NCBI RefSeq assembly: GCF_033170155.1
Contig: NZ_CP137079.1
Location: 3,162,001-3,226,000, forward strand
Direction: 5' to 3'
Source of the DNA: Raineyella sp. W15-4
Lineage (GTDB): Bacteria > Actinomycetota > Actinomycetes > Propionibacteriales > Propionibacteriaceae
DNA: 64,000 bases
Shown here: one piece after another, positions 1 through 64,000 of the stretch
Layout of the letters: each line of letters starts with the position of its first letter
How positions within the stretch are numbered: the first letter of the stretch is position 1
Notes under the pieces: model-generated
Seen by the model: only the letters and a program-made list of their open reading frames with translations
The model's database searches: none
Told to the model about the DNA's origin: nothing
Program-made: the position numbers and the translations under genes

Positions 1-374
1 GTGGTGGCGGCCACGACGGCCGCGATGCCCCCGCCGACGACGATCTCGAGGACCGGGACGTCCGGGGCACCCAGCCGGGGCCACACGCCCCTCGGTCGCA
101 CCCGCGCCAGCAGGAGACGTACGACCAGCACCACCAGCGGCAGGCCGAGACCGACCACCAGCAGTGGCCCCAGGCCCCAGTGGATACCCGCAGCCCCGCA
201 GACGATGCCCCCGACCGCGACCAGTGCGGTGGTCAGGACCGGGGCGAGGGCGATCGACGGCCATCGGCCGGCGCCCAGCCCCGCGGCCAGCAGCGTCCCC
301 GGGATCCACAGCAGAGCGAGGGCCGCGAGGATGACGGGAACGCTGCCCCACCAGGACCAGTCGGGCGCAAGCAT
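1..374 (-). CDS. DUF6541-type polytopic membrane protein, N-terminal part (cut by window edge)
   Basis: The reading frame starts at ATG 374 (MLAPDWSWWGSVPV) and is still open at base 1, so only about 124 residues are visible. The opening is clearly related to the two complete proteins upstream, which start MIPVLAPDWTW; all three share a WIPGT/WIPGA-LGAGRWP-IALAP block and a run of hydrophobic helices. It is the last visible gene of a leftward series starting at 8323, 26 bp after the GT-C gene. The family has no established biochemical role; the glycan-locus context suggests polymer assembly or lipid-linked sugar transfer (inference). Confidence 0.8.
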   Translation of the reverse strand, partial: MLAPDWSWWGSVPVILAALALLWIPGTLLAAGLGAGRWPSIALAPVLTTALVAVGGIVCGAAGIHWGLGPLLVVGLGLPLVVLVVRLLLARVRPRGVWPRLGAPDVPVLEIVVGGGIAAVVAAT

Positions 375-400
375 GGTCGAAGCCTAACCGGGTCCGTGGC

Positions 401-2173
401 TCAGTTTCCCTTGGCCGAGATCTGGCCGGGCACGAGTGGGCCACAGTCCCGGCCCGGCCACGCGCTGTACATGGCCGACAGGAGTTCGATCCGATTCGCG
501 GCGCCGGCCCGGACGGTGTCGAGGTCCACTCCCGGGGGGATGGCGTCCCGGCGCACGTAGTCGAGGGAGCTGAACCCGTCCTGGAACAGCACGACGTAGT
601 CCCGCTCGAGCCGGGGATCATCGAAGATCGCGTGCATCCAGTAGGAGTGCATGTGGATGAAGGTCGGCCGCCGGACCGCGAAGATCTCGTCGGTCAGCTG
701 GGCATCGGTCCCGGTCGCGCGGATGCGCGCGATCTCGGGATCGGTGAGGCCGGCGAGATCGACCACCGTCATCTGGCTGGTGAGAAGGGTTCCCCCCAGG
801 TCAGGGGCCAGCAGGGTGGACTTTGTCGCATCGATGTGGAGTTCACGCGCGTACCAGTTGAAGGTGCGCCCGTACCGGTCCGCGACCTGACATCCGGGCA
901 CCGTCGGCTGGGCGGCGAAGGCGGTCGCGCGGGGCACGGCAGTCCACACCCAGGAGACCAGCGAGCCGATGCCCACGAGGACGACGATCACCCGGCCCGC
1001 CCGGAGGAGACGGCCGCGTCGGACCGGAGACCCGAGACACCGATCAATGGCCAGGACGACCATGGTGGCGCTCAGCACCACGAACGGAGTGGCGAACCGA
1101 TACTCCCCCATCCAGTCCGGCGCCAGGATCACGTAGATCGCCGCGGCCAGCAGCAGGGCGGTGACGAGTGGCCCCCAGGCGGGAAGTGCCGGCCGCGCGG
1201 TGTGGTCGGCCCTGCGTCTCGGCCCGTGGAGCGTACGTCTCAGTCCGTAGGCGAGGAAGACGATGACCGTGCCGAGCACGACGAAGGTCACTCCGCCGCC
1301 CGTCACCAGCACGAGGCCCCAGGCTCCGGCGGCCGCGTCCGCTGCCGTGGGGATCCCCTGGGCCTTCGCGACTGCGGTGTTGGGGACCAGCAGCCCGAAG
1401 GTCGACCACCGCCACAGCAGAAGGGCGCCGAACGGGACACCGAAGGCGAGCACCGAGGCGCCGATCCGTCCGATCGTCCGGAGGAGGGTGCCCCGGCCGG
1501 CGAGACCGAGCGCGACCAGCGGATAGACGGCCACGAAGATCACGCCGTCGGGCCGGGTGACGGCTGCCGCGAAGACCAGCAGGCCGGAGCCCACCGCCGC
1601 CGCCCAGCGGAGCCAGCTGCCTCGGGCGACGGACGCGGTGAGGAGCGCGACCAGACCGGTCACGATCGCAGCATAGAGCCCGTTCTCCAGACCACTGACC
1701 GACCAGATGACGTACGCCGGGTTGGTCGCCACCAGCACCCCGATGACGACCGCGGGCCACGGCCGCCGGGACGGCGGGACCGTCTCGCGGACGATGATGG
1801 CGATCAGGGCCAGCGTGACGACGAACAGTGCGACCCCGAGGAGCTTGACCGTCCAGACGTAGTCGGACACGCCGGCGATGACGTGGCCACGGTCGGAGAG
1901 ACCGACCCACCGCAGCCCGGCCAGGATGAGCGTCCACAGTGGGTCGGAGATCCCCTCGACCTGCGGTGATCCGGGTGTCTGGGCCATTCCTCCGCCCAGG
2001 GTCAGTGTCCGGGCGTACGCCATGGAGATCAGGGCGTCGTCGACCAGCCACTTCCGGTAGAGCATGGCATGCAGCACATAGACGACCACCGGCACGCCGT
2101 ACGGCCAGCCGTTCCGCAGCATCACCGGTACCCCGGACAGCCACCTGTTCCTCAGCACACCCTGCTCCCTCAT
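401..2173 (-). CDS. GT-C-type membrane glycosyltransferase (AftB-like)
   Basis: A 590-residue polytopic membrane protein. The first extracytoplasmic loop after the first helix contains VDDALISMAYARTL and a VEGISDPLWT motif, as in GT-C enzymes of the AftB/arabinofuranosyltransferase type, which use a polyprenyl-phosphate sugar on the outer face of the membrane. A later LVPNTAVAKAQG segment is also typical. The frame opens earlier (2317), but ATG 2173 was chosen because it follows a G-rich ribosome-binding stretch and begins 32 bp after the stop of the preceding gene, avoiding a 112-bp overlap. It sits between DUF6541 genes in the leftward glycan operon. The transferred sugar cannot be told from sequence. 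Confidence 0.75.
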   Translation of the reverse strand: MREQGVLRNRWLSGVPVMLRNGWPYGVPVVVYVLHAMLYRKWLVDDALISMAYARTLTLGGGMAQTPGSPQVEGISDPLWTLILAGLRWVGLSDRGHVIAGVSDYVWTVKLLGVALFVVTLALIAIIVRETVPPSRRPWPAVVIGVLVATNPAYVIWSVSGLENGLYAAIVTGLVALLTASVARGSWLRWAAAVGSGLLVFAAAVTRPDGVIFVAVYPLVALGLAGRGTLLRTIGRIGASVLAFGVPFGALLLWRWSTFGLLVPNTAVAKAQGIPTAADAAAGAWGLVLVTGGGVTFVVLGTVIVFLAYGLRRTLHGPRRRADHTARPALPAWGPLVTALLLAAAIYVILAPDWMGEYRFATPFVVLSATMVVLAIDRCLGSPVRRGRLLRAGRVIVVLVGIGSLVSWVWTAVPRATAFAAQPTVPGCQVADRYGRTFNWYARELHIDATKSTLLAPDLGGTLLTSQMTVVDLAGLTDPEIARIRATGTDAQLTDEIFAVRRPTFIHMHSYWMHAIFDDPRLERDYVVLFQDGFSSLDYVRRDAIPPGVDLDTVRAGAANRIELLSAMYSAWPGRDCGPLVPGQISAKGN

Positions 2174-2205
2174 CCCCCCCGTGGGACATCCCCGTGCGAC
2201 GCCGG

Positions 2206-4221
2206 CTACGTGCGGCAGTCGGGCACCTTCCACAGCGTGTACGGGTCCGCCCGGGCGACCACCCGGAAGCCGCCCTGCTCGTCGACCTCGTCGATCGCGG
2301 CGTACTTCGCATACCACTGCTCGTTGCCGGCCGTCATGGCGCCGCCGGTGATGACGTAGGTGACGCGCTGCCGCTCGACCGCGCCGCAGACGGCCGGGTC
2401 CGTCGTCATGTTCTTGAGCCCCCCGGAGATCAGGGAGATGTCGGAGCCGTACGACTTCTCGGTCGGGATGACCGTACGCTGCGGGCCCAGCAGGTAGAGG
2501 AACTGACCCCCTCGCCAGGGATTGGTGGCCACCACGGCGTCGGGCGGCATCCGGCCCGACAGGGTGACGAGTGCCCGGGCCTTGTCGGTGGTGATCCAGG
2601 CGGCAGCGCCCGAGAGCTTGTACAGCGGGCTGATCAGCCGGGCGGCCGCCCGGCTCTGCACCGCGACGACGGCGAGCAGGGCGGCCAGGACCAGGCCGGT
2701 CGTGACGACGGTGAGCGGGCGGGCCCGGCCGTCAGCCGTCTCGCCCAGCCGCCGGCCCCCGGCGAGCACCACCCCAGCACCGATCACCACCAGGGCCAGG
2801 GCGTAGATGTCGGTCACCCCCTGCACCCGGAAGGCCCAGTTGTACCAGGGCCAGGTCCACGGCCAGACCAGCCCGGTGCCGGTGGCGTCGAGGACACTGC
2901 CCAGCACCAGGAAGACCAGCCCCGTCGCGGCGAGCCACCAGTCCCGTCCCCGGCGTACGCAGACGGCCCCGCCGATCACGGCGAAGGCGAACAGCCCGGC
3001 GCTGGCGAGCCGGGTCGGGGTCGCCCGTTCACCCCAGAACGTCACCACACCGATCACCGTCTCGGCCACCGACCGGTGCGTCTCCCCCTGCTGGGCGAGG
3101 CCGGGCGGGGCCAGCCGGGTGGCCGCCAACGGTGCCAGTACGGCGAGGGCGACGAACCCGGCGAACGGCAGCCAGCGGCGGACCTGGTGTCGATTCCGCG
3201 CGGGCCCCACGCCCGGATCCCGCACCCGGCCCGCACCCGGACCCCGCAGCGCGTGGTGCAGCGAGAGGGCCACCGACAGCAGCAGGCCGCCTGTCGCGGC
3301 GCCGAAGGTGGCGCTGGTGTGGGCCAGGGTGATCCCGGACAGGCCGACCCCGAACAACAGCGCGGCGCTCCCCCAGTGCCGCCCGGCGAAGACCTGGCGC
3401 AGTCCCCAGCCGTACACCGCCACGACGGCCGGGATGAACACCGATCCGTAGACCTGCGCCCACACCGCGCCCCAGACCATCACCTTCCACGGGGAGCCGG
3501 TGAAACTGAGCGCCAACAGCCCGGTCAGCCACACCAGCCCGCGGTCCGCGGCCACCAGCGTGTTGAGCATCAGCATCATCCCGAGCGGGAAGACCAGGCC
3601 ACAGGAGACCAGTAACAGGCTGCTCTCCACCACCACGATCGGGGCGCCGGTGAGCAGCACCACGGTCGCCGCGACGTCGTGGAACGCCGCCGGGTAGAAC
3701 CGGAGCGCCTCCGGGTAGTTGAAGCCGTCCGCGGTCAACGAGGAGAGGTTGCCCGCGTCGAGCATCCACCGCACCAGCCCCAGGTGGTAGATCTGGTCGG
3801 ACTGTTGCGGGATGTTGCCGGGACGTACGGTCCCCGCCCGGAAGACATAGCCGGCGACGACGACCGCGATGGCCAGCCCGACCGCCACCTCCCACCACCG
3901 CACCGTCGGCGCGTCGAACCGCCACACCCGCCGCCCGGACCGGCTCAGCAGGAGCCGTATGCCGCAGACCAGCACCGGGACGGCGATCAGCCAGAAGAGC
4001 ACCGCCCCGAGCCCCCAACGGATCCCCACCAGCGCGGTGAGGATGCCGCCGACGGACACCAGCCCGGTCGTCATCAACGGTGCGAGGGCGATCGCCGGCC
4101 AGCGCCCGGCGCCCAGACCGGCAGCCAGCGCGGTCCCCGGGATCCACAGCAGGGCGACCACCGCGAGCACGATGGGCACCGCCGTGAACCAGGTCCAGTC
4201 GGGAGCGAGCACGGGGATCAT
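2206..4221 (-). CDS. DUF6541-type polytopic membrane protein, copy 2
   Basis: 671 residues, starting MIPVLAPDWTW, with about a dozen hydrophobic segments over the first 500 residues and a soluble C-terminal part carrying the conserved PWRGGQFLYLLGPQRTVIP and EKSYGSD motifs. The neighbour at 4265-6208 is similar along its whole length, so the two are a tandem duplication, and the partial gene at the window start is a third copy. Such proteins are common in actinobacterial surface-polysaccharide loci. The topology resembles GT-C glycosyltransferases, but no catalytic residues can be assigned. Confidence 0.8.
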   Translation of the reverse strand: MIPVLAPDWTWFTAVPIVLAVVALLWIPGTALAAGLGAGRWPAIALAPLMTTGLVSVGGILTALVGIRWGLGAVLFWLIAVPVLVCGIRLLLSRSGRRVWRFDAPTVRWWEVAVGLAIAVVVAGYVFRAGTVRPGNIPQQSDQIYHLGLVRWMLDAGNLSSLTADGFNYPEALRFYPAAFHDVAATVVLLTGAPIVVVESSLLLVSCGLVFPLGMMLMLNTLVAADRGLVWLTGLLALSFTGSPWKVMVWGAVWAQVYGSVFIPAVVAVYGWGLRQVFAGRHWGSAALLFGVGLSGITLAHTSATFGAATGGLLLSVALSLHHALRGPGAGRVRDPGVGPARNRHQVRRWLPFAGFVALAVLAPLAATRLAPPGLAQQGETHRSVAETVIGVVTFWGERATPTRLASAGLFAFAVIGGAVCVRRGRDWWLAATGLVFLVLGSVLDATGTGLVWPWTWPWYNWAFRVQGVTDIYALALVVIGAGVVLAGGRRLGETADGRARPLTVVTTGLVLAALLAVVAVQSRAAARLISPLYKLSGAAAWITTDKARALVTLSGRMPPDAVVATNPWRGGQFLYLLGPQRTVIPTEKSYGSDISLISGGLKNMTTDPAVCGAVERQRVTYVITGGAMTAGNEQWYAKYAAIDEVDEQGGFRVVARADPYTLWKVPDCRT

Positions 4222-4264
4222 CCTAGACGGGCGCCACCCGCCCGCGGTCGCCCCGAGCCGGCGT

Positions 4265-6208
4265 TTACTCCTGGCAGGCGGGCACCGCCCACAACCGGTA
4301 CTGGCCGGCCGCCGCCACCTGGCGGAAACCGCCCTGCTCGCTGACCTCGTCGATCGCGGCGTACTTCGCGTACCACTTCTGGTTGCCCTCGACGATCGTG
4401 CCCCCGGTGAGCACGTACGTCACCTGCTGGCGGTGTACCGACCGGCAGACCTCGGGGTCGGTGGTGACGTTCTTCAGCCCGGCCGCGATCGTCTCCAGAT
4501 CATGACCGTACGACTTCTCGGTGGGGATGACCGTACGCTGCGGGCCGAGGAGGTAGAGGAACATTCCGCCGCGCCACGGGTTGGCGGCGACGACCGCGTC
4601 GGCCGGCATCTGGTGGGACAGCTCCCGCAGTGCCTGAGCCTTCGAGTCGGTGATCCACCCCCACATCCCGGTCCGCTGATAGGGACCGCCGATCATCGAG
4701 ACGACCGTCCCCAGTTGCACCACCATCAGCGGGACCAGCGCCGCCGCCACCAGCACAGTCCAGGCGATGCCGAACCGGCCCATCCGCTGCGCCAGGCTCA
4801 GCAGCCAGCCGACCCCGACGATCATCATCGCCAGCAGGAAGACCCCCGCTATCGCGAGGACCCGGGACGTCTCGCTGTACCACGGCCAGATGAACGGCCA
4901 GATGTACTTGGTGCCCCACGCGTAGACCGCGTTGCCCAGGACGAAGAAGACCACGGCGGTGGCCGGCAGCCACCAGTCGTGACCTCCGCGCCGGACCAGG
5001 GCGACGCAACCGATCAGTGCGAGGCCGACGATCGCGATGCCCGCGAACTGCTTGGCATTCTCCGTGCTGCTCCACAGGGTCACCACGCCGGCGAAGGCCT
5101 TCCGGATGGGCATCGGCGTGGCTTTGGAGGTGTACATCCCGGTCGGGGCGACCACCGCACCGAGCGCGGGGCCGAGGATCCCGACCAGCACGAAGCCGGC
5201 CACCGGCAACCAGCGCCACCGGCCCGACGTCCGGAGGGCGTGGGACAGCGACACCGCGACGGAGAACAGGATCGCCCCGGAGGCCACCCCGAAGGTGGCA
5301 CTGGTGTGGGACAGCGTGATCCCCGGCACCGCCACCAGGAACAGCAGGGCGGCACTGCCCCAGTGCTGCCGCCGGAACACTTGCAACAGCCCCCAGCAGT
5401 ACACCGTCAGCACCGCGGGGATGAGGAGCAGCCCGTATACCTGGGCCCACAGCGCCCCCCAGACCATGATCCGCCACGGGAAGTAGGGGAGGATCGCCGA
5501 CAGCACCCCGGCCAGCAGGACGAGCCGCCGGTCGGTGGCGACCAAGGTGTTCAGCATGAACATCAGCCCGATCGGATAGATCAGGGCGGACGAGACCAGC
5601 AGCAGGCTGTTGTCGACGACCACGATCGGCGCGCCGGTGAACTGCACGACGACCGCGGCGACATCGTGGAAGGCGGCGGGATAGAACGGCATCGTGTCGG
5701 GGTTGTTGAAGCCATCGGCGGTGAGCGAGGACAGGCTCCCCGAGTCGAGCATCCACCGCACCAGGCCGAGATGGTAGATCGTGTCGGAGTCCTGGACGAT
5801 GTTGCCCGGCCGCACCGTTGCCACCACGAAGACCCACGAGGTGATGAGGAGCGCGACCGCCAGTCCGACGACCAGCTCCCAGACCCGCACCGGCGGCGCG
5901 GCGAACCGCCACGGCCGACGGCCGGTGCGGATCAGCAGGAGACGTACGCCCCAGACGGCGGCCGGGACCACCAGCACCCAGAACAGTGCCGCCCCGAGTC
6001 CCCAGCGCACCCCGACCAGGGCGGTGACGATGCCGCCGACCGACAGGAGGCTGGTCGTCATCACCGGCGCGAGGGCGATCGCCGGCCAGCGCCCGGCTCC
6101 CAGACCGGAGGCCAGGGCGGCCCCCGGGATCCACAGCACCGCGATCACCGCTACCACGACGGGCACAGCCGTCCACCACGTCCAGTCAGGAGCAAGCACG
6201 GGGATCAT
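4265..6208 (-). CDS. DUF6541-type polytopic membrane protein, copy 3
   Basis: 647 residues and collinear with the copy at 2206-4221: same MIPVLAPDWTWW start, the same TIYHLGLVRWMLDSG region near residue 145 and the same C-terminal PWRGGMFLYLLGPQRTVIP and EKSYGHD motifs. It is separated from the next copy by 43 bp and from the flippase upstream by 58 bp, so it is probably transcribed with them. It is shorter than copy 2, mainly through a missing segment after the seventh or eighth helix. Function unknown; presumably surface-glycan assembly at the membrane (inference from neighbours). Confidence 0.8.
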   Translation of the reverse strand: MIPVLAPDWTWWTAVPVVVAVIAVLWIPGAALASGLGAGRWPAIALAPVMTTSLLSVGGIVTALVGVRWGLGAALFWVLVVPAAVWGVRLLLIRTGRRPWRFAAPPVRVWELVVGLAVALLITSWVFVVATVRPGNIVQDSDTIYHLGLVRWMLDSGSLSSLTADGFNNPDTMPFYPAAFHDVAAVVVQFTGAPIVVVDNSLLLVSSALIYPIGLMFMLNTLVATDRRLVLLAGVLSAILPYFPWRIMVWGALWAQVYGLLLIPAVLTVYCWGLLQVFRRQHWGSAALLFLVAVPGITLSHTSATFGVASGAILFSVAVSLSHALRTSGRWRWLPVAGFVLVGILGPALGAVVAPTGMYTSKATPMPIRKAFAGVVTLWSSTENAKQFAGIAIVGLALIGCVALVRRGGHDWWLPATAVVFFVLGNAVYAWGTKYIWPFIWPWYSETSRVLAIAGVFLLAMMIVGVGWLLSLAQRMGRFGIAWTVLVAAALVPLMVVQLGTVVSMIGGPYQRTGMWGWITDSKAQALRELSHQMPADAVVAANPWRGGMFLYLLGPQRTVIPTEKSYGHDLETIAAGLKNVTTDPEVCRSVHRQQVTYVLTGGTIVEGNQKWYAKYAAIDEVSEQGGFRQVAAAGQYRLWAVPACQE

Positions 6209-6266
6209 CCTAAGGTGCGGGCCGCACCGCCCTCGGGAAGCCCGATGCCGTGGGCAGCGCCGCGGC

Positions 6267-7421
6267 TCACGCCGCGCGGAACGACGACCGCCCCAGCACC
6301 CGGCGATGCGCGGCCTCGTACAGCACTGCGGAGGCCAGTTCGGCGATCAGCAGCCCGACGAACACCAGGGTCAGCTGATGGCTCAGCACGCCGGCCATGG
6401 CCAGTCCGAAAGTCAGCACAGCCGCCGCCGCCCGCAGCAGCGTCATCAGCCGAGCCCGACCGGCCCGGCGCAGCGAGGTGAACGTGATCGTGGTCGGCAG
6501 CGACGCTGCCCGCCAGGCGCTGGCCGCCAGCAGCGGCAGCAGCATCGGCGTGTTCCGCCACGCGGCGCCGAAAAGGAAGCCGAGCAGGCCGGTCACGTCG
6601 AGAACGATCAGCACCGCGACCGCGCCGACCAGCGCCACCGCGGCGAGGGCGATGTCCAGCGGCGAGTGTTCCTTGAGCAGCCGCAGCCGCATGAAGGTGA
6701 GCGGAATCGCGAGCAGGCCAGTGACGGTCGACACGGCGGTGAAGAGCACCGCCTGCGCCGGCCCGATCAGGCCGAGCAGCATGGCGTTGATCACCGGGTA
6801 GGACACCCCGGTGATGGCGGTATCCAGCAGCACCCAGTTCCGGATCGACGGGTCGGACGAACTGGCCGCATGGTCCATCCGCCGGGCCCGGACCAGGGTG
6901 GCGACCCCGATCGCTGCCCCGACCGGTACGAAGCCGAACGCCGCGAGGCCCGTGTAGGCCAGCGCCAGCCCGGCCAACGCACCGAGACCGACCGCGAACG
7001 AGCTGATGATCTCCTGGGAATCGCGCCGTTCGGCGACCGAGACGCCCCGGCCGACCTCCAGCGCGGCCAGCACGATCGGGATGCTGACACAGACCAGGGC
7101 CGGGTGGAGCGACCCGGCCATCAACGCCACCGACGCCACCACGCCGGCCAGGACGAACCAACGCGGGAACACCACCCGCCGCGCCGTCCCGGGAGTGCTC
7201 AGCCTGGATTCGACGATGATCGCGAAGGACAGCTGGCCGAGGAACGTGCCGGCCATCACAAACGTCGAGATGATCCCCTGGGCCTGGGTGTCGTACAGCC
7301 GGGATGCGATCGACAGGGTGGTCGCCGGGATGACCGCCAGCGCCGCGCCGCCCACCATCGAGCCGACGCTGCGAAGCGCGGACCGTACATTGATCGTCCC
7401 CAGGTTCATCGCCCCGATCAT
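6267..7421 (-). CDS. Polysaccharide flippase-like membrane protein (MATE/MVF fold)
   Basis: 384 residues with roughly 12 hydrophobic segments and little else, the pattern of Wzx-type lipid-linked oligosaccharide flippases. The start is ATG 7421, whose last bases overlap the TGA of the glycosyltransferase upstream (4-bp ATGA overlap), showing translational coupling. A longer frame back to 7883 lies inside that upstream gene and is rejected. It probably moves the glycan precursor made by the neighbouring transferases across the membrane (inference). Confidence 0.7.
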   Translation of the reverse strand: MIGAMNLGTINVRSALRSVGSMVGGAALAVIPATTLSIASRLYDTQAQGIISTFVMAGTFLGQLSFAIIVESRLSTPGTARRVVFPRWFVLAGVVASVALMAGSLHPALVCVSIPIVLAALEVGRGVSVAERRDSQEIISSFAVGLGALAGLALAYTGLAAFGFVPVGAAIGVATLVRARRMDHAASSSDPSIRNWVLLDTAITGVSYPVINAMLLGLIGPAQAVLFTAVSTVTGLLAIPLTFMRLRLLKEHSPLDIALAAVALVGAVAVLIVLDVTGLLGFLFGAAWRNTPMLLPLLAASAWRAASLPTTITFTSLRRAGRARLMTLLRAAAAVLTFGLAMAGVLSHQLTLVFVGLLIAELASAVLYEAAHRRVLGRSSFRAA

Positions 7422-8323
7422 CGGCTGACGGCGGTCATTGAGGAGCTCCCCACCGTGCGGCCCAGCAGCCCCTCGACGCGTCCCAGGAAGGACCACCACC
7501 CGTCCAGGGGACGGTGTGCGGATCGGTGTCGCACGCCCACCAGCAGCCCCGCCGCCGCGAACGCCGCGCACCACCACCAGGGGTAGTGCCAGCGAGCCAG
7601 GATGCGGGCGGTGCCACGTCCGTAGGCCCGGATCTTGCGACGTCGCTCCGCAGCGCCCAGCCCGGCGGACTGTCCGACCCCGCCGACATGGGTGTCCGCC
7701 GGGCCCCAGACGAACCCCTCGGCCTGCCCCCGGTGCAGGGCCCGGAGCAGGAGATCGGTCCCCTCGCCCGCCTGCCAGGGGGTGGCGGCCCCCGTGCCCA
7801 GCTCGGGGTCGAAGCCGCCGAGTCGGTCGACGATCGATCGCCGGATGAGGAAGCCGGGCTCGATCGCGTTCCAGACGTTCCACCGGTCCAGCGGGGTCCC
7901 GGGCGGCGGGAGGATGAACTTCGGACCTTCTTCATCGACGACGGTCAGACCGCCGATGCCGATACCGGGCGCCAGCAACCGGATCCGGCTGATCATGCCC
8001 TCGGCGAACCACGAAGTGTCGTTCGGGAACATCACCATCGGGTCCTCCCCCGACGGCAGTGACGCGACACCCGCGTTCCGTCCGATCGACAGGCCGCGAG
8101 GGGATGTGATCACCTCGACCGAGAAACTCGCGGAGTAGCCGGCCGCGAGCGCTCGCAGCGCATTTGCATGGCCCTGGGCCACCACCACCACGCGATCGCC
8201 GGCCTCGAGCTGACCGTCCAGGGAATCGAACAACCGGGTCAGCGGGTCGATCCGGCCCAGCGTCGTCACCACCAAGGCGATCCGGTCCGACCGGCAGGGA
8301 AGCTGTGCGTCCGGCAATCTCAC
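7418..8323 (-). CDS. Glycosyltransferase family 2
   Basis: 301 residues with a GT-A fold: IALVVTTLGR at the N-terminus (nucleotide-sugar binding), GLSIGRNAGV near residue 92, and an MFPNDTSWF stretch in the position of the DxD metal site. The C-terminal part carries a DxFDPELGTG-type GGFDPELG motif and a single hydrophobic segment (WWWCAAFAAAGLLVGV). GTG 8323 is given as start, but a GAGGA sequence lies immediately before it, so TTG 8317 with 6-base spacing is an equally good start. It is the first gene of the leftward glycan operon. Confidence 0.85.
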   Translation of the reverse strand: MRLPDAQLPCRSDRIALVVTTLGRIDPLTRLFDSLDGQLEAGDRVVVVAQGHANALRALAAGYSASFSVEVITSPRGLSIGRNAGVASLPSGEDPMVMFPNDTSWFAEGMISRIRLLAPGIGIGGLTVVDEEGPKFILPPPGTPLDRWNVWNAIEPGFLIRRSIVDRLGGFDPELGTGAATPWQAGEGTDLLLRALHRGQAEGFVWGPADTHVGGVGQSAGLGAAERRRKIRAYGRGTARILARWHYPWWWCAAFAAAGLLVGVRHRSAHRPLDGWWSFLGRVEGLLGRTVGSSSMTAVSR

Positions 8324-8424
8324 TCCTCGGGTCGCAGTTCGCGAGCAGTCTACGCGGGGCCCGCCGGCCTTTCGACGTTCACTACGCTGAGCGGAGAGCC
8401 AGCAGCCAAGATCGTGAGGTCCCG

Positions 8425-9594
8425 ATGCGCATCGCCGTCGTCTTCGACTGCCTCTATCCGTTCACCACCGGTGGCGGGGAGAAGCAGTACCGCCAGTTCG
8501 CGGAGGAGTTCGTGAAGGGCGGGCACGAGGTCGACTACCTGACCCGGCGGCAGTGGGACGGCCCCGATCCGGACCTCGACGGGGTCCGCGCCCGGGCGAT
8601 CGCACCGGCGTACGACCTGCATGACGCCGAGGGGGTCCGCCTGCCGGTCACCGCGCTGAGGTTCGCACTCGACGTGTTCCGCCACCTGGTCCGGCACCGC
8701 GACACGTACGACGCGGTGATCGTCTCGGCCACCCCGGTGCTCAACGTCTTCGCGGCCCGGGCGGCGCTGCTCGGGTCGCGTACGGTCCTGGCGGTCGACT
8801 GGCTCGAGGTGTGGACCCGTACGCAGTGGCTGGAGTACTCCGGACCGGTGGTCGGGCGGGTCGCCGACGCGCTGCAGCATCTCGCGGTCCGGCTCTCCCC
8901 GCTGACACTGGGCCATTCGCAGCACACCGTCGACGGCCTGCGGGCCAACCGGGTGCCGCGCGAACCTGTCCGCAGCCCCGGGCTGATCTCGGCCGTCCGC
9001 GACGTCACACCGCGGCTGGAGACTCCGGAGGAGACCGAGCCGATGGTGCTCTTCGTCGGCCGCCACATCCAGGACAAGCAGGTCGATTCCCTGCCCCCCG
9101 CCCTGGCCGAGGCCCGCGAGGACCTGCCCGGCCTGCACGCGGTGATCTCCGGCGAGGGCCCCGAACGGGACCGGGTGATCCGAGCCGCGGCGGAGGCCGG
9201 GGTGACCGACGCGGTGGAGTTCCCCGGGTTCGTCGAGGAGGCCGAACTGCACCGGCTGCTCGCCGAGGCCTCCTGCCTGGTCAACCCGTCACGGCGCGAG
9301 GGCTACGGACTGGTGGTCGTCGAGGCGGCCTCGTACGGCACTCCGTCGGTGGTGATCGACCACCCGACCAACGCGTCGACCGAGCTGATCGAGGAAGGCG
9401 TGAACGGTTTCGTCGCCCGCTCGGCCGGGGCGGTCGACCTCGCTGCGGCGATCACCCGGGCGGTCCGCGGGGGCGACGCGCTGCGCCGGACGACTCGGGC
9501 CTGGTACGAGGAGGCGATCCGCACCCGGACGATCGCGAAGACCGCCGAGGGCATCCTCCGAGCCCTGGAGAACGCCCGCGAGGCCCACCGATGA
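8425..9594 (+). CDS. Glycosyltransferase family 4
   Basis: 389 residues with the two Rossmann domains of GT-B enzymes. The N-terminus MRIAVVFDCLYPFTTGGGEK has the Gly-rich acceptor loop; the C-terminal domain has LFVGRHIQDKQVD, ISGEGPERD and the ExxxxxGYGLVVVEA donor-binding motif (SRREGYGLVVVEA). The frame opens at 8164, but ATG 8425 has a GAGG ribosome site and matches the family start. Its last bases overlap the next gene (ATGA). It runs divergently from the GT2 gene at 8323. Confidence 0.88.
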   Translation: MRIAVVFDCLYPFTTGGGEKQYRQFAEEFVKGGHEVDYLTRRQWDGPDPDLDGVRARAIAPAYDLHDAEGVRLPVTALRFALDVFRHLVRHRDTYDAVIVSATPVLNVFAARAALLGSRTVLAVDWLEVWTRTQWLEYSGPVVGRVADALQHLAVRLSPLTLGHSQHTVDGLRANRVPREPVRSPGLISAVRDVTPRLETPEETEPMVLFVGRHIQDKQVDSLPPALAEAREDLPGLHAVISGEGPERDRVIRAAAEAGVTDAVEFPGFVEEAELHRLLAEASCLVNPSRREGYGLVVVEAASYGTPSVVIDHPTNASTELIEEGVNGFVARSAGAVDLAAAITRAVRGGDALRRTTRAWYEEAIRTRTIAKTAEGILRALENAREAHR

Positions 9595-10688
9595 TACCCC
9601 CGCGACCGACCCGGATCCTGGTCGACCTGCTCTTCTACACCGGCACCCGCGGCGGGATGGAGTCGGTGGTCCGCAACCTCTACGGCGCGCTGACCCCAGC
9701 GATGCTGCAGGGCGTCCAGTTCGCCGCGCTGGCCTCGCGGGAACTCGCTGCCGCGGGGGCGCCGTGGTTCCCCGGCCGGGTGATCGATTCCGGCATCGCC
9801 TCCTCCGGGCGCATCGGCTGGGCGCTGGGCGAGCAGGTCGTCGGCCTGCGGGCGGCTCGGCTGGGCGCGGACGTCGTGCACTGTCCGGCCAACTTCGGCC
9901 CGGCGCTCTCCCCTGTTCCGGTGGTGCTGACCGTCCACGACCTGATCTCGTTCCGGTTCCCCGAATACGTCCCCGGCCGACTCGCCGGCGTCCAACGCGC
10001 CCTGCTGCGGGCGGGCGCCCGGTCCGCGCGCCGGGTGCTCACGGTGAGCGCGGCAACCGCCACCGACCTTGAGGAACAGCTCGGCCTGCCGCCGGAGAAG
10101 GTCCTGGTCGTCCCCCCGGCCGGCAGCGGTCGACGCGCCACCGGAGTGACCCGCCGGGGCACGCTGCTGTTCAGCCTCGGCAACCGGATGCCGCACAAGA
10201 ACTTCACCGGCCTGCTCGAGGCGCTGGCCCGGATCGCGCCGGCCCGCCGGCCGCGCCTGCTGATCACCGGCGGCGGACCGGACGACCCGCTCACCGCCGA
10301 GGTGGCCCGGCTCGGTCTGGAGGACTGGGTCGAGCTCGCCGGCTGGCTGCCGTCGGAGCAGGTCGACCGGCTGTACGCGGAGGCGACGCTGCTGGTCTTC
10401 CCGACGCTGTTCGAAGGGTTCGGGCTGCCGGTGCTCGAGGCGATGTCGGCCGGCTGCCCGGTGCTGTGCACAGACCTGCCGGTGCTGCACGAGGTGGGCG
10501 GCGAGGCGGCGGCGTACGTGGACTCGCGGGACCCGCAGGCCCTCGCCGACGCCATCGTGCGGCTGCTGGACGACCCGGCCGAGCGGGATCGGCTCGCCGT
10601 GGCGGGAACGGCCCGGGCCGCGGAGTTCTCCTGGGAACGTACGGCAGAGCAGACCCTGTCAGCCCTGGTCGCTGCCGCACGGGGCTGA
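9591..10688 (+). CDS. Glycosyltransferase family 4
   Basis: 365 residues, starting at an ATG that overlaps the previous stop by 4 bp, so the two GT4 enzymes are made together. Features are TRGGMESVVRNLY (acceptor side), TVHDLISFRFPEY, LFSLGNRMPHKN, ITGGGPDDPL and the FPTLFEGFGLPVLEAMSAG donor motif. This resembles mannosyl- or rhamnosyl-transferases of the WbaZ/MtfB type. A 56-bp gap separates it from the convergent DUF2304 gene. Sugar specificity is unknown. Confidence 0.88.
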   Translation: MIPPRPTRILVDLLFYTGTRGGMESVVRNLYGALTPAMLQGVQFAALASRELAAAGAPWFPGRVIDSGIASSGRIGWALGEQVVGLRAARLGADVVHCPANFGPALSPVPVVLTVHDLISFRFPEYVPGRLAGVQRALLRAGARSARRVLTVSAATATDLEEQLGLPPEKVLVVPPAGSGRRATGVTRRGTLLFSLGNRMPHKNFTGLLEALARIAPARRPRLLITGGGPDDPLTAEVARLGLEDWVELAGWLPSEQVDRLYAEATLLVFPTLFEGFGLPVLEAMSAGCPVLCTDLPVLHEVGGEAAAYVDSRDPQALADAIVRLLDDPAERDRLAVAGTARAAEFSWERTAEQTLSALVAAARG

Positions 10689-10744
10689 GGAGCGCTCCGG
10701 GTCTCCGGCTCACGGCCTCGCTGACGCAGGACTACAGCGGGGGC

Positions 10745-11146
10745 TCAGTCCCGCTCTCGCGGTTCCGCCGGGTCGACCTGTTTCCCCGGCTCCTTGGGGG
10801 CCTCCAGCACGTCCGCATACCGACTGTTCGCCTCGATCAACGCCACCCGGCGGGCGAGCCGAAAGATGAGGTCTCGCTGGCTCTGCGACTTCAGATACTG
10901 GGTGAGGGTGTAGAAGAGGAACGCGCCGGTGACCGTGTAGAGCAGCAGGTCGGCGCCGCGACCGATGCCGGCGAGGTTGGCGACCCGGGTCATCAGATTC
11001 GGATTGAGCACCGCGACGATCATCGCGATGACCAGCAGGACCAGCCCGACCTTCACCGACGCCCGGGCCCCGTGCGAGCCGCGTGAGGCGAGGATCAGGT
11101 AGCCGAGGAGGACCCCCAGGGCGATGATGGCGATCTGGACGAGCAT
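10745..11146 (-). CDS. DUF2304 small membrane protein
   Basis: 133 residues: three hydrophobic helices (about residues 3-20, 31-47 and 65-85), then a charged amphipathic tail beginning KSQSQRDLIFRLARRVALIE and a disordered acidic end. This is the usual shape of DUF2304 proteins, which typically sit beside a DPM1-like GT2, as here. Its ATG shares one base with the stop of that GT2 (TGATG), so translation is coupled. It may anchor or assist the transferase at the membrane (inference from constant pairing). Confidence 0.82.
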   Translation of the reverse strand: MLVQIAIIALGVLLGYLILASRGSHGARASVKVGLVLLVIAMIVAVLNPNLMTRVANLAGIGRGADLLLYTVTGAFLFYTLTQYLKSQSQRDLIFRLARRVALIEANSRYADVLEAPKEPGKQVDPAEPRERD

Positions 11147-11829
11147 CAGCGGCTCACCTTCCTCAGCAGGGCGTCGAAGGCGATGTTGATCGCGTTCACG
11201 ATCGACTGCCCCTTGCCGCGGGAGTATTCGGTGTAGACGATCGTCACCGGCACCTCCTGGTAGCGGTACTTGTGCTTGGCGATGATCTCGAGGATCTCCG
11301 AGGCGTGCGCCATGTCCGGCATGGTGATCTGCATCTCCTCGGCGACCTTGCGGTTGAAGACCCGCAGCCCGTTGTGGGTGTCGGTGAGCTTCAGCCCGGA
11401 CAGCGCATTGCTGAACGACGTCGCCATCCGCAGCACGACCCGCTTGGTGCGGGTCATCCCGACCGCCTCGGCGCCGAGGAACCGGGACCCGAGGATGATG
11501 TCGTCGCCGGTCTCGGCGATGGTGTCGAGCATCGTCGCGACATCCTCCAGACGGTGTTGGCCGTCGGCGTCGTACGTGACGAAGTACTCCACCCCGGGGA
11601 TCCGGCGGGCGAACTCGATGCCGGTCTGCAGCGCGGCCCCCTGGCCCATGTTGATCGGGTGGTTGACCAGATAGGCGCCGGTGGCGGCGATCTCGTCGGC
11701 CGACCGGTCGCGGCTGCAGTCGTTGACACACACGACGTGGGTGTAGTCACGCAGCACGTTCTCGACGACGCCACGGACGACGGTCTCCTCGTTGTACACG
11801 GGAATGATGAAGGCCACGTCCGAGCGCAT
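11146..11829 (-). CDS. Polyprenyl-phosphate mannosyltransferase-like GT2
   Basis: 227 residues. MRSDVAFIIPVYNEE opens a GT-A fold; VNDCSRDRS, NMGQGAALQTGIE and YDADGQH (the metal-binding DAD) are the canonical DPM1/polyprenol-phosphate glycosyltransferase motifs. A C-terminal YSRGKGQSIVNA segment also fits. ATG 11829 follows GGAAAGG at normal spacing; a longer frame to 11991 is unsupported. It likely charges polyprenyl phosphate with a hexose that the GT-C enzyme nearby could use (inference). Confidence 0.88.
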   Translation of the reverse strand: MRSDVAFIIPVYNEETVVRGVVENVLRDYTHVVCVNDCSRDRSADEIAATGAYLVNHPINMGQGAALQTGIEFARRIPGVEYFVTYDADGQHRLEDVATMLDTIAETGDDIILGSRFLGAEAVGMTRTKRVVLRMATSFSNALSGLKLTDTHNGLRVFNRKVAEEMQITMPDMAHASEILEIIAKHKYRYQEVPVTIVYTEYSRGKGQSIVNAINIAFDALLRKVSR

Positions 11830-12004
11830 CTCAACCTTTCCGGGGGTCCATCCCCGATCCGGGGTACCTCCCCGATCATAAGCGGTGACGGGCCGGCGGC
11901 CTGCCAGGCGGCGGCAGTGGAGAAACTCCCGTCTCGGCGAGTGTTCCCCGGCCCCGCCCCCGCCGCATGGCAGACTCGCGTCACACGTCACTTCGGGGGA
12001 GTCG

Positions 12005-14428
12005 ATGCAGAATCTGGCATTTCCGGCGACCGGGCCCGTTGTCCTCGATGACCCGCTCGACGTGGAGCGCCTGATCAGCTACCTGCGGCAGCCGACCCGC
12101 CGTCGGCCGGTGGCGGTGCTCACCGTGGGCCCCCAGCAGTCGACGCCCTACATCGATCCGGCCACCGTCTGGCAGACCGGCGCGGGCCGGGTCGATGTGG
12201 TGACAATCCCGAGCAGCGAGCTGACCCTCACCTTCACCGAGCGCCTCGAGGATCCGAGGGCCGGCGTCTACCACGGGGCATGCCGGGTCTACCCGCCGGG
12301 CAGCAGCTGGGAGAGTGATCCCTTCAGTGTGCCGCTGCGGATGGCGCGGAACCGCCGGGAGATCGACGCCCTGCCCGATCACCTGCTGCTGGACGTAAAA
12401 CGCGAACGCGACCGTACGCTCAGCCCGGCAGCGACGACACCGAGATCGGCATCGACAGCCCCGGGCACACCATCGACGGCGCTGGATACCGCGGCGACGA
12501 CACCGGACGGCGAGGTAGCACCATCGGACGGCGACACGACGACACCGGACACCGGCGCCACACCCACCGACGCCGCAGCCGGCTCACCCCCCGACACGCC
12601 GAAGCCTGACCACCCGGTCCCCAGACCCCTACAGGCCGGCACGCCCCCGCAGGCCGACCCTGATCCCCGGGTGCCGGTCCCCGTACGCCACGAGATCGCC
12701 ACGGACGAGCAGGCCATGGCGCTGGGCGCCCACCTCCGCAGTCCCGCTCGGCGGCTGCCGACCGTCGTGGTGTCGCGCGCCACCGGCGCGTCAGCTGCCT
12801 TCGCTGACGTCGGTCAACTGCGCGACGACCTCGAGGGCCTGGCGGACGTCGCCGAGATCACCACCGTGGAAGCCAGTTGGGCGTTCAGCCGCGCCGTGCC
12901 CGACAGATGCCAGGTGTACGGCGGCGCAGGCCGGGTCTATCCCCTCGGCACCGATTGGGAACTCAACCCCTACTTGTCCCCGCTGCGGTTCGCCTACCGT
13001 GAGGCCGACGGTGGCCAACTCACCGGCACGCTGATCGGCGACGCGATGCGGATGGCCTCCGCCACTCCGGCCACCCCGTCCCCGACAGCCGGTCGCGTCG
13101 CGGTCACGGGTGAGGTGACGGGCATCGTCGCCCAACGCGCCGTGGTCACCTACCACGGCCAGGAGCACGGAGTGCTGTGGCCGGAACTCGTGGAGCCCGG
13201 GCTGCCGGCCGAGCGGCTCTTCGCCAAGGGCATGCGGGTCGAGGGCGAACTCGACCCGGTGAGCCGGCGGATCGATGTCCGGGGCATGCGCCGGCCGGCG
13301 GACGACGCCCTCGCCGGCTATCGGCCGGGCCAGACCATCCTGGTCCGGGTCGCCGAGGTCGAAGCCGGCTCCTGCCGGGTGGAGCTGTTCCCCGGATTCC
13401 TGTGCAGCATCCCGGCCGACTACGCGGCCGAGGACCTGACGGATCTGCGGGAGCTGGTGACCGCCGGCGACGTCCTGCCGGCCTGGTTCGGCGGGCGGGA
13501 CGAGGCCACCGGCGAGTGGCTGCTGTCCTTGCGGGAGGCCGAGGACGCGGTGGATGCGGTCCCGGCACCCAGCATCCTCGACGGCGGTCCGCCGTGGCTG
13601 GTCCCGACCGCACGCCGGTCGATCGCAGCTACCGCCGAGGACGCGACCGCCCCGGATGCCGCCGCGCTCCCCACCGAGGCGGCGCCGGTCGACAGCACGC
13701 CGTCCACTGCCATGCCCTCGGACATGCCATCCGCCGCCACCGACACAGCGCCCACCGCCGCCTCTCCAGCCACCGCTACGCCTGTCGTCACGCCACTCGG
13801 CCTCACCTCGCGCGACCCGACCGGGACAGAGCTGTCCGAGGACCCCACGCAGTTCCTCGAGGCGCTGCGGCGGGACAAGGACCAACTCGTGGCTCAGCTC
13901 ACCAGAAAGAAGGAGCGGATCGCCACCCTCGAGTCCGAGCTGGCCGCGGTGAGGTCACAGTTGCGCCGCGAGATCCGCCACGCAGCGAAACGATCGGGCC
14001 CTGCCCCGGACGACAGCGGGCTGTTCGAGCGCGACGAGGATCAGCTGGACTTTGAGATCCGGCAGGCCTGGGCACGGATGATCCCGGCGTCGGAGAAGAA
14101 GGACCTGCTGTTGACGTCGTGGACGTACGGCCCCGACTTCTTCGCCACGCTGCGGGCGGTCGAGGGGGTGTCCCGCGACAAGGTCGTCGAGGTGATCGTC
14201 CACGTCCTCACCGGCCGCGACGCTACCCTCGCGTCGCGCCAGCTGCATCGGCTGCGCACCGGCACCGGCGGTGACGATGCGCCGGTCGTCCGCGGCCAAG
14301 GGGAGACCTGCTGGCGGGTGAGCCTGCAGAACAGCACGGCCAGCGCCCGCCGCCTGCACTACTGGCGATGCGCCGACGGCTCGATCGAGCTGAGCAGCAT
14401 CCGGGTGCACGGCGACTTCCGGCCCTGA
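12005..14428 (+). CDS. Multidomain protein of unknown function with duplicated domain, OB/S1-like folds and coiled coil
   Basis: 807 residues, ATG 12005 after a GGGGGAG ribosome site. Two copies of one domain (about 15-115 and 232-335) share a signature: CRVYPPGSSWESDPFSVPLR and GRVYPLGTDWELNPYLSPLR. They are separated by a Thr/Pro/Ala-rich linker (140-230). Two OB/S1-like segments follow (about 361-427, with VTGEVTGIVAQRAVVTYHG, and 438-515), then another low-complexity linker (540-605), a coiled coil (613-662) and a C-terminal domain (673-807) with CWRVSLQNSTASARRLHYW and IELSSIRVH. I do not recognise the family. The architecture suggests nucleic-acid binding, and the C-terminus is faintly reminiscent of RelE/HigB-like folds. 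Convergent or operon partners are absent. Confidence 0.8.
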   Translation: MQNLAFPATGPVVLDDPLDVERLISYLRQPTRRRPVAVLTVGPQQSTPYIDPATVWQTGAGRVDVVTIPSSELTLTFTERLEDPRAGVYHGACRVYPPGSSWESDPFSVPLRMARNRREIDALPDHLLLDVKRERDRTLSPAATTPRSASTAPGTPSTALDTAATTPDGEVAPSDGDTTTPDTGATPTDAAAGSPPDTPKPDHPVPRPLQAGTPPQADPDPRVPVPVRHEIATDEQAMALGAHLRSPARRLPTVVVSRATGASAAFADVGQLRDDLEGLADVAEITTVEASWAFSRAVPDRCQVYGGAGRVYPLGTDWELNPYLSPLRFAYREADGGQLTGTLIGDAMRMASATPATPSPTAGRVAVTGEVTGIVAQRAVVTYHGQEHGVLWPELVEPGLPAERLFAKGMRVEGELDPVSRRIDVRGMRRPADDALAGYRPGQTILVRVAEVEAGSCRVELFPGFLCSIPADYAAEDLTDLRELVTAGDVLPAWFGGRDEATGEWLLSLREAEDAVDAVPAPSILDGGPPWLVPTARRSIAATAEDATAPDAAALPTEAAPVDSTPSTAMPSDMPSAATDTAPTAASPATATPVVTPLGLTSRDPTGTELSEDPTQFLEALRRDKDQLVAQLTRKKERIATLESELAAVRSQLRREIRHAAKRSGPAPDDSGLFERDEDQLDFEIRQAWARMIPASEKKDLLLTSWTYGPDFFATLRAVEGVSRDKVVEVIVHVLTGRDATLASRQLHRLRTGTGGDDAPVVRGQGETCWRVSLQNSTASARRLHYWRCADGSIELSSIRVHGDFRP

Positions 14429-14555
14429 GCGGACCGGGGCCGGGCGGCCGCGGTCTCCAGCGGCCTCACCGCATCACACAGCGGTCCACCCTGGGTCGGT
14501 TCGCTGCCCCACCGGTCGCGGTAGCCGCCGTGTCAAGGATCTCGAGGAGGTGAGG

Positions 14556-14603
14556 ATGATCACAGCCGACCGTGCACAGAGGTACTCCCTCCGGACCCAC
14601 TGA
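14556..14603 (+). CDS. Possible 15-residue leader-type ORF
   Basis: ATG 14556 is preceded by a near-perfect AGGAGG at 5-base spacing and encodes MITADRAQRYSLRTH before TGA. The strong ribosome site is the only argument; there is no conserved feature, and no gene follows closely enough to be obviously controlled by it. It could equally be the start of a decayed gene, since further stops follow at once. Confidence 0.25.
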   Translation: MITADRAQRYSLRTH

Positions 14604-14877
14604 TGACTAAGCTTTTACACGGTTGACCGCTTCGCGGGTGCCGAGATTGACGGGCGTACAGGTCCGAGATTGTGAATTTTTGGCGATCTGTTGTGTCATC
14701 CCGGACACCTGCAACACCTGACGGTCATGTCGTCATTGGGGGATGATGATGGTCAGAATCTGGTGGCTCTCACCGGTTCGAACACGCTGCTCGCCGGTTC
14801 GGCTCTCTGCTCCACACCCTACCGACCTCTTTCCAATGACGGAACAATGAGAAACAGCCGGCTCAGCCCGGCGCGTA

Positions 14878-15027
14878 TTGAGGATAGTCCAGATATTCTT
14901 CAAGGTTGAGACCAAGAAGCATCCGGAGAGCTGGTACACCGCGACCACCACGTGCCGCAACGGCCACACGACATACAAGAAGCAGGCCGACACATCCAGC
15001 GAGTACAAGTGCGCATACTGCGGCTAG
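14878..15027 (+). CDS. Possible 49-residue zinc-ribbon-like peptide or gene remnant
   Basis: A frame open from 14851 encodes a peptide with TCRNGH and, 14 residues later, KCAYCG at the very C-terminus: a CxxGH...CxxCG arrangement able to hold zinc. The only reasonable start is TTG 14878 without a visible ribosome site, so this may be the tail of a truncated protein rather than an intact gene. It ends 135 bp before the RiPP precursor and is read in the same direction. No family recognised. Confidence 0.35.
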   Translation: MRIVQIFFKVETKKHPESWYTATTTCRNGHTTYKKQADTSSEYKCAYCG

Positions 15028-15162
15028 GTCGTTCCCTGATCGAACGCCGACACCTTTTCATGAATACACTAAGACGAAGCGGGCTGCACGCCTGACTTCA
15101 TCGTGCTACATTCACATCTGCAAGGAACTAGCGGGATTTCCCGCACCAAGAGGGGGAGCAAA

Positions 15163-15273
15163 ATGACTGACGATCTGCATACGCTGGTGACGGCAACGGC
15201 CACTTGGGCCGTGGTGGTCAACATCTCGGAACGCTGCAGCGGACACTGCGTCGGCGAGTGCCGGAATTTCTAG
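15163..15273 (+). CDS. Cys-rich RiPP precursor peptide candidate (36 residues)
   Basis: ATG 15163 has an excellent GGGGGAG ribosome site 5-6 bases upstream. The peptide begins MTDDLHTLVTATATWAVVV (an acidic, then hydrophobic leader-like half) and ends NISERCSGHCVGECRNF, with three cysteines spaced CxxxCxxxC and a terminal Phe. The stop is one base before the ATG of a radical SAM/SPASM enzyme, the classic arrangement of a thioether-forming RiPP (sactipeptide/ranthipeptide or cyclophane class). No protease or exporter is adjacent, so maturation and export would depend on genes elsewhere. The peptide family is not one I recognise. Confidence 0.72.
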   Translation: MTDDLHTLVTATATWAVVVNISERCSGHCVGECRNF

Positions 15274-15274
15274 G

Positions 15275-16708
15275 ATGATCAACGATCGGGTGGCCGTTCC
15301 GGACTGCGCACAGTCCGGAACGGCCCGCCTCTCCAAGGAACTGTTCTGGGTGCCGCTCGAGGACGATTCCGGCATGCTCTACGCACCCCTGAGGGGCGCC
15401 CTCTTGCAGAGTCGCACAGCGCTTCTGGAGCGGCTTCAGGAGGCGCTGACTTCCCCGGAACCGATGTCCTCGAGCGACCCTCACCTGTGGGAGTTCCTCG
15501 TCGAGCAGAGCTTCGCGTCACCCGACCCCGAGCCACTGGTGCGACCGGATCACGGGCAGCGGGCAGGTAGCTTCGCACCGACAGGTGCGATCATCATGAC
15601 CACGAACGACTGCAATCTACGCTGCCGATACTGCTGGGCCGCAGCCGGCGAGGCTACTCGGGTCACCTTTCCGATTGAAATCGCCGAAGCCACCGTCCGC
15701 ATGGTGGTGGACAATGCCCGAGCGCAAGGAGTCCAGCCCAGGATCGCATTTCACGGCGGCGGGGAGCCGACGTTGGCGATCAAGCTGATCCGACACGTGG
15801 TGGAGTACGCCGCAACATATATGGAAAGTTCCGGCGGTACCGAAGAAATGGCCTTCAGCCTGGTAACCAACGGCTGCATCTCTGAGAACACTGCTCATTG
15901 GCTCGCAGAAACCATGGATGACGTCATGGTGTCGCTTGATGGTCCCGCCGAGGTGCATGACGCGCAGCGACCGTTCGCAAAGGGCCACGGCTCTTTCTCC
16001 TCGGCGTTCCGGACTGCCAAGATCATCGAAGCGGGAGCAGCAACGCTGACGCTCAAAGCGACAATAAGCGAGTATGCGGTCGGCAGCATGTCCGAGATCA
16101 CCCGCTTCTTCTGTGAAAATTTCGCCAACGAACGCTTCTATCTCGGACCGGCGCTCATGGCGGGTCGAGCACTTCGGGGCGGCTATGGCGAGCCCCGCGC
16201 CGAGGACTTCGTGCGCGAATTCCTACGCGCGGAGGGGGTTGCCCGAAAGTACGGACGCCAGATCGTTCCGTCAGCGGCTGTCCAGGTGTTCCCGGAGGTG
16301 ACTGCCCGCTACTGCGGACTGTCGGATCCGAATGTTGCCATCAATCACCTCGGAATGGTTTCGGCCTGCTATGAGGTTGTTGATCCCGGTGATGCACGAT
16401 ATGAGATGTTCGGCTACGGTCAGTACGATCCGGTGCGCGAGGAATTCATCTTCGACGACGCCCGCCGGCAGCGCCTGCAGGCCTGGGATCTCAAGGGAAT
16501 CGAGCACTGCCGCGACTGCTTCGCGCGGTGGCACTGCGCAGGAGACTGCCAGGTCCGCAACCTGCGTTTCGAGGATGCGCTGCCAATCGGGGAAACCGAC
16601 ATGCGGTGCGCCATGAACCGTGCGCTTATCCGGGCCCGACTGCAGGGCTTACTCTCCGGCGGAGCCGCCCAGGACCTCTCGTCCACTGAGCAGTCAGCCT
16701 TCTGCTGA
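15275..16708 (+). CDS. Radical SAM/SPASM peptide maturase
   Basis: 477 residues from ATG 15275. The N-terminal segment has FWVPLEDDSGMLYAPLRG, typical of peptide-modifying SPASM enzymes. The radical SAM cluster motif is CNLRCRYC (Cys113, 117, 120), followed by FHGGGEPTLA, the SAM-binding GGEP. The C-terminus is a full SPASM domain: Cys347, then G-x4-C (Cys365), then CxxCx5CxxxC (Cys412, 415, 421, 425) and Cys445, enough for two auxiliary 4Fe-4S clusters. It would install thioether or C-C crosslinks in the peptide encoded one base upstream. ATG 15275 lacks a ribosome site and the first 20 residues are encoded by the hairpin at 15292-15325, so GTG 15350 after AAGGAA is a serious alternative start. 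Confidence 0.85.
   Translation: MINDRVAVPDCAQSGTARLSKELFWVPLEDDSGMLYAPLRGALLQSRTALLERLQEALTSPEPMSSSDPHLWEFLVEQSFASPDPEPLVRPDHGQRAGSFAPTGAIIMTTNDCNLRCRYCWAAAGEATRVTFPIEIAEATVRMVVDNARAQGVQPRIAFHGGGEPTLAIKLIRHVVEYAATYMESSGGTEEMAFSLVTNGCISENTAHWLAETMDDVMVSLDGPAEVHDAQRPFAKGHGSFSSAFRTAKIIEAGAATLTLKATISEYAVGSMSEITRFFCENFANERFYLGPALMAGRALRGGYGEPRAEDFVREFLRAEGVARKYGRQIVPSAAVQVFPEVTARYCGLSDPNVAINHLGMVSACYEVVDPGDARYEMFGYGQYDPVREEFIFDDARRQRLQAWDLKGIEHCRDCFARWHCAGDCQVRNLRFEDALPIGETDMRCAMNRALIRARLQGLLSGGAAQDLSSTEQSAFC
15292..15325 (+). terminator. Perfect 15-bp stem-loop between precursor and maturase
   Basis: GGCCGTTCCGGACTG and its exact reverse complement are separated by the 4-base loop CGCA. It begins 19 bases after the precursor stop, where RiPP operons often carry a partial terminator or mRNA-stabilising hairpin that keeps precursor in excess over enzyme. 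No T-run follows, which fits a leaky terminator or a processing/stability element. It lies inside the annotated N-terminus of the enzyme gene if ATG 15275 is used. Confidence 0.55.
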
Positions 16709-16793
16709 CTGACGAGGCCGACAGCGGGTGCAGTTGAACCGCTGGCCCAAAGCTGTCCGACGGGCAGGTCCAGCCAGTACGGGACACAACGCC

Positions 16794-16830
16794 CCCTTCC
16801 GTGTAGGCACGATGTGCGTACACGGAAGGG
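16794..16830. terminator. Perfect 12-bp inverted repeat after the maturase gene
   Basis: CCCTTCCGTGTA and its exact complement flank a 13-base loop, in the gap between the maturase stop (16708) and the convergent oxidoreductase stop (16908). The position fits a bidirectional terminator although no T-tract is present. An operator is less likely because no gene starts nearby. Confidence 0.5.
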
Positions 16831-16907
16831 ATCGCCACGCTCGGTGCGGAGCCGGAACAGGCACGGACGGCAGCGCCTGTCGAGGCCCGTCCGTCCGAGG
16901 ACTCGGT

Positions 16908-17822
16908 TCAGGGCAGGACGACGATCTTCCCCGGCGCATGCGAGGACTCCAGCGCGGCGAACGCCGCCGCCACCTCGTCCAGGTGGAACGTCGCCGCGAC
17001 CGGGAACACCACTCGCCCGGCGGCGATCTGGTCGACCAGCCCGGCAAGGTTCTCCGCCGTCCGGGCGGCGCGCTCCACGTTGCGCACCCCGAGCTCGGCG
17101 AGGGCCGCGTACGCCGCGATGGCCGTCATCCGGTCGGTCGGAACACCGAGCCGGACCCCGGCATCGAGGGCTTCACGGCCATGGCAGTCGACCACCGCGG
17201 TGACCGTGCCGTACGAGGTCACCCGGTCAGCCAGCACCTCCCCGTACCCCACGGGCACGACACCCAGCGACCGGAGGAACTCATGGTTCCGCGCGGACCC
17301 GGTGCCGAGGACCGTCGCACCCGCCGCGATTGCCAGTTGGCTGACGACGAGACCGACCCCGCCGGTGGCGCCCCCGACCAGGACGGTGTCACCGGGCCCG
17401 ACCGGGACGGTGACCAGGCAGGAGACGGCGGTGAGCCCGGCGATGTCCAGGCCGCCGGCCACCTCGACCGGAACAGTCTCCGGCCGGTGGGTGAGGCCGG
17501 CGGCGGGGGCCACGACCCGTTCGGCGACGGAGCCAGCACCCCGGCCGAGCACCTCATCACCGACCGCGACCGGCGTCCCGTCCCAATAGGTCGCGTTCTC
17601 CCCGACCGCCTCGACCGTGCCGGCCAGATCGGACCCGACGCGCCGCGGGAACGGAGCGTCGGAACGGGCGAAGCCGCTGCGCAGCTTCGCGTCGATCGGG
17701 TTCAGGCCCGCGGCACGCACCCGCACCGCCACCTCACCATGGCCGGGCGCAGGATCGGCGACCTCCCCGACGAAGAGGACCTCAGGACCTCCGAGCTGGT
17801 CATACAACGCTGCTCTGCTCAT
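16908..17822 (-). CDS. Zinc-free NADP-dependent quinone oxidoreductase (MDR family)
   Basis: 304 residues. An N-terminal GroES-like domain carries the GLNPIDAKLRSG motif of quinone oxidoreductases, and a Rossmann domain has VLVGGATGGVGLVVSQLA (GxGxxG-type NADP site). The catalytic and structural zinc cysteines of alcohol dehydrogenases are missing, as in the QOR/YhdH group. It is a single gene, divergent from nothing close and convergent to the RiPP maturase; likely reduces quinones or alpha,beta-unsaturated carbonyls. Confidence 0.85.
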   Translation of the reverse strand: MSRAALYDQLGGPEVLFVGEVADPAPGHGEVAVRVRAAGLNPIDAKLRSGFARSDAPFPRRVGSDLAGTVEAVGENATYWDGTPVAVGDEVLGRGAGSVAERVVAPAAGLTHRPETVPVEVAGGLDIAGLTAVSCLVTVPVGPGDTVLVGGATGGVGLVVSQLAIAAGATVLGTGSARNHEFLRSLGVVPVGYGEVLADRVTSYGTVTAVVDCHGREALDAGVRLGVPTDRMTAIAAYAALAELGVRNVERAARTAENLAGLVDQIAAGRVVFPVAATFHLDEVAAAFAALESSHAPGKIVVLP

Positions 17823-17934
17823 GCCCCTATTCTGTCCCGCCGGTGGTCATCCCGGGCAGTCGCCGCTGCCGCCATCGCCGGGCAGGGCCTTCGCGGGGCA
17901 GCCCCACGGCCGGGAGTGAACGGCCCGGCCGGAT

Positions 17935-18672
17935 TCAGCGGGTCAGGGCCTCGGCCGCGGCCTTCGCCTCCGCGGGAGATGACGTCGCGTCGTCGGCGAC
18001 GATCATCAGGATGACGTGGTTGCCCGCGACGCCGATGCCTTCGGTCCAGCGGGTGCCCTGGGTGGTGCGGCGCCCGGCGTACCAGCCGTCGCCGGTGGCC
18101 AGTGATTCGGCGACCGTGGGGGCGCTCGTGCAGGAGGTGAGGATCTGCTGGTAGGCGTTCGCGTAGCCGGCCGCCTGGGCGGGGGCGTCGAACGACAGGG
18201 CCAGCCCGTTGCCCGGCCGGCCCTGGCCGTCCAGGTAGGAGCCCATCAGTGCCGCGGATGGGCGGGCGGCCGGGGTTCCGGTGGTGCCAGGGCAGGACGG
18301 CAGCGCCTCGGTGGCCGCCTGCTGGGCGTCCAGGCCGTGCACCCAGGTGCCGTTCGGGACGTACTCGTTCTCGGCCGGGGGCCGCTCCTTGGCGGAGAAC
18401 CCGAGGTAGCCGGCGGGTAGGGACGCGGCCGACAGGTCGCCGGCGGTCGACGGGGCCGGGGTGGTGGGCCGGGCGGACGCCGAGAACTGCGGCAGGCCGG
18501 AGACGAGGCCTGCGGCACCCTCCGAGGGCTGGGCCGATGAGCTCGGCAGCCAGGACGCGGGGTCGAGGGCCGAGCCGCAGCCGGAGGTCGCCAGCAGGAT
18601 AGCCGCGCCGAGACCGGCGGCGATGGCGAGACGGCCGGTGGTGGCCGCGGTGTAACGGGAATGACGCGACAT
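17935..18672 (-). CDS. Putative secreted lipoprotein, unknown function
   Basis: 245 residues. A twin-basic start is followed by a hydrophobic stretch and the lipobox LLATSGC (Cys about residue 32), so it should be lipidated and held on the outer face of the membrane. A Ser/Pro/Thr-rich linker (residues 40-75) leads to a globular domain ending in PAEAKAAAEALTR, resembling small sensor-domain or PknH-like extracellular modules (weak). No ribosome site is seen before the ATG. It ends 112 bp from the oxidoreductase start. Confidence 0.65.
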   Translation of the reverse strand: MSRHSRYTAATTGRLAIAAGLGAAILLATSGCGSALDPASWLPSSSAQPSEGAAGLVSGLPQFSASARPTTPAPSTAGDLSAASLPAGYLGFSAKERPPAENEYVPNGTWVHGLDAQQAATEALPSCPGTTGTPAARPSAALMGSYLDGQGRPGNGLALSFDAPAQAAGYANAYQQILTSCTSAPTVAESLATGDGWYAGRRTTQGTRWTEGIGVAGNHVILMIVADDATSSPAEAKAAAEALTR

Positions 18673-18784
18673 CTGGTGTGTCAGGACGGCACCGTACGGT
18701 CCCCCTGAAACTCCTTTCGTTGCTGCCTGGGCGACAGGACCGGGCCGAGGCCGTCCCTGCGGCCCGGGCCTGTCGCCGGTGGGG

Positions 18785-19421
18785 CTACTTCTGGAAGTGC
18801 TGGTAGTCGCGGCCCGGGTTCCAGCGGCCGCCCCAGAACCATCCGCTGCCCTCGAGGGCGCGGGTCAGCGTCGAGTCGGTGCGCAGCACTGCCGGGTCGG
18901 TCTGCAGACGGTCCTGCACCCCGCCGAGGATGTACTGGCTGCCGTTGCCGGGCCACCAGGTGCCGTTGCCGTCCCGGTAGGGATTCTCCACCGTGTTCAC
19001 GTCCACTGCGGTGCCGTACGAGTGGGGGCTCTGGGAGTACGGGTTGCCGACCACCGCCCGGCAGTTGAACCCGGACGTGTTGTCGGCCGCCATCTGAGTC
19101 GGGTCGTCACCACCGAAGGCATTCGGATTGGTGATCTGGCGCATCTCGTAGCCGGAACCGTACGCCTTGCTGAAGGCGGAGATGACGTCGTTGACGACGC
19201 TGTCGCGGACGATGATCTGGCCGCGGCGCAGGTTCCCGTCGAAGTCGCGGTAGTCCAGGTCGATCGTGCGCAGTTGGGCCGGCCCCACCGGGCAGCCGGC
19301 GCGGTAGGTGGAGGCAACATCGGCGGTGGTGGTCTGGCGCACCGACGGGTGCAGGTCCCAGGTGATCGCGGTGCTGCCGGCGCGGGTCCACGAGACGGTG
19401 CCGTGCTGGAAGTTGCTGGCG
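18785..19421 (-). pseudogene. 3' part of LGFP-repeat/M15 peptidase gene, cut off by IS256-family insertion
   Basis: Read leftwards from 19421 this segment encodes the C-terminal domain NFQHGTVSWTRAGSTAITWD and onward, with the M15 D,D-peptidase pattern: SHxxGxAxD as SPHSYGTAVDVN, and a late GWFWGGRWNPGRDYQHF block (the second His-containing metal region). Removing the inserted element and one 8-bp target copy joins it in frame to the 5' part (Cys-Ala-Ser|Asn-Phe-Gln), giving an uninterrupted 650-residue secreted cell-wall peptidase. On its own it has lost signal peptide and start, so it is not expected to work. Confidence 0.88.
19414..19421. repeat. Target-site duplication, left copy (TGCTGGCG)
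   Basis: The 8-bp sequence TGCTGGCG directly abuts the left end of the IS element and is repeated exactly at 20875-20882 beyond its right end. IS256-family elements make 8-9 bp duplications. Confidence 0.9.
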
Positions 19422-20874
19422 GAGCTTGTCAAGTTGTTTGTGTAAGGCGGTTTCCGATTGGTGGTTACAGGTAGGGGTTGATGCGGTCGGGGTAGGCGAT
19501 GGCGAGTTGGCCGAGGGCGGCTTTCCAGTTGGTGACGATCTGGCCTTCGACGAGCCTGCCGGATGCTTTGCGCCTGCCGGCGGGTAGGCCTTTCTCTTTG
19601 GCGCGGTCGCGGGCGCGTTTGTCCTCGATGTTGCAGATCGCCAGCCAGAGCAGCTTGACCACGGCGGCGTCGTTGGGGAAGTGTCCGCGGTTCTTGGTGA
19701 CCTTGCGGAGCTGGTAGTTCAGCGACTCGATCGCGTTCGTGGTGTAGATGACCCGGCGCAGTTCGGGCGGGAACGCCAGGAACGGTGTGAACCGTTCCCA
19801 CGCGTCGGTGAACGTCTTCACGGTCGCCGGGTACTTACGGCCCAGGCTGCTGTCCTCGAACGCGGCCAGGGCTTCCAGCGCGGCGTCGTCGTTCGCGGCG
19901 GTGTAGATCGGCTTCAACGCTGCGGCAACGGCTTTGCGGTCGCCGTAGGCGACGAACCGCATCGACGCGCGGATGAGGTGCACCACGCAGGTTTGCACGG
20001 TCGCGTACGGCCAGGTTGCCGCGATCGCGTCGGGGAACCCGGTCAGCCCGTCGCAGCACACGATCAGCACGTCACGCACCCCGCGGTTGGCGAGCTCGGC
20101 GCACACCGACGCCCAGAACTTCGCCCCTTCGGTGGTTTGGACCCAGATCCCCAGGACGTGCTTGACGCCATCGAGGTCGACGCCGACCGCGATGTGAGCG
20201 GCCTTGTTCCGCACGTGCCCGCCGTCGCGGACCTTCACCACGATCGCGTCGAGGTAGATCACCGGGTACAACGCTTCCAGCGGCCGGGTTTGCCAGGCCA
20301 GGACTTCCTCGGCGATCTGATCGGTGATCTTGCTGATCGTCTCGTGCGACAACTCGGTACCCAGCGTCGAGGCCAGGTGGTGCTGGATGTCACGGATCGT
20401 CATCCCGCCGGCGTACAAGCTGATGATCATCCCATCGATGCCGTCCAGGCGGCGCTGGCCCTTCGCGACCAGCATCGGGGTGAACGAGCCCTGCCGGTCC
20501 CGCGGCACGGCCAACTCGATGTCTCCGACCTCGGTCGTCACGGTCTTGGAGCTGGTGCCGTTGCGGGAGTTGTCGAACATCGCCGCCGCCGGGTCCCCAC
20601 GTTCGTAGCCCAGGTGGTCGGTCAGCTCGACCTCCAAGCCCCGCTCCAAGGTGGCCTTCAGCATGCTGCCCAACAGGCCACCCTCACCGGTCAACGGCTC
20701 ACCAGCATCGATCTTGGCGAAGATCTCATCCATCGCCCCGGACGCCTTCAACTGGTCAGCGAGCTCCTTCTGAGCCCGACGCCGCTCAGCACGTTCCGGG
20801 CTAATAGCCATAGTCATAGTGTCGTCTCCTTCAGACGAGGGCACCCTCCCTCACACAAACCATCTGACACCCTC
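19422..20874 (-). mobile_element. IS256-family insertion sequence, 1453 bp, complete
   Basis: The ends begin GAGCTTGTCAAGTTGTTTGT (left) and GAGGGTGTCAGATGGTTTGT (right, inward), matching at 20 of the outer 27 positions as imperfect inverted repeats. One transposase gene fills the element. Exact 8-bp duplications flank it, so the insertion is intact and probably recent. It splits an LGFP-repeat/M15 peptidase gene. Confidence 0.92.
19465..20817 (-). CDS. IS256-family (mutator-type) transposase
   Basis: 450 residues from ATG 20817, preceded by GAAGGAG. The DDE catalytic triad can be placed at YLDAIVVKVRDGG (first Asp), VCCDGLTGFPDAI (second Asp) and TTNAIESLNYQLR (Glu), with the family's TCVVHLIRAS block between the second and third. 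Length, no frameshift and intact ends suggest an active element. Confidence 0.95.
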   Translation of the reverse strand: MTMAISPERAERRRAQKELADQLKASGAMDEIFAKIDAGEPLTGEGGLLGSMLKATLERGLEVELTDHLGYERGDPAAAMFDNSRNGTSSKTVTTEVGDIELAVPRDRQGSFTPMLVAKGQRRLDGIDGMIISLYAGGMTIRDIQHHLASTLGTELSHETISKITDQIAEEVLAWQTRPLEALYPVIYLDAIVVKVRDGGHVRNKAAHIAVGVDLDGVKHVLGIWVQTTEGAKFWASVCAELANRGVRDVLIVCCDGLTGFPDAIAATWPYATVQTCVVHLIRASMRFVAYGDRKAVAAALKPIYTAANDDAALEALAAFEDSSLGRKYPATVKTFTDAWERFTPFLAFPPELRRVIYTTNAIESLNYQLRKVTKNRGHFPNDAAVVKLLWLAICNIEDKRARDRAKEKGLPAGRRKASGRLVEGQIVTNWKAALGQLAIAYPDRINPYL

Positions 20875-20882
20875 TGCTGGCG
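20875..20882. repeat. Target-site duplication, right copy (TGCTGGCG)
   Basis: Exact copy of 19414-19421, immediately outside the right inverted repeat of the IS256-family element. Confidence 0.9.
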
Positions 20883-22198
20883 CAACTGGAGGATGACGAG
20901 CAGTGCTCGTCGGAGGTCGGGTAGCCCAGGGGGCCGTTCTCCCAGCCCCGGCCGGTCCACACCTCGCGGATGGCGCCCCGGACGAAGTGCGCGTCGGTCG
21001 CCGGAGACCAGTAGATCTCCCCGCCCTGATAGTGCTGACCACACCCGCCCTGGGCCAGACCACAGAACTCATCCGAAGTCGGGTAGCCCAGGAAACCGTT
21101 CTCCCAGTTGTTGCCGGTCCACACACCCCGGATGGCACCCCGAACGAAGTGCGCGTCGAGGCCCGGGGTCCAATAGATCTCCCCGCCCTGGTAATGCTGA
21201 CCACAGCCGCCGCCGGCCAAGCCACAGAACTCATCGGAGATCGGATAACCGAGGAAGCCGGCCTCCGAACCGTTGCCGGTCCAGGTGCCGCGGATGGCAC
21301 CGCGAACGAAGTGCGCGTCGGTCGTCGGGGACCAGTAGATCTCCCCGCCCTGGTAGTGCTGGCCACAGCCGCCGCCGGCCAAGCCACAGAACTCGTCCGA
21401 GGTCGGATAACCGAGGAAGCCGTTCTCCCAGTTGTTGTCGGTCCACCTGCCCCGGATCGCACCGCGGACGAAGTGGGTCCCGCTTGCCGGGGAGGAGTAG
21501 ATCTCACCGCCCTGGAAGTGCTGACCACAGCCGTTGCCTGCCAGGCCGCAGAACTGGTCAGACGTCGGATAGGCCAGGAACTCCTTCTGGGCACCGGTGG
21601 AGTTCCACTTCGCGAGGATCTCACCGGTCAGGAAGTGAGCATCGGTGGCGGGGCTCCAGTAGACGTCACCGCCCGTGAAGTGCTGCCCACAGCCGTTGCC
21701 TGCCAGGCCGCAGAACTCGTCGGAGGTCGGGTAGCCGAGGAAGCCGTCCTGGGCCGCGTTCCGGTTCCACCGGTCGCGGATCGCGCCGCGGGTCCAGTAC
21801 GCCCCGGTGTCGGGTGACCACAGCAGGGTGGCCAGCTGGTACTGCTGGCGGCAGCCGCCGCCGCCGGTCAGCCCGCACTCCAGCGGCCCGGTCGGCGCGC
21901 CCAGCACCGCGGCGTCGGAGGCGGCCTTCGCAGCCATCGCCTGCTCGCCGGTGGTCTGCGGGGTAGGCGTCGCCGTGGCGGCAGGAGTGGGGGTCGGTGT
22001 CGGGGTGGCGACCGCGGCCTTGAGCGGCGCCAGCTTGGTGGACGCGGTGGGCGTGGCCGACGCGGAAGCCGCCGGAGCGGTGGTGGCCGGTGGGACCGCG
22101 GTAGGTGTCGGGGCGGCCAGCGCGGGCGCCGGGCCCAGAGCACCCAGGACGATCGTGACGGCCGCCAAGAGCAGCCCTGAGGACGCAAAACGGTTCAT
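20883..22198 (-). pseudogene. 5' part of LGFP-repeat/M15 peptidase gene (interrupted)
   Basis: Starts MNRFASSGLLLAAVTIVLG with a signal peptide ending ALA near residue 28, then a Pro/Thr/Ala-rich linker (about 30-85) and seven LGFP repeats of some 50-55 residues (GFLGYPTSDEFCGLAGGGCG, QHYQGGEIYWSP, FVRGAIRG..W). LGFP repeats bind the cell wall in Corynebacteriales-type and related proteins. The frame runs 14 residues into the IS (ending at 20831), so the present product would be a 455-residue secreted LGFP protein without its peptidase. Cysteine pairs in each repeat (FCGLA..GCG) probably form disulfides. Confidence 0.88.
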
Positions 22199-22572
22199 GA
22201 TGATGTGCGGGCGGCAGAAGTACCGCCCGTTCCCCCCTTCACAGGTACCTGTGTACCGGCAGTGACGCTATCGGCTGCCAGTGGAGGGGCAGACCAGATG
22301 GCGATGTGGGATAGCTCACTGCGTGGCGTTGGGCACAGATTTCGTCCGTTTGGCAGGGATCGACAGAAGGCTGAGCTCGCGAGTCGTGCCGTACGACGCA
22401 ACGAGGTACTTCCGCAGCACCCGGATCAGAGCGTCATTGCCCGGCGGATCCACGAGACTCCGGATCGCGGCAAACACACGCATTCAGACGCGGGCCGGAC
22501 GCAAAGCAGGCAAGGGGGAGGTGCGAAGCCTCGCTTCACACCTCCCCCTTCGGATCTTGCGGCGTTGCTCAG
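22199..22572. other. 374-bp intergenic region with promoter side of the LGFP gene
   Basis: No convincing gene. It contains the upstream region of the interrupted LGFP gene and, at 22512-22550, the terminator hairpin of the convergent-side neighbour listed separately. I see nothing else. Confidence 0.4.
22512..22550 (-). terminator. Strong hairpin after the 279-residue secreted protein gene
   Basis: AAGGGGGAGGTG pairs with CACCTCCCCCTT, and the interior GAAGC with GCTTC, around a 3-base loop with one-base bulges. It begins 23 bp after the stop at 22573 in the leftward direction. Confidence 0.65.
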
Positions 22573-23412
22573 TCAGCTGCAATAGTCACCGTGGTCTGTG
22601 ACGGTCCAGGTGTCCGAGACCCACTTGTCAGTCGAGTCCTTGTGCATCCTGACCTCGAGGCACTTGTCGGCGGAGGCGGCGGCGTTGGCTGCCCCCATCC
22701 CCCGAGTGAATTCCTCCGGGGTCAGAGCGTTCGTAGCAGCGCTGCACCCAATGTCGGCACCAAGCCCCAACGCAGCACCGCCGACAGTCTCCACAACAAC
22801 CGACCCACCTGCGGTGGCTACACCGATGATGGCCCCTCCCACCGCGCAGAGCAGCGTGCCGCTCCAGAAGAGTCGATTGTTCGCCGAGTTGAAAACTCCA
22901 GCTGCCTCCTTCGTCTTCGCCTTGGAGAAGTACGCGCGGGCCGACGTGTGTTCCGGGTTTGCCAGAATGACGACACCTCGTCCCTCACGCTGATAGTCGG
23001 ACACCTTCTTGGGGGTCACCGACGCCAAGAGCGCCGCGTCCAGCTCACTGCACAGCGGAAGCCCGACTCTGGAGTTCGTCCCGGTGTTGAGCCATACCGA
23101 GCTGACATAGAGACCTCCGGGTGCCCGCAGATAGATGTTGGAGGTCTCGCCATAGACGTTGGTCACCGAGTCGCCGTACTCCTCGCACTCGGCGGGGAAC
23201 CAGCCGCCTTCCGGGATGCCGTACTTCCCATCCACGCCGACGCCCGGGGCATCGACATGTGCCGCGGTTCGCAGTCGTACCCCCAGCCCGTTGGTGAACG
23301 CCACCTGAAAATGTCGGATGTCGTCGGCGTGCGCGGCAGGTGCCGCCGCGACCAGGCCCGCCACAGCCAGGATCAGGCTGATGGGCACGGCCAGCCATCT
23401 GAGCTTGTTCAT
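22573..23412 (-). CDS. Secreted protein with Gly-rich hydrophobic segment, unknown function
   Basis: 279 residues from ATG 23412, which follows AAGAGGA; an alternative in-frame ATG at 23427 adds five residues. A signal peptide (MNKLRWLAVPISLILAVAGL..AHA|DD) is clear. The mature part has an N-terminal beta-rich region, VWLNTGTNSRVGLPLCSELD, and a Gly-rich hydrophobic stretch near 190-230 (GGAIIGVATAGGSVVVETVG, GGAALGLGADIGCS) that could insert into a membrane. The layout recalls secreted pore-forming or bacteriocin-like proteins, but I recognise no family. It has its own terminator at 22512-22550. Confidence 0.65.
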   Translation of the reverse strand: MNKLRWLAVPISLILAVAGLVAAAPAAHADDIRHFQVAFTNGLGVRLRTAAHVDAPGVGVDGKYGIPEGGWFPAECEEYGDSVTNVYGETSNIYLRAPGGLYVSSVWLNTGTNSRVGLPLCSELDAALLASVTPKKVSDYQREGRGVVILANPEHTSARAYFSKAKTKEAAGVFNSANNRLFWSGTLLCAVGGAIIGVATAGGSVVVETVGGAALGLGADIGCSAATNALTPEEFTRGMGAANAAASADKCLEVRMHKDSTDKWVSDTWTVTDHGDYCS

Positions 23413-23511
23413 GATCGTCCTCTTCATGTCGTGCTGGACGGGAGACGACTCACGGTCAGGAACCTGTGTGGGTCGCGCGGAAGAGGAAATCCTCTCTCCC
23501 AGCGGGGAGAT

Positions 23512-23550
23512 GATGCGGGCGAGGACCCACGCAGGGACCTCGCCCGCATC
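23512..23550 (-). terminator. 13-bp perfect inverted repeat after the 84-residue gene
   Basis: GATGCGGGCGAGG and its exact complement flank a 13-base loop, beginning 8 bp beyond the stop of the gene at 23559-23813. It separates that gene from the next leftward gene, so the two are probably not one transcript. Confidence 0.65.
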
Positions 23551-23558
23551 AGGGGTGA

Positions 23559-23813
23559 TCAGTGGCCGGGACCGGTGTACCAACCGCGATCGGCGGCGTT
23601 GTCGTTCGGGCCGTCGCCCGAGCCGTAGTGGTTGTGCTGACCGCGCTGGTAGCTGTCCGTGCCGTACTGGCCGGTGCTGTTGAACTTGTCGGGATCGTTG
23701 GACGCATCCGAGATCAGACTCTCGCCGTCGTCATTGACCTTGAACCACACGTCGTGCTCGCCGTTCACCGAGCCGAGCGTGGGCTCATCTCCGTTGTCGG
23801 ACCACCATCCCAT
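23559..23813 (-). CDS. 84-residue acidic, Gly/Asn-rich protein, unknown
   Basis: ATG 23813 has an AAGGAGGAG ribosome site. The protein begins MGWWSDNGDEPTLGSVNGEH and continues with an Asp/Asn/Gly-rich low-complexity tail (QHNHYGSGDGPNDNAADRG), with no signal peptide or membrane segment. The strong ribosome site and the hairpin after the stop say it is expressed. It resembles no family I know. Confidence 0.55.
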   Translation of the reverse strand: MGWWSDNGDEPTLGSVNGEHDVWFKVNDDGESLISDASNDPDKFNSTGQYGTDSYQRGQHNHYGSGDGPNDNAADRGWYTGPGH

Positions 23814-23964
23814 GACTCCTCCTTCTTCGTGGCCGCGAGGCCGTTCCAAGGGAGACGGCCGTAGCCGTGTGGAAGACCGGTCGATCTCTCCCGGGAACTC
23901 CAGTATCAAGCTGGAGGACCTCGGGATCGACAGTGCAAAATCCGAATCTGAAATCGGAGTCTGT

Positions 23965-23970
23965 TATGAT
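23965..23970 (+). promoter_or_regulatory. TATGAT -10 box for a leaderless transcript
   Basis: A TATGAT hexamer ends 6 bases before GTG 23977, so transcription would start at or next to the start codon. The -35 region is not consensus. It decides the start of the following gene. Confidence 0.55.
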
Positions 23971-23976
23971 TCCCCG

Positions 23977-25467
23977 GTGGAGACTCCTGGGGGGGAAGGC
24001 TCTTACAGAAGCCGAGCGGAGAGAGAACGCAGGGACCGCGTTGCGCTCGCGCTCGACAACGCCATGACTGCGCGGCGCATGTCCAACGGCGCCATGGCTG
24101 CGATCCTTCGGGACGGAGATCCCAACGTCGATGAGAAGAAAGTCTCCGACTACCGCCGCGGCAAGATACTACTTCCGATCTACCTCGCGCAACGAGCAGC
24201 CCGCGCCCTGGGCATGCGTGATGACGATTCTTCGGATGAGTTGGTCCGCCACTTCGACGGCTACGACCCACTGGTGATGATCCGGCTCTACGGCCTGTGG
24301 CCCGCCAACGCAGACCACGAGGTACTCGGTCGGCTATCGAACTGGACCGGGAGGGTCGACACCACGCTGGTACAACGCCTACTGACGCTCGAACGTCTGG
24401 AGACGGAGATCGGGGAGCGTGAGAAGGAGCTCGCAGCGGCCGATCACGACCGGGGAGTGGTGTCGCTGACCCGAGCGGTCACGGAGTCTCAGACGTACGG
24501 CATCGCGATCTGGCCCGTCCTAGCCGGACCGATGACGGCCCAAGCGAACCGGATCCATGTGTCCGATCGGGTTGACATCCGAAGGCTCGACGGGCTAGCA
24601 GTCACTGATAGCGAGGTCTGGAATGCGTTAGGTCCCGCATTGCGGCGAGTGCACGCGCTCCCGAGCATCACGATGCCGCGATGGTCACACCCCACCGCCG
24701 CACTGACCAGCACTTCGGATCCGCATATCAGCATGTGGAACCTCCGTCATCTCGACGCGCCGCGTCTCCCGCGGATCCCGCATCCGCACCTCGGGTTGCC
24801 TGCTGTGGTGGTTTCCTCGACCGTCGCAAACACCTGGCTTGGATACGTGGCAGGAATGCTGGCGTTCGTGCTCGGCTACGGACTCACCTCCACGACAGAT
24901 CTGGCGAGGGGCCTAAACCCGAGTCCCACGTTCAATCCCAGTACCGACGAACGCAACCTCATGCACGACGGGTTGCTTCGAAGCCCCGGGGAACGCAGAG
25001 TCTGGTTCCACGCGGCAAAGGTGGACCCCGACAACCCGGCCAACCCCTGGGCTCCTCGTGACGCACCGTGCGCCCCGCAGCTGCTGCACGTACGTCTGGT
25101 GGAAGACAACGACCTACTTCATTCCACCGCGCAAAGCCGTGTGCTCCAGCCGGGATGGACCCACTCCGATACCGATGCTGTCGAGGCCTGGCGCCGGTCA
25201 CGTGACACCGCGCTCGACCGAATGCCATCGGACGAGTGGCACCTCCCCCTGCGGGTCCCTGACGCCGCATGGGGATCTCTCGAAAAGTGGGAGATCACGA
25301 TCGACCTGGCGGTTCGCATCCTCAGTCACCTGGAGTCACAAGGACTGCACCCCTGGGAGGGCCTTGCTGCCGTCCAGGCTTCCTTAGTGTCTGCGGATCC
25401 GGTGGTGGCTGCGCCGGCGCTGCGCTGGCTACGTGATCGCGGGGCCCCGTTCGTCTTCATCCCTTGA
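23977..25467 (+). CDS. HTH-containing protein of unknown function, 496 residues, probably leaderless
   Basis: The start is GTG 23977 (METPGGEGSYRSR), set by the TATGAT box 6 bases upstream; there is no ribosome site, and ATG 24064 is a less likely alternative. Residues 15-80 look like an XRE-type helix-turn-helix (RVALALDNAMTARRMSNGAM ... VSDYRRGKILLPIYLAQRAA). The rest is unrecognised: a charged helical segment (LERLETEIGEREKELAAADH), then a long mixed alpha/beta region and one hydrophobic stretch near residue 295. It converges with the Kiwa operon (17 bp between stops), so it may belong to the same defence island, either as a regulator or as an independent system. Confidence 0.65.
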   Translation: METPGGEGSYRSRAERERRDRVALALDNAMTARRMSNGAMAAILRDGDPNVDEKKVSDYRRGKILLPIYLAQRAARALGMRDDDSSDELVRHFDGYDPLVMIRLYGLWPANADHEVLGRLSNWTGRVDTTLVQRLLTLERLETEIGEREKELAAADHDRGVVSLTRAVTESQTYGIAIWPVLAGPMTAQANRIHVSDRVDIRRLDGLAVTDSEVWNALGPALRRVHALPSITMPRWSHPTAALTSTSDPHISMWNLRHLDAPRLPRIPHPHLGLPAVVVSSTVANTWLGYVAGMLAFVLGYGLTSTTDLARGLNPSPTFNPSTDERNLMHDGLLRSPGERRVWFHAAKVDPDNPANPWAPRDAPCAPQLLHVRLVEDNDLLHSTAQSRVLQPGWTHSDTDAVEAWRRSRDTALDRMPSDEWHLPLRVPDAAWGSLEKWEITIDLAVRILSHLESQGLHPWEGLAAVQASLVSADPVVAAPALRWLRDRGAPFVFIP

Positions 25468-25483
25468 GCGTCTCGGGTGGTCG

Positions 25484-26029
25484 TCACCGCACCGAGGGCG
25501 GAGGCATGTCGGCCGGGTGCTCTGCCAGGACATCGACGACGAGATGATCGATGTCGTATGGTGTCGTGCCCACAGCTGAGAGCTTGCCCACCTCGTCGAT
25601 CTCGAAGATCTGCGCCTTGAGATGCACCAGATCCACCTTGACCACTTGCGCGTACGTGTTGCCATCCAGTGGCGAGACGAGGTTCCCGCGCAGCGTGGAA
25701 TAGGCCGTGGTGCCCTGCCCGTGCGCCAGACGCGGCGTGGTGAGGTCACCGTTCGCCGTGAACCGACACGTGCGCGGGCTGGCTGATGCCTTGCTGTTCA
25801 CCGTCATCAGGCGACTGTCAGGGCCGATCACAAGGAAGTCCTCCGGATGAGCCCGGACTCCCTCGCCAAGCACATCCGGCACCATGCCCACATAGTCGTC
25901 CTGGGTCCCCAGGACGGTGTAGTCGAGCGACTCCAACAGGCGCATGGTGACCTGTTCACCGAGGTTGCCCAGCGCCACCCAGTTCTTGGTCCGCCGCCAG
26001 ACATCCAACCGCTCTTGCAAGGTCGACAA
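25484..26029 (-). CDS. Possible PD-(D/E)XK-like nuclease, third gene of the Kiwa operon
   Basis: 181 residues from TTG 26029, 11 bp after kwaB; GAGG lies 9-10 bases upstream and no in-frame ATG is available. The opening WVALGNLGEQVTMRLLESLD is the helix that starts many restriction-endonuclease-like folds (G-x-x-G-E). It is followed by MVPDVLGEG and, after a strand, TVNSKAS, which could be the PD...(D/E)xK triad with Asn in place of the acidic residue. Known Kiwa systems are described as two genes, so this is either an accessory effector or a neighbouring unrelated defence gene. Function is inferred only. Confidence 0.55.
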   Translation of the reverse strand: MSTLQERLDVWRRTKNWVALGNLGEQVTMRLLESLDYTVLGTQDDYVGMVPDVLGEGVRAHPEDFLVIGPDSRLMTVNSKASASPRTCRFTANGDLTTPRLAHGQGTTAYSTLRGNLVSPLDGNTYAQVVKVDLVHLKAQIFEIDEVGKLSAVGTTPYDIDHLVVDVLAEHPADMPPPSVR

Positions 26030-26040
26030 TCGCCATCACC

Positions 26041-26934
26041 TCACCGGAGCGTTCGCTTGCTGCTGGCGGCATAGTGGGCCTGAGAGAAGACGCCAGAGAA
26101 CAGATCCTCATTGAGGATCTGGAGCACCATCTTGATGTTCTTGGCGGTGATCATCAGTTGATCACCGTCCATGAACTCAGCCGGGTCACCACCGCTGCGT
26201 ATGATCTCGGCACGCAGCATGTCGGCGGTGATGGTCGGAAGGTAGGGACGTCCGGAAGTGGCGAAGAACTTCCTGCGGAGGTACTGGTTACGCTGCAACG
26301 CCCCCTCCAAGATTTCGCTGCTCCCCTCCGTCATGGGAACGGCCACGGCAAGGGCAGCGACCTTCTCCCCGATCGTGGCCAACACCGCAGGCGAACTCTT
26401 GAACAACCCTTCGAATGCCGTCTTGTCGAGGACATAGACCGTCTCGGGGGTGATAATCGCGTCATACCGGTCATCGAAGGCGAACAGCGGTGTCGTCACG
26501 CGATCCAGTGCGCTGTTGAACAGGGTCGCCACTACGGAAGCCGTGGCCGATTGGACCGGGGACCGTTTCCGGATGAAGATCGTCGCGTCGTCTCCCTCTC
26601 CCACCAGGGCAGCGTGAAACCTAACGTGCCCTGACCGAAGCTCATCGACGGTCGCCAGTGGCAGCGACGCACCAACACGAATACTCTCGGCCAGATCGGT
26701 GTCCTCAAGGTCGGCGCTGACGACTTCGAGGTGGCTGAAGTCCTCCATATCCGCGTCGGGGGCGTACGGTGCCGGGTCTGTCAACGCATCAATGGCGGCT
26801 CGGGCGTGTGCCCGCAGGGCCTCGTTCACGGCAGCGGAGGTCTTGACCAAAAGAGCCCTCGTACCTGAGCGGGTCCGCCACCCGACCACCAAGTGCAGCG
26901 GTCCTTCGGCGGAGGGGAGCCCCAAGGACACCAC
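26041..26934 (-). CDS. kwaB: Kiwa defence protein KwaB (DUF4868)
   Basis: 297 residues, close to the usual KwaB length. The C-terminal half has the DUF4868 pattern: ATLFNSALDRVTTPLFAFDD, an ALQRNQYLRRKFF segment and ITAKNIKMVLQILNEDLFSG before a basic tail. It is preceded by KwaA with a 10-bp gap. The start GTG 26934 and the next codon GTG 26931 both follow CAGGAG; the second has better spacing. In characterised Kiwa, KwaB is the cytoplasmic, DNA-binding effector that works with membrane-bound KwaA after phage-induced envelope stress. The assignment rests on residues plus gene pairing. Confidence 0.8.
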   Translation of the reverse strand: MVSLGLPSAEGPLHLVVGWRTRSGTRALLVKTSAAVNEALRAHARAAIDALTDPAPYAPDADMEDFSHLEVVSADLEDTDLAESIRVGASLPLATVDELRSGHVRFHAALVGEGDDATIFIRKRSPVQSATASVVATLFNSALDRVTTPLFAFDDRYDAIITPETVYVLDKTAFEGLFKSSPAVLATIGEKVAALAVAVPMTEGSSEILEGALQRNQYLRRKFFATSGRPYLPTITADMLRAEIIRSGGDPAEFMDGDQLMITAKNIKMVLQILNEDLFSGVFSQAHYAASSKRTLR

Positions 26935-26944
26935 CGGCTCCTGT

Positions 26945-27478
26945 CTACGAAGGGGGTTCGGGAACGACCTCCTGTAGCAGCAGAATGTCGCTCGTCATAC
27001 GGAACGCTCTCACTGTAGCGCCCGCCGTCACCCTTCTCCTGCTGATCAGGTGCCCGCGGAAGTCTGCTTCGTCGGCGACTGAGTAGACAGTCCATCCGAG
27101 CAGGAACAACGTCGGGTTGACCTCGATGACGGAAGTCCTGACGTTCACCGCGTACGCGACGACAAAGAAGATGCCATACGCAACCAGGTCAAACGGGCCG
27201 GGGCTCGCAATGGTCACGAAGGGCAACAGATAACCGGCAAGGTAGCTGGATGCCCCGGCTCCGGCCGCCTTTGTCTCGGCCAGGACGTGGGTGCCCAGTG
27301 GCCCGGCGCGCTGGAAATGCATGACGAGCAGGAACCCAGCGACTCCCGCCACCGCAATGATTCCGCACACCACACGTAGCCAGACGCCCTGGAAGCGCAG
27401 CGTCAAGATTACGAACAGCGGCGCGTAGGAGGACAGAAACATGAGCGGTTTGGTCAGCCAACCGGTGCCATCAGTCAT
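26945..27478 (-). CDS. kwaA: Kiwa defence membrane protein KwaA
   Basis: 177 residues with four or five hydrophobic segments. The opening FLSSYAPLFVILTLRFQGVW (residues about 14-33) is the KwaA signature, and SSYLAGYLLPFVTIA and VNPTLFLLGWTVYSV mark later helices; a cytoplasmic C-terminal tail follows. Known KwaA forms tetramers in the inner membrane and senses phage attack. It is the first gene of a leftward operon with kwaB and the 181-residue gene. Confidence 0.78.
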   Translation of the reverse strand: MTDGTGWLTKPLMFLSSYAPLFVILTLRFQGVWLRVVCGIIAVAGVAGFLLVMHFQRAGPLGTHVLAETKAAGAGASSYLAGYLLPFVTIASPGPFDLVAYGIFFVVAYAVNVRTSVIEVNPTLFLLGWTVYSVADEADFRGHLISRRRVTAGATVRAFRMTSDILLLQEVVPEPPS

Positions 27479-27752
27479 GCTGTCACCCTACGAGGGAACA
27501 CAGACACTGCCATCACCCATTCCTTGGAGGACCAAGACGGACGACTCACGGGGCGGACAAGATAGGCGTCCGATTGTTTCTGGCCGCTCACTTGCGGACC
27601 CAAGCGGGCTACCGGGCCCCGTAGGGCGCACCGGCGTAGTGGGCGCCACTGCTGCGACGGCCGGCGTCGCGCGGCAGGGGGAGGCCACGACCCACTCGGA
27701 CGCCTATCGACCCCCCGCGAGCCGTGCATCGAGGGAGTTCAGCGCTTCGGCT
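27479..27752. other. Intergenic region between kwaA and the LacI-type gene
   Basis: About 270 bp that must hold the kwaA promoter, reading leftward, and the 3' end of the LacI-family gene. I see no convincing promoter hexamers, repeat or small gene. Confidence 0.3.
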
Positions 27753-28796
27753 TTAGCGAGGCGGAGCGGTGGATGACCGCATGATCAGTGACACCGGCAG
27801 CTTCACGCTGGTCAGGGCTCCGCCCTCTATCGCACGGATGAGCGTGTGCACCGCGGTCGAGCCCATCTGACCGAGATCCGACCTGACAGTGGTCAGGGGG
27901 ATCGGCAGCTGGGCGACGATCGGGATGTCGTTGTAGCCGATGAGTGACAGATCGCCCGGGATCGACAGGCCGCGCTGGTGTGCCGCGCCCATGACCCCTA
28001 CCGCCGCCGTGTCGTTGACGGCGAAGATCGCCGTCGGCGGATCGGCGAGCGCGAGCAGGGTGTGCGCTCCGAGTACACCTCCTTCGACCTCCCACTCGGA
28101 ATGGATCACAAGGGAATCGTCGATCTCCAGTCCGGACTCCTCGAGCGCCCTGCGATACCCGAGCAATCGGTCGTAGCCGGTCGAGGCGTGTCGCGGACCC
28201 GCCACGATACCAATACGGCGGTGCCCGAGATGAATGAGGTATTCAGTGGCTTTGCGTCCCCCCTCAAAATCATCGCTGACCACCGCCGGGATGCTGTCAC
28301 CGACATGTCGGTTCGCGGTAATGAAAGGGATCGGCAAACTCCGCAATTTGGAGATGAACAGCGCATCATCGCGGTGAAGCGAGGTTGCGATGATCCCCGA
28401 GACCTGTCGCGAGAGCAAGAAGTCCAAAGATTCCATCTGGGCGTTCATGGTGTCAGGTGGCGAGGTGAGAAGTGTCTGGTAGCCGGCATACCGCGCCGCC
28501 GCCTCGATCGACTCGCAGATCGTCGCGATGACCGTGTCGGTGAGACGCGGCATCAGAAGCCCGATGGAGTGCGAGCGGCTCGTACGCAGACCGGCCGCCA
28601 GCGAGTTGGGACGATACCCGAGGCGCCGAGCGATCTCCCGCACCTGAACCGCGGTCGGTGTCCATCCGCGAGCAGGTTCCTTCTGCCTCAACACTCGCGA
28701 GACGGTCGACACGTGTACGCCGGCCTCGCGCGCGATGTCCTTGAGCGTCACCGAGTGGGGCGACTCCGGTCGCCTCACCGGATGTTCCTTGGTCAC
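27753..28796 (-). CDS. LacI-family transcriptional regulator
   Basis: 347 residues from GTG 28796 (GGGGAG ribosome site). The HTH is VTLKDIAREAGVHVSTVSRV (residues about 16-35) followed by the hinge LGYRPNSLAAGLRT. A periplasmic-binding-protein-type sensor domain follows (IGLLMPRL, AVNDTAAVGVM, SLIGYNDIP). It is divergent from the deacetylase gene and probably represses it and the genes beyond. The effector would be a substrate or intermediate of that pathway (inference). Confidence 0.93.
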   Translation of the reverse strand: MTKEHPVRRPESPHSVTLKDIAREAGVHVSTVSRVLRQKEPARGWTPTAVQVREIARRLGYRPNSLAAGLRTSRSHSIGLLMPRLTDTVIATICESIEAAARYAGYQTLLTSPPDTMNAQMESLDFLLSRQVSGIIATSLHRDDALFISKLRSLPIPFITANRHVGDSIPAVVSDDFEGGRKATEYLIHLGHRRIGIVAGPRHASTGYDRLLGYRRALEESGLEIDDSLVIHSEWEVEGGVLGAHTLLALADPPTAIFAVNDTAAVGVMGAAHQRGLSIPGDLSLIGYNDIPIVAQLPIPLTTVRSDLGQMGSTAVHTLIRAIEGGALTSVKLPVSLIMRSSTAPPR

Positions 28797-28958
28797 CGCA
28801 CTCCCCCTCCGATGTCACCGCACGGCACCGCGACCGCGCCACCCGCTGCACCTCTCACGCAAACCATTGCAACATGTTTCCGCATTGCTCGCAAGCCACG
28901 GATCAGGTTGTTACGCCGCGAAACTCTCCGGTAATGACCGAGCCGTACGCTCAAGGCA

Positions 28959-28968
28959 CAAACGTTTG
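28959..28968. promoter_or_regulatory. Candidate LacI-family operator CAAACGTTTG
   Basis: A perfect 10-bp palindrome with the central CG typical of LacI/PurR/CcpA-type operators, 20 bp before the start of the deacetylase gene. A second partial inverted repeat (GCAAACCATTGC, near 28858-28870) lies closer to the regulator start. Binding by the 27753-28796 product is inferred from position and pattern. Confidence 0.55.
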
Positions 28969-28988
28969 CACACTAGCAAGGAGGCAAC

Positions 28989-29885
28989 GTGACCAAGAGG
29001 ATCTACGTTTCGTTCGGGATCGACATCGATGCGGTCGCCGGCTGGCTCGGCTCCTACGGAGGCGCCGACTCGCCGAATGACATCCAGCGCGGCATCTTCG
29101 CCGGGGAGGTCGGCATTCCGCGTCTGCTGAAGCTCTTCGCCCGGCACGACTTGCGCACCACCTGGTTCATCCCCGGGCACTCTCTGGAGACCTTCCCCGA
29201 GCAGTGCCGGATGATCGTCGATCAGGGGCACGAAGTGGGCGGACACGGCTACTCCCACGAGAATCCAGTGGCCATGACCCCGGACCAGGAGCACGCGGTC
29301 GTCGAGAAGGCCACCGAGCTTCTGGTCAAGCTCACCGGCACCCAGCCCAGGGGATACACGGCCCCCTGGTGGGAGATGAGTTCCTACACCCCGACCGTGC
29401 TGAAGGAGTTCGGCTACACGTACGACCACTCGCAGTCGCACAAGGACTTCGTGCCGTGGTATTCGCGAGTCGGCGAGACCTGGACACCCATCGACTACTC
29501 GAAGTCACCCGACTACTGGATGAAGCCGTTGGAGTTCGGCAAGGAGATCGACCTCGTCGAGGTGGCTGCAAACTGGTACGTGGACGACCTTCCTCCGATG
29601 ATGTTCATCAAGTCCTCGCCGAACTCGCACGGTTTTGTGTCGCCGCGGGACATCGAGGATCTGTGGCGGGACCAGTTCGACTGGGTGTATCGCGAGCTCG
29701 ATTACGCGGTGTTCCCCATCACGATCCACCCCGACGTTTCCGGCCGACCTCAGGTGCTCCTCATGCTCGAACGCCTGATCGAGTACATGAAGGGCTTCGA
29801 AGGCGTCGAATTCGTCACCATGGGCGAGATCGCCGACGACTTCAGGCAACGCTTCCCCTTCGGCAGTGAGTATTTGGAGGGTTGA
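28989..29885 (+). CDS. CE4 polysaccharide-deacetylase-family hydrolase (HpPgdA/PuuE/imidase-like)
   Basis: 298 residues from GTG 28989 after AAGGAGG. The NodB fold shows the metal Asp pair in [11 protein letters not shown] (Asp12, Asp14), the HxxxH of [10 protein letters not shown] (about residues 86-90), the [10 protein letters not shown] active-site loop, and a late [11 protein letters not shown] His. This subgroup includes allantoinase-like and cyclic-imide hydrolases rather than secreted chitin deacetylases; there is no signal peptide. The TGA stop lies exactly where the IS21-family element begins, so the last residues may have been altered by the insertion. Confidence 0.8.
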
Positions 29886-29998
29886 GCGCCACCAGTTATT
29901 GACGTTGAGCGCCACCGGTTATCGGGCTTGGGCGCCACCGGTTGGTGCGGGTGAGCGCCAGCGGCGGTGGGTGGGTGCCGCTGGCGCTCAGCGTGGGG

Positions 29999-30751
29999 TC
30001 AGAGGGTCTGGGTCTGGGCCGCTCGTTCTCGCATGTTGATGGGTCCGGTGTTGATCCAGATCGCGGTGTGGACGATCCGGTCCATGATCGCGTCGGCGCG
30101 GACTCCGCCGCCGAGGCGCTGGTGCCAGTCCTTCTTGGGGTACTGGGTGGCGAACACGGTCGAGCCGGTGTCGTGGCGGCGTTCCATCAGTTCGAGCAGC
30201 ATCGTCCGGGTGGCCTCGTCGGGCTGGTCGAGGAGCCACTCGTCCAGCACGAGGAGGTTGAACGCGGCGTACTTGCGCAGGAACTTGGTGGCGCCCTGGG
30301 TCTGGTCGCGGGCCAGGGTCCAGGCCTCGACCAGGTCGGGCATCCGGATCACGTGGGCCCGGATCCGGTGGTGGCAGGCGTTGCGGGCCAGCGCGGAGGC
30401 GAGGTAGGACTTGCCCGAGCCGGTGAAGCCTTCCAGGACCACGCTGCGGTTGGCGGTGATGAACCGGCAGGTCGCCAGTTCGGCCAGGACAGTGCGGTCC
30501 AGGCCGCGTTGTTCGATCAGGTCGAGGGCGCGTAGGTCTGCGTTCGGGTAACGCAGCCCGGCCCGGCGGATCAGGCCGGCGACCTTGGTATCGGTGAACG
30601 CGCCGTGCGCGTCGTCGACCGCGAGCCGGACCCGTTCGGCGAACGGCAGATCCATGGTGAGGGCGTCGTCCTGGGCCTCGAGCGCGTCGGCCAGGTCGCC
30701 GACGCCCATCTCGCGCAGCTTGCGCTTGGTCTCCATGTCCAGGGCGCTCAT
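29999..30751 (-). CDS. istB: IS21-family helper ATPase IstB
   Basis: 250 residues from ATG 30751, which overlaps the istA stop by 4 bp. It is a AAA+ ATPase with the Walker A motif LEGFTGSGKSYLASAL and Walker B LLVLDEWLLD, and the conserved STVFATQYPKKDWHQRLG region. It delivers target DNA to IstA. Confidence 0.93.
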   Translation of the reverse strand: MSALDMETKRKLREMGVGDLADALEAQDDALTMDLPFAERVRLAVDDAHGAFTDTKVAGLIRRAGLRYPNADLRALDLIEQRGLDRTVLAELATCRFITANRSVVLEGFTGSGKSYLASALARNACHHRIRAHVIRMPDLVEAWTLARDQTQGATKFLRKYAAFNLLVLDEWLLDQPDEATRTMLLELMERRHDTGSTVFATQYPKKDWHQRLGGGVRADAIMDRIVHTAIWINTGPINMRERAAQTQTL

Positions 30752-32310
30752 CGGGATCCTCCGGCGTAGTAGTCGGCCCCACGAACGAACCCGGCGTCGG
30801 CGCTCTCGCGCGGTGGTGGGGTGTGGTCGGGGCGGGTCTTGTCCTGCCCGGTCGCCAGGATCGGGGCCAGGTGGGCGTAGCGCGGTGTTCGGATGCCCGC
30901 CGTGAGCGCGATCCGGCTGGCGGCCTCTAGCCTCGGTGCCGAGTAGCGCCGCGACAGGCGTAGGACGGCCAGGGCCGCATTCAGGCCCTGCTCCTCGATC
31001 GTCACGGACGCGAAGATCCGATCCACGACGGTGGTGGTGTCGGGGCCGATGCGGCCCGCCCAGGCCCTGACCCGGTCCGGATCCCATTCTCGCCAGGGCT
31101 TGCCGTCGGGCAGGTCGGCGGGCCGGGTGCGGTACTGGTTGACCGCCGTGGCCGCCAGCAGCGGGTGGGACGCGAGGCGTTCGTCGTGGCGCCAGACCTC
31201 CAGCGTGGTGTCGCTGATCCGCAGGTCGACATGGGTCCCGATGTGGACGAACGGCACCGAGTAGCGATTCTTGGCCCAGACCACGTGCCCGTCGCGGCCG
31301 ACCCGCCGGCCCCGGACCCACTGGGAGATCTCGAACGCCACGACCGGCAGCGGGCGCAGCAGCGGCGCCTCCTCGCTGGTGAACACCGAGGTCCGTGAGC
31401 CTGCGCGCTTCTGGAAGGGTGTGGCGTTGTAGTCGGCCAGCCGTTCCCGGATCGCGGCCCGCAACTGCGTCAGGGTCGTGAACGTCTCCTCGCGCAGCGC
31501 GGCGATCACAGCGGTGGCGATGTTGCCGACCGTGTTCTCCACACTCGCCTTGTCCTTCGGTTTGCGGACCCGCCCCGGCAGCACGGCCGCCGAGTAGTGC
31601 GCGGCGAGTTCTCGGTAGGCGTCGTTCAGGACAATCTCACCCTCACGGGGGTGGGTGATCACGCCGGTCTTCAGGTTGTCCGACACGATCCGGGGCACCG
31701 AACCGCCGAAGAACTCGAACATCGCCACATGCGCCCTTAGCCAACTGTCCTGACGCATGTCCACGGTCGGCTCCACGAACGCATACCGGCTGAACGGCAG
31801 ACACCCCACGAACAGATACACCCGCTGCGACGTCCCTGCCACCGGATCGACCAGGCGCATCGTGGGGCCCGACCAATCGACCTCGACAGTCCTGCCGGCC
31901 TTGTGACCGACCCGCGAGGACGCGCCGGTCACCAGCAGATACCGGCCGTAGGACTTGCAGAACCGGTCATAGCCCATCGCCACACCCCCGGCACCCGTCG
32001 TGGCGTCGACGTACTCGGCGTGCAGCAGCCGCAGCGTCACCCCGACCCGCGCCAACTCCCGGTGCACCCGGGCCCAGTCCGGCTCGCTGAACACACTCAC
32101 GTGCTCGTCCCGGCCCGGGAACAACAACGAGTAGACCTCGGCATCAGTCAAGTCGGCGACCTCATCCCAGCCGACCCCAGCCTGATCAGCAGCGTCGATC
32201 ACCGCCGCGACGCTGTGACGCGACATCTGCTGGGACGCGGCGATCGCTCGCCCTGACAGGCCCTCGGCCCGGAGGCGAAGCACGGACTTCGCCTGAATCC
32301 TTCGTACCAT
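30748..32310 (-). CDS. istA: IS21-family transposase IstA
   Basis: 520 residues from ATG 32310 (AAGGAG ribosome site). An N-terminal HTH (LSGRAIAASQQMSRHSVAAV) precedes a DDE integrase core: VEVDWSGPTMRL (first Asp), IVSDNLKTGV (second Asp) and PKDKASVENTVG (Glu). A C-terminal beta domain (WAKNRYSVPFVHIG) follows. A slightly longer frame to 32343 lacks a ribosome site. Confidence 0.93.
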   Translation of the reverse strand: MVRRIQAKSVLRLRAEGLSGRAIAASQQMSRHSVAAVIDAADQAGVGWDEVADLTDAEVYSLLFPGRDEHVSVFSEPDWARVHRELARVGVTLRLLHAEYVDATTGAGGVAMGYDRFCKSYGRYLLVTGASSRVGHKAGRTVEVDWSGPTMRLVDPVAGTSQRVYLFVGCLPFSRYAFVEPTVDMRQDSWLRAHVAMFEFFGGSVPRIVSDNLKTGVITHPREGEIVLNDAYRELAAHYSAAVLPGRVRKPKDKASVENTVGNIATAVIAALREETFTTLTQLRAAIRERLADYNATPFQKRAGSRTSVFTSEEAPLLRPLPVVAFEISQWVRGRRVGRDGHVVWAKNRYSVPFVHIGTHVDLRISDTTLEVWRHDERLASHPLLAATAVNQYRTRPADLPDGKPWREWDPDRVRAWAGRIGPDTTTVVDRIFASVTIEEQGLNAALAVLRLSRRYSAPRLEAASRIALTAGIRTPRYAHLAPILATGQDKTRPDHTPPPRESADAGFVRGADYYAGGSR

Positions 32311-32505
32311 TGCGATACTCCTTCTGCCATGCGGTAGGCGCATGGCAGAAGGAGCCTGACAGGGCGGCGCCGAACCACGCCAACCCCGGCGCTCACGTCG
32401 AATAATCCCTGCCCCGGACGGTGGCGCTCGAACCCACTACCGGTGGTGCCCCTGAGGCCGAATATTCACGGCAGCGATCAGCGGCCCGCTGACTACTGAT
32501 CGATC

Positions 32506-33051
32506 ATGTGTGGGATGTGCGCGGCGGGCGGATCAGCCCAGGACTGGTTCACGGCCGGGATCGAGGACAGCGCCCGAGGGCGGCTCAGGGTGAGGACGGC
32601 GGTGGCAGCCCTGTTGACGCCACTGGTCGACGCGAGGCGACACCGGGTTGTGTACGACCCCCAGACCCGATCCTGGCTGGTCAGGCAGGCAACCGGTCGG
32701 TGCACGCGCCACACCTCGCTCGACGGGCTTATCGACCACTTTCTGAGCGACCGGTCGCTCCAGGAGGAGGCCGTCATCAGGATGCTCGCCGCGCACACAT
32801 CATCAGAACGGATCCCTGAGGACCGGCGCACGACGACGGCAGTCCAGCTGGACGACACGGGATGGGCCGCGTTCGGGATCTGGATCTCCAGCCGGCGGCG
32901 GGACCCTCCGGCGTCAGGAGCACATGAGCGCTATCGCGTCGTGACACCCGGTGGGCGGCTGTCGGTCTGGCACGACGGAGAAGCCGTGCACAGTGCAGCG
33001 GACCTCGCCCGCGATGCGCCCCAGGGATCCGAACTCACGATTCGGAGTTGA
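32506..33051 (+). CDS. Unknown 181-residue protein before the asparaginase gene
   Basis: Starts MCGMCAAGGSAQDWFTAG, with a CxxC near the N-terminus, then RLRVRTAVAALLTPLVDAR and a basic middle (QATGRCTRHTSLDGLIDHFL). No signal peptide or membrane helix. It lies 50 bp beyond the IS21 end and 4 bp before the asparaginase GTG, so it is likely the upstream member of that operon. No ribosome site is evident before ATG 32506. Function unknown. Confidence 0.55.
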   Translation: MCGMCAAGGSAQDWFTAGIEDSARGRLRVRTAVAALLTPLVDARRHRVVYDPQTRSWLVRQATGRCTRHTSLDGLIDHFLSDRSLQEEAVIRMLAAHTSSERIPEDRRTTTAVQLDDTGWAAFGIWISSRRRDPPASGAHERYRVVTPGGRLSVWHDGEAVHSAADLARDAPQGSELTIRS

Positions 33052-33055
33052 CCAA

Positions 33056-34048
33056 GTGAATGTCAAGACAGCACACAAAACCATCGGGTACCTCGCAACC
33101 GGAGGAACGATCTCGAGCACACCGGCGTCCGCCGGAGCGGGGGTGACGCCCAGCCTGACGGCGGAGGACCTGATCGCCGCAGCACATCCCGAGACGGATG
33201 GGGTGGCCTTCGTAGCCGAGCAGATCTCGCAACTGGCGAGCTCCTCGTTCGACTTCCGGCTCCTGCGGACGCTGCACGGGAGAGTCACTCATCTCGCCCG
33301 GGAAGGCGTCGACGGGATCGTGATCACCCAGGGGACCGACACGTTGGAGGAGACCGCGTTCTTCTTCAACTCGGTGTGGGACAGAACGACTCCGGTGGTG
33401 CTGACCGGCGCAATGCGCAACCCGGGCGAGATCGGCGCCGACGGCGCAAGGAATCTTCGCACCGCCGTGGCCGTCGCGAGCGACCCGGCGTTCGTCGGGC
33501 TCGGCCCTCTGGTCGTGATGAACGACGAGGTGTTCGCCGCCGGCGCCGTTCGCAAGGCGCACACCAGCGCGGTCGACGCCTTTGTGTCGACCGCGGGGAC
33601 AGCCATCGGGATGGTCACCGAGGGGACACCACGACTGTTCAGCACACCGCGGCGCAGCGACCCCCAACGCTATGGAGCCGGTGACCCCAAGGTGGCCCTC
33701 TACCGCTGCTCCCTCGGCGACTCCGACGACATCCTCCGGATGATCGAGGACGGCGATTTCGACGGCCTCGTGATCGAAGGATTCGGCGGCGGACATGTGC
33801 CGGCATGGCAGATGCCCACCATCGAGCGAATCGCAGGCCGGATGCCAGTGGTGCTCAGCTCGCGGACGGGTCAGGGGTCGGTCCTGGAACGGACCTACGG
33901 ATTCCCCGGCAGCGAGACCGATCTTCGCCGCCACGGCCTCGTCCCGAGCGGCACACTCAACGGCCTGCAGGCCCGAATTTTGCTCTGGATTCTGCTGTCC
34001 CGGAGTGCAGGCCCCCAGGAGATCCGGGAGGCATACGCAGCATGCTGA
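33056..34048 (+). CDS. L-asparaginase/glutaminase-type amidohydrolase
   Basis: 330 residues. The first catalytic Thr sits in GYLATGGTISS (about residue 16) and the second in ITQGTDTLEETAFFF (about residue 94), the two signatures of type I/II asparaginases; no signal peptide, so cytoplasmic. GTG 33056 follows CGGAG at 8 bases; the frame extends 35 codons upstream but only across the preceding gene. In this cluster it may hydrolyse a half-amide produced by the CE4 hydrolase rather than asparagine itself (inference). Confidence 0.88.
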   Translation: MNVKTAHKTIGYLATGGTISSTPASAGAGVTPSLTAEDLIAAAHPETDGVAFVAEQISQLASSSFDFRLLRTLHGRVTHLAREGVDGIVITQGTDTLEETAFFFNSVWDRTTPVVLTGAMRNPGEIGADGARNLRTAVAVASDPAFVGLGPLVVMNDEVFAAGAVRKAHTSAVDAFVSTAGTAIGMVTEGTPRLFSTPRRSDPQRYGAGDPKVALYRCSLGDSDDILRMIEDGDFDGLVIEGFGGGHVPAWQMPTIERIAGRMPVVLSSRTGQGSVLERTYGFPGSETDLRRHGLVPSGTLNGLQARILLWILLSRSAGPQEIREAYAAC

Positions 34049-34117
34049 CCGGCCCCGGCAGACATCACCCGAGTATTCACGACCAGATGAGAACCAGGTA
34101 AGAAAGGACCAACGACC

Positions 34118-35467
34118 ATGACAATCAAGGAAACCCTTGCGCCCGACGGACTTGACCTCAGCTCCGGCAGTTTCGCAAAGATCCCGACCCGCGAGGTGAG
34201 GCGTGGAGGGACCCTGGCGTTCTTCGCGTGGACACTCGCGGTGTACGACTTCATCCTGTTCGGCACCCTCCTGCCGAGGATCAAGGAGAGCTTCGGCTGG
34301 AGCGAGACCACGGCACTCCTCGCCAACACGCTCGTCTCGATCGGCGTGTTCATCGTGGTGATCCTGGTCGGCCTCGTGGTCGATCGGATCGGACGCCGGC
34401 GCGGCATGATGATCACCGTCGGAGGCGCGGCCGCATCCTCCTTCCTCACCGGCATCTCGACCGGCATGGCCTCGCTCGTCGGCTTCCGGGCGCTGTCCGG
34501 ATTCGGCATGGCCGAGCAGTCGGTCAACGCGACCTACCTCAACGAGGTCCTTGCCCTCGCCGAGTCCGAGAAGATCCGCCGCAACCGCGGCTTCATCTAC
34601 AGCTTCGTCCAGACCGGATGGCCCATCGGCGCCCTCCTCGCTGCCGCGTTCATCGCCGGGATCAACGGCATCTTCGGGGAAGGGTCCTGGCGCTTGTCGT
34701 TCATCATCGCCACCGTCCCGGCACTCTTCGTCCTGCTGCTCCGCAAGGGGATCAAGGAGACCCCGCAGTATCGACTCCACCGGTATCTCGACGGTTTGGT
34801 GAAGCAGGGCCGGAAGGCCGAAGCGGAGGAGATCGCGACGAACTTCGGCATCACCCTCAAGCAGGGCAGCGCCCTCCGCGAGATCTTCGATGCCCGCAAC
34901 CGGCGAAACACGATCGTGCTCTCGCTCGCCTGGATCGTGAACTACTTCGGTATCTCGACGACGTCGATCCTCGGCACAACGATGCTCGAAGGGGTGAAGG
35001 GCGTCTCGGCGAACTACTCCCTGCTCATTGTCGTCCTGTCCAACATTGTCGGCGCCATGGGATACATCTTCCACGGATGGCTCGGTGACAAGATCGGACG
35101 CAAGAAGGTCATCATCCTCGGCTGGATCCTGGCGGGTGGGTTCTGGGCAGCCTTCGTCCTCGGTCCCAGCAACATCGCCTTCACGATGATCACCTACATG
35201 GGCACGCTGTTCTTCCTTCTCGGCCCGTACGCAGCGATCCTCTTCTACCAGGCGGAGTGCTTCGGGTCGCGCGTCCGCGGCACCGGTTCGAGCTTCATCG
35301 CCTCCATGGGACAGCCGGGCACGATCATCGCCTCGGCAGCGCTCACCGGGCTGGTCGCTTCCGGGACCGGACTGGGCACGGCAGCGCTCTGGGTGGGCGC
35401 CGGGGGCATGGTGCTCTCCGGCCTGCTCGTCCTCGGTGCCAAGCACGTCGAGGCGGTGCGGCACTGA
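34118..35467 (+). CDS. MFS metabolite:H+ symporter
   Basis: 449 residues with 12 predicted helices. The loop 2-3 motif is GLVVDRIGRRRGMM and the loop 8-9 counterpart GWLGDKIGRKKV, as in the sugar/aromatic-acid porter branch of the MFS. AAAGGA lies 9 bases before ATG 34118, and the stop shares a base with the next gene (TGATG). It presumably imports the compound degraded by the surrounding enzymes; the substrate is not evident. Confidence 0.87.
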   Translation: MTIKETLAPDGLDLSSGSFAKIPTREVRRGGTLAFFAWTLAVYDFILFGTLLPRIKESFGWSETTALLANTLVSIGVFIVVILVGLVVDRIGRRRGMMITVGGAAASSFLTGISTGMASLVGFRALSGFGMAEQSVNATYLNEVLALAESEKIRRNRGFIYSFVQTGWPIGALLAAAFIAGINGIFGEGSWRLSFIIATVPALFVLLLRKGIKETPQYRLHRYLDGLVKQGRKAEAEEIATNFGITLKQGSALREIFDARNRRNTIVLSLAWIVNYFGISTTSILGTTMLEGVKGVSANYSLLIVVLSNIVGAMGYIFHGWLGDKIGRKKVIILGWILAGGFWAAFVLGPSNIAFTMITYMGTLFFLLGPYAAILFYQAECFGSRVRGTGSSFIASMGQPGTIIASAALTGLVASGTGLGTAALWVGAGGMVLSGLLVLGAKHVEAVRH

Positions 35468-36258
35468 TGCGCAGGTCTCCGGACGTCTACGCCGAGTTCG
35501 CGGACTCCGTCGCCGTCATCACCGGCGCCGCGAGCGGCATTGGGCAGGCCTTGGCCGTACTCCTCGCGAGCCAGGGCTGCCGGGTGGTCATCCCCTACTT
35601 TCCGGGCGATCCCCACGACCCGCAGACCACCGTCCGCCAGATCGAATCCGTCGAATCCCGAGCACTCGTCGTGCCCGCGGACGTGGGTGACACGGCGGAG
35701 GTCATCAACATCTTCGACCAAGCGGAACAAGCTTTCGGACCGGTGAGCCATGTGGTGGCTGCCGCAGGCATCCTGAGGAACCATCCGCTGGACTCCATGT
35801 CCGACGCCCAATGGGACGAGATGCTCCAGGTCGACCTGTACGGCGTCATGCGGACGATCCGCGAGGGGCTGCGACGCCTGGAGCCCGGAGGTTCCATGGT
35901 CGCGGTCTCCTCGATCGCCGGCGGGGTCTACGGCTGGGCCTCCCACGCGCACTACGCCACGAGCAAGGCCGGCGTCCTCGGGCTGGTGAGATCCGCCGCT
36001 CTCGAGGGCGCGCCCCGAGGCATCCGCGTGAATTCGGTGATCCCCGGACTGATCGAGTCCCCGCAGTCATCCGATCCGGTCAACTCGCTGGGACCCGACG
36101 GCCTCCGCGCGGCCGGCGAGTTCATCCCGTGGGGCCGCGTCGGCGACGTCCGGGAGGCCGCGCGGGTGATCCGCTTCCTGCTGAGTCAGGAGGCCGGCTA
36201 TGTCACCGGACAGCAGCTCATCGTGGACGGCGGACTCACCGTCGTCATGCGGGAATAG
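35467..36258 (+). CDS. Short-chain dehydrogenase/reductase
   Basis: 263 residues, with its ATG overlapping the transporter stop by one base. Classical SDR: TGAASGIGQALA (NAD(P) site, TGxxxGxG), AAAGIL (NNAG counterpart), catalytic Ser in VSSIAGG and YATSK (YxxxK). GQQLIVDGGLTV near the end is the 3-oxoacyl-reductase-like C-terminal motif. Part of the LacI-regulated catabolic operon. Confidence 0.88.
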   Translation: MRRSPDVYAEFADSVAVITGAASGIGQALAVLLASQGCRVVIPYFPGDPHDPQTTVRQIESVESRALVVPADVGDTAEVINIFDQAEQAFGPVSHVVAAAGILRNHPLDSMSDAQWDEMLQVDLYGVMRTIREGLRRLEPGGSMVAVSSIAGGVYGWASHAHYATSKAGVLGLVRSAALEGAPRGIRVNSVIPGLIESPQSSDPVNSLGPDGLRAAGEFIPWGRVGDVREAARVIRFLLSQEAGYVTGQQLIVDGGLTVVMRE

Positions 36259-36267
36259 GAGGAGCAG

Positions 36268-37038
36268 ATGAACCCAGAGGCCACTCAGCTGCCTTTCCAC
36301 GACCTCGCCGGGAAATCGGTCCTGGTGACCGGCGCCGCCAGCGGCATCGGCCGGGCGATCGCCCATCAATTCGCCGCCCTCGGCTCCGTGGTCACCCTCG
36401 CCGATATTGATGAAGAAGGCCTCGCCAGGGCATGCCAGGAGATCACCGGCACGACCTACCCGGTCCTCCTGGATGTGCGCGACGAGCGCTCGGTCGTACG
36501 ATGCGTCGCCGCAGCGACTCAGAACGGCGGCGGAAGACTCGATGTGGCCGTCAACTCCCACGGGATCCTGACGCAGTCGCTGGTCAACCAGATGACACTG
36601 GAGCAATGGCAGGGGGTCATCGACATCGATCTGACCGGCGTGTTCCTCCTGCTCCGGGAAGAGGCCAGGGTGATGGCTCCTCAGGGAGAGGGGCGGATCA
36701 TCACGATCGCCTCGCAGCTCGCCATCAAGGGTGGGGTCGAGGTGGCGCACTACAGCGCAGCGAAGGCCGGCGTGATCGCCTTGTCGAAGTCCGCTGCACT
36801 GGAGCTCGCCCCCAGGGGCGTGTTGGTCAACTGCATCGCCCCCGGACCGATCGTCACGCCCCTGACGGACGGGATGACCGAGGAGTGGAAGCAGGCGAAG
36901 TCGCAGGAGCTCCCGATCGGCCGATTCGGTGATCCGGAGGAGGTGGCGGTGTCGGCATTGCTGCTCGCGTCGTCACCATCAGGCAACCTCTATGCCGGGC
37001 AGACCCTGCATCCGAATGCCGGGGACGTCATGCCGTAG
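36268..37038 (+). CDS. Short-chain dehydrogenase/reductase
   Basis: 256 residues, AGGAGGAG before ATG 36268, 9 bp after the previous SDR. TGAASGIGRAIA, VNSHGI, the catalytic Ser in IASQL, YSAAK and GQTLHPNAGDV are present. Asp in TLADIDEEG at the end of beta 2 favours NAD over NADP. Two consecutive SDRs suggest oxidation of an alcohol intermediate at two steps or isomers (inference). Confidence 0.88.
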   Translation: MNPEATQLPFHDLAGKSVLVTGAASGIGRAIAHQFAALGSVVTLADIDEEGLARACQEITGTTYPVLLDVRDERSVVRCVAAATQNGGGRLDVAVNSHGILTQSLVNQMTLEQWQGVIDIDLTGVFLLLREEARVMAPQGEGRIITIASQLAIKGGVEVAHYSAAKAGVIALSKSAALELAPRGVLVNCIAPGPIVTPLTDGMTEEWKQAKSQELPIGRFGDPEEVAVSALLLASSPSGNLYAGQTLHPNAGDVMP

Positions 37039-37131
37039 CGAACGTCCGTCCGCACTGGGCCGGCACCGGTGAAAGAACATAGTTGACAGTGTGTCGGCAG
37101 CCGGACATTCCATACTGACGGAGTGACAGTC

Positions 37132-37174
37132 AGGGAGCCTTCGGAGGAGGACTATTCCCCTCCAAGGGCTCCCT
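37132..37174 (+). terminator. Imperfect long stem-loop after the SDR operon
   Basis: AGGGAGCC near the start pairs with GGCTCCCT at the end, and the interior GGAGG-rich arm with CCCCTCC, about 95 bp after the last SDR stop. Likely the operon terminator. Confidence 0.5.
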
Positions 37175-37312
37175 GTTCGAGATCTGCTTCTCGGAGAAAC
37201 AGATCGAGCGCCGCCGAGATCGCCACAGGTGAAGTCCAGTCGGCAAGCGCCGCTTCATGGCACATGGACAGCGCGGCCAAGGGCGTCGATAAGAAGGTGC
37301 CGGACCAATGCC

Positions 37313-37348
37313 CGGCCTCGACCGGCGATGGCTCGCCGGTCGAGGCCG
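37313..37348 (-). terminator. Perfect 16-bp stem, 4-base loop, after the Tat protein gene
   Basis: CGGCCTCGACCGGCGA and its exact complement flank TGGC, 57 bp beyond the stop at 37406 in the leftward direction. Strong intrinsic-terminator-like hairpin without a T-run, as is common in actinobacteria. The rest of 37039-37405 holds no convincing gene. Confidence 0.65.
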
Positions 37349-37405
37349 ATGTGACAGCATTGCGGAGTGGGGCCGACCCTGTGGGCGTGCCCCACCCGAA
37401 CGGGA

Positions 37406-38713
37406 TCAAACCTGCGGGTTCGGACCGACGGATGCGCGAGCCAGATACAGATTGACACCGTTGGCGACGCCGGGGAGAACAGTGAGCCAGAGGGCCGCCA
37501 CATCGTACGCACCGGTAGTCACCGGGAAGTCCGACGGGCCGCCAGAGTTCTGGGCGTTGAGAACGATGTTCACGACACCGTCGGTGGTGCTGAAGAGGCC
37601 ACCCAAAAGACTACTCAGCAGAGAAACGACCGGAGTGAGAAGGCCGGTGACCGTGGCACGCAAAACGTCGTAAAGAACGCCACCAGGTATGATGCTCAGC
37701 ACGGCGGCTACGAGGGCATCGGTCAGCGTTGTAATGACGTGGTCGTTGATGAGCAGGGCGGTGTTCGGGGCCAGACCATTGAGCTTGTTGCTGTAACTGC
37801 CCGGATATGCATTCTGCACCAGGGCGCCAAGGTCGATGGTGAGTTCGCCAGAGGTCGTATTGATCGAGAGCAGATTGTCGGGATCTGTGATGGTGGTGAC
37901 ACCCGACAGGAGCGCGCCAAGTGCACTGATCACCGCCCCCAGAAGCCCGGTTCCGACAACCAGCTTGACGTACGACACCAAGTACTGGCGAGTCGCCGGA
38001 GTGGCAGCGCAGGCGTCCAGGGTGGCCCGAGCGGCCACCGCACCGATCACCAGCTTGAGGTTCGTCAGGCCCCCCACCAGCGTGCCGAGCCCTCCGCTGA
38101 CCGAGGAGACCAGGGTCTTGAGGTCGAGGGTGGCGAGGTCCGGCCACGCGGCACCGTTGTTATCCGTCTGGATGACACCATTGTTGTTCACTGCACCGCT
38201 GGCACCTGCGGAGAAGCCGTTCTGCACGGCTCGGCCGTACTGGTTCACGAGGCCCACTGGTGTGTTGACAGGCAGTGAGATGGGACCAACGCCGATATTC
38301 AACGCAGCGTTGAGCGCGCTGATGCTCAGCGGGGCGGCGTACGCGTAGGCGTCACCGCTGACTGGCGTGGCCGAGAACCCGGAAGTGTTGCCCCACGCCG
38401 TGGGGGTGACAACGCCGTGACCGTCGTTGGAGACGACGATCCCGTTGACCGAAGCGAGCGTGTCGAGGTTGGTCCCCAGGAGCGAGCCGCTGAGGAACCG
38501 GCCTCGACCCACCGTTTGGTAGATGTGGCCGCTGGAGCAGGGGACGAAGTCGTGCGGGCTGGCCGCCCAGGCCGGTGCCGCGTTCGCGGCGATCACGGCC
38601 GGAACCGCCCACGCCGTACCGACGACGACGGCTCGCCGCGAGGGCTTGCGGAACGGATCTTTGTTTGTGTTTGCGGTGCCGGAAGTCTCCGGGTCGCGCG
38701 TTGGGTCAGACAT
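37406..38713 (-). CDS. Tat-exported choice-of-anchor-G-type surface protein, copy 1
   Basis: 435 residues with a twin-arginine signal (KPSRRAVVVGTAWAVPAVIA ... AWA|ASPHDF). The mature protein is rich in Gly/Thr/Asn/Leu with long hydrophobic beta-type stretches (GLLGAVISALGALLSG; TGLLTPVVSLLSSLLGGLF), matching the choice-of-anchor G type of actinobacterial secreted proteins. It has a conserved N-terminal GRGRFLSGSLLGTNLDTLAS region. The copy at 39028-40350 is similar throughout, including the 5' untranslated region. The ATG follows GGGGGG. No sortase motif or lipobox is seen. Function unknown. Confidence 0.75.
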   Translation of the reverse strand: MSDPTRDPETSGTANTNKDPFRKPSRRAVVVGTAWAVPAVIAANAAPAWAASPHDFVPCSSGHIYQTVGRGRFLSGSLLGTNLDTLASVNGIVVSNDGHGVVTPTAWGNTSGFSATPVSGDAYAYAAPLSISALNAALNIGVGPISLPVNTPVGLVNQYGRAVQNGFSAGASGAVNNNGVIQTDNNGAAWPDLATLDLKTLVSSVSGGLGTLVGGLTNLKLVIGAVAARATLDACAATPATRQYLVSYVKLVVGTGLLGAVISALGALLSGVTTITDPDNLLSINTTSGELTIDLGALVQNAYPGSYSNKLNGLAPNTALLINDHVITTLTDALVAAVLSIIPGGVLYDVLRATVTGLLTPVVSLLSSLLGGLFSTTDGVVNIVLNAQNSGGPSDFPVTTGAYDVAALWLTVLPGVANGVNLYLARASVGPNPQV

Positions 38714-38929
38714 GCAAGCTACCCCCCGTGGGAAGACACTGTGGACGGACTATGAACCAAGCCCGGAATCTACCGCACGAAGGTTCATTACCGCGCCGCG
38801 TTCATGGCGGCCCACACCGAACGTGCCGCGTCTTGGGACGCGGCAGCAGTCGGGACCCCGGGCGCAGCAGCTGGGAGTCGTGGGCGTCACACCGGGAGCG
38901 CCCGGGCCTCCCCAGACGGCACTCCTGTT

Positions 38930-38965
38930 CGGGCTCGATCGGCAAGAATTCGCCGATCGAGCCCG
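38930..38965. terminator. Perfect 14-bp inverted repeat downstream of Tat protein copy 2
   Basis: CGGGCTCGATCGGC and its exact complement flank an 8-base AT-rich loop, 62 bp beyond the stop at 39028. It lies between the two paralogues and probably ends transcription of the upstream one. Confidence 0.65.
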
Positions 38966-39027
38966 ATGCGTCAGCACCCCAGAGGGGATGGAGCCAGTCC
39001 TATCGGCTTGCTCCACCCCGACGCCGA

Positions 39028-40350
39028 TCAGGCAGTCTGAGTGTTCGGTCCGACAGAAGCCCGCGCCAGATACAGATTGGCAACGGAGTTGAGAACAGTG
39101 ACCCACACCGCGGCCACGTCGTATCCGCCGGCCACCAGCGGGAACGCCGAGGGACCCTTCGCGGTCCCGTCGTTCTGCGCGTTGACAACGATATTCAGGA
39201 GGCCCTTCTCGGGGTTATCAGGGTTGAAGAGGCCGTTCAGGAGAGTTCCCACTACGTCGACAAGCTGATTGACCAAGCCCACGACACCACCCAGGAGGCT
39301 CCCGACAAGAGCCCCCAGCGGTCCCAACAAGCGAGTGAGAAGGTTGGTCAGAGTGTCACTGATAGCAGTCGTCAATGTAGAAATAACGTGTGAATTGATG
39401 AGCAGCGCCGTATTCGGCGCCAGCCCGTTGAGCTGGTTGCTGTAAGTGCCCGGATACGCCTTGGCCAGCAGCGCACCGAGGTCAACGACAAGTGTTTTCT
39501 CCTGGAAGTCGAAGGAGACCAAGTTGTCGGGACCGGATGTCGTATTGGGGAGATTCGCAACCGTCGCAACAAGGCTGAGGATCTGCCCGAGAAGTCCGCT
39601 GCCGATCACGAGCCTCGCGTACGACACCAAGTACTCGCGGCCAGAGGATGCAGAGCAGGCGTCCAGGGTGGCCCGGCCGGCCGCCGCGCCGATCTCCAGT
39701 TTGAGGTTCGTCACCGCGCCCACCAGATTCGCCGCCGCCGTGCTGACCTGCGCGATCAGGTGCTTGAGGTCGAGGCTGGCGAGGACCGGCCAACCGCCGC
39801 CCGGCATCGTCTGGATCGCACCGTTGTTGGTCACCGCGCCGCTGGCGCCGGCCGAGAAGCCGTTCTGCACCGCCCGGCCGTACTGATTGAGGACGCCTAC
39901 CGGAGTATTGACATCGACCACGAGGCTGGCGCTGATACCCAGCGCGCTGAGCAGGGAGACATCCAGGGCGTTGACGTAAGCGTAGGCGTCACTGCTGACC
40001 GGGGAGGGCGAGAACGGGTTGGCAGTTCCCCACACTGAAGGTGTGACCACTCCGTGACCATCGTTGCTGACCGTAATCCCATTGATGGCGGCGAGCGTGT
40101 CGAGATTGGTCCCCAGAAGTGATCCGCTGAGGAGTCGTCCCCTGCCCACTGTGTTGTAGATATTGCCGCTGGGGCAGGGAACGAAGTCGTGCGGGCTGGC
40201 TGCCCACGCCGGCGCCGCATTGACAGCGATCACCGCCGGAACCGCCCAAGCGGCACCTTTGACGATGGCCCGCCGCGAAGGCTTACGGAACGGATCATTA
40301 CTCATTCTTACCGTGCCGGAAGTCTCCGGGTCGCGTAATGGGTCAGACAT
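39028..40350 (-). CDS. Tat-exported choice-of-anchor-G-type surface protein, copy 2
   Basis: 440 residues, starting at ATG 40350 (MSDPLRDPETSG; a 15-codon extension to 40395 lacks support, and copy 1 starts at the matching codon). The Tat signal KPSRRAIVKGAAWAVPAVIA and the N-terminal GRGRLLSGSLLGTNLDTLAA block nearly equal copy 1; the middle is more diverged, with NTPVGVLNQYGRAVQNGFSA retained. Each gene has its own promoter region and hairpin, so this is a full gene duplication. Probably a cell-surface structural or adhesive protein (inference). Confidence 0.75.
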   Translation of the reverse strand: MSDPLRDPETSGTVRMSNDPFRKPSRRAIVKGAAWAVPAVIAVNAAPAWAASPHDFVPCPSGNIYNTVGRGRLLSGSLLGTNLDTLAAINGITVSNDGHGVVTPSVWGTANPFSPSPVSSDAYAYVNALDVSLLSALGISASLVVDVNTPVGVLNQYGRAVQNGFSAGASGAVTNNGAIQTMPGGGWPVLASLDLKHLIAQVSTAAANLVGAVTNLKLEIGAAAGRATLDACSASSGREYLVSYARLVIGSGLLGQILSLVATVANLPNTTSGPDNLVSFDFQEKTLVVDLGALLAKAYPGTYSNQLNGLAPNTALLINSHVISTLTTAISDTLTNLLTRLLGPLGALVGSLLGGVVGLVNQLVDVVGTLLNGLFNPDNPEKGLLNIVVNAQNDGTAKGPSAFPLVAGGYDVAAVWVTVLNSVANLYLARASVGPNTQTA

Positions 40351-40531
40351 GCAGGTTACCCCCGTGGGAAGATACTGTGAACGGACTGTGAACAAGCCCA
40401 GAACCTACCCTTGGGAATTCACCGCCACACCGCGTTCACAGCACCCCGTGCCGCACCTCGGGACGCGGCGTCGGCAGAGGCCAGAACGCAGCGCAGCAGC
40501 TGTGGGTCTTACCCAGTGCCAGCTGTGAAGG

Positions 40532-41431
40532 TCAGCAGTGATACGTGTCCAGCGGGGCCTCGTAGTGCAGGTCGTAGCCCTGCGGCAGCGTCAGGCCGTA
40601 CGCCTGGGACAGGCTCAGCACCTTGCGGGCACGGGCCAGCCGGGGCAGATCCGACCCGTTGCGGATCTGGGCGCCGTGAGCCTCGAAGTCGGTGAGGAAC
40701 TCCACCGCCCACGACCGGTCGGCCATCGACGGGGAAAGGATCTCGTTGACCGTCGGGGTCTGCTCGGGCATCAGGCAGATCTTGCCGGTCATCCCGAACT
40801 GCACGGTCACCCCGGCCGAGTCGGCGAGCTTCACGCCCAGTGCCCCGACGGCCGGCCCGTCGATCGGGCCGGGCAGGCCGGCCGCCTTCGACGAGATGGT
40901 GAACTGCGAGCGGGTGTAGGCCAGCGTCAGCGGATCGTCGTCGAAGCCGGTGTCGCGCCGGTAGTCGCCGAGCCCCAGGCCGAGCCGGAAGGTGTTACGG
41001 GTGTCGGCGATCTCGGGCAGGTTCTGCACGCCGCGAGCGGTCTCCACCAGCGCCACAATCAGCGCGTCCGGCAGCAGCTGCGCCGTACGCCGCACATGCT
41101 CGGGCGACTCCACCATCGCCAGCATCACGCCGCGCAACCCGGGCGCCTGGGCCAGCGCCCGGAGGTCCTGCTCCCACCACTCGGTGCCGAAGCCGTTGAC
41201 CCGCACCCAGCCCTCGTTGTCACCGGTGGACAGCCACTCGACGACGTTCTCCCGGGCCTGGGCCTTGCCCTCCGGCGCGACGGCGTCCTCGATGTCGAGA
41301 AGTACCACGTCCGCAGCGCTGGCAACGGCCGGCGCAAACCGGTCCGGGTGGGCAGCGTTGACGAGCAGCCAGGAACGGGCCAGCTCGGGACCCACGGCGG
41401 CGGTGCGCGTGGCGGGCATGGTGATCGACAT
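40532..41431 (-). CDS. HpcH/HpaI aldolase / citrate lyase beta-like protein
   Basis: 299 residues from ATG 41431 (GGAAGGAA ribosome site). The TIM-barrel motifs are LLDIEDAVAPEGKAQAR (Mg-binding Asp/Glu and the CoA-ester-lyase signature), VRVNGFGTEWWEQDL, ALVETARGVQN and GLGLGDYRRD. The family cleaves 3-hydroxy-acyl-CoA esters such as citryl-, malyl- or citramalyl-CoA. It stands alone, divergent from an aldehyde dehydrogenase, so the two may be co-regulated. Confidence 0.82.
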   Translation of the reverse strand: MSITMPATRTAAVGPELARSWLLVNAAHPDRFAPAVASAADVVLLDIEDAVAPEGKAQARENVVEWLSTGDNEGWVRVNGFGTEWWEQDLRALAQAPGLRGVMLAMVESPEHVRRTAQLLPDALIVALVETARGVQNLPEIADTRNTFRLGLGLGDYRRDTGFDDDPLTLAYTRSQFTISSKAAGLPGPIDGPAVGALGVKLADSAGVTVQFGMTGKICLMPEQTPTVNEILSPSMADRSWAVEFLTDFEAHGAQIRNGSDLPRLARARKVLSLSQAYGLTLPQGYDLHYEAPLDTYHC

Positions 41432-41498
41432 TGAAGATTTCCTTCCCAGAGAGTGACGTGGAGAGTACCGCGTCCTCTCAGAATTACAAGCCACGTTC

Positions 41499-41512
41499 GT
41501 GACTGTGGTCAC
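41499..41512. promoter_or_regulatory. CRP-like site GTGA-N6-TCAC
   Basis: GTGACTGTGGTCAC has perfectly complementary 5-base arms and the GTGA-N6-TCAC spacing of CRP/Fnr-family sites. It lies 67 bp before the lyase-like gene in the 306-bp divergent region, whose remainder shows nothing further. Confidence 0.5.
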
Positions 41513-41737
41513 ACAGCCTACGTCGAGCTTCCGACCATTGGCCAGCCCCGGACCGGATCAGGGATCTCGCGTACGGACGACCAGCCGATGCCCTGATGGG
41601 TATTCCTCCAAACCACTTCCACCACCGCCGATCGCGACCTATTGTCGAAAGACAGCGGGGACCGGACGGCCGCGACCCACACGGGCGGTCGCGGCACCCA
41701 CCGTCCGCCGCCCCCGGGTACTCAGCGAGGAGTAGCC

Positions 41738-43234
41738 ATGGCACAGCCAGTCACCCTGTCCACCAAGAAGTACGACCTCTACATCGACGGTCATTGGCGC
41801 CCCGCCTCCGACGGCGCCACCCTCGAGACGCACAATCCGGCCACCGGCGAGAAGCTGGCCGACATCGCCGAGGCCAGCCAGGCCGATGTCGACGCCGCAG
41901 CGGTCGCCGCCCGCAAGGCGTTCCACGGCTGGGCACGGACCGGCATCCCGGAGCGTTCCGCGATCCTGCTGCACATCGCCGACGTGATCGAGGACAACCT
42001 CGACTACCTCGCCGCGATCGAGACGATGGACAACGGCAAGCCCATCCGCGAGACCACCGGGGCCGACCTGCCGCTGGCGGTGGACCACTTCCGCTACTTC
42101 GCCGGGGTGATCCGCGGCGACGAGGGCTCCGCGAACGTGCTGCCCGGCAACCTGCTCAACCTCATCCTGCGCGAACCGCTCGGCGTGGTCGGCCAGATCG
42201 TACCGTGGAACTTCCCGTTCCTGATGGCCGCCTGGAAGCTGGCACCGGCGCTCGCCGCCGGCGACACCGTCCTGTTCAAGCCGTCCAGCGCCACCTCACT
42301 GTCGGTGCTGGAACTGGCCCGGCTGATCGCCGAGGCGGAGATCCTGCCGCCCGGCGTGCTGAACATCCTCACCGGATCCGGCGCGAAGTCCGGGGAGTAC
42401 ATCCTCAAGGCCGACGTCGACAAGCTCGCCTTCACCGGCTCCACCGAGGTCGGCCGCGAGATCGCCCGGGCGGCCGCGGAGAAGATCATCCCGTCCACCC
42501 TGGAGCTCGGCGGCAAGAGCGCCAACGTGTTCTTCGCCGACGCCGACATCGACCTGGCGTTGGAGGGCGTCGGGCTCGGCATCCTGTTCAACCAGGGCCA
42601 GGTCTGCTCGGCCGGCTCGCGGATCTTCGTCGACCACGCGTTCTACGACGAGTTCATGGGCCGGGTCGTCGACGAGTTCAAGAAGGTCCGGGTCGGCGAC
42701 CCGCTGGACCCGCAGACCCAGATGGGTGCGCAGGTCAACGAGAAGCAGCTCGACAAGATCCTCAACTACGTCCACATCGGTCAGGAGGAGGGCGCCACCG
42801 TCGCCGTCGGCGGCGAACGCCTCACCGAGGGCGCGTACGGCAAGGGTGCCTTCCTGGAGCCGACGCTGCTGGCCGACGTCGACAACAAGATGCGGGTGGC
42901 GCAGGAGGAGATCTTCGGCCCGGTCGGCGTGGTCATCCCGTTCAAGGACGAGGACGACGTCATCCGGATGGCGAACGACTCGGTCTACGGCCTCGGCGGC
43001 GGAGTGTTCACCAACGACATCAGCAAGGCCCTCCGGGTCGCCGGCGGCATCCGCACCGGCCGCGTCTGGGTCAACACCTACAACCAGTTCCCGGCCGGCG
43101 CGCCGTTCGGCGGCTACAAGGAGTCCGGCATCGGGCGTGAGACCCACAAATCGATCCTCGACGCCTACAGCCAGACGAAGAACGTCCTGGTGAACCTGAA
43201 CAAGAAGCCCGGCGGCTTCTACGTGGAGGGCTGA
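41738..43234 (+). CDS. NAD-dependent aldehyde dehydrogenase
   Basis: 498 residues from ATG 41738 (GAGGAG). The catalytic Cys is in NQGQVCSAGSRIF (about residue 290) and the general base Glu in LELGGKSANVFF (about 255); the oxyanion Asn lies in IVPWNFPFLM, and FTGSTEVGREI is the cofactor loop. The C-terminal GGYKESGIGRE block is intact. It resembles betaine/acetaldehyde-type dehydrogenases. Single gene, ended by the hairpin at 43319. Confidence 0.92.
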   Translation: MAQPVTLSTKKYDLYIDGHWRPASDGATLETHNPATGEKLADIAEASQADVDAAAVAARKAFHGWARTGIPERSAILLHIADVIEDNLDYLAAIETMDNGKPIRETTGADLPLAVDHFRYFAGVIRGDEGSANVLPGNLLNLILREPLGVVGQIVPWNFPFLMAAWKLAPALAAGDTVLFKPSSATSLSVLELARLIAEAEILPPGVLNILTGSGAKSGEYILKADVDKLAFTGSTEVGREIARAAAEKIIPSTLELGGKSANVFFADADIDLALEGVGLGILFNQGQVCSAGSRIFVDHAFYDEFMGRVVDEFKKVRVGDPLDPQTQMGAQVNEKQLDKILNYVHIGQEEGATVAVGGERLTEGAYGKGAFLEPTLLADVDNKMRVAQEEIFGPVGVVIPFKDEDDVIRMANDSVYGLGGGVFTNDISKALRVAGGIRTGRVWVNTYNQFPAGAPFGGYKESGIGRETHKSILDAYSQTKNVLVNLNKKPGGFYVEG

Positions 43235-43318
43235 CCGGGACGGATCGGAGACCCACCGGACAGACCCGCTAGACAGAACAGACCTACTAACAGAACGCTC
43301 AATGGACAGAAGGGCCGG

Positions 43319-43352
43319 GGGCGGTGTGCCGTGTCTGCACGGCGCGCCGCCC
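43319..43352. terminator. 15-bp stem-loop between convergent genes
   Basis: GGGCGGTGTGCCGTG pairs with CACGGCGCGCCGCCC (two G-U pairs) around TCTG, between the aldehyde dehydrogenase stop and the TetR stop. The G-U pairs are on the rightward transcript, so it mostly serves that gene. Confidence 0.6.
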
Positions 43353-43426
43353 TCGGCGTACGCCGGGCCGGACCGAGCCGGCTCGGGTTGGCCTGAGGGC
43401 CCGGGCCGATCCTGACCCGGACCGGG

Positions 43427-44047
43427 CTACGCAGCCCAGTCGCCGAGTGCTCCCTCGAGCGCACCCAGAGCCGCGTCGACGAGCGCCCACCGTTCGTCCT
43501 CCGGGCAGCCCCGCTCGACCCACTGCAGGCAGGCGGCGTCGAGGAAGCCGTAGTAGCCCCACAGCGCGTACTCGTGCCGCAGCTCCGCGCTCGGGGCGAG
43601 CAGCGTCCGCAGCCGCTCGACGTAGGCCCGGCGCGCCTCGACACGGAGCGCGGCCACCGCCGACGGCTCGGCCCCCGGCGTACGCAGCGGCATCGCCCAC
43701 GCGGCGGGGTGGTCGGCGATGTGGTCGAGATAGACGACCATGGCTTCGCGCAGCCGGTCGCGCACCGACACGCCTTCAGGCAACGCGCCCAGCGCGGCGG
43801 TCTGGCGCTCTGCCAGGTCACGGATCGCCAGCCGGACGACCTCGGCATAGAGGTCCCCCTTGCCGCCGAAGTAGCGGTAGAGCAGCGCGTCGGAGGCCTC
43901 GGCCCGGGCGGCGATCGCCGACATGGTCACCTCACCGTACGGATGCTCGGCGAAGATCTCCGCGGCGGCACCCAGGATCGCCGCCCGGCGCGCGTCCGGG
44001 TCCAGACGTCGGCGAGGTTGACGATCGGAGCGCGGCACATCGGCCAT
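43427..44047 (-). CDS. TetR-family regulator
   Basis: 206 residues from ATG 44047 (GGAG ribosome site); an upstream ATG at 44143 lacks support. HTH: AAILGAAAEIFAEH ... TMSAIAARAEASDALLYRYF, then GGKGDLYAEVV. The C-terminal all-helical ligand domain is unremarkable. It is divergent from the alpha-amylase-family gene and a palindrome between them (44166-44181) is its probable operator. Confidence 0.9.
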   Translation of the reverse strand: MADVPRSDRQPRRRLDPDARRAAILGAAAEIFAEHPYGEVTMSAIAARAEASDALLYRYFGGKGDLYAEVVRLAIRDLAERQTAALGALPEGVSVRDRLREAMVVYLDHIADHPAAWAMPLRTPGAEPSAVAALRVEARRAYVERLRTLLAPSAELRHEYALWGYYGFLDAACLQWVERGCPEDERWALVDAALGALEGALGDWAA

Positions 44048-44165
44048 CGTAGTTCTCCGGCAGCGCTGATGCCGGGCCCGGCGTCGTGAGATCGGGAACG
44101 CTGCGCGAATGCCCAGGCGATCGGTCAGGCCTCGGTTTGCCATCGGGCCGACTACTGAACTAGCC

Positions 44166-44181
44166 TCACTAACACTAGTGA
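44166..44181. promoter_or_regulatory. Candidate TetR operator
   Basis: TCACTAACACTAGTGA has exactly complementary 6-base arms around ACAC, 24 bp before the alpha-amylase-family ATG and in the divergent region with the TetR gene. Assignment is by position and symmetry. Confidence 0.5.
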
Positions 44182-44204
44182 AGGTAACTCAGTAGGAGGT
44201 AGTG

Positions 44205-45449
44205 ATGGGGTGGACCGACCACGCGATCTGGTGGCACGTGTACCCGTTGGGCTTCTGCGGCGCACCGATCCGCGAGCCCGATCCCACCCCGGCGCAGCGG
44301 CTGGGGAAGCTGGCGGGATGGCTGGACTATGCAGTGCAGTTGGGCACCTCAGGTCTGCTGCTGGGGCCGATCTTCGCGTCCCGTACGCACGGCTACGACA
44401 GCCTCGACCAGTTCCGGATCGATCCGCGCCTCGGCGGCGACGAGGATTTCGACGCGCTGATCGCCGGCTGCCGGGCGCGGGGGCTGCGGCTGGTCCTGGA
44501 CGGCGTGTTCAGCCACGTCAGCGCCGGCCACCCCGACCTGCAGCAGGTGCTGCGGGACGGGCCTGGCAGCGAGCGGGCCGCGCTGTTCGACATCGACTGG
44601 CAGGCGCCCGGCGGGCCTACCCCGCGGGTGTTCGAGGGGCATCCCGAACTGGCCCGGCTCAACCACACCACTCCGCAGACCGTCGACTACGTTGCCCGGG
44701 TGATGGAGCACTGGCTGGACCGGGGCATCGACGGTTGGCGTCTCGACGCCGCCTACTCCGTCGCCCCCGCCTTCTGGGCCGAGGTCCTCCCCCGGGTCCG
44801 TGCACGCCACCCCGAGGCCTGGTTCCTCGGCGAGGTCATCCACGGCGACTACGCCGGCTACGCGGCCGCCGCCGGCATCGACTCGGTCACCCAGTACGAA
44901 CTGTGGAAGGCAATCCGGTCCAGCCTGGCCGACCGCAACCTCTTCGAACTCGACTGGGCGCTGCGGCGGCACAACGGCTTCCTGGAGCACCTCACCCCGT
45001 ACACCTTCGTCGGCAACCACGACGTCACCCGGATCGCCAGCGCCGTCGGACCGGCGACGGCGGTGACCGCATTGGCGATCCTGATGACCGTCGGCGGCCT
45101 CCCCTCGATCTACGCCGGGGACGAACAGGCGTTCACCGGCGTCAAGGAGGACCGGCTCGGCGGCGACGACGCGATCCGACCGGCCTTCCCCGACACCCCG
45201 GACCAGCTGGCTCCCTGGGGGCGGCCCGTCCTGCGTGCCCACCAGGACCTCATCGGCCTGCGGCGTCGCCACGCCTGGCTCACCACTGCCAGCACCGAAC
45301 GGATCAGCCTCACCACCACCCGCTACGCCTACCGGACCCGGGCGAGGGACGGCGGGGCGTTCCTCGACGTCGTCATCGACCTCACCGCCACCCCGGTGGC
45401 AACGATCAGCGACCAGACCGGTCGCACCCTGTGGACGCAGCGAGGGTAG
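44205..45449 (+). CDS. Alpha-amylase-family (GH13) glycoside hydrolase
   Basis: 414 residues from ATG 44205, 5 bases after AGGAGG (GTG 44202 is alternative). The GH13 regions are present: I LDGVFSHVS, II GWRLDAAYS (nucleophile Asp about 183), III LGEVIHGDY (acid/base Glu about 211), IV FVGNHDVTR (Asp about 272). No signal peptide, so an intracellular oligosaccharide hydrolase or transglycosidase. It begins WTDHAIWWHVYPLGF and is shorter than most GH13 (about 450-600). Probably induced by the divergent TetR protein's ligand. Confidence 0.9.
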   Translation: MGWTDHAIWWHVYPLGFCGAPIREPDPTPAQRLGKLAGWLDYAVQLGTSGLLLGPIFASRTHGYDSLDQFRIDPRLGGDEDFDALIAGCRARGLRLVLDGVFSHVSAGHPDLQQVLRDGPGSERAALFDIDWQAPGGPTPRVFEGHPELARLNHTTPQTVDYVARVMEHWLDRGIDGWRLDAAYSVAPAFWAEVLPRVRARHPEAWFLGEVIHGDYAGYAAAAGIDSVTQYELWKAIRSSLADRNLFELDWALRRHNGFLEHLTPYTFVGNHDVTRIASAVGPATAVTALAILMTVGGLPSIYAGDEQAFTGVKEDRLGGDDAIRPAFPDTPDQLAPWGRPVLRAHQDLIGLRRRHAWLTTASTERISLTTTRYAYRTRARDGGAFLDVVIDLTATPVATISDQTGRTLWTQRG

Positions 45450-45578
45450 TGGCCGCTGAGACGGCGTCAACGGGCACAGCAGGGACGGCAACTCCATCCT
45501 CAGAGCGTGCTGCGGGCATCTCGGGATGAGTCAGCGACTCGACCGGCGTGGGCATCTTTGTTGAGTCAGCGCGAGGTC

Positions 45579-45607
45579 TTGGCCACCCAGAGCGTTACAT
45601 GTAACAT
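45579..45607 (+). promoter_or_regulatory. Promoter and palindromic operator of the toxin-antitoxin pair
   Basis: TTGGCC (45579) and TAACAT (45602-45607) are 17 bases apart, and TAACAT ends 6 bases before the antitoxin ATG, so the transcript is probably leaderless. The perfect 12-bp palindrome GTTACATGTAAC (45594-45605) overlaps the -10 box, as expected for autorepression by the antitoxin. Confidence 0.6.
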
Positions 45608-45613
45608 TGCGCC

Positions 45614-45820
45614 ATGTCCGTCAAGGATCGTGTGAGTGGGTACCGCCAGCGGATGCGGGCGCGTGGTTACCGCCCGGTGCAGGTCTGGGTGCCCGATGTC
45701 CGCACGCCCGAGTTCGCGGCCGAAGCTCGGCGCCAGGCTGCGCTGGTCGCGCAAGCTGACCGTCACGGTGATGACCAGGAGTTCATCGAGGCTGTCTCCG
45801 TGGGCTGGGATGAGGAGTGA
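45614..45820 (+). CDS. Antitoxin of MazEF-type module (DUF3018-like)
   Basis: 68 residues: MSVKDRVSGYRQRMRARGYR, then VQVWVPDVRTPEFAAEARRQ and an acidic tail QEFIEAVSVGWDEE. This is the antitoxin-MazE-like family that pairs with PemK/MazF toxins: a DNA-binding N-terminus and a toxin-wrapping C-terminus. Its stop overlaps the toxin start by 4 bp (GTGA). Confidence 0.88.
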   Translation: MSVKDRVSGYRQRMRARGYRPVQVWVPDVRTPEFAAEARRQAALVAQADRHGDDQEFIEAVSVGWDEE

Positions 45821-46143
45821 AACGCGGCGAACTGTGGACGGTGGCGGGTGGGGTGTATGCCTCAAAGCCCAGACCCGCGGTCATCGTCCAGGATGATCTG
45901 TTCGACGCCACCGCCTCGGTGACAGTAGTCCCGCTGACAACGGCGCTGACGGAGGCGCCATTGCTACGTATCCGGGTGACGGCTGGCGGGATCACCGGGC
46001 TGGCGGCCGACAGCGACATCATGATCGACAAGATCACGACCGTACGCCGCAGCAGTGTGCAGGCCCGAGTGGGGCGCCTGACCAGCGATCGACTCGTCGA
46101 GGTCGAGCGCGCGTTGATGACGTTCCTGGGGCTCGCCCGCTGA
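45817..46143 (+). CDS. mazF: MazF/PemK-family toxin (mRNA endonuclease)
   Basis: 108 residues from GTG 45817. KRGELWTVAGG, SKPRPAVIVQDDLFD and VVPLTT are the MazF SH3-like barrel motifs, with the Arg of the KPRPAV loop and the Thr of LTT at the active site; DIMIDKITTVRRSSV is the later conserved strand. It cuts RNA unless bound by the antitoxin encoded immediately upstream. The module is complete. Confidence 0.92.
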   Translation: MKRGELWTVAGGVYASKPRPAVIVQDDLFDATASVTVVPLTTALTEAPLLRIRVTAGGITGLAADSDIMIDKITTVRRSSVQARVGRLTSDRLVEVERALMTFLGLAR

Positions 46144-46163
46144 CCGCCGACCAAGAGCGCGAT

Positions 46164-46182
46164 CCATAGGGCAGACCTATGG
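46164..46182. repeat. Short inverted repeat after the toxin gene
   Basis: CCATAGG and CCTATGG flank five bases, 21 bp after the toxin stop. It may end the transcript. The rest of 46144-46413 shows no gene or other signal. Confidence 0.35.
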
Positions 46183-46413
46183 TCCCGCAGAGGAACATAC
46201 TCGGCCGCTCCACGACCGCCGACCCCGGACCGAGGAACAGGCTCGGCGCCGGCGTCTCGGTCAGTCACCCCGGACATCGCGTCGGCATCCCCGGCGATGT
46301 GGGGCCCGCAGACCCCTGGCCAACCGGTCATCGCCGGGCCAGACTGGCAGAGAGACCGATCTCCGAGACCCAGCTCCCAGACCGATGTCGTCGTCCGAGA
46401 GGCAGGCACCCCG

Positions 46414-46947
46414 ATGACTCCCGATCCCTCGCCCCAGTCCCCCGAAAGCTTCGAGCCGCACCTCAGCGACGCGCGTCCCGTCACCTTGGCGGTGATCCGC
46501 GAGACCGTCGGGATGGAAGAGCTGGCGACGTTCTACGACCGCGCCTACCGTACGGTCCTGGCGATCCTCCAGCGGCAGGGGCTGCAGCCCCTCGGCGCAC
46601 CGGTAGGGGTCTACTACGGCCAGCCCGGCGAGACGGTCGAAGTCGCCGCGGGCTTCCCGGTCGCCCGCGCCGTCATCCCGGAGGGCGATGTCCGGCCCGC
46701 CGAGCTGCCGGCCGGCCGGGTGGCCGAGATGATCCACCAGGGGTCGTACGACAATCTCGCCCGCAGCTACCAGCGGTTGGAGGACTGGATGCGCGCGGAG
46801 GGCCACGCCCCCGGCCCGCTCATGTGGGAGACCTACCTCACCGAGCCGACCCCCGAGGGCAACCCCGACGACATGCTCACCCAGCTGACCTGGCTGCTAG
46901 TCGAACCGGGCAGCACGCCCCCGACGACGTCGGAAGTCGATGTCTGA
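46414..46947 (+). CDS. GyrI-like effector-binding domain protein
   Basis: 177 residues from ATG 46414. The AraC/BmrR effector-binding fold shows in ELATFYDRAYRTVLAILQRQ, GAPVGVYYGQPGETVEVAAG, PVARAVIPEG and AGRVAEMIHQGSYDNLARSY. No DNA-binding domain is attached, so it is a stand-alone small-molecule binding protein. The extreme C-terminus and stop fall in a 23-bp tandem repeat. Confidence 0.8.
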   Translation: MTPDPSPQSPESFEPHLSDARPVTLAVIRETVGMEELATFYDRAYRTVLAILQRQGLQPLGAPVGVYYGQPGETVEVAAGFPVARAVIPEGDVRPAELPAGRVAEMIHQGSYDNLARSYQRLEDWMRAEGHAPGPLMWETYLTEPTPEGNPDDMLTQLTWLLVEPGSTPPTTSEVDV

Positions 46948-46983
46948 GGACTCGGCCCACCGATGTCTGAGGACTCGGCCCAC
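46938..46983. repeat. 23-bp perfect tandem repeat spanning a stop codon
   Basis: CGATGTCTGAGGACTCGGCC plus CAC occurs twice without a gap (46938-46960, 46961-46983). The first copy contains the TGA of the GyrI-like gene, so one copy can be lost or gained without changing the protein. Confidence 0.9.
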
Positions 46984-47048
46984 CTGCGCCCGCCGACCCG
47001 ACAGCTCTGTACGGTGGCCGTCGGGGTGCCGTGTGACACAGTGGACCC

Positions 47049-47246
47049 ATGACAACACCCGGAGCAGACCAGGGCGACAGCACGCCCCCGCTCGACCCCA
47101 AGGAGCAGATGCGTCTGGCCCTGGAGGCAAAGCGAGCGAGCACGCACGCCTCCCAGGGCGGGCAGGCCGCCCAGCACGGCTCATCGGGCGGCCCGCACGG
47201 CAAGGCAGGAAGCAAGCGCCAGTTCCGGCGCAAATCCGGCAGCTGA
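47049..47246 (+). CDS. DUF5302 small basic protein
   Basis: 65 residues: a Pro/Asp-rich N-terminus, DPKEQMRLALEAKRASTHAS, then GGPHGKAGSKRQFRRKSGS, the family hallmark at the C-terminus. DUF5302 proteins occur throughout actinobacteria; their role is unknown, and the basic end suggests RNA or ribosome contact (inference). Followed by a strong hairpin. Confidence 0.8.
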   Translation: MTTPGADQGDSTPPLDPKEQMRLALEAKRASTHASQGGQAAQHGSSGGPHGKAGSKRQFRRKSGS

Positions 47247-47259
47247 GCGCCGGACACGC

Positions 47260-47294
47260 CACATCGGCACCCGCCATGGGCGGGTGCCGATGTG
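47260..47294 (+). terminator. 16-bp stem, 3-base loop, after the DUF5302 gene
   Basis: CACATCGGCACCCGCC and its exact complement flank ATG, 13 bp after the stop. Strong intrinsic-type terminator. Confidence 0.7.
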
Positions 47295-47368
47295 TGAGAC
47301 TCCCCGGTACGACCTCGCCGTCACGACGACTCCGCTCGAGCGTCCGATTCCCCTGATTCAATGGGGAC

Positions 47369-47542
47369 ATGAGCGCTCATCGGAACCACAGGCTCTCCGG
47401 CTCACACTCCGGTTCGAAGTGGAGTATCGCCTCCCGGGACTCGGTCCTGTCCATCGCCGCAGCCCTGTCCGCAGTCTCGATCATGTCCTGGCGGGCCGTG
47501 GGCAACGTCGCCGCGTCCGCCGGCCGGCGCCGCCAGGCCTGA
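47369..47542 (+). CDS. Possible 57-residue membrane-associated small protein
   Basis: ATG 47369 opens a frame with SGSKWSIASRDSVLSIAAAL and a short hydrophobic stretch (LSIAAALSAVSIM) ending GRRRQA. GGGG lies 4-5 bases upstream. It lies between the DUF5302 terminator and the PF06541 gene, in the same direction. Size and weak ribosome site make it tentative. Confidence 0.4.
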   Translation: MSAHRNHRLSGSHSGSKWSIASRDSVLSIAAALSAVSIMSWRAVGNVAASAGRRRQA

Positions 47543-47585
47543 GAGCCGTCGGGCCCACGAGGAGACAGGGGAAGGAGAGGAGCGG

Positions 47586-48512
47586 ATGACTGCGCAGTGG
47601 TGGAGCTATCTGATCATCTCGTTCCTGGCGTACGGGTTCCTCGGCTGGGTCCTCGAGGGCATCGTCATGTTGGTCGAGAAGCACCGGCTGATCAACCGCG
47701 GGTTCCTCACCGGGCCACTGCTGCCGATCTACGGCTTCGGTGCGGTGGCGATCCTGCTGCTCACCGCATCCCTGCGGGCCAGTCCGCTGCTGGTGTTCCT
47801 GGTGGCGGTGGTCGCCGCGACGGTGATCGAGTTCATCGGCCACCTCGGGTTGGAGAAGCTGCTCGGCCTGGTGCTGTGGGACTACACCGGCCGGTTCGGC
47901 AACATCCAGGGGCGGGTCTGCTTCACCAACGCGCTCGCCTTCGGCGTTGCCGGCCTGTTCGTCGTCTACGTCGCCGATCCGTGGCTGGCCCGGGTGGTCG
48001 ACGCGATGGGCCTGTTGGTCTCGCTGTCGGCGGCCTCCGCCCTGGCCACCCTCGCGGTGGTCGATTTCGTCCACTCGGTGGTCGCCGTGGTCCGGGTGCG
48101 CCCCGAGGTCGAGTCTGCGGTGGAGAGCCTGGCCGCACTGCGCGGTCGGCTCGAGCAGCGTCTCGACGAACTGGCGGCCTCACTGGACGAGCAGGTGGCC
48201 GAGCGCCGCGAGCGCCTGGCGGAGGGCCGGGAACGGTTGGCCGAGGGGCGCGAACGCCTCCTCGAACGCGCCGACCGCACCCGCGACCGGCTGCAGGAGG
48301 CGCGGACCGCGCTGCCCACCCCCGCCGCGCTGCTGCGGCGCCAGCGGATGCTCCGCCGATCGCGGGGAACTCTGGGACGGCTGGATCACGCATTCCCGTC
48401 CGGGCGCCTGCACGGACAGAACCACCGAGGACCCTCGGAACAGCACCCGACGGACAACACCGAGCAGCGCCCCACGGGTCCGTCGGACGACCGCGACTGC
48501 GCCGGGCACTGA
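47586..48512 (+). CDS. Putative ABC-transporter type IV membrane protein (PF06541/CmpB-like)
   Basis: 308 residues, GGAGAGGAG before ATG 47586. The first 160 residues hold five hydrophobic segments with FLAYGFLGWVLEGIVMLVEK, NRGFLTGPLLPIYGFGAV and VLWDYTGRFGNIQGRVCF, which are the family hallmarks. A coiled-coil helix (about 180-250, ERRERLAEGRERLAEGRERL, a 7-residue tandem repeat) and a disordered tail follow. Transport function is only a family annotation. Confidence 0.8.
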   Translation: MTAQWWSYLIISFLAYGFLGWVLEGIVMLVEKHRLINRGFLTGPLLPIYGFGAVAILLLTASLRASPLLVFLVAVVAATVIEFIGHLGLEKLLGLVLWDYTGRFGNIQGRVCFTNALAFGVAGLFVVYVADPWLARVVDAMGLLVSLSAASALATLAVVDFVHSVVAVVRVRPEVESAVESLAALRGRLEQRLDELAASLDEQVAERRERLAEGRERLAEGRERLLERADRTRDRLQEARTALPTPAALLRRQRMLRRSRGTLGRLDHAFPSGRLHGQNHRGPSEQHPTDNTEQRPTGPSDDRDCAGH

Positions 48513-48573
48513 GCGGTCGGGTCGCCGAGGCGAGCCGGCCGACCGGGTGACGTCTTGCGCTTCGGCACCGCCA

Positions 48574-48879
48574 TCAGTGGCCTCCCTCCGGTGCGCGGCC
48601 CTTCGGGCCACGACCCTCAGGGCTCTTGGGCCGGTGGACCTGCCCATAGCGGCGGCGGAACTTCTCGACCCGCCCCGCGGTGTCGACGACCCGCTGTCGT
48701 CCGGTCATGAACGGATGCGAGGCGGACGACACGTCGACGTCGATGACCGGGTAGATATTGCCGTCGGCCCACTCGATCGCCACCTCAGAGGTGGCGGTGG
48801 ATCGGGTGAGGAAGGCGAAGTCCGCGCTCCGGTCGCGGAACACCACCGGATGGTAGTCGGGATGAATGCCCTTCTTCAT
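48574..48879 (-). CDS. rpmE2: Ribosomal protein bL31, type B (zinc-free)
   Basis: 101 residues starting [16 protein letters not shown], the type B L31 signature, without the CxxC of zinc-binding L31. [21 protein letters not shown] is intact. Last gene of the leftward rpmB-rpmG-rpsN-rpmE2 group. Type B L31 replaces the zinc form when zinc is scarce. Confidence 0.95.
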
Positions 48880-48888
48880 GCCCCCTCC

Positions 48889-49194
48889 TCACCAGCTCGA
48901 CTTCGTGACGCCGGGCAACTGGCCGGCATGGGCCAGCTCCCGGAGCCGCACCCGGGAGACCCCGAACTTCCGCAGATGGCCGCGCGGCCGCCCGTCGAGG
49001 CGGTCGCGGTTACGCACCCTCGTCGGGCTGGCGTCGCGCGGCAAGGCCTGCAGCGCTACCCTCGCCGCGGCACGCTCCGCGTCGGAGCGGGAGGGATCGA
49101 CGGCGGTCGCCTTCAACTCGGCCCGCCTGGCGGCATAGCGGGCCACGACGCGGCGGCGCCGCTCGTTCGCGACGATCTTGGACTTCTTCGCCAT
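48889..49194 (-). CDS. rpsN: Ribosomal protein uS14, zinc-free paralogue
   Basis: 101 residues, [20 protein letters not shown] ... [20 protein letters not shown]. The CxxC-x(n)-CxxC of the 61-residue zinc S14 is absent. Starts 1 bp after the L33 stop region in a tight operon. Confidence 0.95.
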
Positions 49195-49195
49195 C

Positions 49196-49366
49196 TCAGC
49201 GGGCCTCCTTGAACTCCACGTGCCGACGCGCGATCGGGTCGTACTTCTTCAGCACCAGCCGATCGGGGGTGTTGCGCCGCGACTTGCGCGTCACGTACGT
49301 GTAGCCGGTCCCGGCGGTCGACCGGAGCCGGATGATCGGGCGCAGGTCGCCGCTCTTCCCGGCCAT
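49196..49366 (-). CDS. rpmG: Ribosomal protein bL33, zinc-free paralogue
   Basis: 56 residues, [20 protein letters not shown] ... [18 protein letters not shown], no cysteine. Its ATG shares a base with the L28 stop (TGATG), so the two are translationally coupled. The frame extends further 5' but only across rpmB. Confidence 0.95.
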
Positions 49367-49602
49367 CAGATCTTCTTCCCCCGAGCGATGAGGTCCCTGA
49401 CGACGGCGTCGATGCCCCGCCGGTCGATGAGCCGGATGGCCTGGGTCGACAGGGTGAGCCGGACCGTACGCCCCAGGCTCGGCACGTAGTAACGCTTGGA
49501 CTGGATGTTGGGGTCCCACCGGCGCCGGGTGCGCCGGTGGGAGTGCGAGACGTTGTTGCCGAAACCGGGTCGCTTGCCGGTCACTTGACATCTGGCTGAC
49601 AT
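49366..49602 (-). CDS. rpmB: Ribosomal protein bL28, zinc-free paralogue
   Basis: 78 residues, [20 protein letters not shown] ... one cysteine only, so no CxxC zinc site. First gene of the alternative ribosomal-protein operon, 17 bp from the Zur-like box. Confidence 0.95.
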
Positions 49603-49618
49603 GGGACGTCACTATAGA

Positions 49619-49639
49619 TATTGAAAATCATTATCGTCA
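49619..49639. promoter_or_regulatory. Zur-type operator in the divergent rpmB / CobW-like region
   Basis: TATTGAAAATCATTATCGTCA contains the TGAAAATCATT core of actinobacterial Zur boxes, in the 46-bp gap between the two divergent starts. A single site could repress both directions while zinc is plentiful. A TATAGA hexamer at 49613 precedes it on the rightward strand. Confidence 0.7.
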
Positions 49640-49648
49640 AGGAGTCTC

Positions 49649-50881
49649 ATGTCTTCCCTGTCGTCGCCTTCCCCGTCGTCCCGGCCCGCCTCCGGATCCC
49701 TGCGGCCCGTCGTCCCGGCCGCCCTCCCCGTCTCCGTCCCGGCTGGCAGCCGTGACCCCGAGGGGAGATGGCCGGTGGCACTCGTCGCGTCGTCCACGCC
49801 GACCGCGCGCGACACCCTGCTGTTCCGGCTGCTGACCGATGATCCGGCCGAGCTGACCGGTGATGATCGGCCGCTGGTGGTCGTCTCGTACGACATGCTC
49901 CGCGACGGCGACGGGCGTCGACTGGTGCGCAGCGTCGTGGAACGCACCGGGGCCACCCACCGGACCCCGCTCGGGATGGACCAGCTGTGCCTGCACTGCC
50001 TGGCCGACGACGACCTGGTCGGGCTGCTCGCCCTGCTCGAGGGCAGCGGTCGCTGGTCGGGCGCGGTGGTCGCGCTGCCGCTGACCGCCGATCCGCTGCC
50101 GCTCGCCCACCGGCTGGACCAGCAGATGACGGCCGGTCGGCGGCTCGCCCGCCTGGTGCTGGCGGGGACCGCCACCGCGCTGGACGGTCCCGGCTACGAG
50201 AGCGCGTTGCTGGACGACGCGCTGCTGACCGACCTGGATCTCGAGCTGTATGACGAGGACGGCCGTTCCCTGGGCGAGGCGCTGGCTTCCCAGGTCGGCT
50301 ACGCCGACCTCGTCCTGGTCGGGTCGGCGACGGGGATGACCGGCCGGGAAGCCGACCTGCTCGAACACACCCGCCCCCACGACACCCTCGCCGGGCCGCT
50401 CGACGACCTGGCACTGCGGGCCGAGATCTGGCGATGCCGTCACCAGGTGGCGGCGGCGCGGGCGAGGACGGACCTGCGCACCCCCCAACCGTGGGGTGGC
50501 CCGCACGACCACGGGGTATGGACGCTCGATCTGCGCTCCGACCGCCCGTTCCACCCCGACCGGCTGTTGGAGAACATCGAGGAGCTCGGCTGTGGACGCC
50601 TGCGGTCGTGGGGGCACTTCTGGGTGCCGACCCGGCCGGACCGGCTGGCGCTGTGGGACGGCGCCGGCGGTCAGGTCAGTGTCGGCGACCTGGGTGCCTG
50701 GGACACACTGCCCGACACCCGGCTGGTGATGGTCGGCGTCGGTGACGAGGCCGACCGGATCCGTGCTGCGTTCGGCCACACCCTGCTGACCCCGGCGGAG
50801 TGGGCCGCCGGGGTGGGCCGCTGGCAGGGTGTCGACGACGAGCTGGCGCCCTGGCTGGGGGCGTACGGTCCGCAGGGCTGA
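49649..50881 (+). CDS. CobW/COG0523-family protein, Mrf-like, with degenerate P-loop
   Basis: 410 residues from ATG 49649 (AAGGAG). The C-terminal CobW_C domain is clear (GVWTLDLRSDRPFHPDRLLE, RLRSWGHFWVPTRP). The N-terminal G domain is eroded: the Walker A place reads VALVASSTPTARDTLLF with no GxxGxGKT, and the metal motif CxCC reads CLHC. In mycobacteria the CobW-like Mrf is encoded beside the zinc-free ribosomal proteins and helps recruit a hibernation factor to them; the same neighbourhood is seen here, so this is the best guess. A zinc metallochaperone is less likely given the lost P-loop. Confidence 0.75.
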   Translation: MSSLSSPSPSSRPASGSLRPVVPAALPVSVPAGSRDPEGRWPVALVASSTPTARDTLLFRLLTDDPAELTGDDRPLVVVSYDMLRDGDGRRLVRSVVERTGATHRTPLGMDQLCLHCLADDDLVGLLALLEGSGRWSGAVVALPLTADPLPLAHRLDQQMTAGRRLARLVLAGTATALDGPGYESALLDDALLTDLDLELYDEDGRSLGEALASQVGYADLVLVGSATGMTGREADLLEHTRPHDTLAGPLDDLALRAEIWRCRHQVAAARARTDLRTPQPWGGPHDHGVWTLDLRSDRPFHPDRLLENIEELGCGRLRSWGHFWVPTRPDRLALWDGAGGQVSVGDLGAWDTLPDTRLVMVGVGDEADRIRAAFGHTLLTPAEWAAGVGRWQGVDDELAPWLGAYGPQG

Positions 50882-50926
50882 CCGTACGCAGAGATGACCG
50901 CTGACATCCAGGACCTCTGGTGGCCA

Positions 50927-50973
50927 CGCCCTGACACACCCTGGTGATCCCGCCCTGACACCCCTGGTGATCC
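50927..50973. repeat. Two imperfect tandem 23-24 bp repeats
   Basis: CGCCCTGACACACCCTGGTG and CGCCCTGACACCCCTGGTGA begin adjacent copies differing by one deleted base; a third, degenerate start (CAGCCCCGACAC) follows. They lie between the CobW-like stop and the clpB terminator. Confidence 0.7.
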
Positions 50974-50984
50974 AGCCCCGACAC

Positions 50985-51026
50985 GCGACGGGGCCCGAGG
51001 ACTCTGCTGTCCCCGGACCCCGTCGC
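50985..51026. terminator. clpB terminator hairpin
   Basis: GCGACGGGG pairs with CCCCGTCGC, then CCG/CGG and GGAC/GTCC with single mismatches, closing a 6-base loop. It lies 21 bp beyond the clpB stop and can also end the convergent CobW-like transcript. Confidence 0.7.
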
Positions 51027-51047
51027 AGGTGCGGGCTTCAGCCGCGG

Positions 51048-53798
51048 TCAGCGCTGCCGATCGTCCTCGTCGTCGACGACCTCGCCCTCGAGCACCTCAC
51101 CGCCGGCCGACGGGTCCGCCGGATCGACCTGGGTGACGGTCGTCTCGCCGGCCATCTCGTCACGCCGGTCGGTGAACTCGTCGCCGGTGCCGGCCACGGC
51201 CCCTTCACCGGTGAGCGCCGACTCGACGATCTCCAGGCCCTCGTTGTCGGGCGTGACGTCGAAGACGACGTTGTCGCCCTCGTGCAGCCGGCCGGACAGC
51301 ACCGCGCGGGCCAGCTGGTCCTCGATGGTCGACTGGATCAGTCGACGCAGCGGGCGGGCGCCGTACACCGGGTCGAAGCCCATCAGGCCCAGCCACTCCT
51401 CCGCGGCCGGGGTGGCCGTCACGCTGATCCGGCGATCCGCCATCCGCCGGTTGAGCCGGCCGAGCTGGATGTCGACGATCCGGGTCAGCTCGTCCTGGGT
51501 CAGCGGCTTGAACATCACGATCTCGTCGAGCCGGTTGAGGAACTCCGGCTTGAACGAGGTCCGGACGATCCCCATCACCGCCTCACGCTTGGCGTCCTCG
51601 GACAGCGACTGGTCGGCGAGGAACTGCGAGCCCAGGTTCGAGGTGAGGATCAGGATCGTGTTGCGGAAGTCGACCGTACGCCCCTGACCGTCGGTCAGCC
51701 GGCCGTCGTCGAGCACCTGCAGCAGGATGTCGAACACCTCGGGGTGGGCCTTCTCGACCTCGTCGAGCAGGATCACCGAGTACGGACGGCGGCGGACGGC
51801 CTCGGTCAGCTGGCCACCCTCCTCGTAGCCGATGTAGCCCGGAGGGGCACCGACGAGGCGGGCGACCGAGTGCTTCTCGGAGTACTCACTCATGTCGATC
51901 CGGACCATGCTCTGCTCGTCGTCGAAGAGGAACTCCGCCAGCGACTTCGCCAGTTCGGTCTTGCCGACGCCGGTGGGGCCGAGGAAGAGGAACGAGCCGG
52001 TGGGCTTGTTCGGGTCGGAGATGCCGGCCCGGGACCGTCGGACGGCATCGGCCACCGCGGTGACGGCCTCGGACTGGCCGATCAGCCGCTTGCCGAGGTA
52101 GTCCTCCATGTGCAGCAGCTTCTCCGACTCGCCCTGGAGCATCTTCCCGACCGGGATGCCGGTCCAGGCCGCCACCACCTCGGCGATGTCCTGGGCGGTG
52201 ACCTCCTCCGAGACCATCGGTTTGGTGTTCTTCTCGGCCTCGGCGGCCTGGGCCAGCTCCCGCTCCAGGGCGGGGATCTCGCCGTAGAGGATCTCCGAGG
52301 CGTGGGCCAGGTCACCCTCGCGCTGCGCCCGGTCGGCCTCGGACCGCTTCGCGTCGATCTCCTTGCGGATCTCGCCGACCCGGTTGAGGCCCTGCTTCTC
52401 GGCCTCCCAGCGCTGCTCGAGGCCGCGCAGGTGCTCCTGGGTGTCGGCCAGTTCGGCGTTCAGCCGGGCGAGCCGCTCCTTAGTGGCCGGATCGGACTCC
52501 TTCGCCAGCGCCATCTGCTCCATCGTCAGCCGGTCGACCCTGCGGCGCAGCTCATCGATCTCCACCGGGGAGGAGTCGATCTCCATCCGCAGCCGGGAGG
52601 CGGCCTCGTCGACCAGGTCGATCGCCTTGTCCGGCAGCTTGCGGCCGGTGATGTAGCGGTGCGACAGGGTCGCCGCGGCGACCAGCGCCTGGTCGGTGAT
52701 GGCCACCTTGTGGTGCGCCTCGTAGCGCTCGCGCAGGCCACGCAGGATCGCGATCGAGTCCTCCACACTCGGCTCGCCGACGAACACCTGCTGGAACCGC
52801 CGCTCGAACGCCGGGTCCTTCTCGATGTTCTCCCGGTACTCGTCCAGGGTGGTGGCGCCGATCAGCCGCAGCTCGCCGCGGGCCAGCATCGGCTTGAGCA
52901 TGTTGCCGGCGTCCATCGAGGAGTCGCCGGTCGCGCCGGCGCCGATCACCGTGTGGATCTCGTCGATGAAGGTGACGATCTGCCCCTCGGCGTCCTTGAT
53001 CTCGGAGAGGACGCTCTTCAGCCGCTCCTCGAACTCGCCGCGGTACTTCGCGCCGGCGACCATGCCGCCGAGGTCGAGGCTGATCAGCCGGCGGCCCTTC
53101 AGCGAGTCGGGGACGTCGCCGGCGACGATGCGCTGGGCCAGCCCCTCGACGACGGCGGTCTTGCCGACGCCGGGCTCACCGATCAGCACCGGGTTGTTCT
53201 TCGTCCGCCGGGCGAGCACCTGGATCACCCGGCGGATCTCCTGGTCACGGCCGATGACCGGGTCCAGCTTGCCCTCGCGGGCGGCCGCAGTCATGTCGTA
53301 GCCGTACTGCTCCAGCGCGCTGGAGGTGCCTTCCTGGCCCTCGGAGGTGACTCGCTTGGAGCCGCGGGCCTGCTGGAAGGCCTCGGTGAGGGCCTTCGCG
53401 GTGGCGCCCGCGGCGGTGAGGATCTTCTTCGCCTCCGAGTCGATGTCGGCGAGCCCGATCAGCAGGTGCTCGGTGGCGATGTAGGAGTCGCCGAGCTTCT
53501 CGGCGCGGGTCTCGGCGTCGGCGAGGACGCGGGCCAGCGCACCGGACAGCTGCGGCTGTGAGACCGAGGAACCGGACGCCGCGGGCAGCCGCTTGATCGC
53601 CCGCTCCGCCTCGGTGTCGATCGTCCGCGGGTCGGCGTCGATCGACTCCAGCAGCGGCCCGACGGTGTTCTCCGGGGTGATCAGCATCGCGTGCAGCAGG
53701 TGCACGGCCTCGACGTTCGGGTTGCCGTTGGTGAGCGCGTTGCGTACGGCGGTCGAGTACGCGTCGCGGCTCTTGGTGGTGAGCTTGTTGGCGTCCAT
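51048..53798 (-). CDS. clpB: ClpB disaggregase
   Basis: 916 residues from ATG 53798 ([21 protein letters not shown]). Clp_N domain (1-145), AAA+ domain 1 with Walker A GEPGVGKT (about 204) and [10 protein letters not shown], the coiled-coil middle domain (about 400-530; [20 protein letters not shown]), AAA+ domain 2 with GPTGVGKT (about 606) and [10 protein letters not shown], then the D2-small domain and an acidic tail. It is longer than E. coli ClpB (857) by that disordered C-terminal tail. It works with DnaK on aggregates. Confidence 0.96.
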
Positions 53799-53926
53799 GT
53801 GTCCTTTGTTCTCCGGTGTTCTCCGGCTCTGCTCGGCTCGGGAGCGGGCTCCCCTCACGAGCCTGCCACTGTTCGGTGCTCGGCGTCGGCGTTCCGGTGC
53901 CGCCGCCGGCGCATCGCCCGACCAAA

Positions 53927-53947
53927 GTTGAGCGACATACACTCAAC
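53927..53947. promoter_or_regulatory. HAIR element (HspR operator) before clpB
   Basis: GTTGAG and CTCAAC are separated by nine bases, the CTTGAGT-N7-ACTCAAG layout of HAIR sites bound by HspR in actinobacteria. It lies 129 bp before the clpB ATG, so clpB should be heat-inducible under HspR. Confidence 0.75.
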
Positions 53948-54036
53948 CTTGGATCCGGAGTGGATATTCCCTCTCCACGCCGTGCCGTCGGTCACCCGCC
54001 GCACTTTCGGGTTCGACCAGCCGCCGCGCCGTCGGT

Positions 54037-54104
54037 CAGCCGCCGCACTTCCAGTCAGCTGCGGCCCGCCGACGCGCGGCATCTGACTGGAAGCGCGGCG
54101 GCTG
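54037..54104. repeat. 22-bp near-perfect inverted repeat, 24-base loop
   Basis: CAGCCGCCGCACTTCCAGTC continues to AG at 54058 and is complementary, with one mismatch, to 54083-54104. A shorter direct repeat (GCCGTCGGTCA-CCGCCGCACTT) just upstream resembles the left arm. It is 100 bp beyond the YjbR-like stop and could be its terminator or a small interspersed repeat. Confidence 0.55.
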
Positions 54105-54203
54105 CACGGAACGGCGGCATCGACAGAGCCGGGTCCAGCTCCCGGGCAAAGGTCCCGGGCCCAGATCCCGGCCCGGGCCAGGACCAGGGCCGGAGGGTCC
54201 TGG

Positions 54204-54596
54204 TCACCGGGCATCGAGTTCGGCGACGAGCCTGGCGCTGGCGGTCTCCCGGTAGGACGCCTCGATGAGCTCACGCACCTCCTCCCAGTCGGTGTCGGCA
54301 GCCAGGTCGACCCCGATCCAGCCACTCGGCCCGAGATAGGCCGGCCGGTAGCACCGCGCCTCCTCGGCGAGCGCCAGCACCTCGCCCTCATCCGGGTGCA
54401 CGACGAACGACCGGGGGTGCTGCACGTACACGCCGTCGACCTTGATCGACGCGCCGTAGTACGCGAAGACCTTCGTCGTGTAGAAGGTCGGACGGCCATG
54501 GCTGATCTTCTCCGCCGCGCGTGGCAGGGCCAGACAGAGTGCGCGGATCCGGTGCAGGAGCGGGTCGTCGGCATCGAACATCAGCGGATGCGCCAT
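54204..54596 (-). CDS. MmcQ/YjbR-family DNA-binding-type protein
   Basis: 130 residues: LCLALPRAAEKISHGRPTFYTTKVFAYYG near the start, then VHPDEGEVLALAEEARCYRP and a WIGVDLA..DWEEVRELIEASYR end, all family hallmarks. CyaY-like alpha/beta fold; cellular role not established. No ribosome site before ATG 54596. Confidence 0.85.
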   Translation of the reverse strand: MAHPLMFDADDPLLHRIRALCLALPRAAEKISHGRPTFYTTKVFAYYGASIKVDGVYVQHPRSFVVHPDEGEVLALAEEARCYRPAYLGPSGWIGVDLAADTDWEEVRELIEASYRETASARLVAELDAR

Positions 54597-54636
54597 AGGA
54601 CGAGCCTATGGGACCACAGACCGGATGACGGGGCGA

Positions 54637-55662
54637 CTACGGCACGAGGATCCCGCGCCCGCGCAGCCGGCCGGCGTCGAGATCGTCCATGGCATCGTTG
54701 ACCGCATCGAGCGGATAGGTCCGGGTCAGCATCTCGACCCGCCCGGCCGCGGTGAGGGCCATCAGCTCCGCCAGGTCGTTGTAACTGCCGACCAGGTTGC
54801 CGATCACGTTGCGCTCGGTCGAGATGACGTCGATGGCGGGGATGGAGATGGTGCCGCCGTAGCCGATGATGAAGTCGCTGCCGGCCCGCCGGGTCATCCG
54901 CCAGCCTTCACCCTCGGCGCCCTGTTCCCCGACGAAGTCCAGCACCACCTCGGCGCCCTTGCCGTCGGTGAGCTCCAGCACCCGGTCCACCTGGCTGCCG
55001 TCGGCGAGCACCGTCTCGTCGGCGCCCCAGCCGGTGGTCAGTTCGAGAGCGGCCGGGTTGCGGTCGAGCACCACGATCCGGGTCGCGCTCATCGCCCGCA
55101 GGCACTGGACTCCGAGATGGCCCAGGCCGCCGGCGCCGATGATGACGCAGGTGCTGCCCGGGTACAGCAGCGGCACCGCCTTCTTCACGGCGTGGTAGGC
55201 GGTCAGCCCGGCGTCGGCGAGGGCGGCCACCGCGGCCGGTTCGATCCCCGCCGGGAGTTTGACGACCGAGCGGGCGGTGGTCCGGAGGTACTCCGCCATC
55301 CCGCCGTCGGTGTCGATGCCGGGAAACTGCTGCGCCTCGCAGTGGACGTCGTCACCGGCACGGCAGGCCCGACAGTAGCCGCAGGTGAGCAACGGGTGCA
55401 GGATCACCGGATCACCCGGGCGGAGATGCTCGACCGCAGACCCCACGGCGTGCACCCACCCGGCGTTCTCGTGGCCGAGGGTGTAGGGCAGGGCGACCTG
55501 GGACTTCGGGGCCCACTGCCCCTCGACGATGTGCAGGTCGGTGCGGCACAGCCCGGCGCCGCCGATCTTCACCACCACGTCGTACGGGTGAGTGATCGTG
55601 GGCTCGGGCACTTCCTCGACCACGGGACGCACCTCGTACTGATGCAGACGGACCGCTTTCAT
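54637..55662 (-). CDS. Zinc-dependent alcohol dehydrogenase
   Basis: 341 residues, GGAGG before ATG 55662. Catalytic zinc ligands in GLCRTDLH (Cys38) and TLGHENAG (His, Glu); structural zinc cysteines in CGYCRACRAGDDVHC. Rossmann motif VIIGAGGLGHLGVQ, with Asp in VVLDRNPAAL pointing to NAD. Resembles the Adh-T/AdhP-like NAD-dependent group. Confidence 0.92.
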   Translation of the reverse strand: MKAVRLHQYEVRPVVEEVPEPTITHPYDVVVKIGGAGLCRTDLHIVEGQWAPKSQVALPYTLGHENAGWVHAVGSAVEHLRPGDPVILHPLLTCGYCRACRAGDDVHCEAQQFPGIDTDGGMAEYLRTTARSVVKLPAGIEPAAVAALADAGLTAYHAVKKAVPLLYPGSTCVIIGAGGLGHLGVQCLRAMSATRIVVLDRNPAALELTTGWGADETVLADGSQVDRVLELTDGKGAEVVLDFVGEQGAEGEGWRMTRRAGSDFIIGYGGTISIPAIDVISTERNVIGNLVGSYNDLAELMALTAAGRVEMLTRTYPLDAVNDAMDDLDAGRLRGRGILVP

Positions 55663-55821
55663 GACGCCTCCGAGGGCCTCACCGACGATTGCTGTCAGGG
55701 ATCAGCCTATCGAGCAGGTGGCGTCCACGGGCTATGGACAACGATTCGGGGGTCACGGAAAATCGAAGCAGCCGGGCAGCCGGTCCCGGCAACGACGCCG
55801 ACCGAGCGGAGAGCGATTCCC

Positions 55822-56163
55822 ATGGCACGCACAGCAGAAGAAGTGTTCGCGCATCACGGCCAGGCGCTGGGCGCCGAGGACCTCGACGAGATCATCGCCG
55901 ACTACACCGACGATGCCATCCTGATCGTCCAGGGCAAGGTCTACCGGGGCAAGGACGGCGCCCGGCAGGTGTTCGTCCAGTTGCTCAGCGACGTCCCGCA
56001 GGCCGAGTGGGATCTCGCCACGGTCTTCGCCGACGACGTCCTCTACCTCGAATGGAAGGCCACCGGCGGCGGCCGCAAGGTCGAGGACGGCATCGACACC
56101 TTCATCTTCGCCGACGGCCTGATCCGGGTGCAGACGGTGATCTACCACGTCGGGCCGGCCTGA
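55822..56163 (+). CDS. NTF2-like (SnoaL-type) protein
   Basis: 113 residues from ATG 55822 (GGAGAG). FAHHGQALGAEDLDEIIADY, TDDAILIVQGKVYRG and DGLIRVQTVIYH give the cone-shaped NTF2 fold. Such proteins are small-molecule enzymes or binding proteins; no catalytic pair is obvious. Single gene ahead of the leader-controlled operon. Confidence 0.82.
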   Translation: MARTAEEVFAHHGQALGAEDLDEIIADYTDDAILIVQGKVYRGKDGARQVFVQLLSDVPQAEWDLATVFADDVLYLEWKATGGGRKVEDGIDTFIFADGLIRVQTVIYHVGPA

Positions 56164-56280
56164 CGGTCACCCTCCGCCGAACGAGCTTCTGCTTGACCAT
56201 ATTCCCTAGTGAAACGGTAGGAATCTTACGTTCGCCCGCAACGGCGCCGCATCCGAGGGGTGAGCGACGCGCCCACCAAG

Positions 56281-56286
56281 TTGACA
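56281..56286 (+). promoter_or_regulatory. TTGACA -35 box upstream of the leader peptide
   Basis: A consensus -35 hexamer; at 17 bases the -10 place reads GAAGAT, a weak match. It is the best promoter candidate in the 56164-56366 gap for the leader and the operon beyond. Confidence 0.4.
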
Positions 56287-56366
56287 GGCGCCACCTCCCA
56301 TAAGAAGATCCAATATGTAACTTCACTGAAGCTTCACCACAGAGCTGAGATCACGGGAGGATGAGG

Positions 56367-56453
56367 ATGAGCAGCCGCACCCCGTTCATGTCGATGCGGT
56401 CCGCCCGGGCGGACGCCGACCCGATGCGCCTGCGCTGCTGTCGCCCTCACTGA
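56367..56453 (+). CDS. Cysteine-type leader peptide (28 residues)
   Basis: GGGAGG stands 6 bases before ATG 56367 (an overlapping ATG at 56361 would add two residues). The peptide starts MSSRTPFMSMRSARA and ends MRLRCCRPH before TGA. Actinobacteria carry many such putative leader peptides, with one or two Cys codons just before the end, ahead of sulfur-metabolism and ABC-transport genes. Ribosome stalling at the two Cys codons when cysteine is short would change downstream folding. The operon starts 119 bp later, after two hairpins. Confidence 0.68.
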   Translation: MSSRTPFMSMRSARADADPMRLRCCRPH

Positions 56454-56491
56454 TCCGCCCGGACCGAGGAGCCGCCCGGTCCCGGCACCGC

Positions 56492-56535
56492 GCCGACATG
56501 TCGTCGGCATCCGCCCGCGCCGACGTGTCGTCGGC
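56492..56535 (+). promoter_or_regulatory. Tandem hairpins between leader peptide and operon (candidate attenuator)
   Basis: GCCGACATGTCGTCGGC and GCCGACGTGTCGTCGGC are two near-identical hairpins in adjacent 27-bp repeats. They could be alternative or sequential stem-loops in an attenuation mechanism linked to the leader peptide. No T-run is seen, so premature transcript release might be Rho-dependent, or control may be at translation. Confidence 0.5.
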
Positions 56536-56571
56536 ATCCCCTGTCTCGCCTGCCCGAACGGGTCTTCAACC

Positions 56572-57906
56572 ATGCCCTCACTCACCCTTCCCGACCCGGG
56601 ACTGGACCCTCTCCCCTCTGCCACCCCGCGCATCGTCAGCGCCGCCCGGGTGATTCTCGCCGCCGGTGAGCCACCGGTGGCCGACGGCGCGGTCGTCATC
56701 GACGGCCGCCACATCGTCTGGACCGGCCCCGGGTCCCAGCTCCCGCACGACTACGCCGATCTGCCCCGGACCGACCACCCCGGCGCCACGATCCTGCCGG
56801 GCCTGATCGAGACCCACGCTCATCTCGGGTCGTACGCCTCCCGGCTGACACCGGACGTGCCCGATCCGTCCAGGCACCGCGCGGCCTGGACCGCACTGTC
56901 GTCGGTGGCCACCGCCCGCCAACTCGCGTCGGTCGGGGTGACTACGGTGCAGTCGCTGGGATCGCCGTACTTCGCCGACGTCGCGCTGCGTGAGGCGATC
57001 GCGACCGGGCTCGGGGCCGGCCCGCGGATCGTCGCCGCCGGTCCGCAGCTGACCACCACCGGGGGCCACGCCTGGAGCAACGGCGCGGAGGTCGACTCGG
57101 TCACCGACATCCGGCGCGCCGTACGCCGACATCACAAGGCCGGCACCGACCTGATCAAGGTGATGGCCACCGGCGGCTTCATGACCGCGCGCACCGACCC
57201 CTGGAAGGCCCAGTTCACCACCGAGGAGCTGCGCGTGCTGGTCGAGGAGGCGCACCGGCTCGGCAAGCACACGGCCGCGCACGCCCACGGCACGGAAGGG
57301 ATCCGGCGGGCGGTCGACGCCGGGGTCGACTACATCGCCCATGCCAGCTTCATCGGCGAGGACGGGCGGACCGACGTCGACCTCGAGCTGATCGACCGGA
57401 TCGCCGAACGGGGCATCTTCGTCGACACCTGCAGCCCGCCGACCCGGCCGCCGGTCGAGGGGGAGACGATCTCACCACGCGCCGCAGAGCTCTTCCAGCG
57501 GGGCGTACGCCTCGTCACCGGTCATGACATCGGGGCGGTGCTGCCGCCCAGCGCCTACACGTTCGGGCTCAAACAGCTGGAGGCCTCCGGGCTGCCCCGG
57601 GTCGAGGTGCTGCGTGCGGCGACCAGCACCGCGGCGGCCGCGGCGGGGCTGGCCGGAGTCGCCGGGGTCCTGGCACCGGGCTATTCCGCCGATCTGATCG
57701 TCGCCGCAGGCGATCCCCTCGCCGACCTGTCCGCGCTCGACTCCCTCCTGGAGATCGTCATCGCCGGGCGGACGTTCCGCCCGGACCCGGTCATCCCGTA
57801 CGTCCCCGGGTCGGGCCGGCACGCGGTGGACCGCACGCAGGACCTCCGTGCCGCCCGGGGGGAGGCGCTGGAACGACGCCGACGGCATCCGGTCCACCCC
57901 GCCTGA
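56572..57906 (+). CDS. Metal-dependent amidohydrolase (imidazolonepropionase-like)
   Basis: 444 residues. TIM-barrel metal motifs: LIETHAHLGS (HxH near residue 81), DLIKVMATGGF (bridging Lys about 195), AAHAHG (about 238), DYIAHASFIG, and VTGHDIGAV (Asp about 318). This subgroup cleaves amino-acyl or cyclic amide bonds, including prolidase-like dipeptides. No strong ribosome site. First enzyme of an operon with GST-like proteins and a peptide-type transporter, so an N-acyl or peptidyl sulfur compound is a reasonable substrate (inference). Confidence 0.85.
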   Translation: MPSLTLPDPGLDPLPSATPRIVSAARVILAAGEPPVADGAVVIDGRHIVWTGPGSQLPHDYADLPRTDHPGATILPGLIETHAHLGSYASRLTPDVPDPSRHRAAWTALSSVATARQLASVGVTTVQSLGSPYFADVALREAIATGLGAGPRIVAAGPQLTTTGGHAWSNGAEVDSVTDIRRAVRRHHKAGTDLIKVMATGGFMTARTDPWKAQFTTEELRVLVEEAHRLGKHTAAHAHGTEGIRRAVDAGVDYIAHASFIGEDGRTDVDLELIDRIAERGIFVDTCSPPTRPPVEGETISPRAAELFQRGVRLVTGHDIGAVLPPSAYTFGLKQLEASGLPRVEVLRAATSTAAAAAGLAGVAGVLAPGYSADLIVAAGDPLADLSALDSLLEIVIAGRTFRPDPVIPYVPGSGRHAVDRTQDLRAARGEALERRRRHPVHPA

Positions 57907-57943
57907 CCACCTTCATCCCCATCCCCACCACGAGGAGTCACCG

Positions 57944-59038
57944 ATGTCCACACTGACCGCCGAACTCGAGGCGGACATCCGCACCCGCCCCGCCGGGGTC
58001 GCCCGCAGCAGCTTCCCCGAGACGACCTCCGAGCAGACGCCGGACGGAGCCTTCCGCCGGCAGCGCAACTGGTTCACCCGACGCTTCGGAGACGGGCCCG
58101 ACCAGGCGCGCCCCGAGCCGGGCCGCTACCTCCTGCTCGGCAACCCCGGCTGCGGCTGGAACCGCCGCCAGCTGATCACGCTGCGCCTGCTCGGGCTCGC
58201 CGAGGCCGTGCCGTTCGTCCTGCTCACCGGCCGTGACGACCGGGGCTGGCGTATCGCCGCCCACGGCAACGACCTGGCCGAACGCTGGGGCACCACCCTG
58301 CTCAACGACTTCTACCGCCGCACCGACCCCGGATTCCGTGGCCGCGGCACCTCACCGACGGTGCTGGACTCCGCGACCGGGCTGGTGGTGACGAACAACT
58401 ACCATCCGCTCAGCCTCGACTGGGAGACCGCCTGGAAGCCGTTCCAGGCCGCCGGGGCCCCGGACCTCTACCCCGAGGACCTGCGACCGGAGATCGACCT
58501 GCTCAACCAGCAGATCTTCGACGACGTGAACAACGGCACCTACAAGGTGATCTTCGCGACCGACCGCGGGGCGGCCCAGGCGGCGAAGATGGTCTTCGAG
58601 GCCCGGCTGGCCGACTACGACTTCCGGCTGGCCTCCCGCCGCTACCTCTTCGGCGACCGGCTCACCGACGCCGACATCCGGCTGTTCGTGTCCCTGTCGT
58701 CGTACGAGCGGGGCTACCGTCCGGGCATCGCCGCGATCTTCGGCGAAGAGGCCACCAAGCGCCTCACCGACTTCCCCCACCTGTGGGCCTATGCCCGTGA
58801 CCTCTTCGCCCAGGGCTTCGTGGACGACCGCGAGCTGTACTTCCTCGGCCTGCTGCCCGGACCCTCCGGGGAATACATCGGGGGCAGCCTGCTGGTCGGC
58901 GACACGCCGTTGCCGACGCCCGCCGAGTCGCTGGCGGCCTGGCAGGAACCGGCCGGACGCGAGGCGTTGACCGGCTCGGCGCTCTACTCGGGACCCGGTG
59001 GCGGCGGCTCCTACGAGCTGTGGCGCTTCGCCCGATGA
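57944..59038 (+). CDS. Glutathionyl-hydroquinone reductase-like GST (Xi class)
   Basis: 364 residues, GAGGAG before ATG 57944. FRRQRNWFTRRFGDG and GNPGCGWNRRQLITLRLLGL place the catalytic Cys at about residue 70 in a thioredoxin fold; LNDFYRR..P, TVLDSATG.VVTNN and the helical domain with SRRYLFGDRLTDADIRLFVS follow the ECM4/YqjG pattern. Actinobacteria of this type usually lack glutathione, so it may act on imported conjugates or use another thiol. It overlaps the next gene by 4 bp. Confidence 0.87.
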   Translation: MSTLTAELEADIRTRPAGVARSSFPETTSEQTPDGAFRRQRNWFTRRFGDGPDQARPEPGRYLLLGNPGCGWNRRQLITLRLLGLAEAVPFVLLTGRDDRGWRIAAHGNDLAERWGTTLLNDFYRRTDPGFRGRGTSPTVLDSATGLVVTNNYHPLSLDWETAWKPFQAAGAPDLYPEDLRPEIDLLNQQIFDDVNNGTYKVIFATDRGAAQAAKMVFEARLADYDFRLASRRYLFGDRLTDADIRLFVSLSSYERGYRPGIAAIFGEEATKRLTDFPHLWAYARDLFAQGFVDDRELYFLGLLPGPSGEYIGGSLLVGDTPLPTPAESLAAWQEPAGREALTGSALYSGPGGGGSYELWRFAR

Positions 59039-60642
59039 CCGACCTCGATCCGTCGCCCGCCCCCTCCCCGACGCACCGGCCCGATCCGACGCCGGGACCG
59101 GGAGCGACGCCGGGACCGGAGGCGCCCCCGGGGCACCACGCGACACCGGGGCAGGACGCCCGGTACCTCCCCCGTGACCTGCTCCGCCGGGACCTCGGCG
59201 GGGGACGTACGCTCCGGCTGGCCGATCCCGGCGAGTTCGCCGAGGTCGGGGCGGTGCTGCAGGCCGCCTTCACCGACGGCTGCTGGGTGACGCCGTGGTA
59301 CCACGGTCACCTCGCCGAGATCGCCCCACGGTCGGTGGTCGCACACGTCTGGGTGGTCGCGGACGCCCGGGGAGTGCTCGGGGCGGTGCTCACCCCCAAG
59401 CCGCAGTACCACGCCGAGGAGGCCTTCACCTTCAACATCCTCGGCGTCGGGCCCCGCGGCCGGGGACTCGGGTTGGGCCGGGAGCTGGTCGACCACAGCG
59501 TCGCGTTGGCCCGCGCCCTCGGCCACCGCTGGGTGGAGATCCGCTCCAGCCCGCAGATGACGGCCGCCCACCGGCTCTACTACCGCTACGGCTTCGTACG
59601 CCGCCCCGAGCGGGAGACCGCGATCGTCGACTCCGGCCAGCGCCTGTTCGCCTTCAGCTACCGGATCACCGACCCGGCCCGACGACCCCCGATCCCCGTC
59701 GAGGCTCCGCCCTCGCAACGATCCCACGACCCCGTCCCCGAGGAGGACCACGACGTGACCCTCTCCCACCTGCGCCCACCCGGCGACCTCGACCCGACCG
59801 GGGAGTTCCATCCGACTCCGCCACAGCATCCGGGCAGACCCACCCTGGCTCCCGGGACCACCTACCGCCTGGTGACGGCACCCGACGCGCTGCGTGGCCG
59901 GGCCGCGCTGATCGCCCGCCGCCTGGCCGGCGCCGAGCAGCTCATCGAGGTGATCCCCGACCCGGCAGCCACCAGCCCGCTGCTGCAGGACGTGCACGGC
60001 GAGGTCGTCAGCGACGACTGGCGCCGGCTGCCGCGGACGATCCTGGCCGGCACCACCGCCGGCCGCGAGCTCTACCCGCCGGGGTTGCAGGACGAGGTCG
60101 ACCTGCTCGACCTGCTCATCCGGACGGATCTGGTGGGCGGGCTGGAGCGGGCGATCTTCTCCGAGTCCGAGGAGGCTGCCCTGGTCGCCCGACGGTCGGT
60201 CTACGCCCGGCTCGGGGAACTGGACCGGCGGCTGCTCACCCGGCGCCAGCTGCTGGGTGACCGGATCACCGCGGCCGACATCACCCTGTTCGCCGTCCTC
60301 CTCGGCTTCGACCTGGAGTATCGCCGCCACCTCGGCTGGGGCGCCGCCTCACTCGTCGACCATCCCGCCCTGTGGGCGTACGCCCGCCGGCTGCTCCGGC
60401 GGCCGGGCTTCGCGACCGAGGCGGAGTTGGTCGACGTCGGACTGCTGCCCACCGCGGACGGCGGCTACGCCGCCCCCTGGGGCACTCCGCCGCCGGTGGA
60501 GGGGGTGGCGGATCTCCGGGCCGCCTGGTTCGACGGGGACGAACAGGATGACCCGGCCACGTACGACCGGGACGAGCCGGACGAGCACGACGGGGACAAG
60601 AACGACCAGGACGACGAGCACGACCGGGCGGCGAGGAGATGA
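59035..60642 (+). CDS. GNAT acetyltransferase fused to a GST-like C-terminal domain
   Basis: 535 residues from ATG 59035 (ATGA overlap with the previous stop). A Pro-rich N-terminus is followed by a GNAT domain (about 60-220): FNILGVGPRGRGLGLGRELV is the acetyl-CoA loop. From about 241 a second part resembles the helical half of the preceding GST-like protein: TAGRELYPPGLQDEVDLLDL, RRQLLGDRITAADITLFAVL; it lacks the CGWN Cys. In-frame GTG 59755 follows AGGAGG at 8 bases, so the GST-like half may also be made alone. The C-terminus is an Asp/Glu-rich tail. Confidence 0.82.
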   Translation: MTDLDPSPAPSPTHRPDPTPGPGATPGPEAPPGHHATPGQDARYLPRDLLRRDLGGGRTLRLADPGEFAEVGAVLQAAFTDGCWVTPWYHGHLAEIAPRSVVAHVWVVADARGVLGAVLTPKPQYHAEEAFTFNILGVGPRGRGLGLGRELVDHSVALARALGHRWVEIRSSPQMTAAHRLYYRYGFVRRPERETAIVDSGQRLFAFSYRITDPARRPPIPVEAPPSQRSHDPVPEEDHDVTLSHLRPPGDLDPTGEFHPTPPQHPGRPTLAPGTTYRLVTAPDALRGRAALIARRLAGAEQLIEVIPDPAATSPLLQDVHGEVVSDDWRRLPRTILAGTTAGRELYPPGLQDEVDLLDLLIRTDLVGGLERAIFSESEEAALVARRSVYARLGELDRRLLTRRQLLGDRITAADITLFAVLLGFDLEYRRHLGWGAASLVDHPALWAYARRLLRRPGFATEAELVDVGLLPTADGGYAAPWGTPPPVEGVADLRAAWFDGDEQDDPATYDRDEPDEHDGDKNDQDDEHDRAARR

Positions 60643-61631
60643 GCGAACTGGCAGTGGCCTCCGCCGAGCTGCCCGACGCCGGGCCGCGCACCGGCCGGAT
60701 CGGCCTGCTGGTGATGAAACGGCTGGGCTCGGGGGTGTTCGTGCTGTGGGTGGCGGTGACCCTCACCTTCCTGGCGGTGCACCTCGCCCCGGGCGACACC
60801 GTGTCGCTGCTGCTCGGCGAGAACCGCGACGACCCGGTGCTGCGGGCCCAGACGATCGAGCGATGGGGCCTCGACCAGCCCGTGTGGGTGCAGTACCTGA
60901 CCTACCTGGCCCGGATCCCCTCCGGTGACCTCGGCACCTCCTACACGCTGCGCCGACCGGTCGCTGACCTGATCGTCGCCGGGATGGGACCGACCTTCCA
61001 GCTCACCGCGGCAGCAGCGGTGTCCGCCGTCGTCATCGCCGTGGTGGCGGCCGTGCTGACCACCGCGAACATTCCCGCGTTGCGGCCGGTGGCGGCGACC
61101 GTCGAACTGGTCCTGCTGTCGGCTCCGCCCTTCTGGCTGGCGATCGTGCTGCTGTGGGGCATCTCGTTCCGGCTGGGCTGGTTCTCCATCGTCGACCGGG
61201 GCAGCTGGCAGGCGCTGGTCCTGCCCACCGCGTCGTTGGCGCTGCCGATCGGCGCCTATCTCACCCAGGTGCTGGTGGAGGGGATCGAGCGGGCGATGGA
61301 GCAGCCCTTCGTGATCACTGCCCGCGCCCGCGGCATCTCCCTGTTCACCGCCCGGGCCCGGCACGCCCTGCGGCACGCCGCCCTGCCGGCGGCGAACCTG
61401 GTCGGGCTGATCGTCGGCAGTCTGCTCGGCGGGGCGGTGATCGTCGAACAGGTCTTCGGCCGCCCCGGCCTCGGCCAGCTCGCCGTCGACGCGGTCACGG
61501 TCAAGGACATCCCGCTGATCCTCGGCACCACCCTGGTCAGCACCGCCGCGTTCGTTCTGGTGTCCACCGTGGTCGACACGGTGGCGATCGTCATCGACCC
61601 GCGGCTGCGGACCTCCCGAGGGGGCGCGTGA
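60639..61631 (+). CDS. ABC transporter permease, DppB type
   Basis: 330 residues, ATGA overlap. Six hydrophobic segments; the N-terminal LGSGVFVLWVAVTLTFLAVH and the GDLGTSYTLRRPV loop are typical of dipeptide/nickel permeases, with the coupling-helix region ARARGISLFTARARHALRHA. Pairs with the next gene. Confidence 0.93.
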   Translation: MSELAVASAELPDAGPRTGRIGLLVMKRLGSGVFVLWVAVTLTFLAVHLAPGDTVSLLLGENRDDPVLRAQTIERWGLDQPVWVQYLTYLARIPSGDLGTSYTLRRPVADLIVAGMGPTFQLTAAAAVSAVVIAVVAAVLTTANIPALRPVAATVELVLLSAPPFWLAIVLLWGISFRLGWFSIVDRGSWQALVLPTASLALPIGAYLTQVLVEGIERAMEQPFVITARARGISLFTARARHALRHAALPAANLVGLIVGSLLGGAVIVEQVFGRPGLGQLAVDAVTVKDIPLILGTTLVSTAAFVLVSTVVDTVAIVIDPRLRTSRGGA

Positions 61632-62503
61632 TGGCCGTCGACTCGCTCACCGCCGCCCGGGTCGCCACCGTCCGGCGGGACACCTGGGCCCGGCTGGCCG
61701 GGGTGCCGTGGGGAGTGGTGTTCTCGCTGCTCGTCCTGCTGCTGACCACTGTCGCCGCGATTGCCCCGCAACTGCTGGCACCCGGTGACCCGCTGCACGC
61801 CGACCCGCTGCAGTCCCATTTGCCGCCCGGCCCGGGCCATCCCGCCGGGACGGACATCCAGGGTCGGGACGTGCTGACCCGGATCATTCACGGCGCCCGC
61901 TACTCGATGCTGATCGGCCTGGGCGCCACGGCCACCGCGGTGATTCTCGGAGTGGTCCTCGGCGCCCTGGCGGGGGCCGCCCCGGCGTGGGCCGACCGGG
62001 TCGTCTCGCGGCTCGTCGATGTGGTCGCGTCCTTCCCGGAGGTCCTGCTGGCGCTGCTGATGATCGCCTTCACCGGCCGCGGGACGCTCAACCTCGTCCT
62101 CGCCCTCGGGGTGGCCGGGCTGCCCAAGTACGCCCGCACCGTGCGCTCGAACGTACGCCTGGCCGGCGCCGCCGGGTACGTCGAGCAGGCCCGTACGTTC
62201 GGGATCTCGCGGGCCCGCATCCTGGCCCGGCACGTGCTGCCCAACGCGCTCGGCGCCCTGCCGGTGATCGTCACCATCGGTTTCGGCGGTGCCATCATCG
62301 GCGCCTCGGGCCTCAGCTTCCTCGGCCTCGGCCCGCAACCGCCGGCCGCCGAATGGGGCCTGATGCTCTCGGAGAGCCGCGCCTATCTGCGCCAGGCCTG
62401 GTGGAGCGGCGTCTTCCCCGGCGCCGCCCTCACCCTCGTGGTCATCGCGGCCACGATCCTCGGCCGGGCCCTGCAGGCCCGCTACGAACGGAGGAACCGA
62501 TGA
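61631..62503 (+). CDS. ABC transporter permease, DppC type
   Basis: 290 residues, one-base overlap with dppB-like stop. GTDIQGRDVLTRIIHGARYS, the EQARTFGISRARILARHVLP coupling region and FLGLGPQPPAAEWGLML are DppC hallmarks. Six hydrophobic segments. Confidence 0.93.
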   Translation: MAVDSLTAARVATVRRDTWARLAGVPWGVVFSLLVLLLTTVAAIAPQLLAPGDPLHADPLQSHLPPGPGHPAGTDIQGRDVLTRIIHGARYSMLIGLGATATAVILGVVLGALAGAAPAWADRVVSRLVDVVASFPEVLLALLMIAFTGRGTLNLVLALGVAGLPKYARTVRSNVRLAGAAGYVEQARTFGISRARILARHVLPNALGALPVIVTIGFGGAIIGASGLSFLGLGPQPPAAEWGLMLSESRAYLRQAWWSGVFPGAALTLVVIAATILGRALQARYERRNR

Positions 62504-64000
62504 CCACCGAGGCCCGGACGCGGACCGTCACCGCCGGCCCCACCGACGAGGCCCGCCAGGTCCTCCGGGTCCGAGACCTGCAGGTCCGCTTCACCGGACG
62601 CCACCGCCAGGTCCACGCCGTCCGCGGCATCGACCTGGAGGTGTCCCGAGGTGAAGCGGTCGCCATCGTCGGGGAGTCCGGATCGGGCAAGTCCGTCACC
62701 GCCCGCACCCTCGTCGGCCTGCCGGGTCCGGGGGCACAGGTGCGCGCCGCCGAGTTCCGGATCGGCGAGGTGGATGCCCGTACGCTGTCCGAGGCGGGGT
62801 GGCGCCGGCTCCGCGGTCGCCGGATCGGCCTGGTGCTGCAGGACGCCCTCAGTTCCCTGGATCCGCTGCGGACCGTACGCCACGAGGTGGCCGAGACACT
62901 GATCACCCACCGGCTGGTGCCCCGATCCGAGGTCGGGACGAGGGTGCTGGAGACCCTGGACCTCGTCGGGTTCCCGGACCCGGCCCGGCGGGCCGACCAG
63001 TATCCGCACCAGCTGTCCGGCGGGCTGCGCCAGCGGGCCCTGATCGCCGCGGCGCTCGCCGCGGATCCGGCCCTGCTGGTGGCCGACGAACCCACCACGG
63101 CGCTCGACGTCACGGTCCAGGCCCAGATCCTCGACCTGCTCTCCCAGCGGCGCGACGCCGGGACCGCCCTGCTGCTCATCTCCCACGACCTTGCCGTCGT
63201 CTCCCGGATCGCCGACCGGGTGCTGGTGATGCGCGACGGTGAGATCGTGGAGAGCGGCCCGACCGAGCAGGTGCTCTCCGACCCGAAGCACGAGTACACC
63301 CAGCGGTTGCTGCGCGCGATCCCCTCGGCCGCCACCCGCGGGAGCAGACTGAGCGACGCGGGCAGTGGGCCCGCCGGGGCCGACGTGTCCCGGTCGACGG
63401 CGGACGACCGGATCGGCGGGCCGGTGCTGACCGCCGAGCACGTCAGCCGGTCGTTCGCCCTGCCCGGCCGCCACCGCCTGCTGGCCGTCGACGACGTCAG
63501 CCTCACCGTACGGCCCGGACAGCGACTCGGCGTCGTCGGCGAATCAGGGTCCGGCAAGAGCACCCTGGCCCGGATCCTGCTCGGCCTGCTGCCGCCCGAC
63601 TCCGGCACGGTCGGCGTGCTCGGCACCGGCTGGGCCACCGCCCGCGGGGAAGAGGCCACCCGGGTCCGGCGGGCCGTCCAGTTCATCTCCCAGGACCCGC
63701 TCGGCTCGTTCGACCCGCGCTACACCGTCGGCGACCTCCTCACCGAACCGCTGCGCGGCGTGCTCCCCCGCGACCAGCGCCCGGATCGGGTGGCGGAACT
63801 GCTGCGGCTGACCCACCTCGAGCCCGACCTGCTCAGCGCGATGCCCCGTACGCTGTCCGGCGGTCAGCGACAGCGGGTCAGCATCGCCCGGGCGCTCGCG
63901 CTGCGGCCCTCGGTCCTCGTCTGCGACGAGCCGGTCTCGGCGCTCGACGTGTCCATCCAGGCGCAGATCCTCGACCTGCTGGACGACCTCAACCGGCGCA
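62500..64000 (+). CDS. ABC transporter ATP-binding protein, fused DppD-DppF type (runs off window)
   Basis: ATG 62500 overlaps the permease stop by 4 bp; the frame is open to 64000 (500 complete codons). Two nucleotide-binding domains are visible: Walker A GESGSGKS (twice, near residues 64 and 348), signature LSGGLRQR and LSGGQRQR, Walker B LLVADEPTTALD and VLVCDEPVSALD. One polypeptide thus supplies both ATPases. The substrate-binding protein is not in the window and is expected downstream. Confidence 0.93.
   Translation, partial: MTTEARTRTVTAGPTDEARQVLRVRDLQVRFTGRHRQVHAVRGIDLEVSRGEAVAIVGESGSGKSVTARTLVGLPGPGAQVRAAEFRIGEVDARTLSEAGWRRLRGRRIGLVLQDALSSLDPLRTVRHEVAETLITHRLVPRSEVGTRVLETLDLVGFPDPARRADQYPHQLSGGLRQRALIAAALAADPALLVADEPTTALDVTVQAQILDLLSQRRDAGTALLLISHDLAVVSRIADRVLVMRDGEIVESGPTEQVLSDPKHEYTQRLLRAIPSAATRGSRLSDAGSGPAGADVSRSTADDRIGGPVLTAEHVSRSFALPGRHRLLAVDDVSLTVRPGQRLGVVGESGSGKSTLARILLGLLPPDSGTVGVLGTGWATARGEEATRVRRAVQFISQDPLGSFDPRYTVGDLLTEPLRGVLPRDQRPDRVAELLRLTHLEPDLLSAMPRTLSGGQRQRVSIARALALRPSVLVCDEPVSALDVSIQAQILDLLDDLNRR

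Follow-up and report, generated by a model that had tools for sequence, protein, structure and literature searches.

The two genes located at positions 15163–16708 of the window (i.e., the whole 64,000-nucleotide stretch of the Raineyella sp. W15-4 genome analyzed in this work) are a real precursor–maturase pair, and they belong to a small, undescribed group inside a known kind of system. Their joint product is very probably a small peptide with cross-links, of a type not described so far, and it is fairly likely that the cassette is a minimal RiPP unit of two genes that makes thioether-bridged (ranthipeptide-like) peptides.

The peptide gene and its counterpart in a close homologue

The first gene of the cassette (15163–15273, + strand) encodes a 36-aa precursor peptide, MTDDLHTLVTATATWAVVVNISERCSGHCVGECRNF, and its ATG codon is preceded by the Shine-Dalgarno-like sequence GAGGGGGAG (15150–15158, +). 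The TAG stop codon is separated from the ATG codon of the maturase gene (15275–16708, +) by a single base, so their translation is probably coupled. The initial annotation had described a 36-residue ORF with an excellent ribosome site one base before the maturase gene, and both the coordinates and GAGGGGGAG agree with that description. A leader spanning approximately residues 1–24 is followed by the putative core CSGHCVGECRNF (15235–15270, +), in which the three cysteines of the 36-residue peptide (Cys25, Cys29, and Cys33) are placed. The C-terminus reads CVGECRNF; one C-x2-E motif is present, and neither CX3D nor CX3E occurs. The CVGEC DNA pattern was found at three sites in the whole genome, the two outside the cassette lying in frames without gene-like context. 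The peptide family, which had not been recognized in the initial annotation, is indeed not represented among the NCBIfam models, as none of them matched this peptide or its counterpart described below, and nothing combining CVGEC with a radical SAM enzyme was found in papers. A scan of positions 14430–16910, little informative for such a GC-rich genome, gave no sigma-70-like promoter and no coding-strand terminator. Upstream of the cassette (14878–15027, +) there is also a 49-codon ORF with CRNGH and CAYCG motifs, resembling small zinc ribbons and showing no Pfam match.

The nearest maturase found, encoded by the contig G061:C573 (locus L004) of the same taxonomic family, is full-length and shows 39% identity over 444 aa with the window enzyme, and in the maximum-likelihood tree both were joined with the support of 100/99. 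Upstream of the L004 enzyme gene, after a gap of 27 nt, there is a homologous precursor-like ORF of 57 residues (L004 1857–2030, − strand) with its own ribosome site, ACGAGGAGCACCCAATG. The peptide encoded by it, MTQTLLADVKTDRLTFDLPDFEIDLAGAKTLEVVHIGCPEVEETRMCAQCVGECKVF, ends with CVGECKVF. When anchored at the stop codon, the last eight residues of the two peptides are identical at six positions, which was equalled in 1 of 200,000 shuffles, and the first three common codons (C, V, G) differ only synonymously, at third positions. Outside the shared ending the peptides are barely similar, and the first Gly of the window peptide is not kept in L004. The common part can be written as C-x2/3-C-V-G-E-C-[KR]-x-F-stop (with the core ending CVGEC[KR]xF-stop); thus, the CxxxCxxxC spacing given in the initial annotation holds for the window peptide, whereas the conserved motif is a different one. 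Since the pair recurs, peptide ending included, in a distant relative, the precursor–maturase pairing, judged from the sequences, is real. This bears out the earlier assignment of the peptide as a precursor for a SPASM maturase, the ending being kept next to the closest homologue found, and the check for such an ORF upstream of homologous maturases, run on this one close relative, gave a CVGEC-type ORF.

The L004 contig is only 4.3 kb long and comes from a 610-contig genome with 8% contamination, therefore its host is not certain, but the gene pairing itself stands. A third ORF of this contig, which overlaps the end of the maturase gene and is truncated where the contig stops, matched no family and found no counterpart in the genome containing the window at an E-value of 0.1.

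Domains and affinities of the maturase

The second gene encodes a 477-aa radical SAM/SPASM peptide maturase, as indicated by family profiles as well as by sequence and fold comparisons. The CxxxCxxC radical SAM cluster motif (C113, C117, and C120; 15611–15634, +) and all seven SPASM cysteines (347, 365, 412, 415, 421, 425, and 445; domain at 16313–16609, +), mentioned already in the initial annotation, are present in the enzyme. In Pfam, only the radical SAM core was matched above the cut-off, while NCBIfam gave many sub-threshold matches, none of them close to its cut-off. The top one was the PapB model NF047865 (113.4 bits, cut-off 340), followed by the models of nif11 maturases (112 bits, cut-off 518.7), the SCIFF maturase (TIGR03974; 101.6 bits, cut-off 425), and QhpD-type enzymes (TIGR03906; 82 bits, cut-off 453; 85 bits for the L004 enzyme). 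The models of sactipeptide and cyclophane maturases were matched more weakly, and neither RumMC (71 bits of 720) nor StsB (65 bits of 625), whose sactipeptide products carry a bond between the Cys sulfur and an alpha-carbon, reached its cut-off.

The closest solved relative of the maturase is CteB (PDB 5wgg/5why), the SCIFF ranthipeptide maturase, which was found with an E-value of 1e-16 in the phmmer search and of 3e-50 with a profile built from eight family members. CteB also matched the AlphaFold2 model of the maturase (mean pLDDT 78.8, pTM 0.80) with a Z-score of 29.7 and an rmsd of 5.0 over 393 residues, and its domain order of RRE, radical SAM, and SPASM is probably that of the maturase as well. 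The best characterized matches of the maturase (the PapB and SCIFF-maturase models and CteB) are thioether formers. SCIFF precursors have six cysteines in about 45 residues, whereas the window peptide has three in 36 residues and a different motif, and its maturase stays below the TIGR03974 cut-off. PapB, the freyrasin maturase, forms thioethers between a thiol and a carboxylate residue in Cys-Xn-Asp/Glu; its substrate PapA carries repeated Cys-X3-Asp/Glu motifs, in contrast to the window peptide, which lacks the CX3D/E repeat and has at most one C-x2-E. In the case of the QhpD type, a characterized member forms non-alpha thioethers from Cys to Asp/Glu (PMC8326336), but the substrate is an enzyme subunit, and the score of the window enzyme is far under the cut-off.

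The N-terminus of the maturase (residues ~17–80; 15323–15514, +) is probably a fused RiPP recognition element, predicted with moderate model confidence. RREs consist of a three-stranded sheet and three helices, and they are N-terminal in CteB and SkfB (PMC8326336). In the AlphaFold2 model, strands at residues 17–20, 23–27, 32–37, and 41–46 are followed by helices at residues 47–58 and 69–79 (pLDDT of this domain ~57–75, and only 51 when it was folded in isolation), and the whole-model alignments with CteB and TigE begin inside this domain, at residues 19–21. Hence, the earlier statement that no RRE, protease or exporter gene is adjacent can be kept as regards a separate protease or exporter, none of which adjoins the cassette, whereas an RRE is probably fused to the enzyme (~residues 1–80).

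Relatives and genomic surroundings

Searches for other members of the close clade, containing the window and L004 enzymes, revealed none in the whole family (198 genomes), and likewise none in the samples of the order (392 genomes), the class (395), the phylum (396), two further orders (248 and 180), and a further family (175), although these samples are thin and do not imply absence. Known members of the group therefore number two. A pattern-based scan of genome contigs gave just two sister-clade loci, and viral contigs, plasmids, and phages yielded only distant relatives of the maturase; no CVGEC pattern was matched in the viral contigs, and the L004 peptide found no convincing match in plasmids.

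Relatives at 25–30% identity were found in Thiomargarita, Caballeronia, Chlorohelix, Methylocystis, a Streptomyces-like genome, and two viral contigs, all without the CVGEC peptide. The sister-clade maturases (of Caballeronia, the Chlorohelix and Methylocystis plasmids, the Streptomyces-like genome, and the viral contig L042) have the same domains and a Cys-rich neighbor gene; however, their partners, unlike the window peptide, are 128–422 aa long, contain arrays such as CTCNxVCTC, and include no CVGEC peptide. Examples of such Cys-X-Cys arrays in longer proteins encoded beside sister maturases are CTCNKVCTCIPVC (L125), CTCNLICTCDAQCTC (L035), and CTCNQVCTCDQQCTC (L042). As the neighboring enzyme clades often stand beside Cys-rich partners with CxC/CxxxC spacing, the pattern is consistent with Cys being the modified residue. 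The expectation of a CxxxCxxxC ORF next to each homologue did not hold, because enzymes outside the pair lack such an ORF and have other Cys-rich proteins or peptides as partners; the compact precursor is, as far as the compared sequences reach, a mark of the window/G061 clade.

Several other loci were noticed during these searches. In the viral contig L042 (IMGVR_UViG_3300037010_004533), a 166-aa protein with consecutive CTCNQ-type repeats (4252–4752) is encoded 2 bases before a SPASM radical SAM gene (4755–6179), within a phage baseplate/tail module (GPW_gp25, Baseplate_J, and Tail_P2_I), and the arrangement looks like that of a phage tail protein whose cysteines are modified by the radical SAM enzyme. 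SPASM enzymes accompanied by Cys-repeat proteins occur in more viral contigs, i.e., L107, L109, and L120 (4418–4993; e.g., GHTHIVCCECECTCTCTCTCTCTCTC in L107), L060 (7281–8503), and L061 (6990–7391), which may be a phage-wide theme. In L128 (G984), a radical SAM gene (3670–5379), scoring 277 bits with the PapB model and 280 bits with the QhpD-type model (both under the cut-off), is followed by a gene (5430–6902) encoding a 490-aa protein built from dozens of DPDxC-like repeats, which could be a giant thioether substrate. Plasmids of Edwardsiella (L036, 3992–8653) and Salmonella (L038, 4028–8407) carry further relatives of the maturase; genes of the radical SAM enzyme, a short CC/Gly-rich peptide containing FEFLCCRGG, an ABC exporter, and an S8 peptidase stand in a row there, apparently forming a complete plasmid-borne RiPP cluster. 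Finally, the G131 maturase, from the same family as the genome containing the window, was rejected as a relative, since it lies outside the clade and is accompanied by a sactipeptide-like peptide of its own. At this locus (L149), the SPASM enzyme gene (4390–5760, −) adjoins that of a 44-aa peptide (5777–5911, −) ending with FGIFCGAGCWGIACVG and matching no NCBIfam model, an M50-like membrane peptidase is encoded beside them, and the cluster is sactipeptide-like.

The GC content of the two cassette genes is 62.3%, compared with 68.8% for the window (2.4th percentile among windows of that size), which agrees with the less GC-rich surroundings reported initially and now assignable to a variable low-GC locus. 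In the congener G003, the equivalents of window positions 10762–11892 and 16908–17845 are adjacent, and the approximately 5 kb between them (11893–16907), holding the cassette and the gene of a long uncharacterized protein (11885–14428), are replaced by ~0.28 kb. The low GC content and the absence of this stretch from G003 make its recent gain or loss likely, with gain by transfer being a simpler reading than loss in G003. None of the other genomes of the genus (four searched) encoded an enzyme with more than ~26% identity to the maturase. Among the neighboring genes are those of glycosyltransferases at one end of the locus and of a zinc-type dehydrogenase at the opposite end, beyond which, after 3 kb, lies the gene of a Mutator-family transposase. 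Another lower-GC region of ~20 kb (17846–38554) is likewise unmatched at the syntenic position in G003, and in it the Mutator-family transposase gene (19465–20844) overlaps an M15 peptidase-like reading frame.

Proposed product and its significance

In this class of enzymes, the RRE binds the leader, the 5'-deoxyadenosyl radical abstracts hydrogen, a bond from the Cys sulfur to carbon is formed, and the SPASM clusters serve as an electron relay (PMC8326336, PMC9413430). In the cassette, residues 1–24 would accordingly be held by the putative winged-helix RRE fused to the maturase, and the radical generated at the radical SAM cluster would abstract hydrogen from a core residue at a non-alpha carbon, for which the Glu of C-V-G-E-C and the C-terminal Phe, both conserved, seem the best acceptors. 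The auxiliary SPASM clusters would bind the Cys thiolate and accept an electron, giving one to three S–C thioether rings, each with a loss of 2 Da. As PapB bonds Cys-Xn-Asp with n = 0–6, and also Glu (PMC9413430), C-V-G-E (n = 2) is a plausible modification site by analogy; candidate rings are Cys29 to Glu32 or, alternatively, Cys33 to Phe36. The product might be released by a protease and an exporter encoded elsewhere, or retained in the cell.

It is rather unlikely that the same pair makes another radical product, such as an alpha-carbon thioether (a sactionine, e.g., Cys to Gly in C-x-G), a C–C cyclophane to the C-terminal Phe, or an epimerized or otherwise altered residue, with the cysteines free or oxidized. 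SPASM maturases with similar domains carry out all these reactions, Cys25 and Cys29 are each followed by Gly at the second position, and the weaker profile matches include sactipeptide and cyclophane maturases. On the other hand, the best sequence and fold matches are thioether formers attacking non-alpha carbons, and the first of these Gly residues is missing from the L004 peptide; of the thioether and cyclophane options named in the initial annotation, the thioether is the better guess. Three positions uniform in six other aligned enzymes are changed in the window/G061 pair (Q228 to H, R261 to K, and E291 to G), which may mean that substrate or reaction has changed, without pointing to any one in particular, and because of these changes the reaction type may have moved in this pair. 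That the two systems are the first members of a new RiPP class, in which the H228/K261/G291 maturase makes an undescribed linkage in the CVGEC[KR]xF core, seems decidedly unlikely.

We consider it very unlikely that the three cysteines serve as ligands of a metal or an Fe-S cluster, or that the short ORF acts only as a coupling leader regulating translation of the enzyme, with the true substrate elsewhere. The one-base gap suits such coupling, and neither a protease nor an exporter is encoded next to the cassette, but it is the amino-acid sequence of the C-terminus that is conserved, the gap in L004 is 27 nt, and the domains of the enzyme are arranged as in peptide maturases. A chance ORF beside an orphan radical SAM enzyme is largely refuted and thus rejected, for although short ORFs are common (408 of 25–90 codons when all six frames of the window are counted), C-x2/3-C-x3-C within the last 16 residues occurs only in the precursor ORF, which has a strong ribosome site and an ending shared with the homologue's ORF beyond all but one of the shuffles.

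With its short core, the peptide brings a precursor family so far uncatalogued to the thioether-forming radical SAM maturases. With two members and an ordinary enzyme class, this is a modest advance; the cassette, comprising two genes in 1.5 kb, is about as small as such systems get. From a 36-residue peptide up to CTC-repeat proteins linked to phages, the Cys-rich partners served within a single branch of SPASM maturases vary greatly, and the clade-specific residue changes provide a direct handle on the residues which set the reaction.
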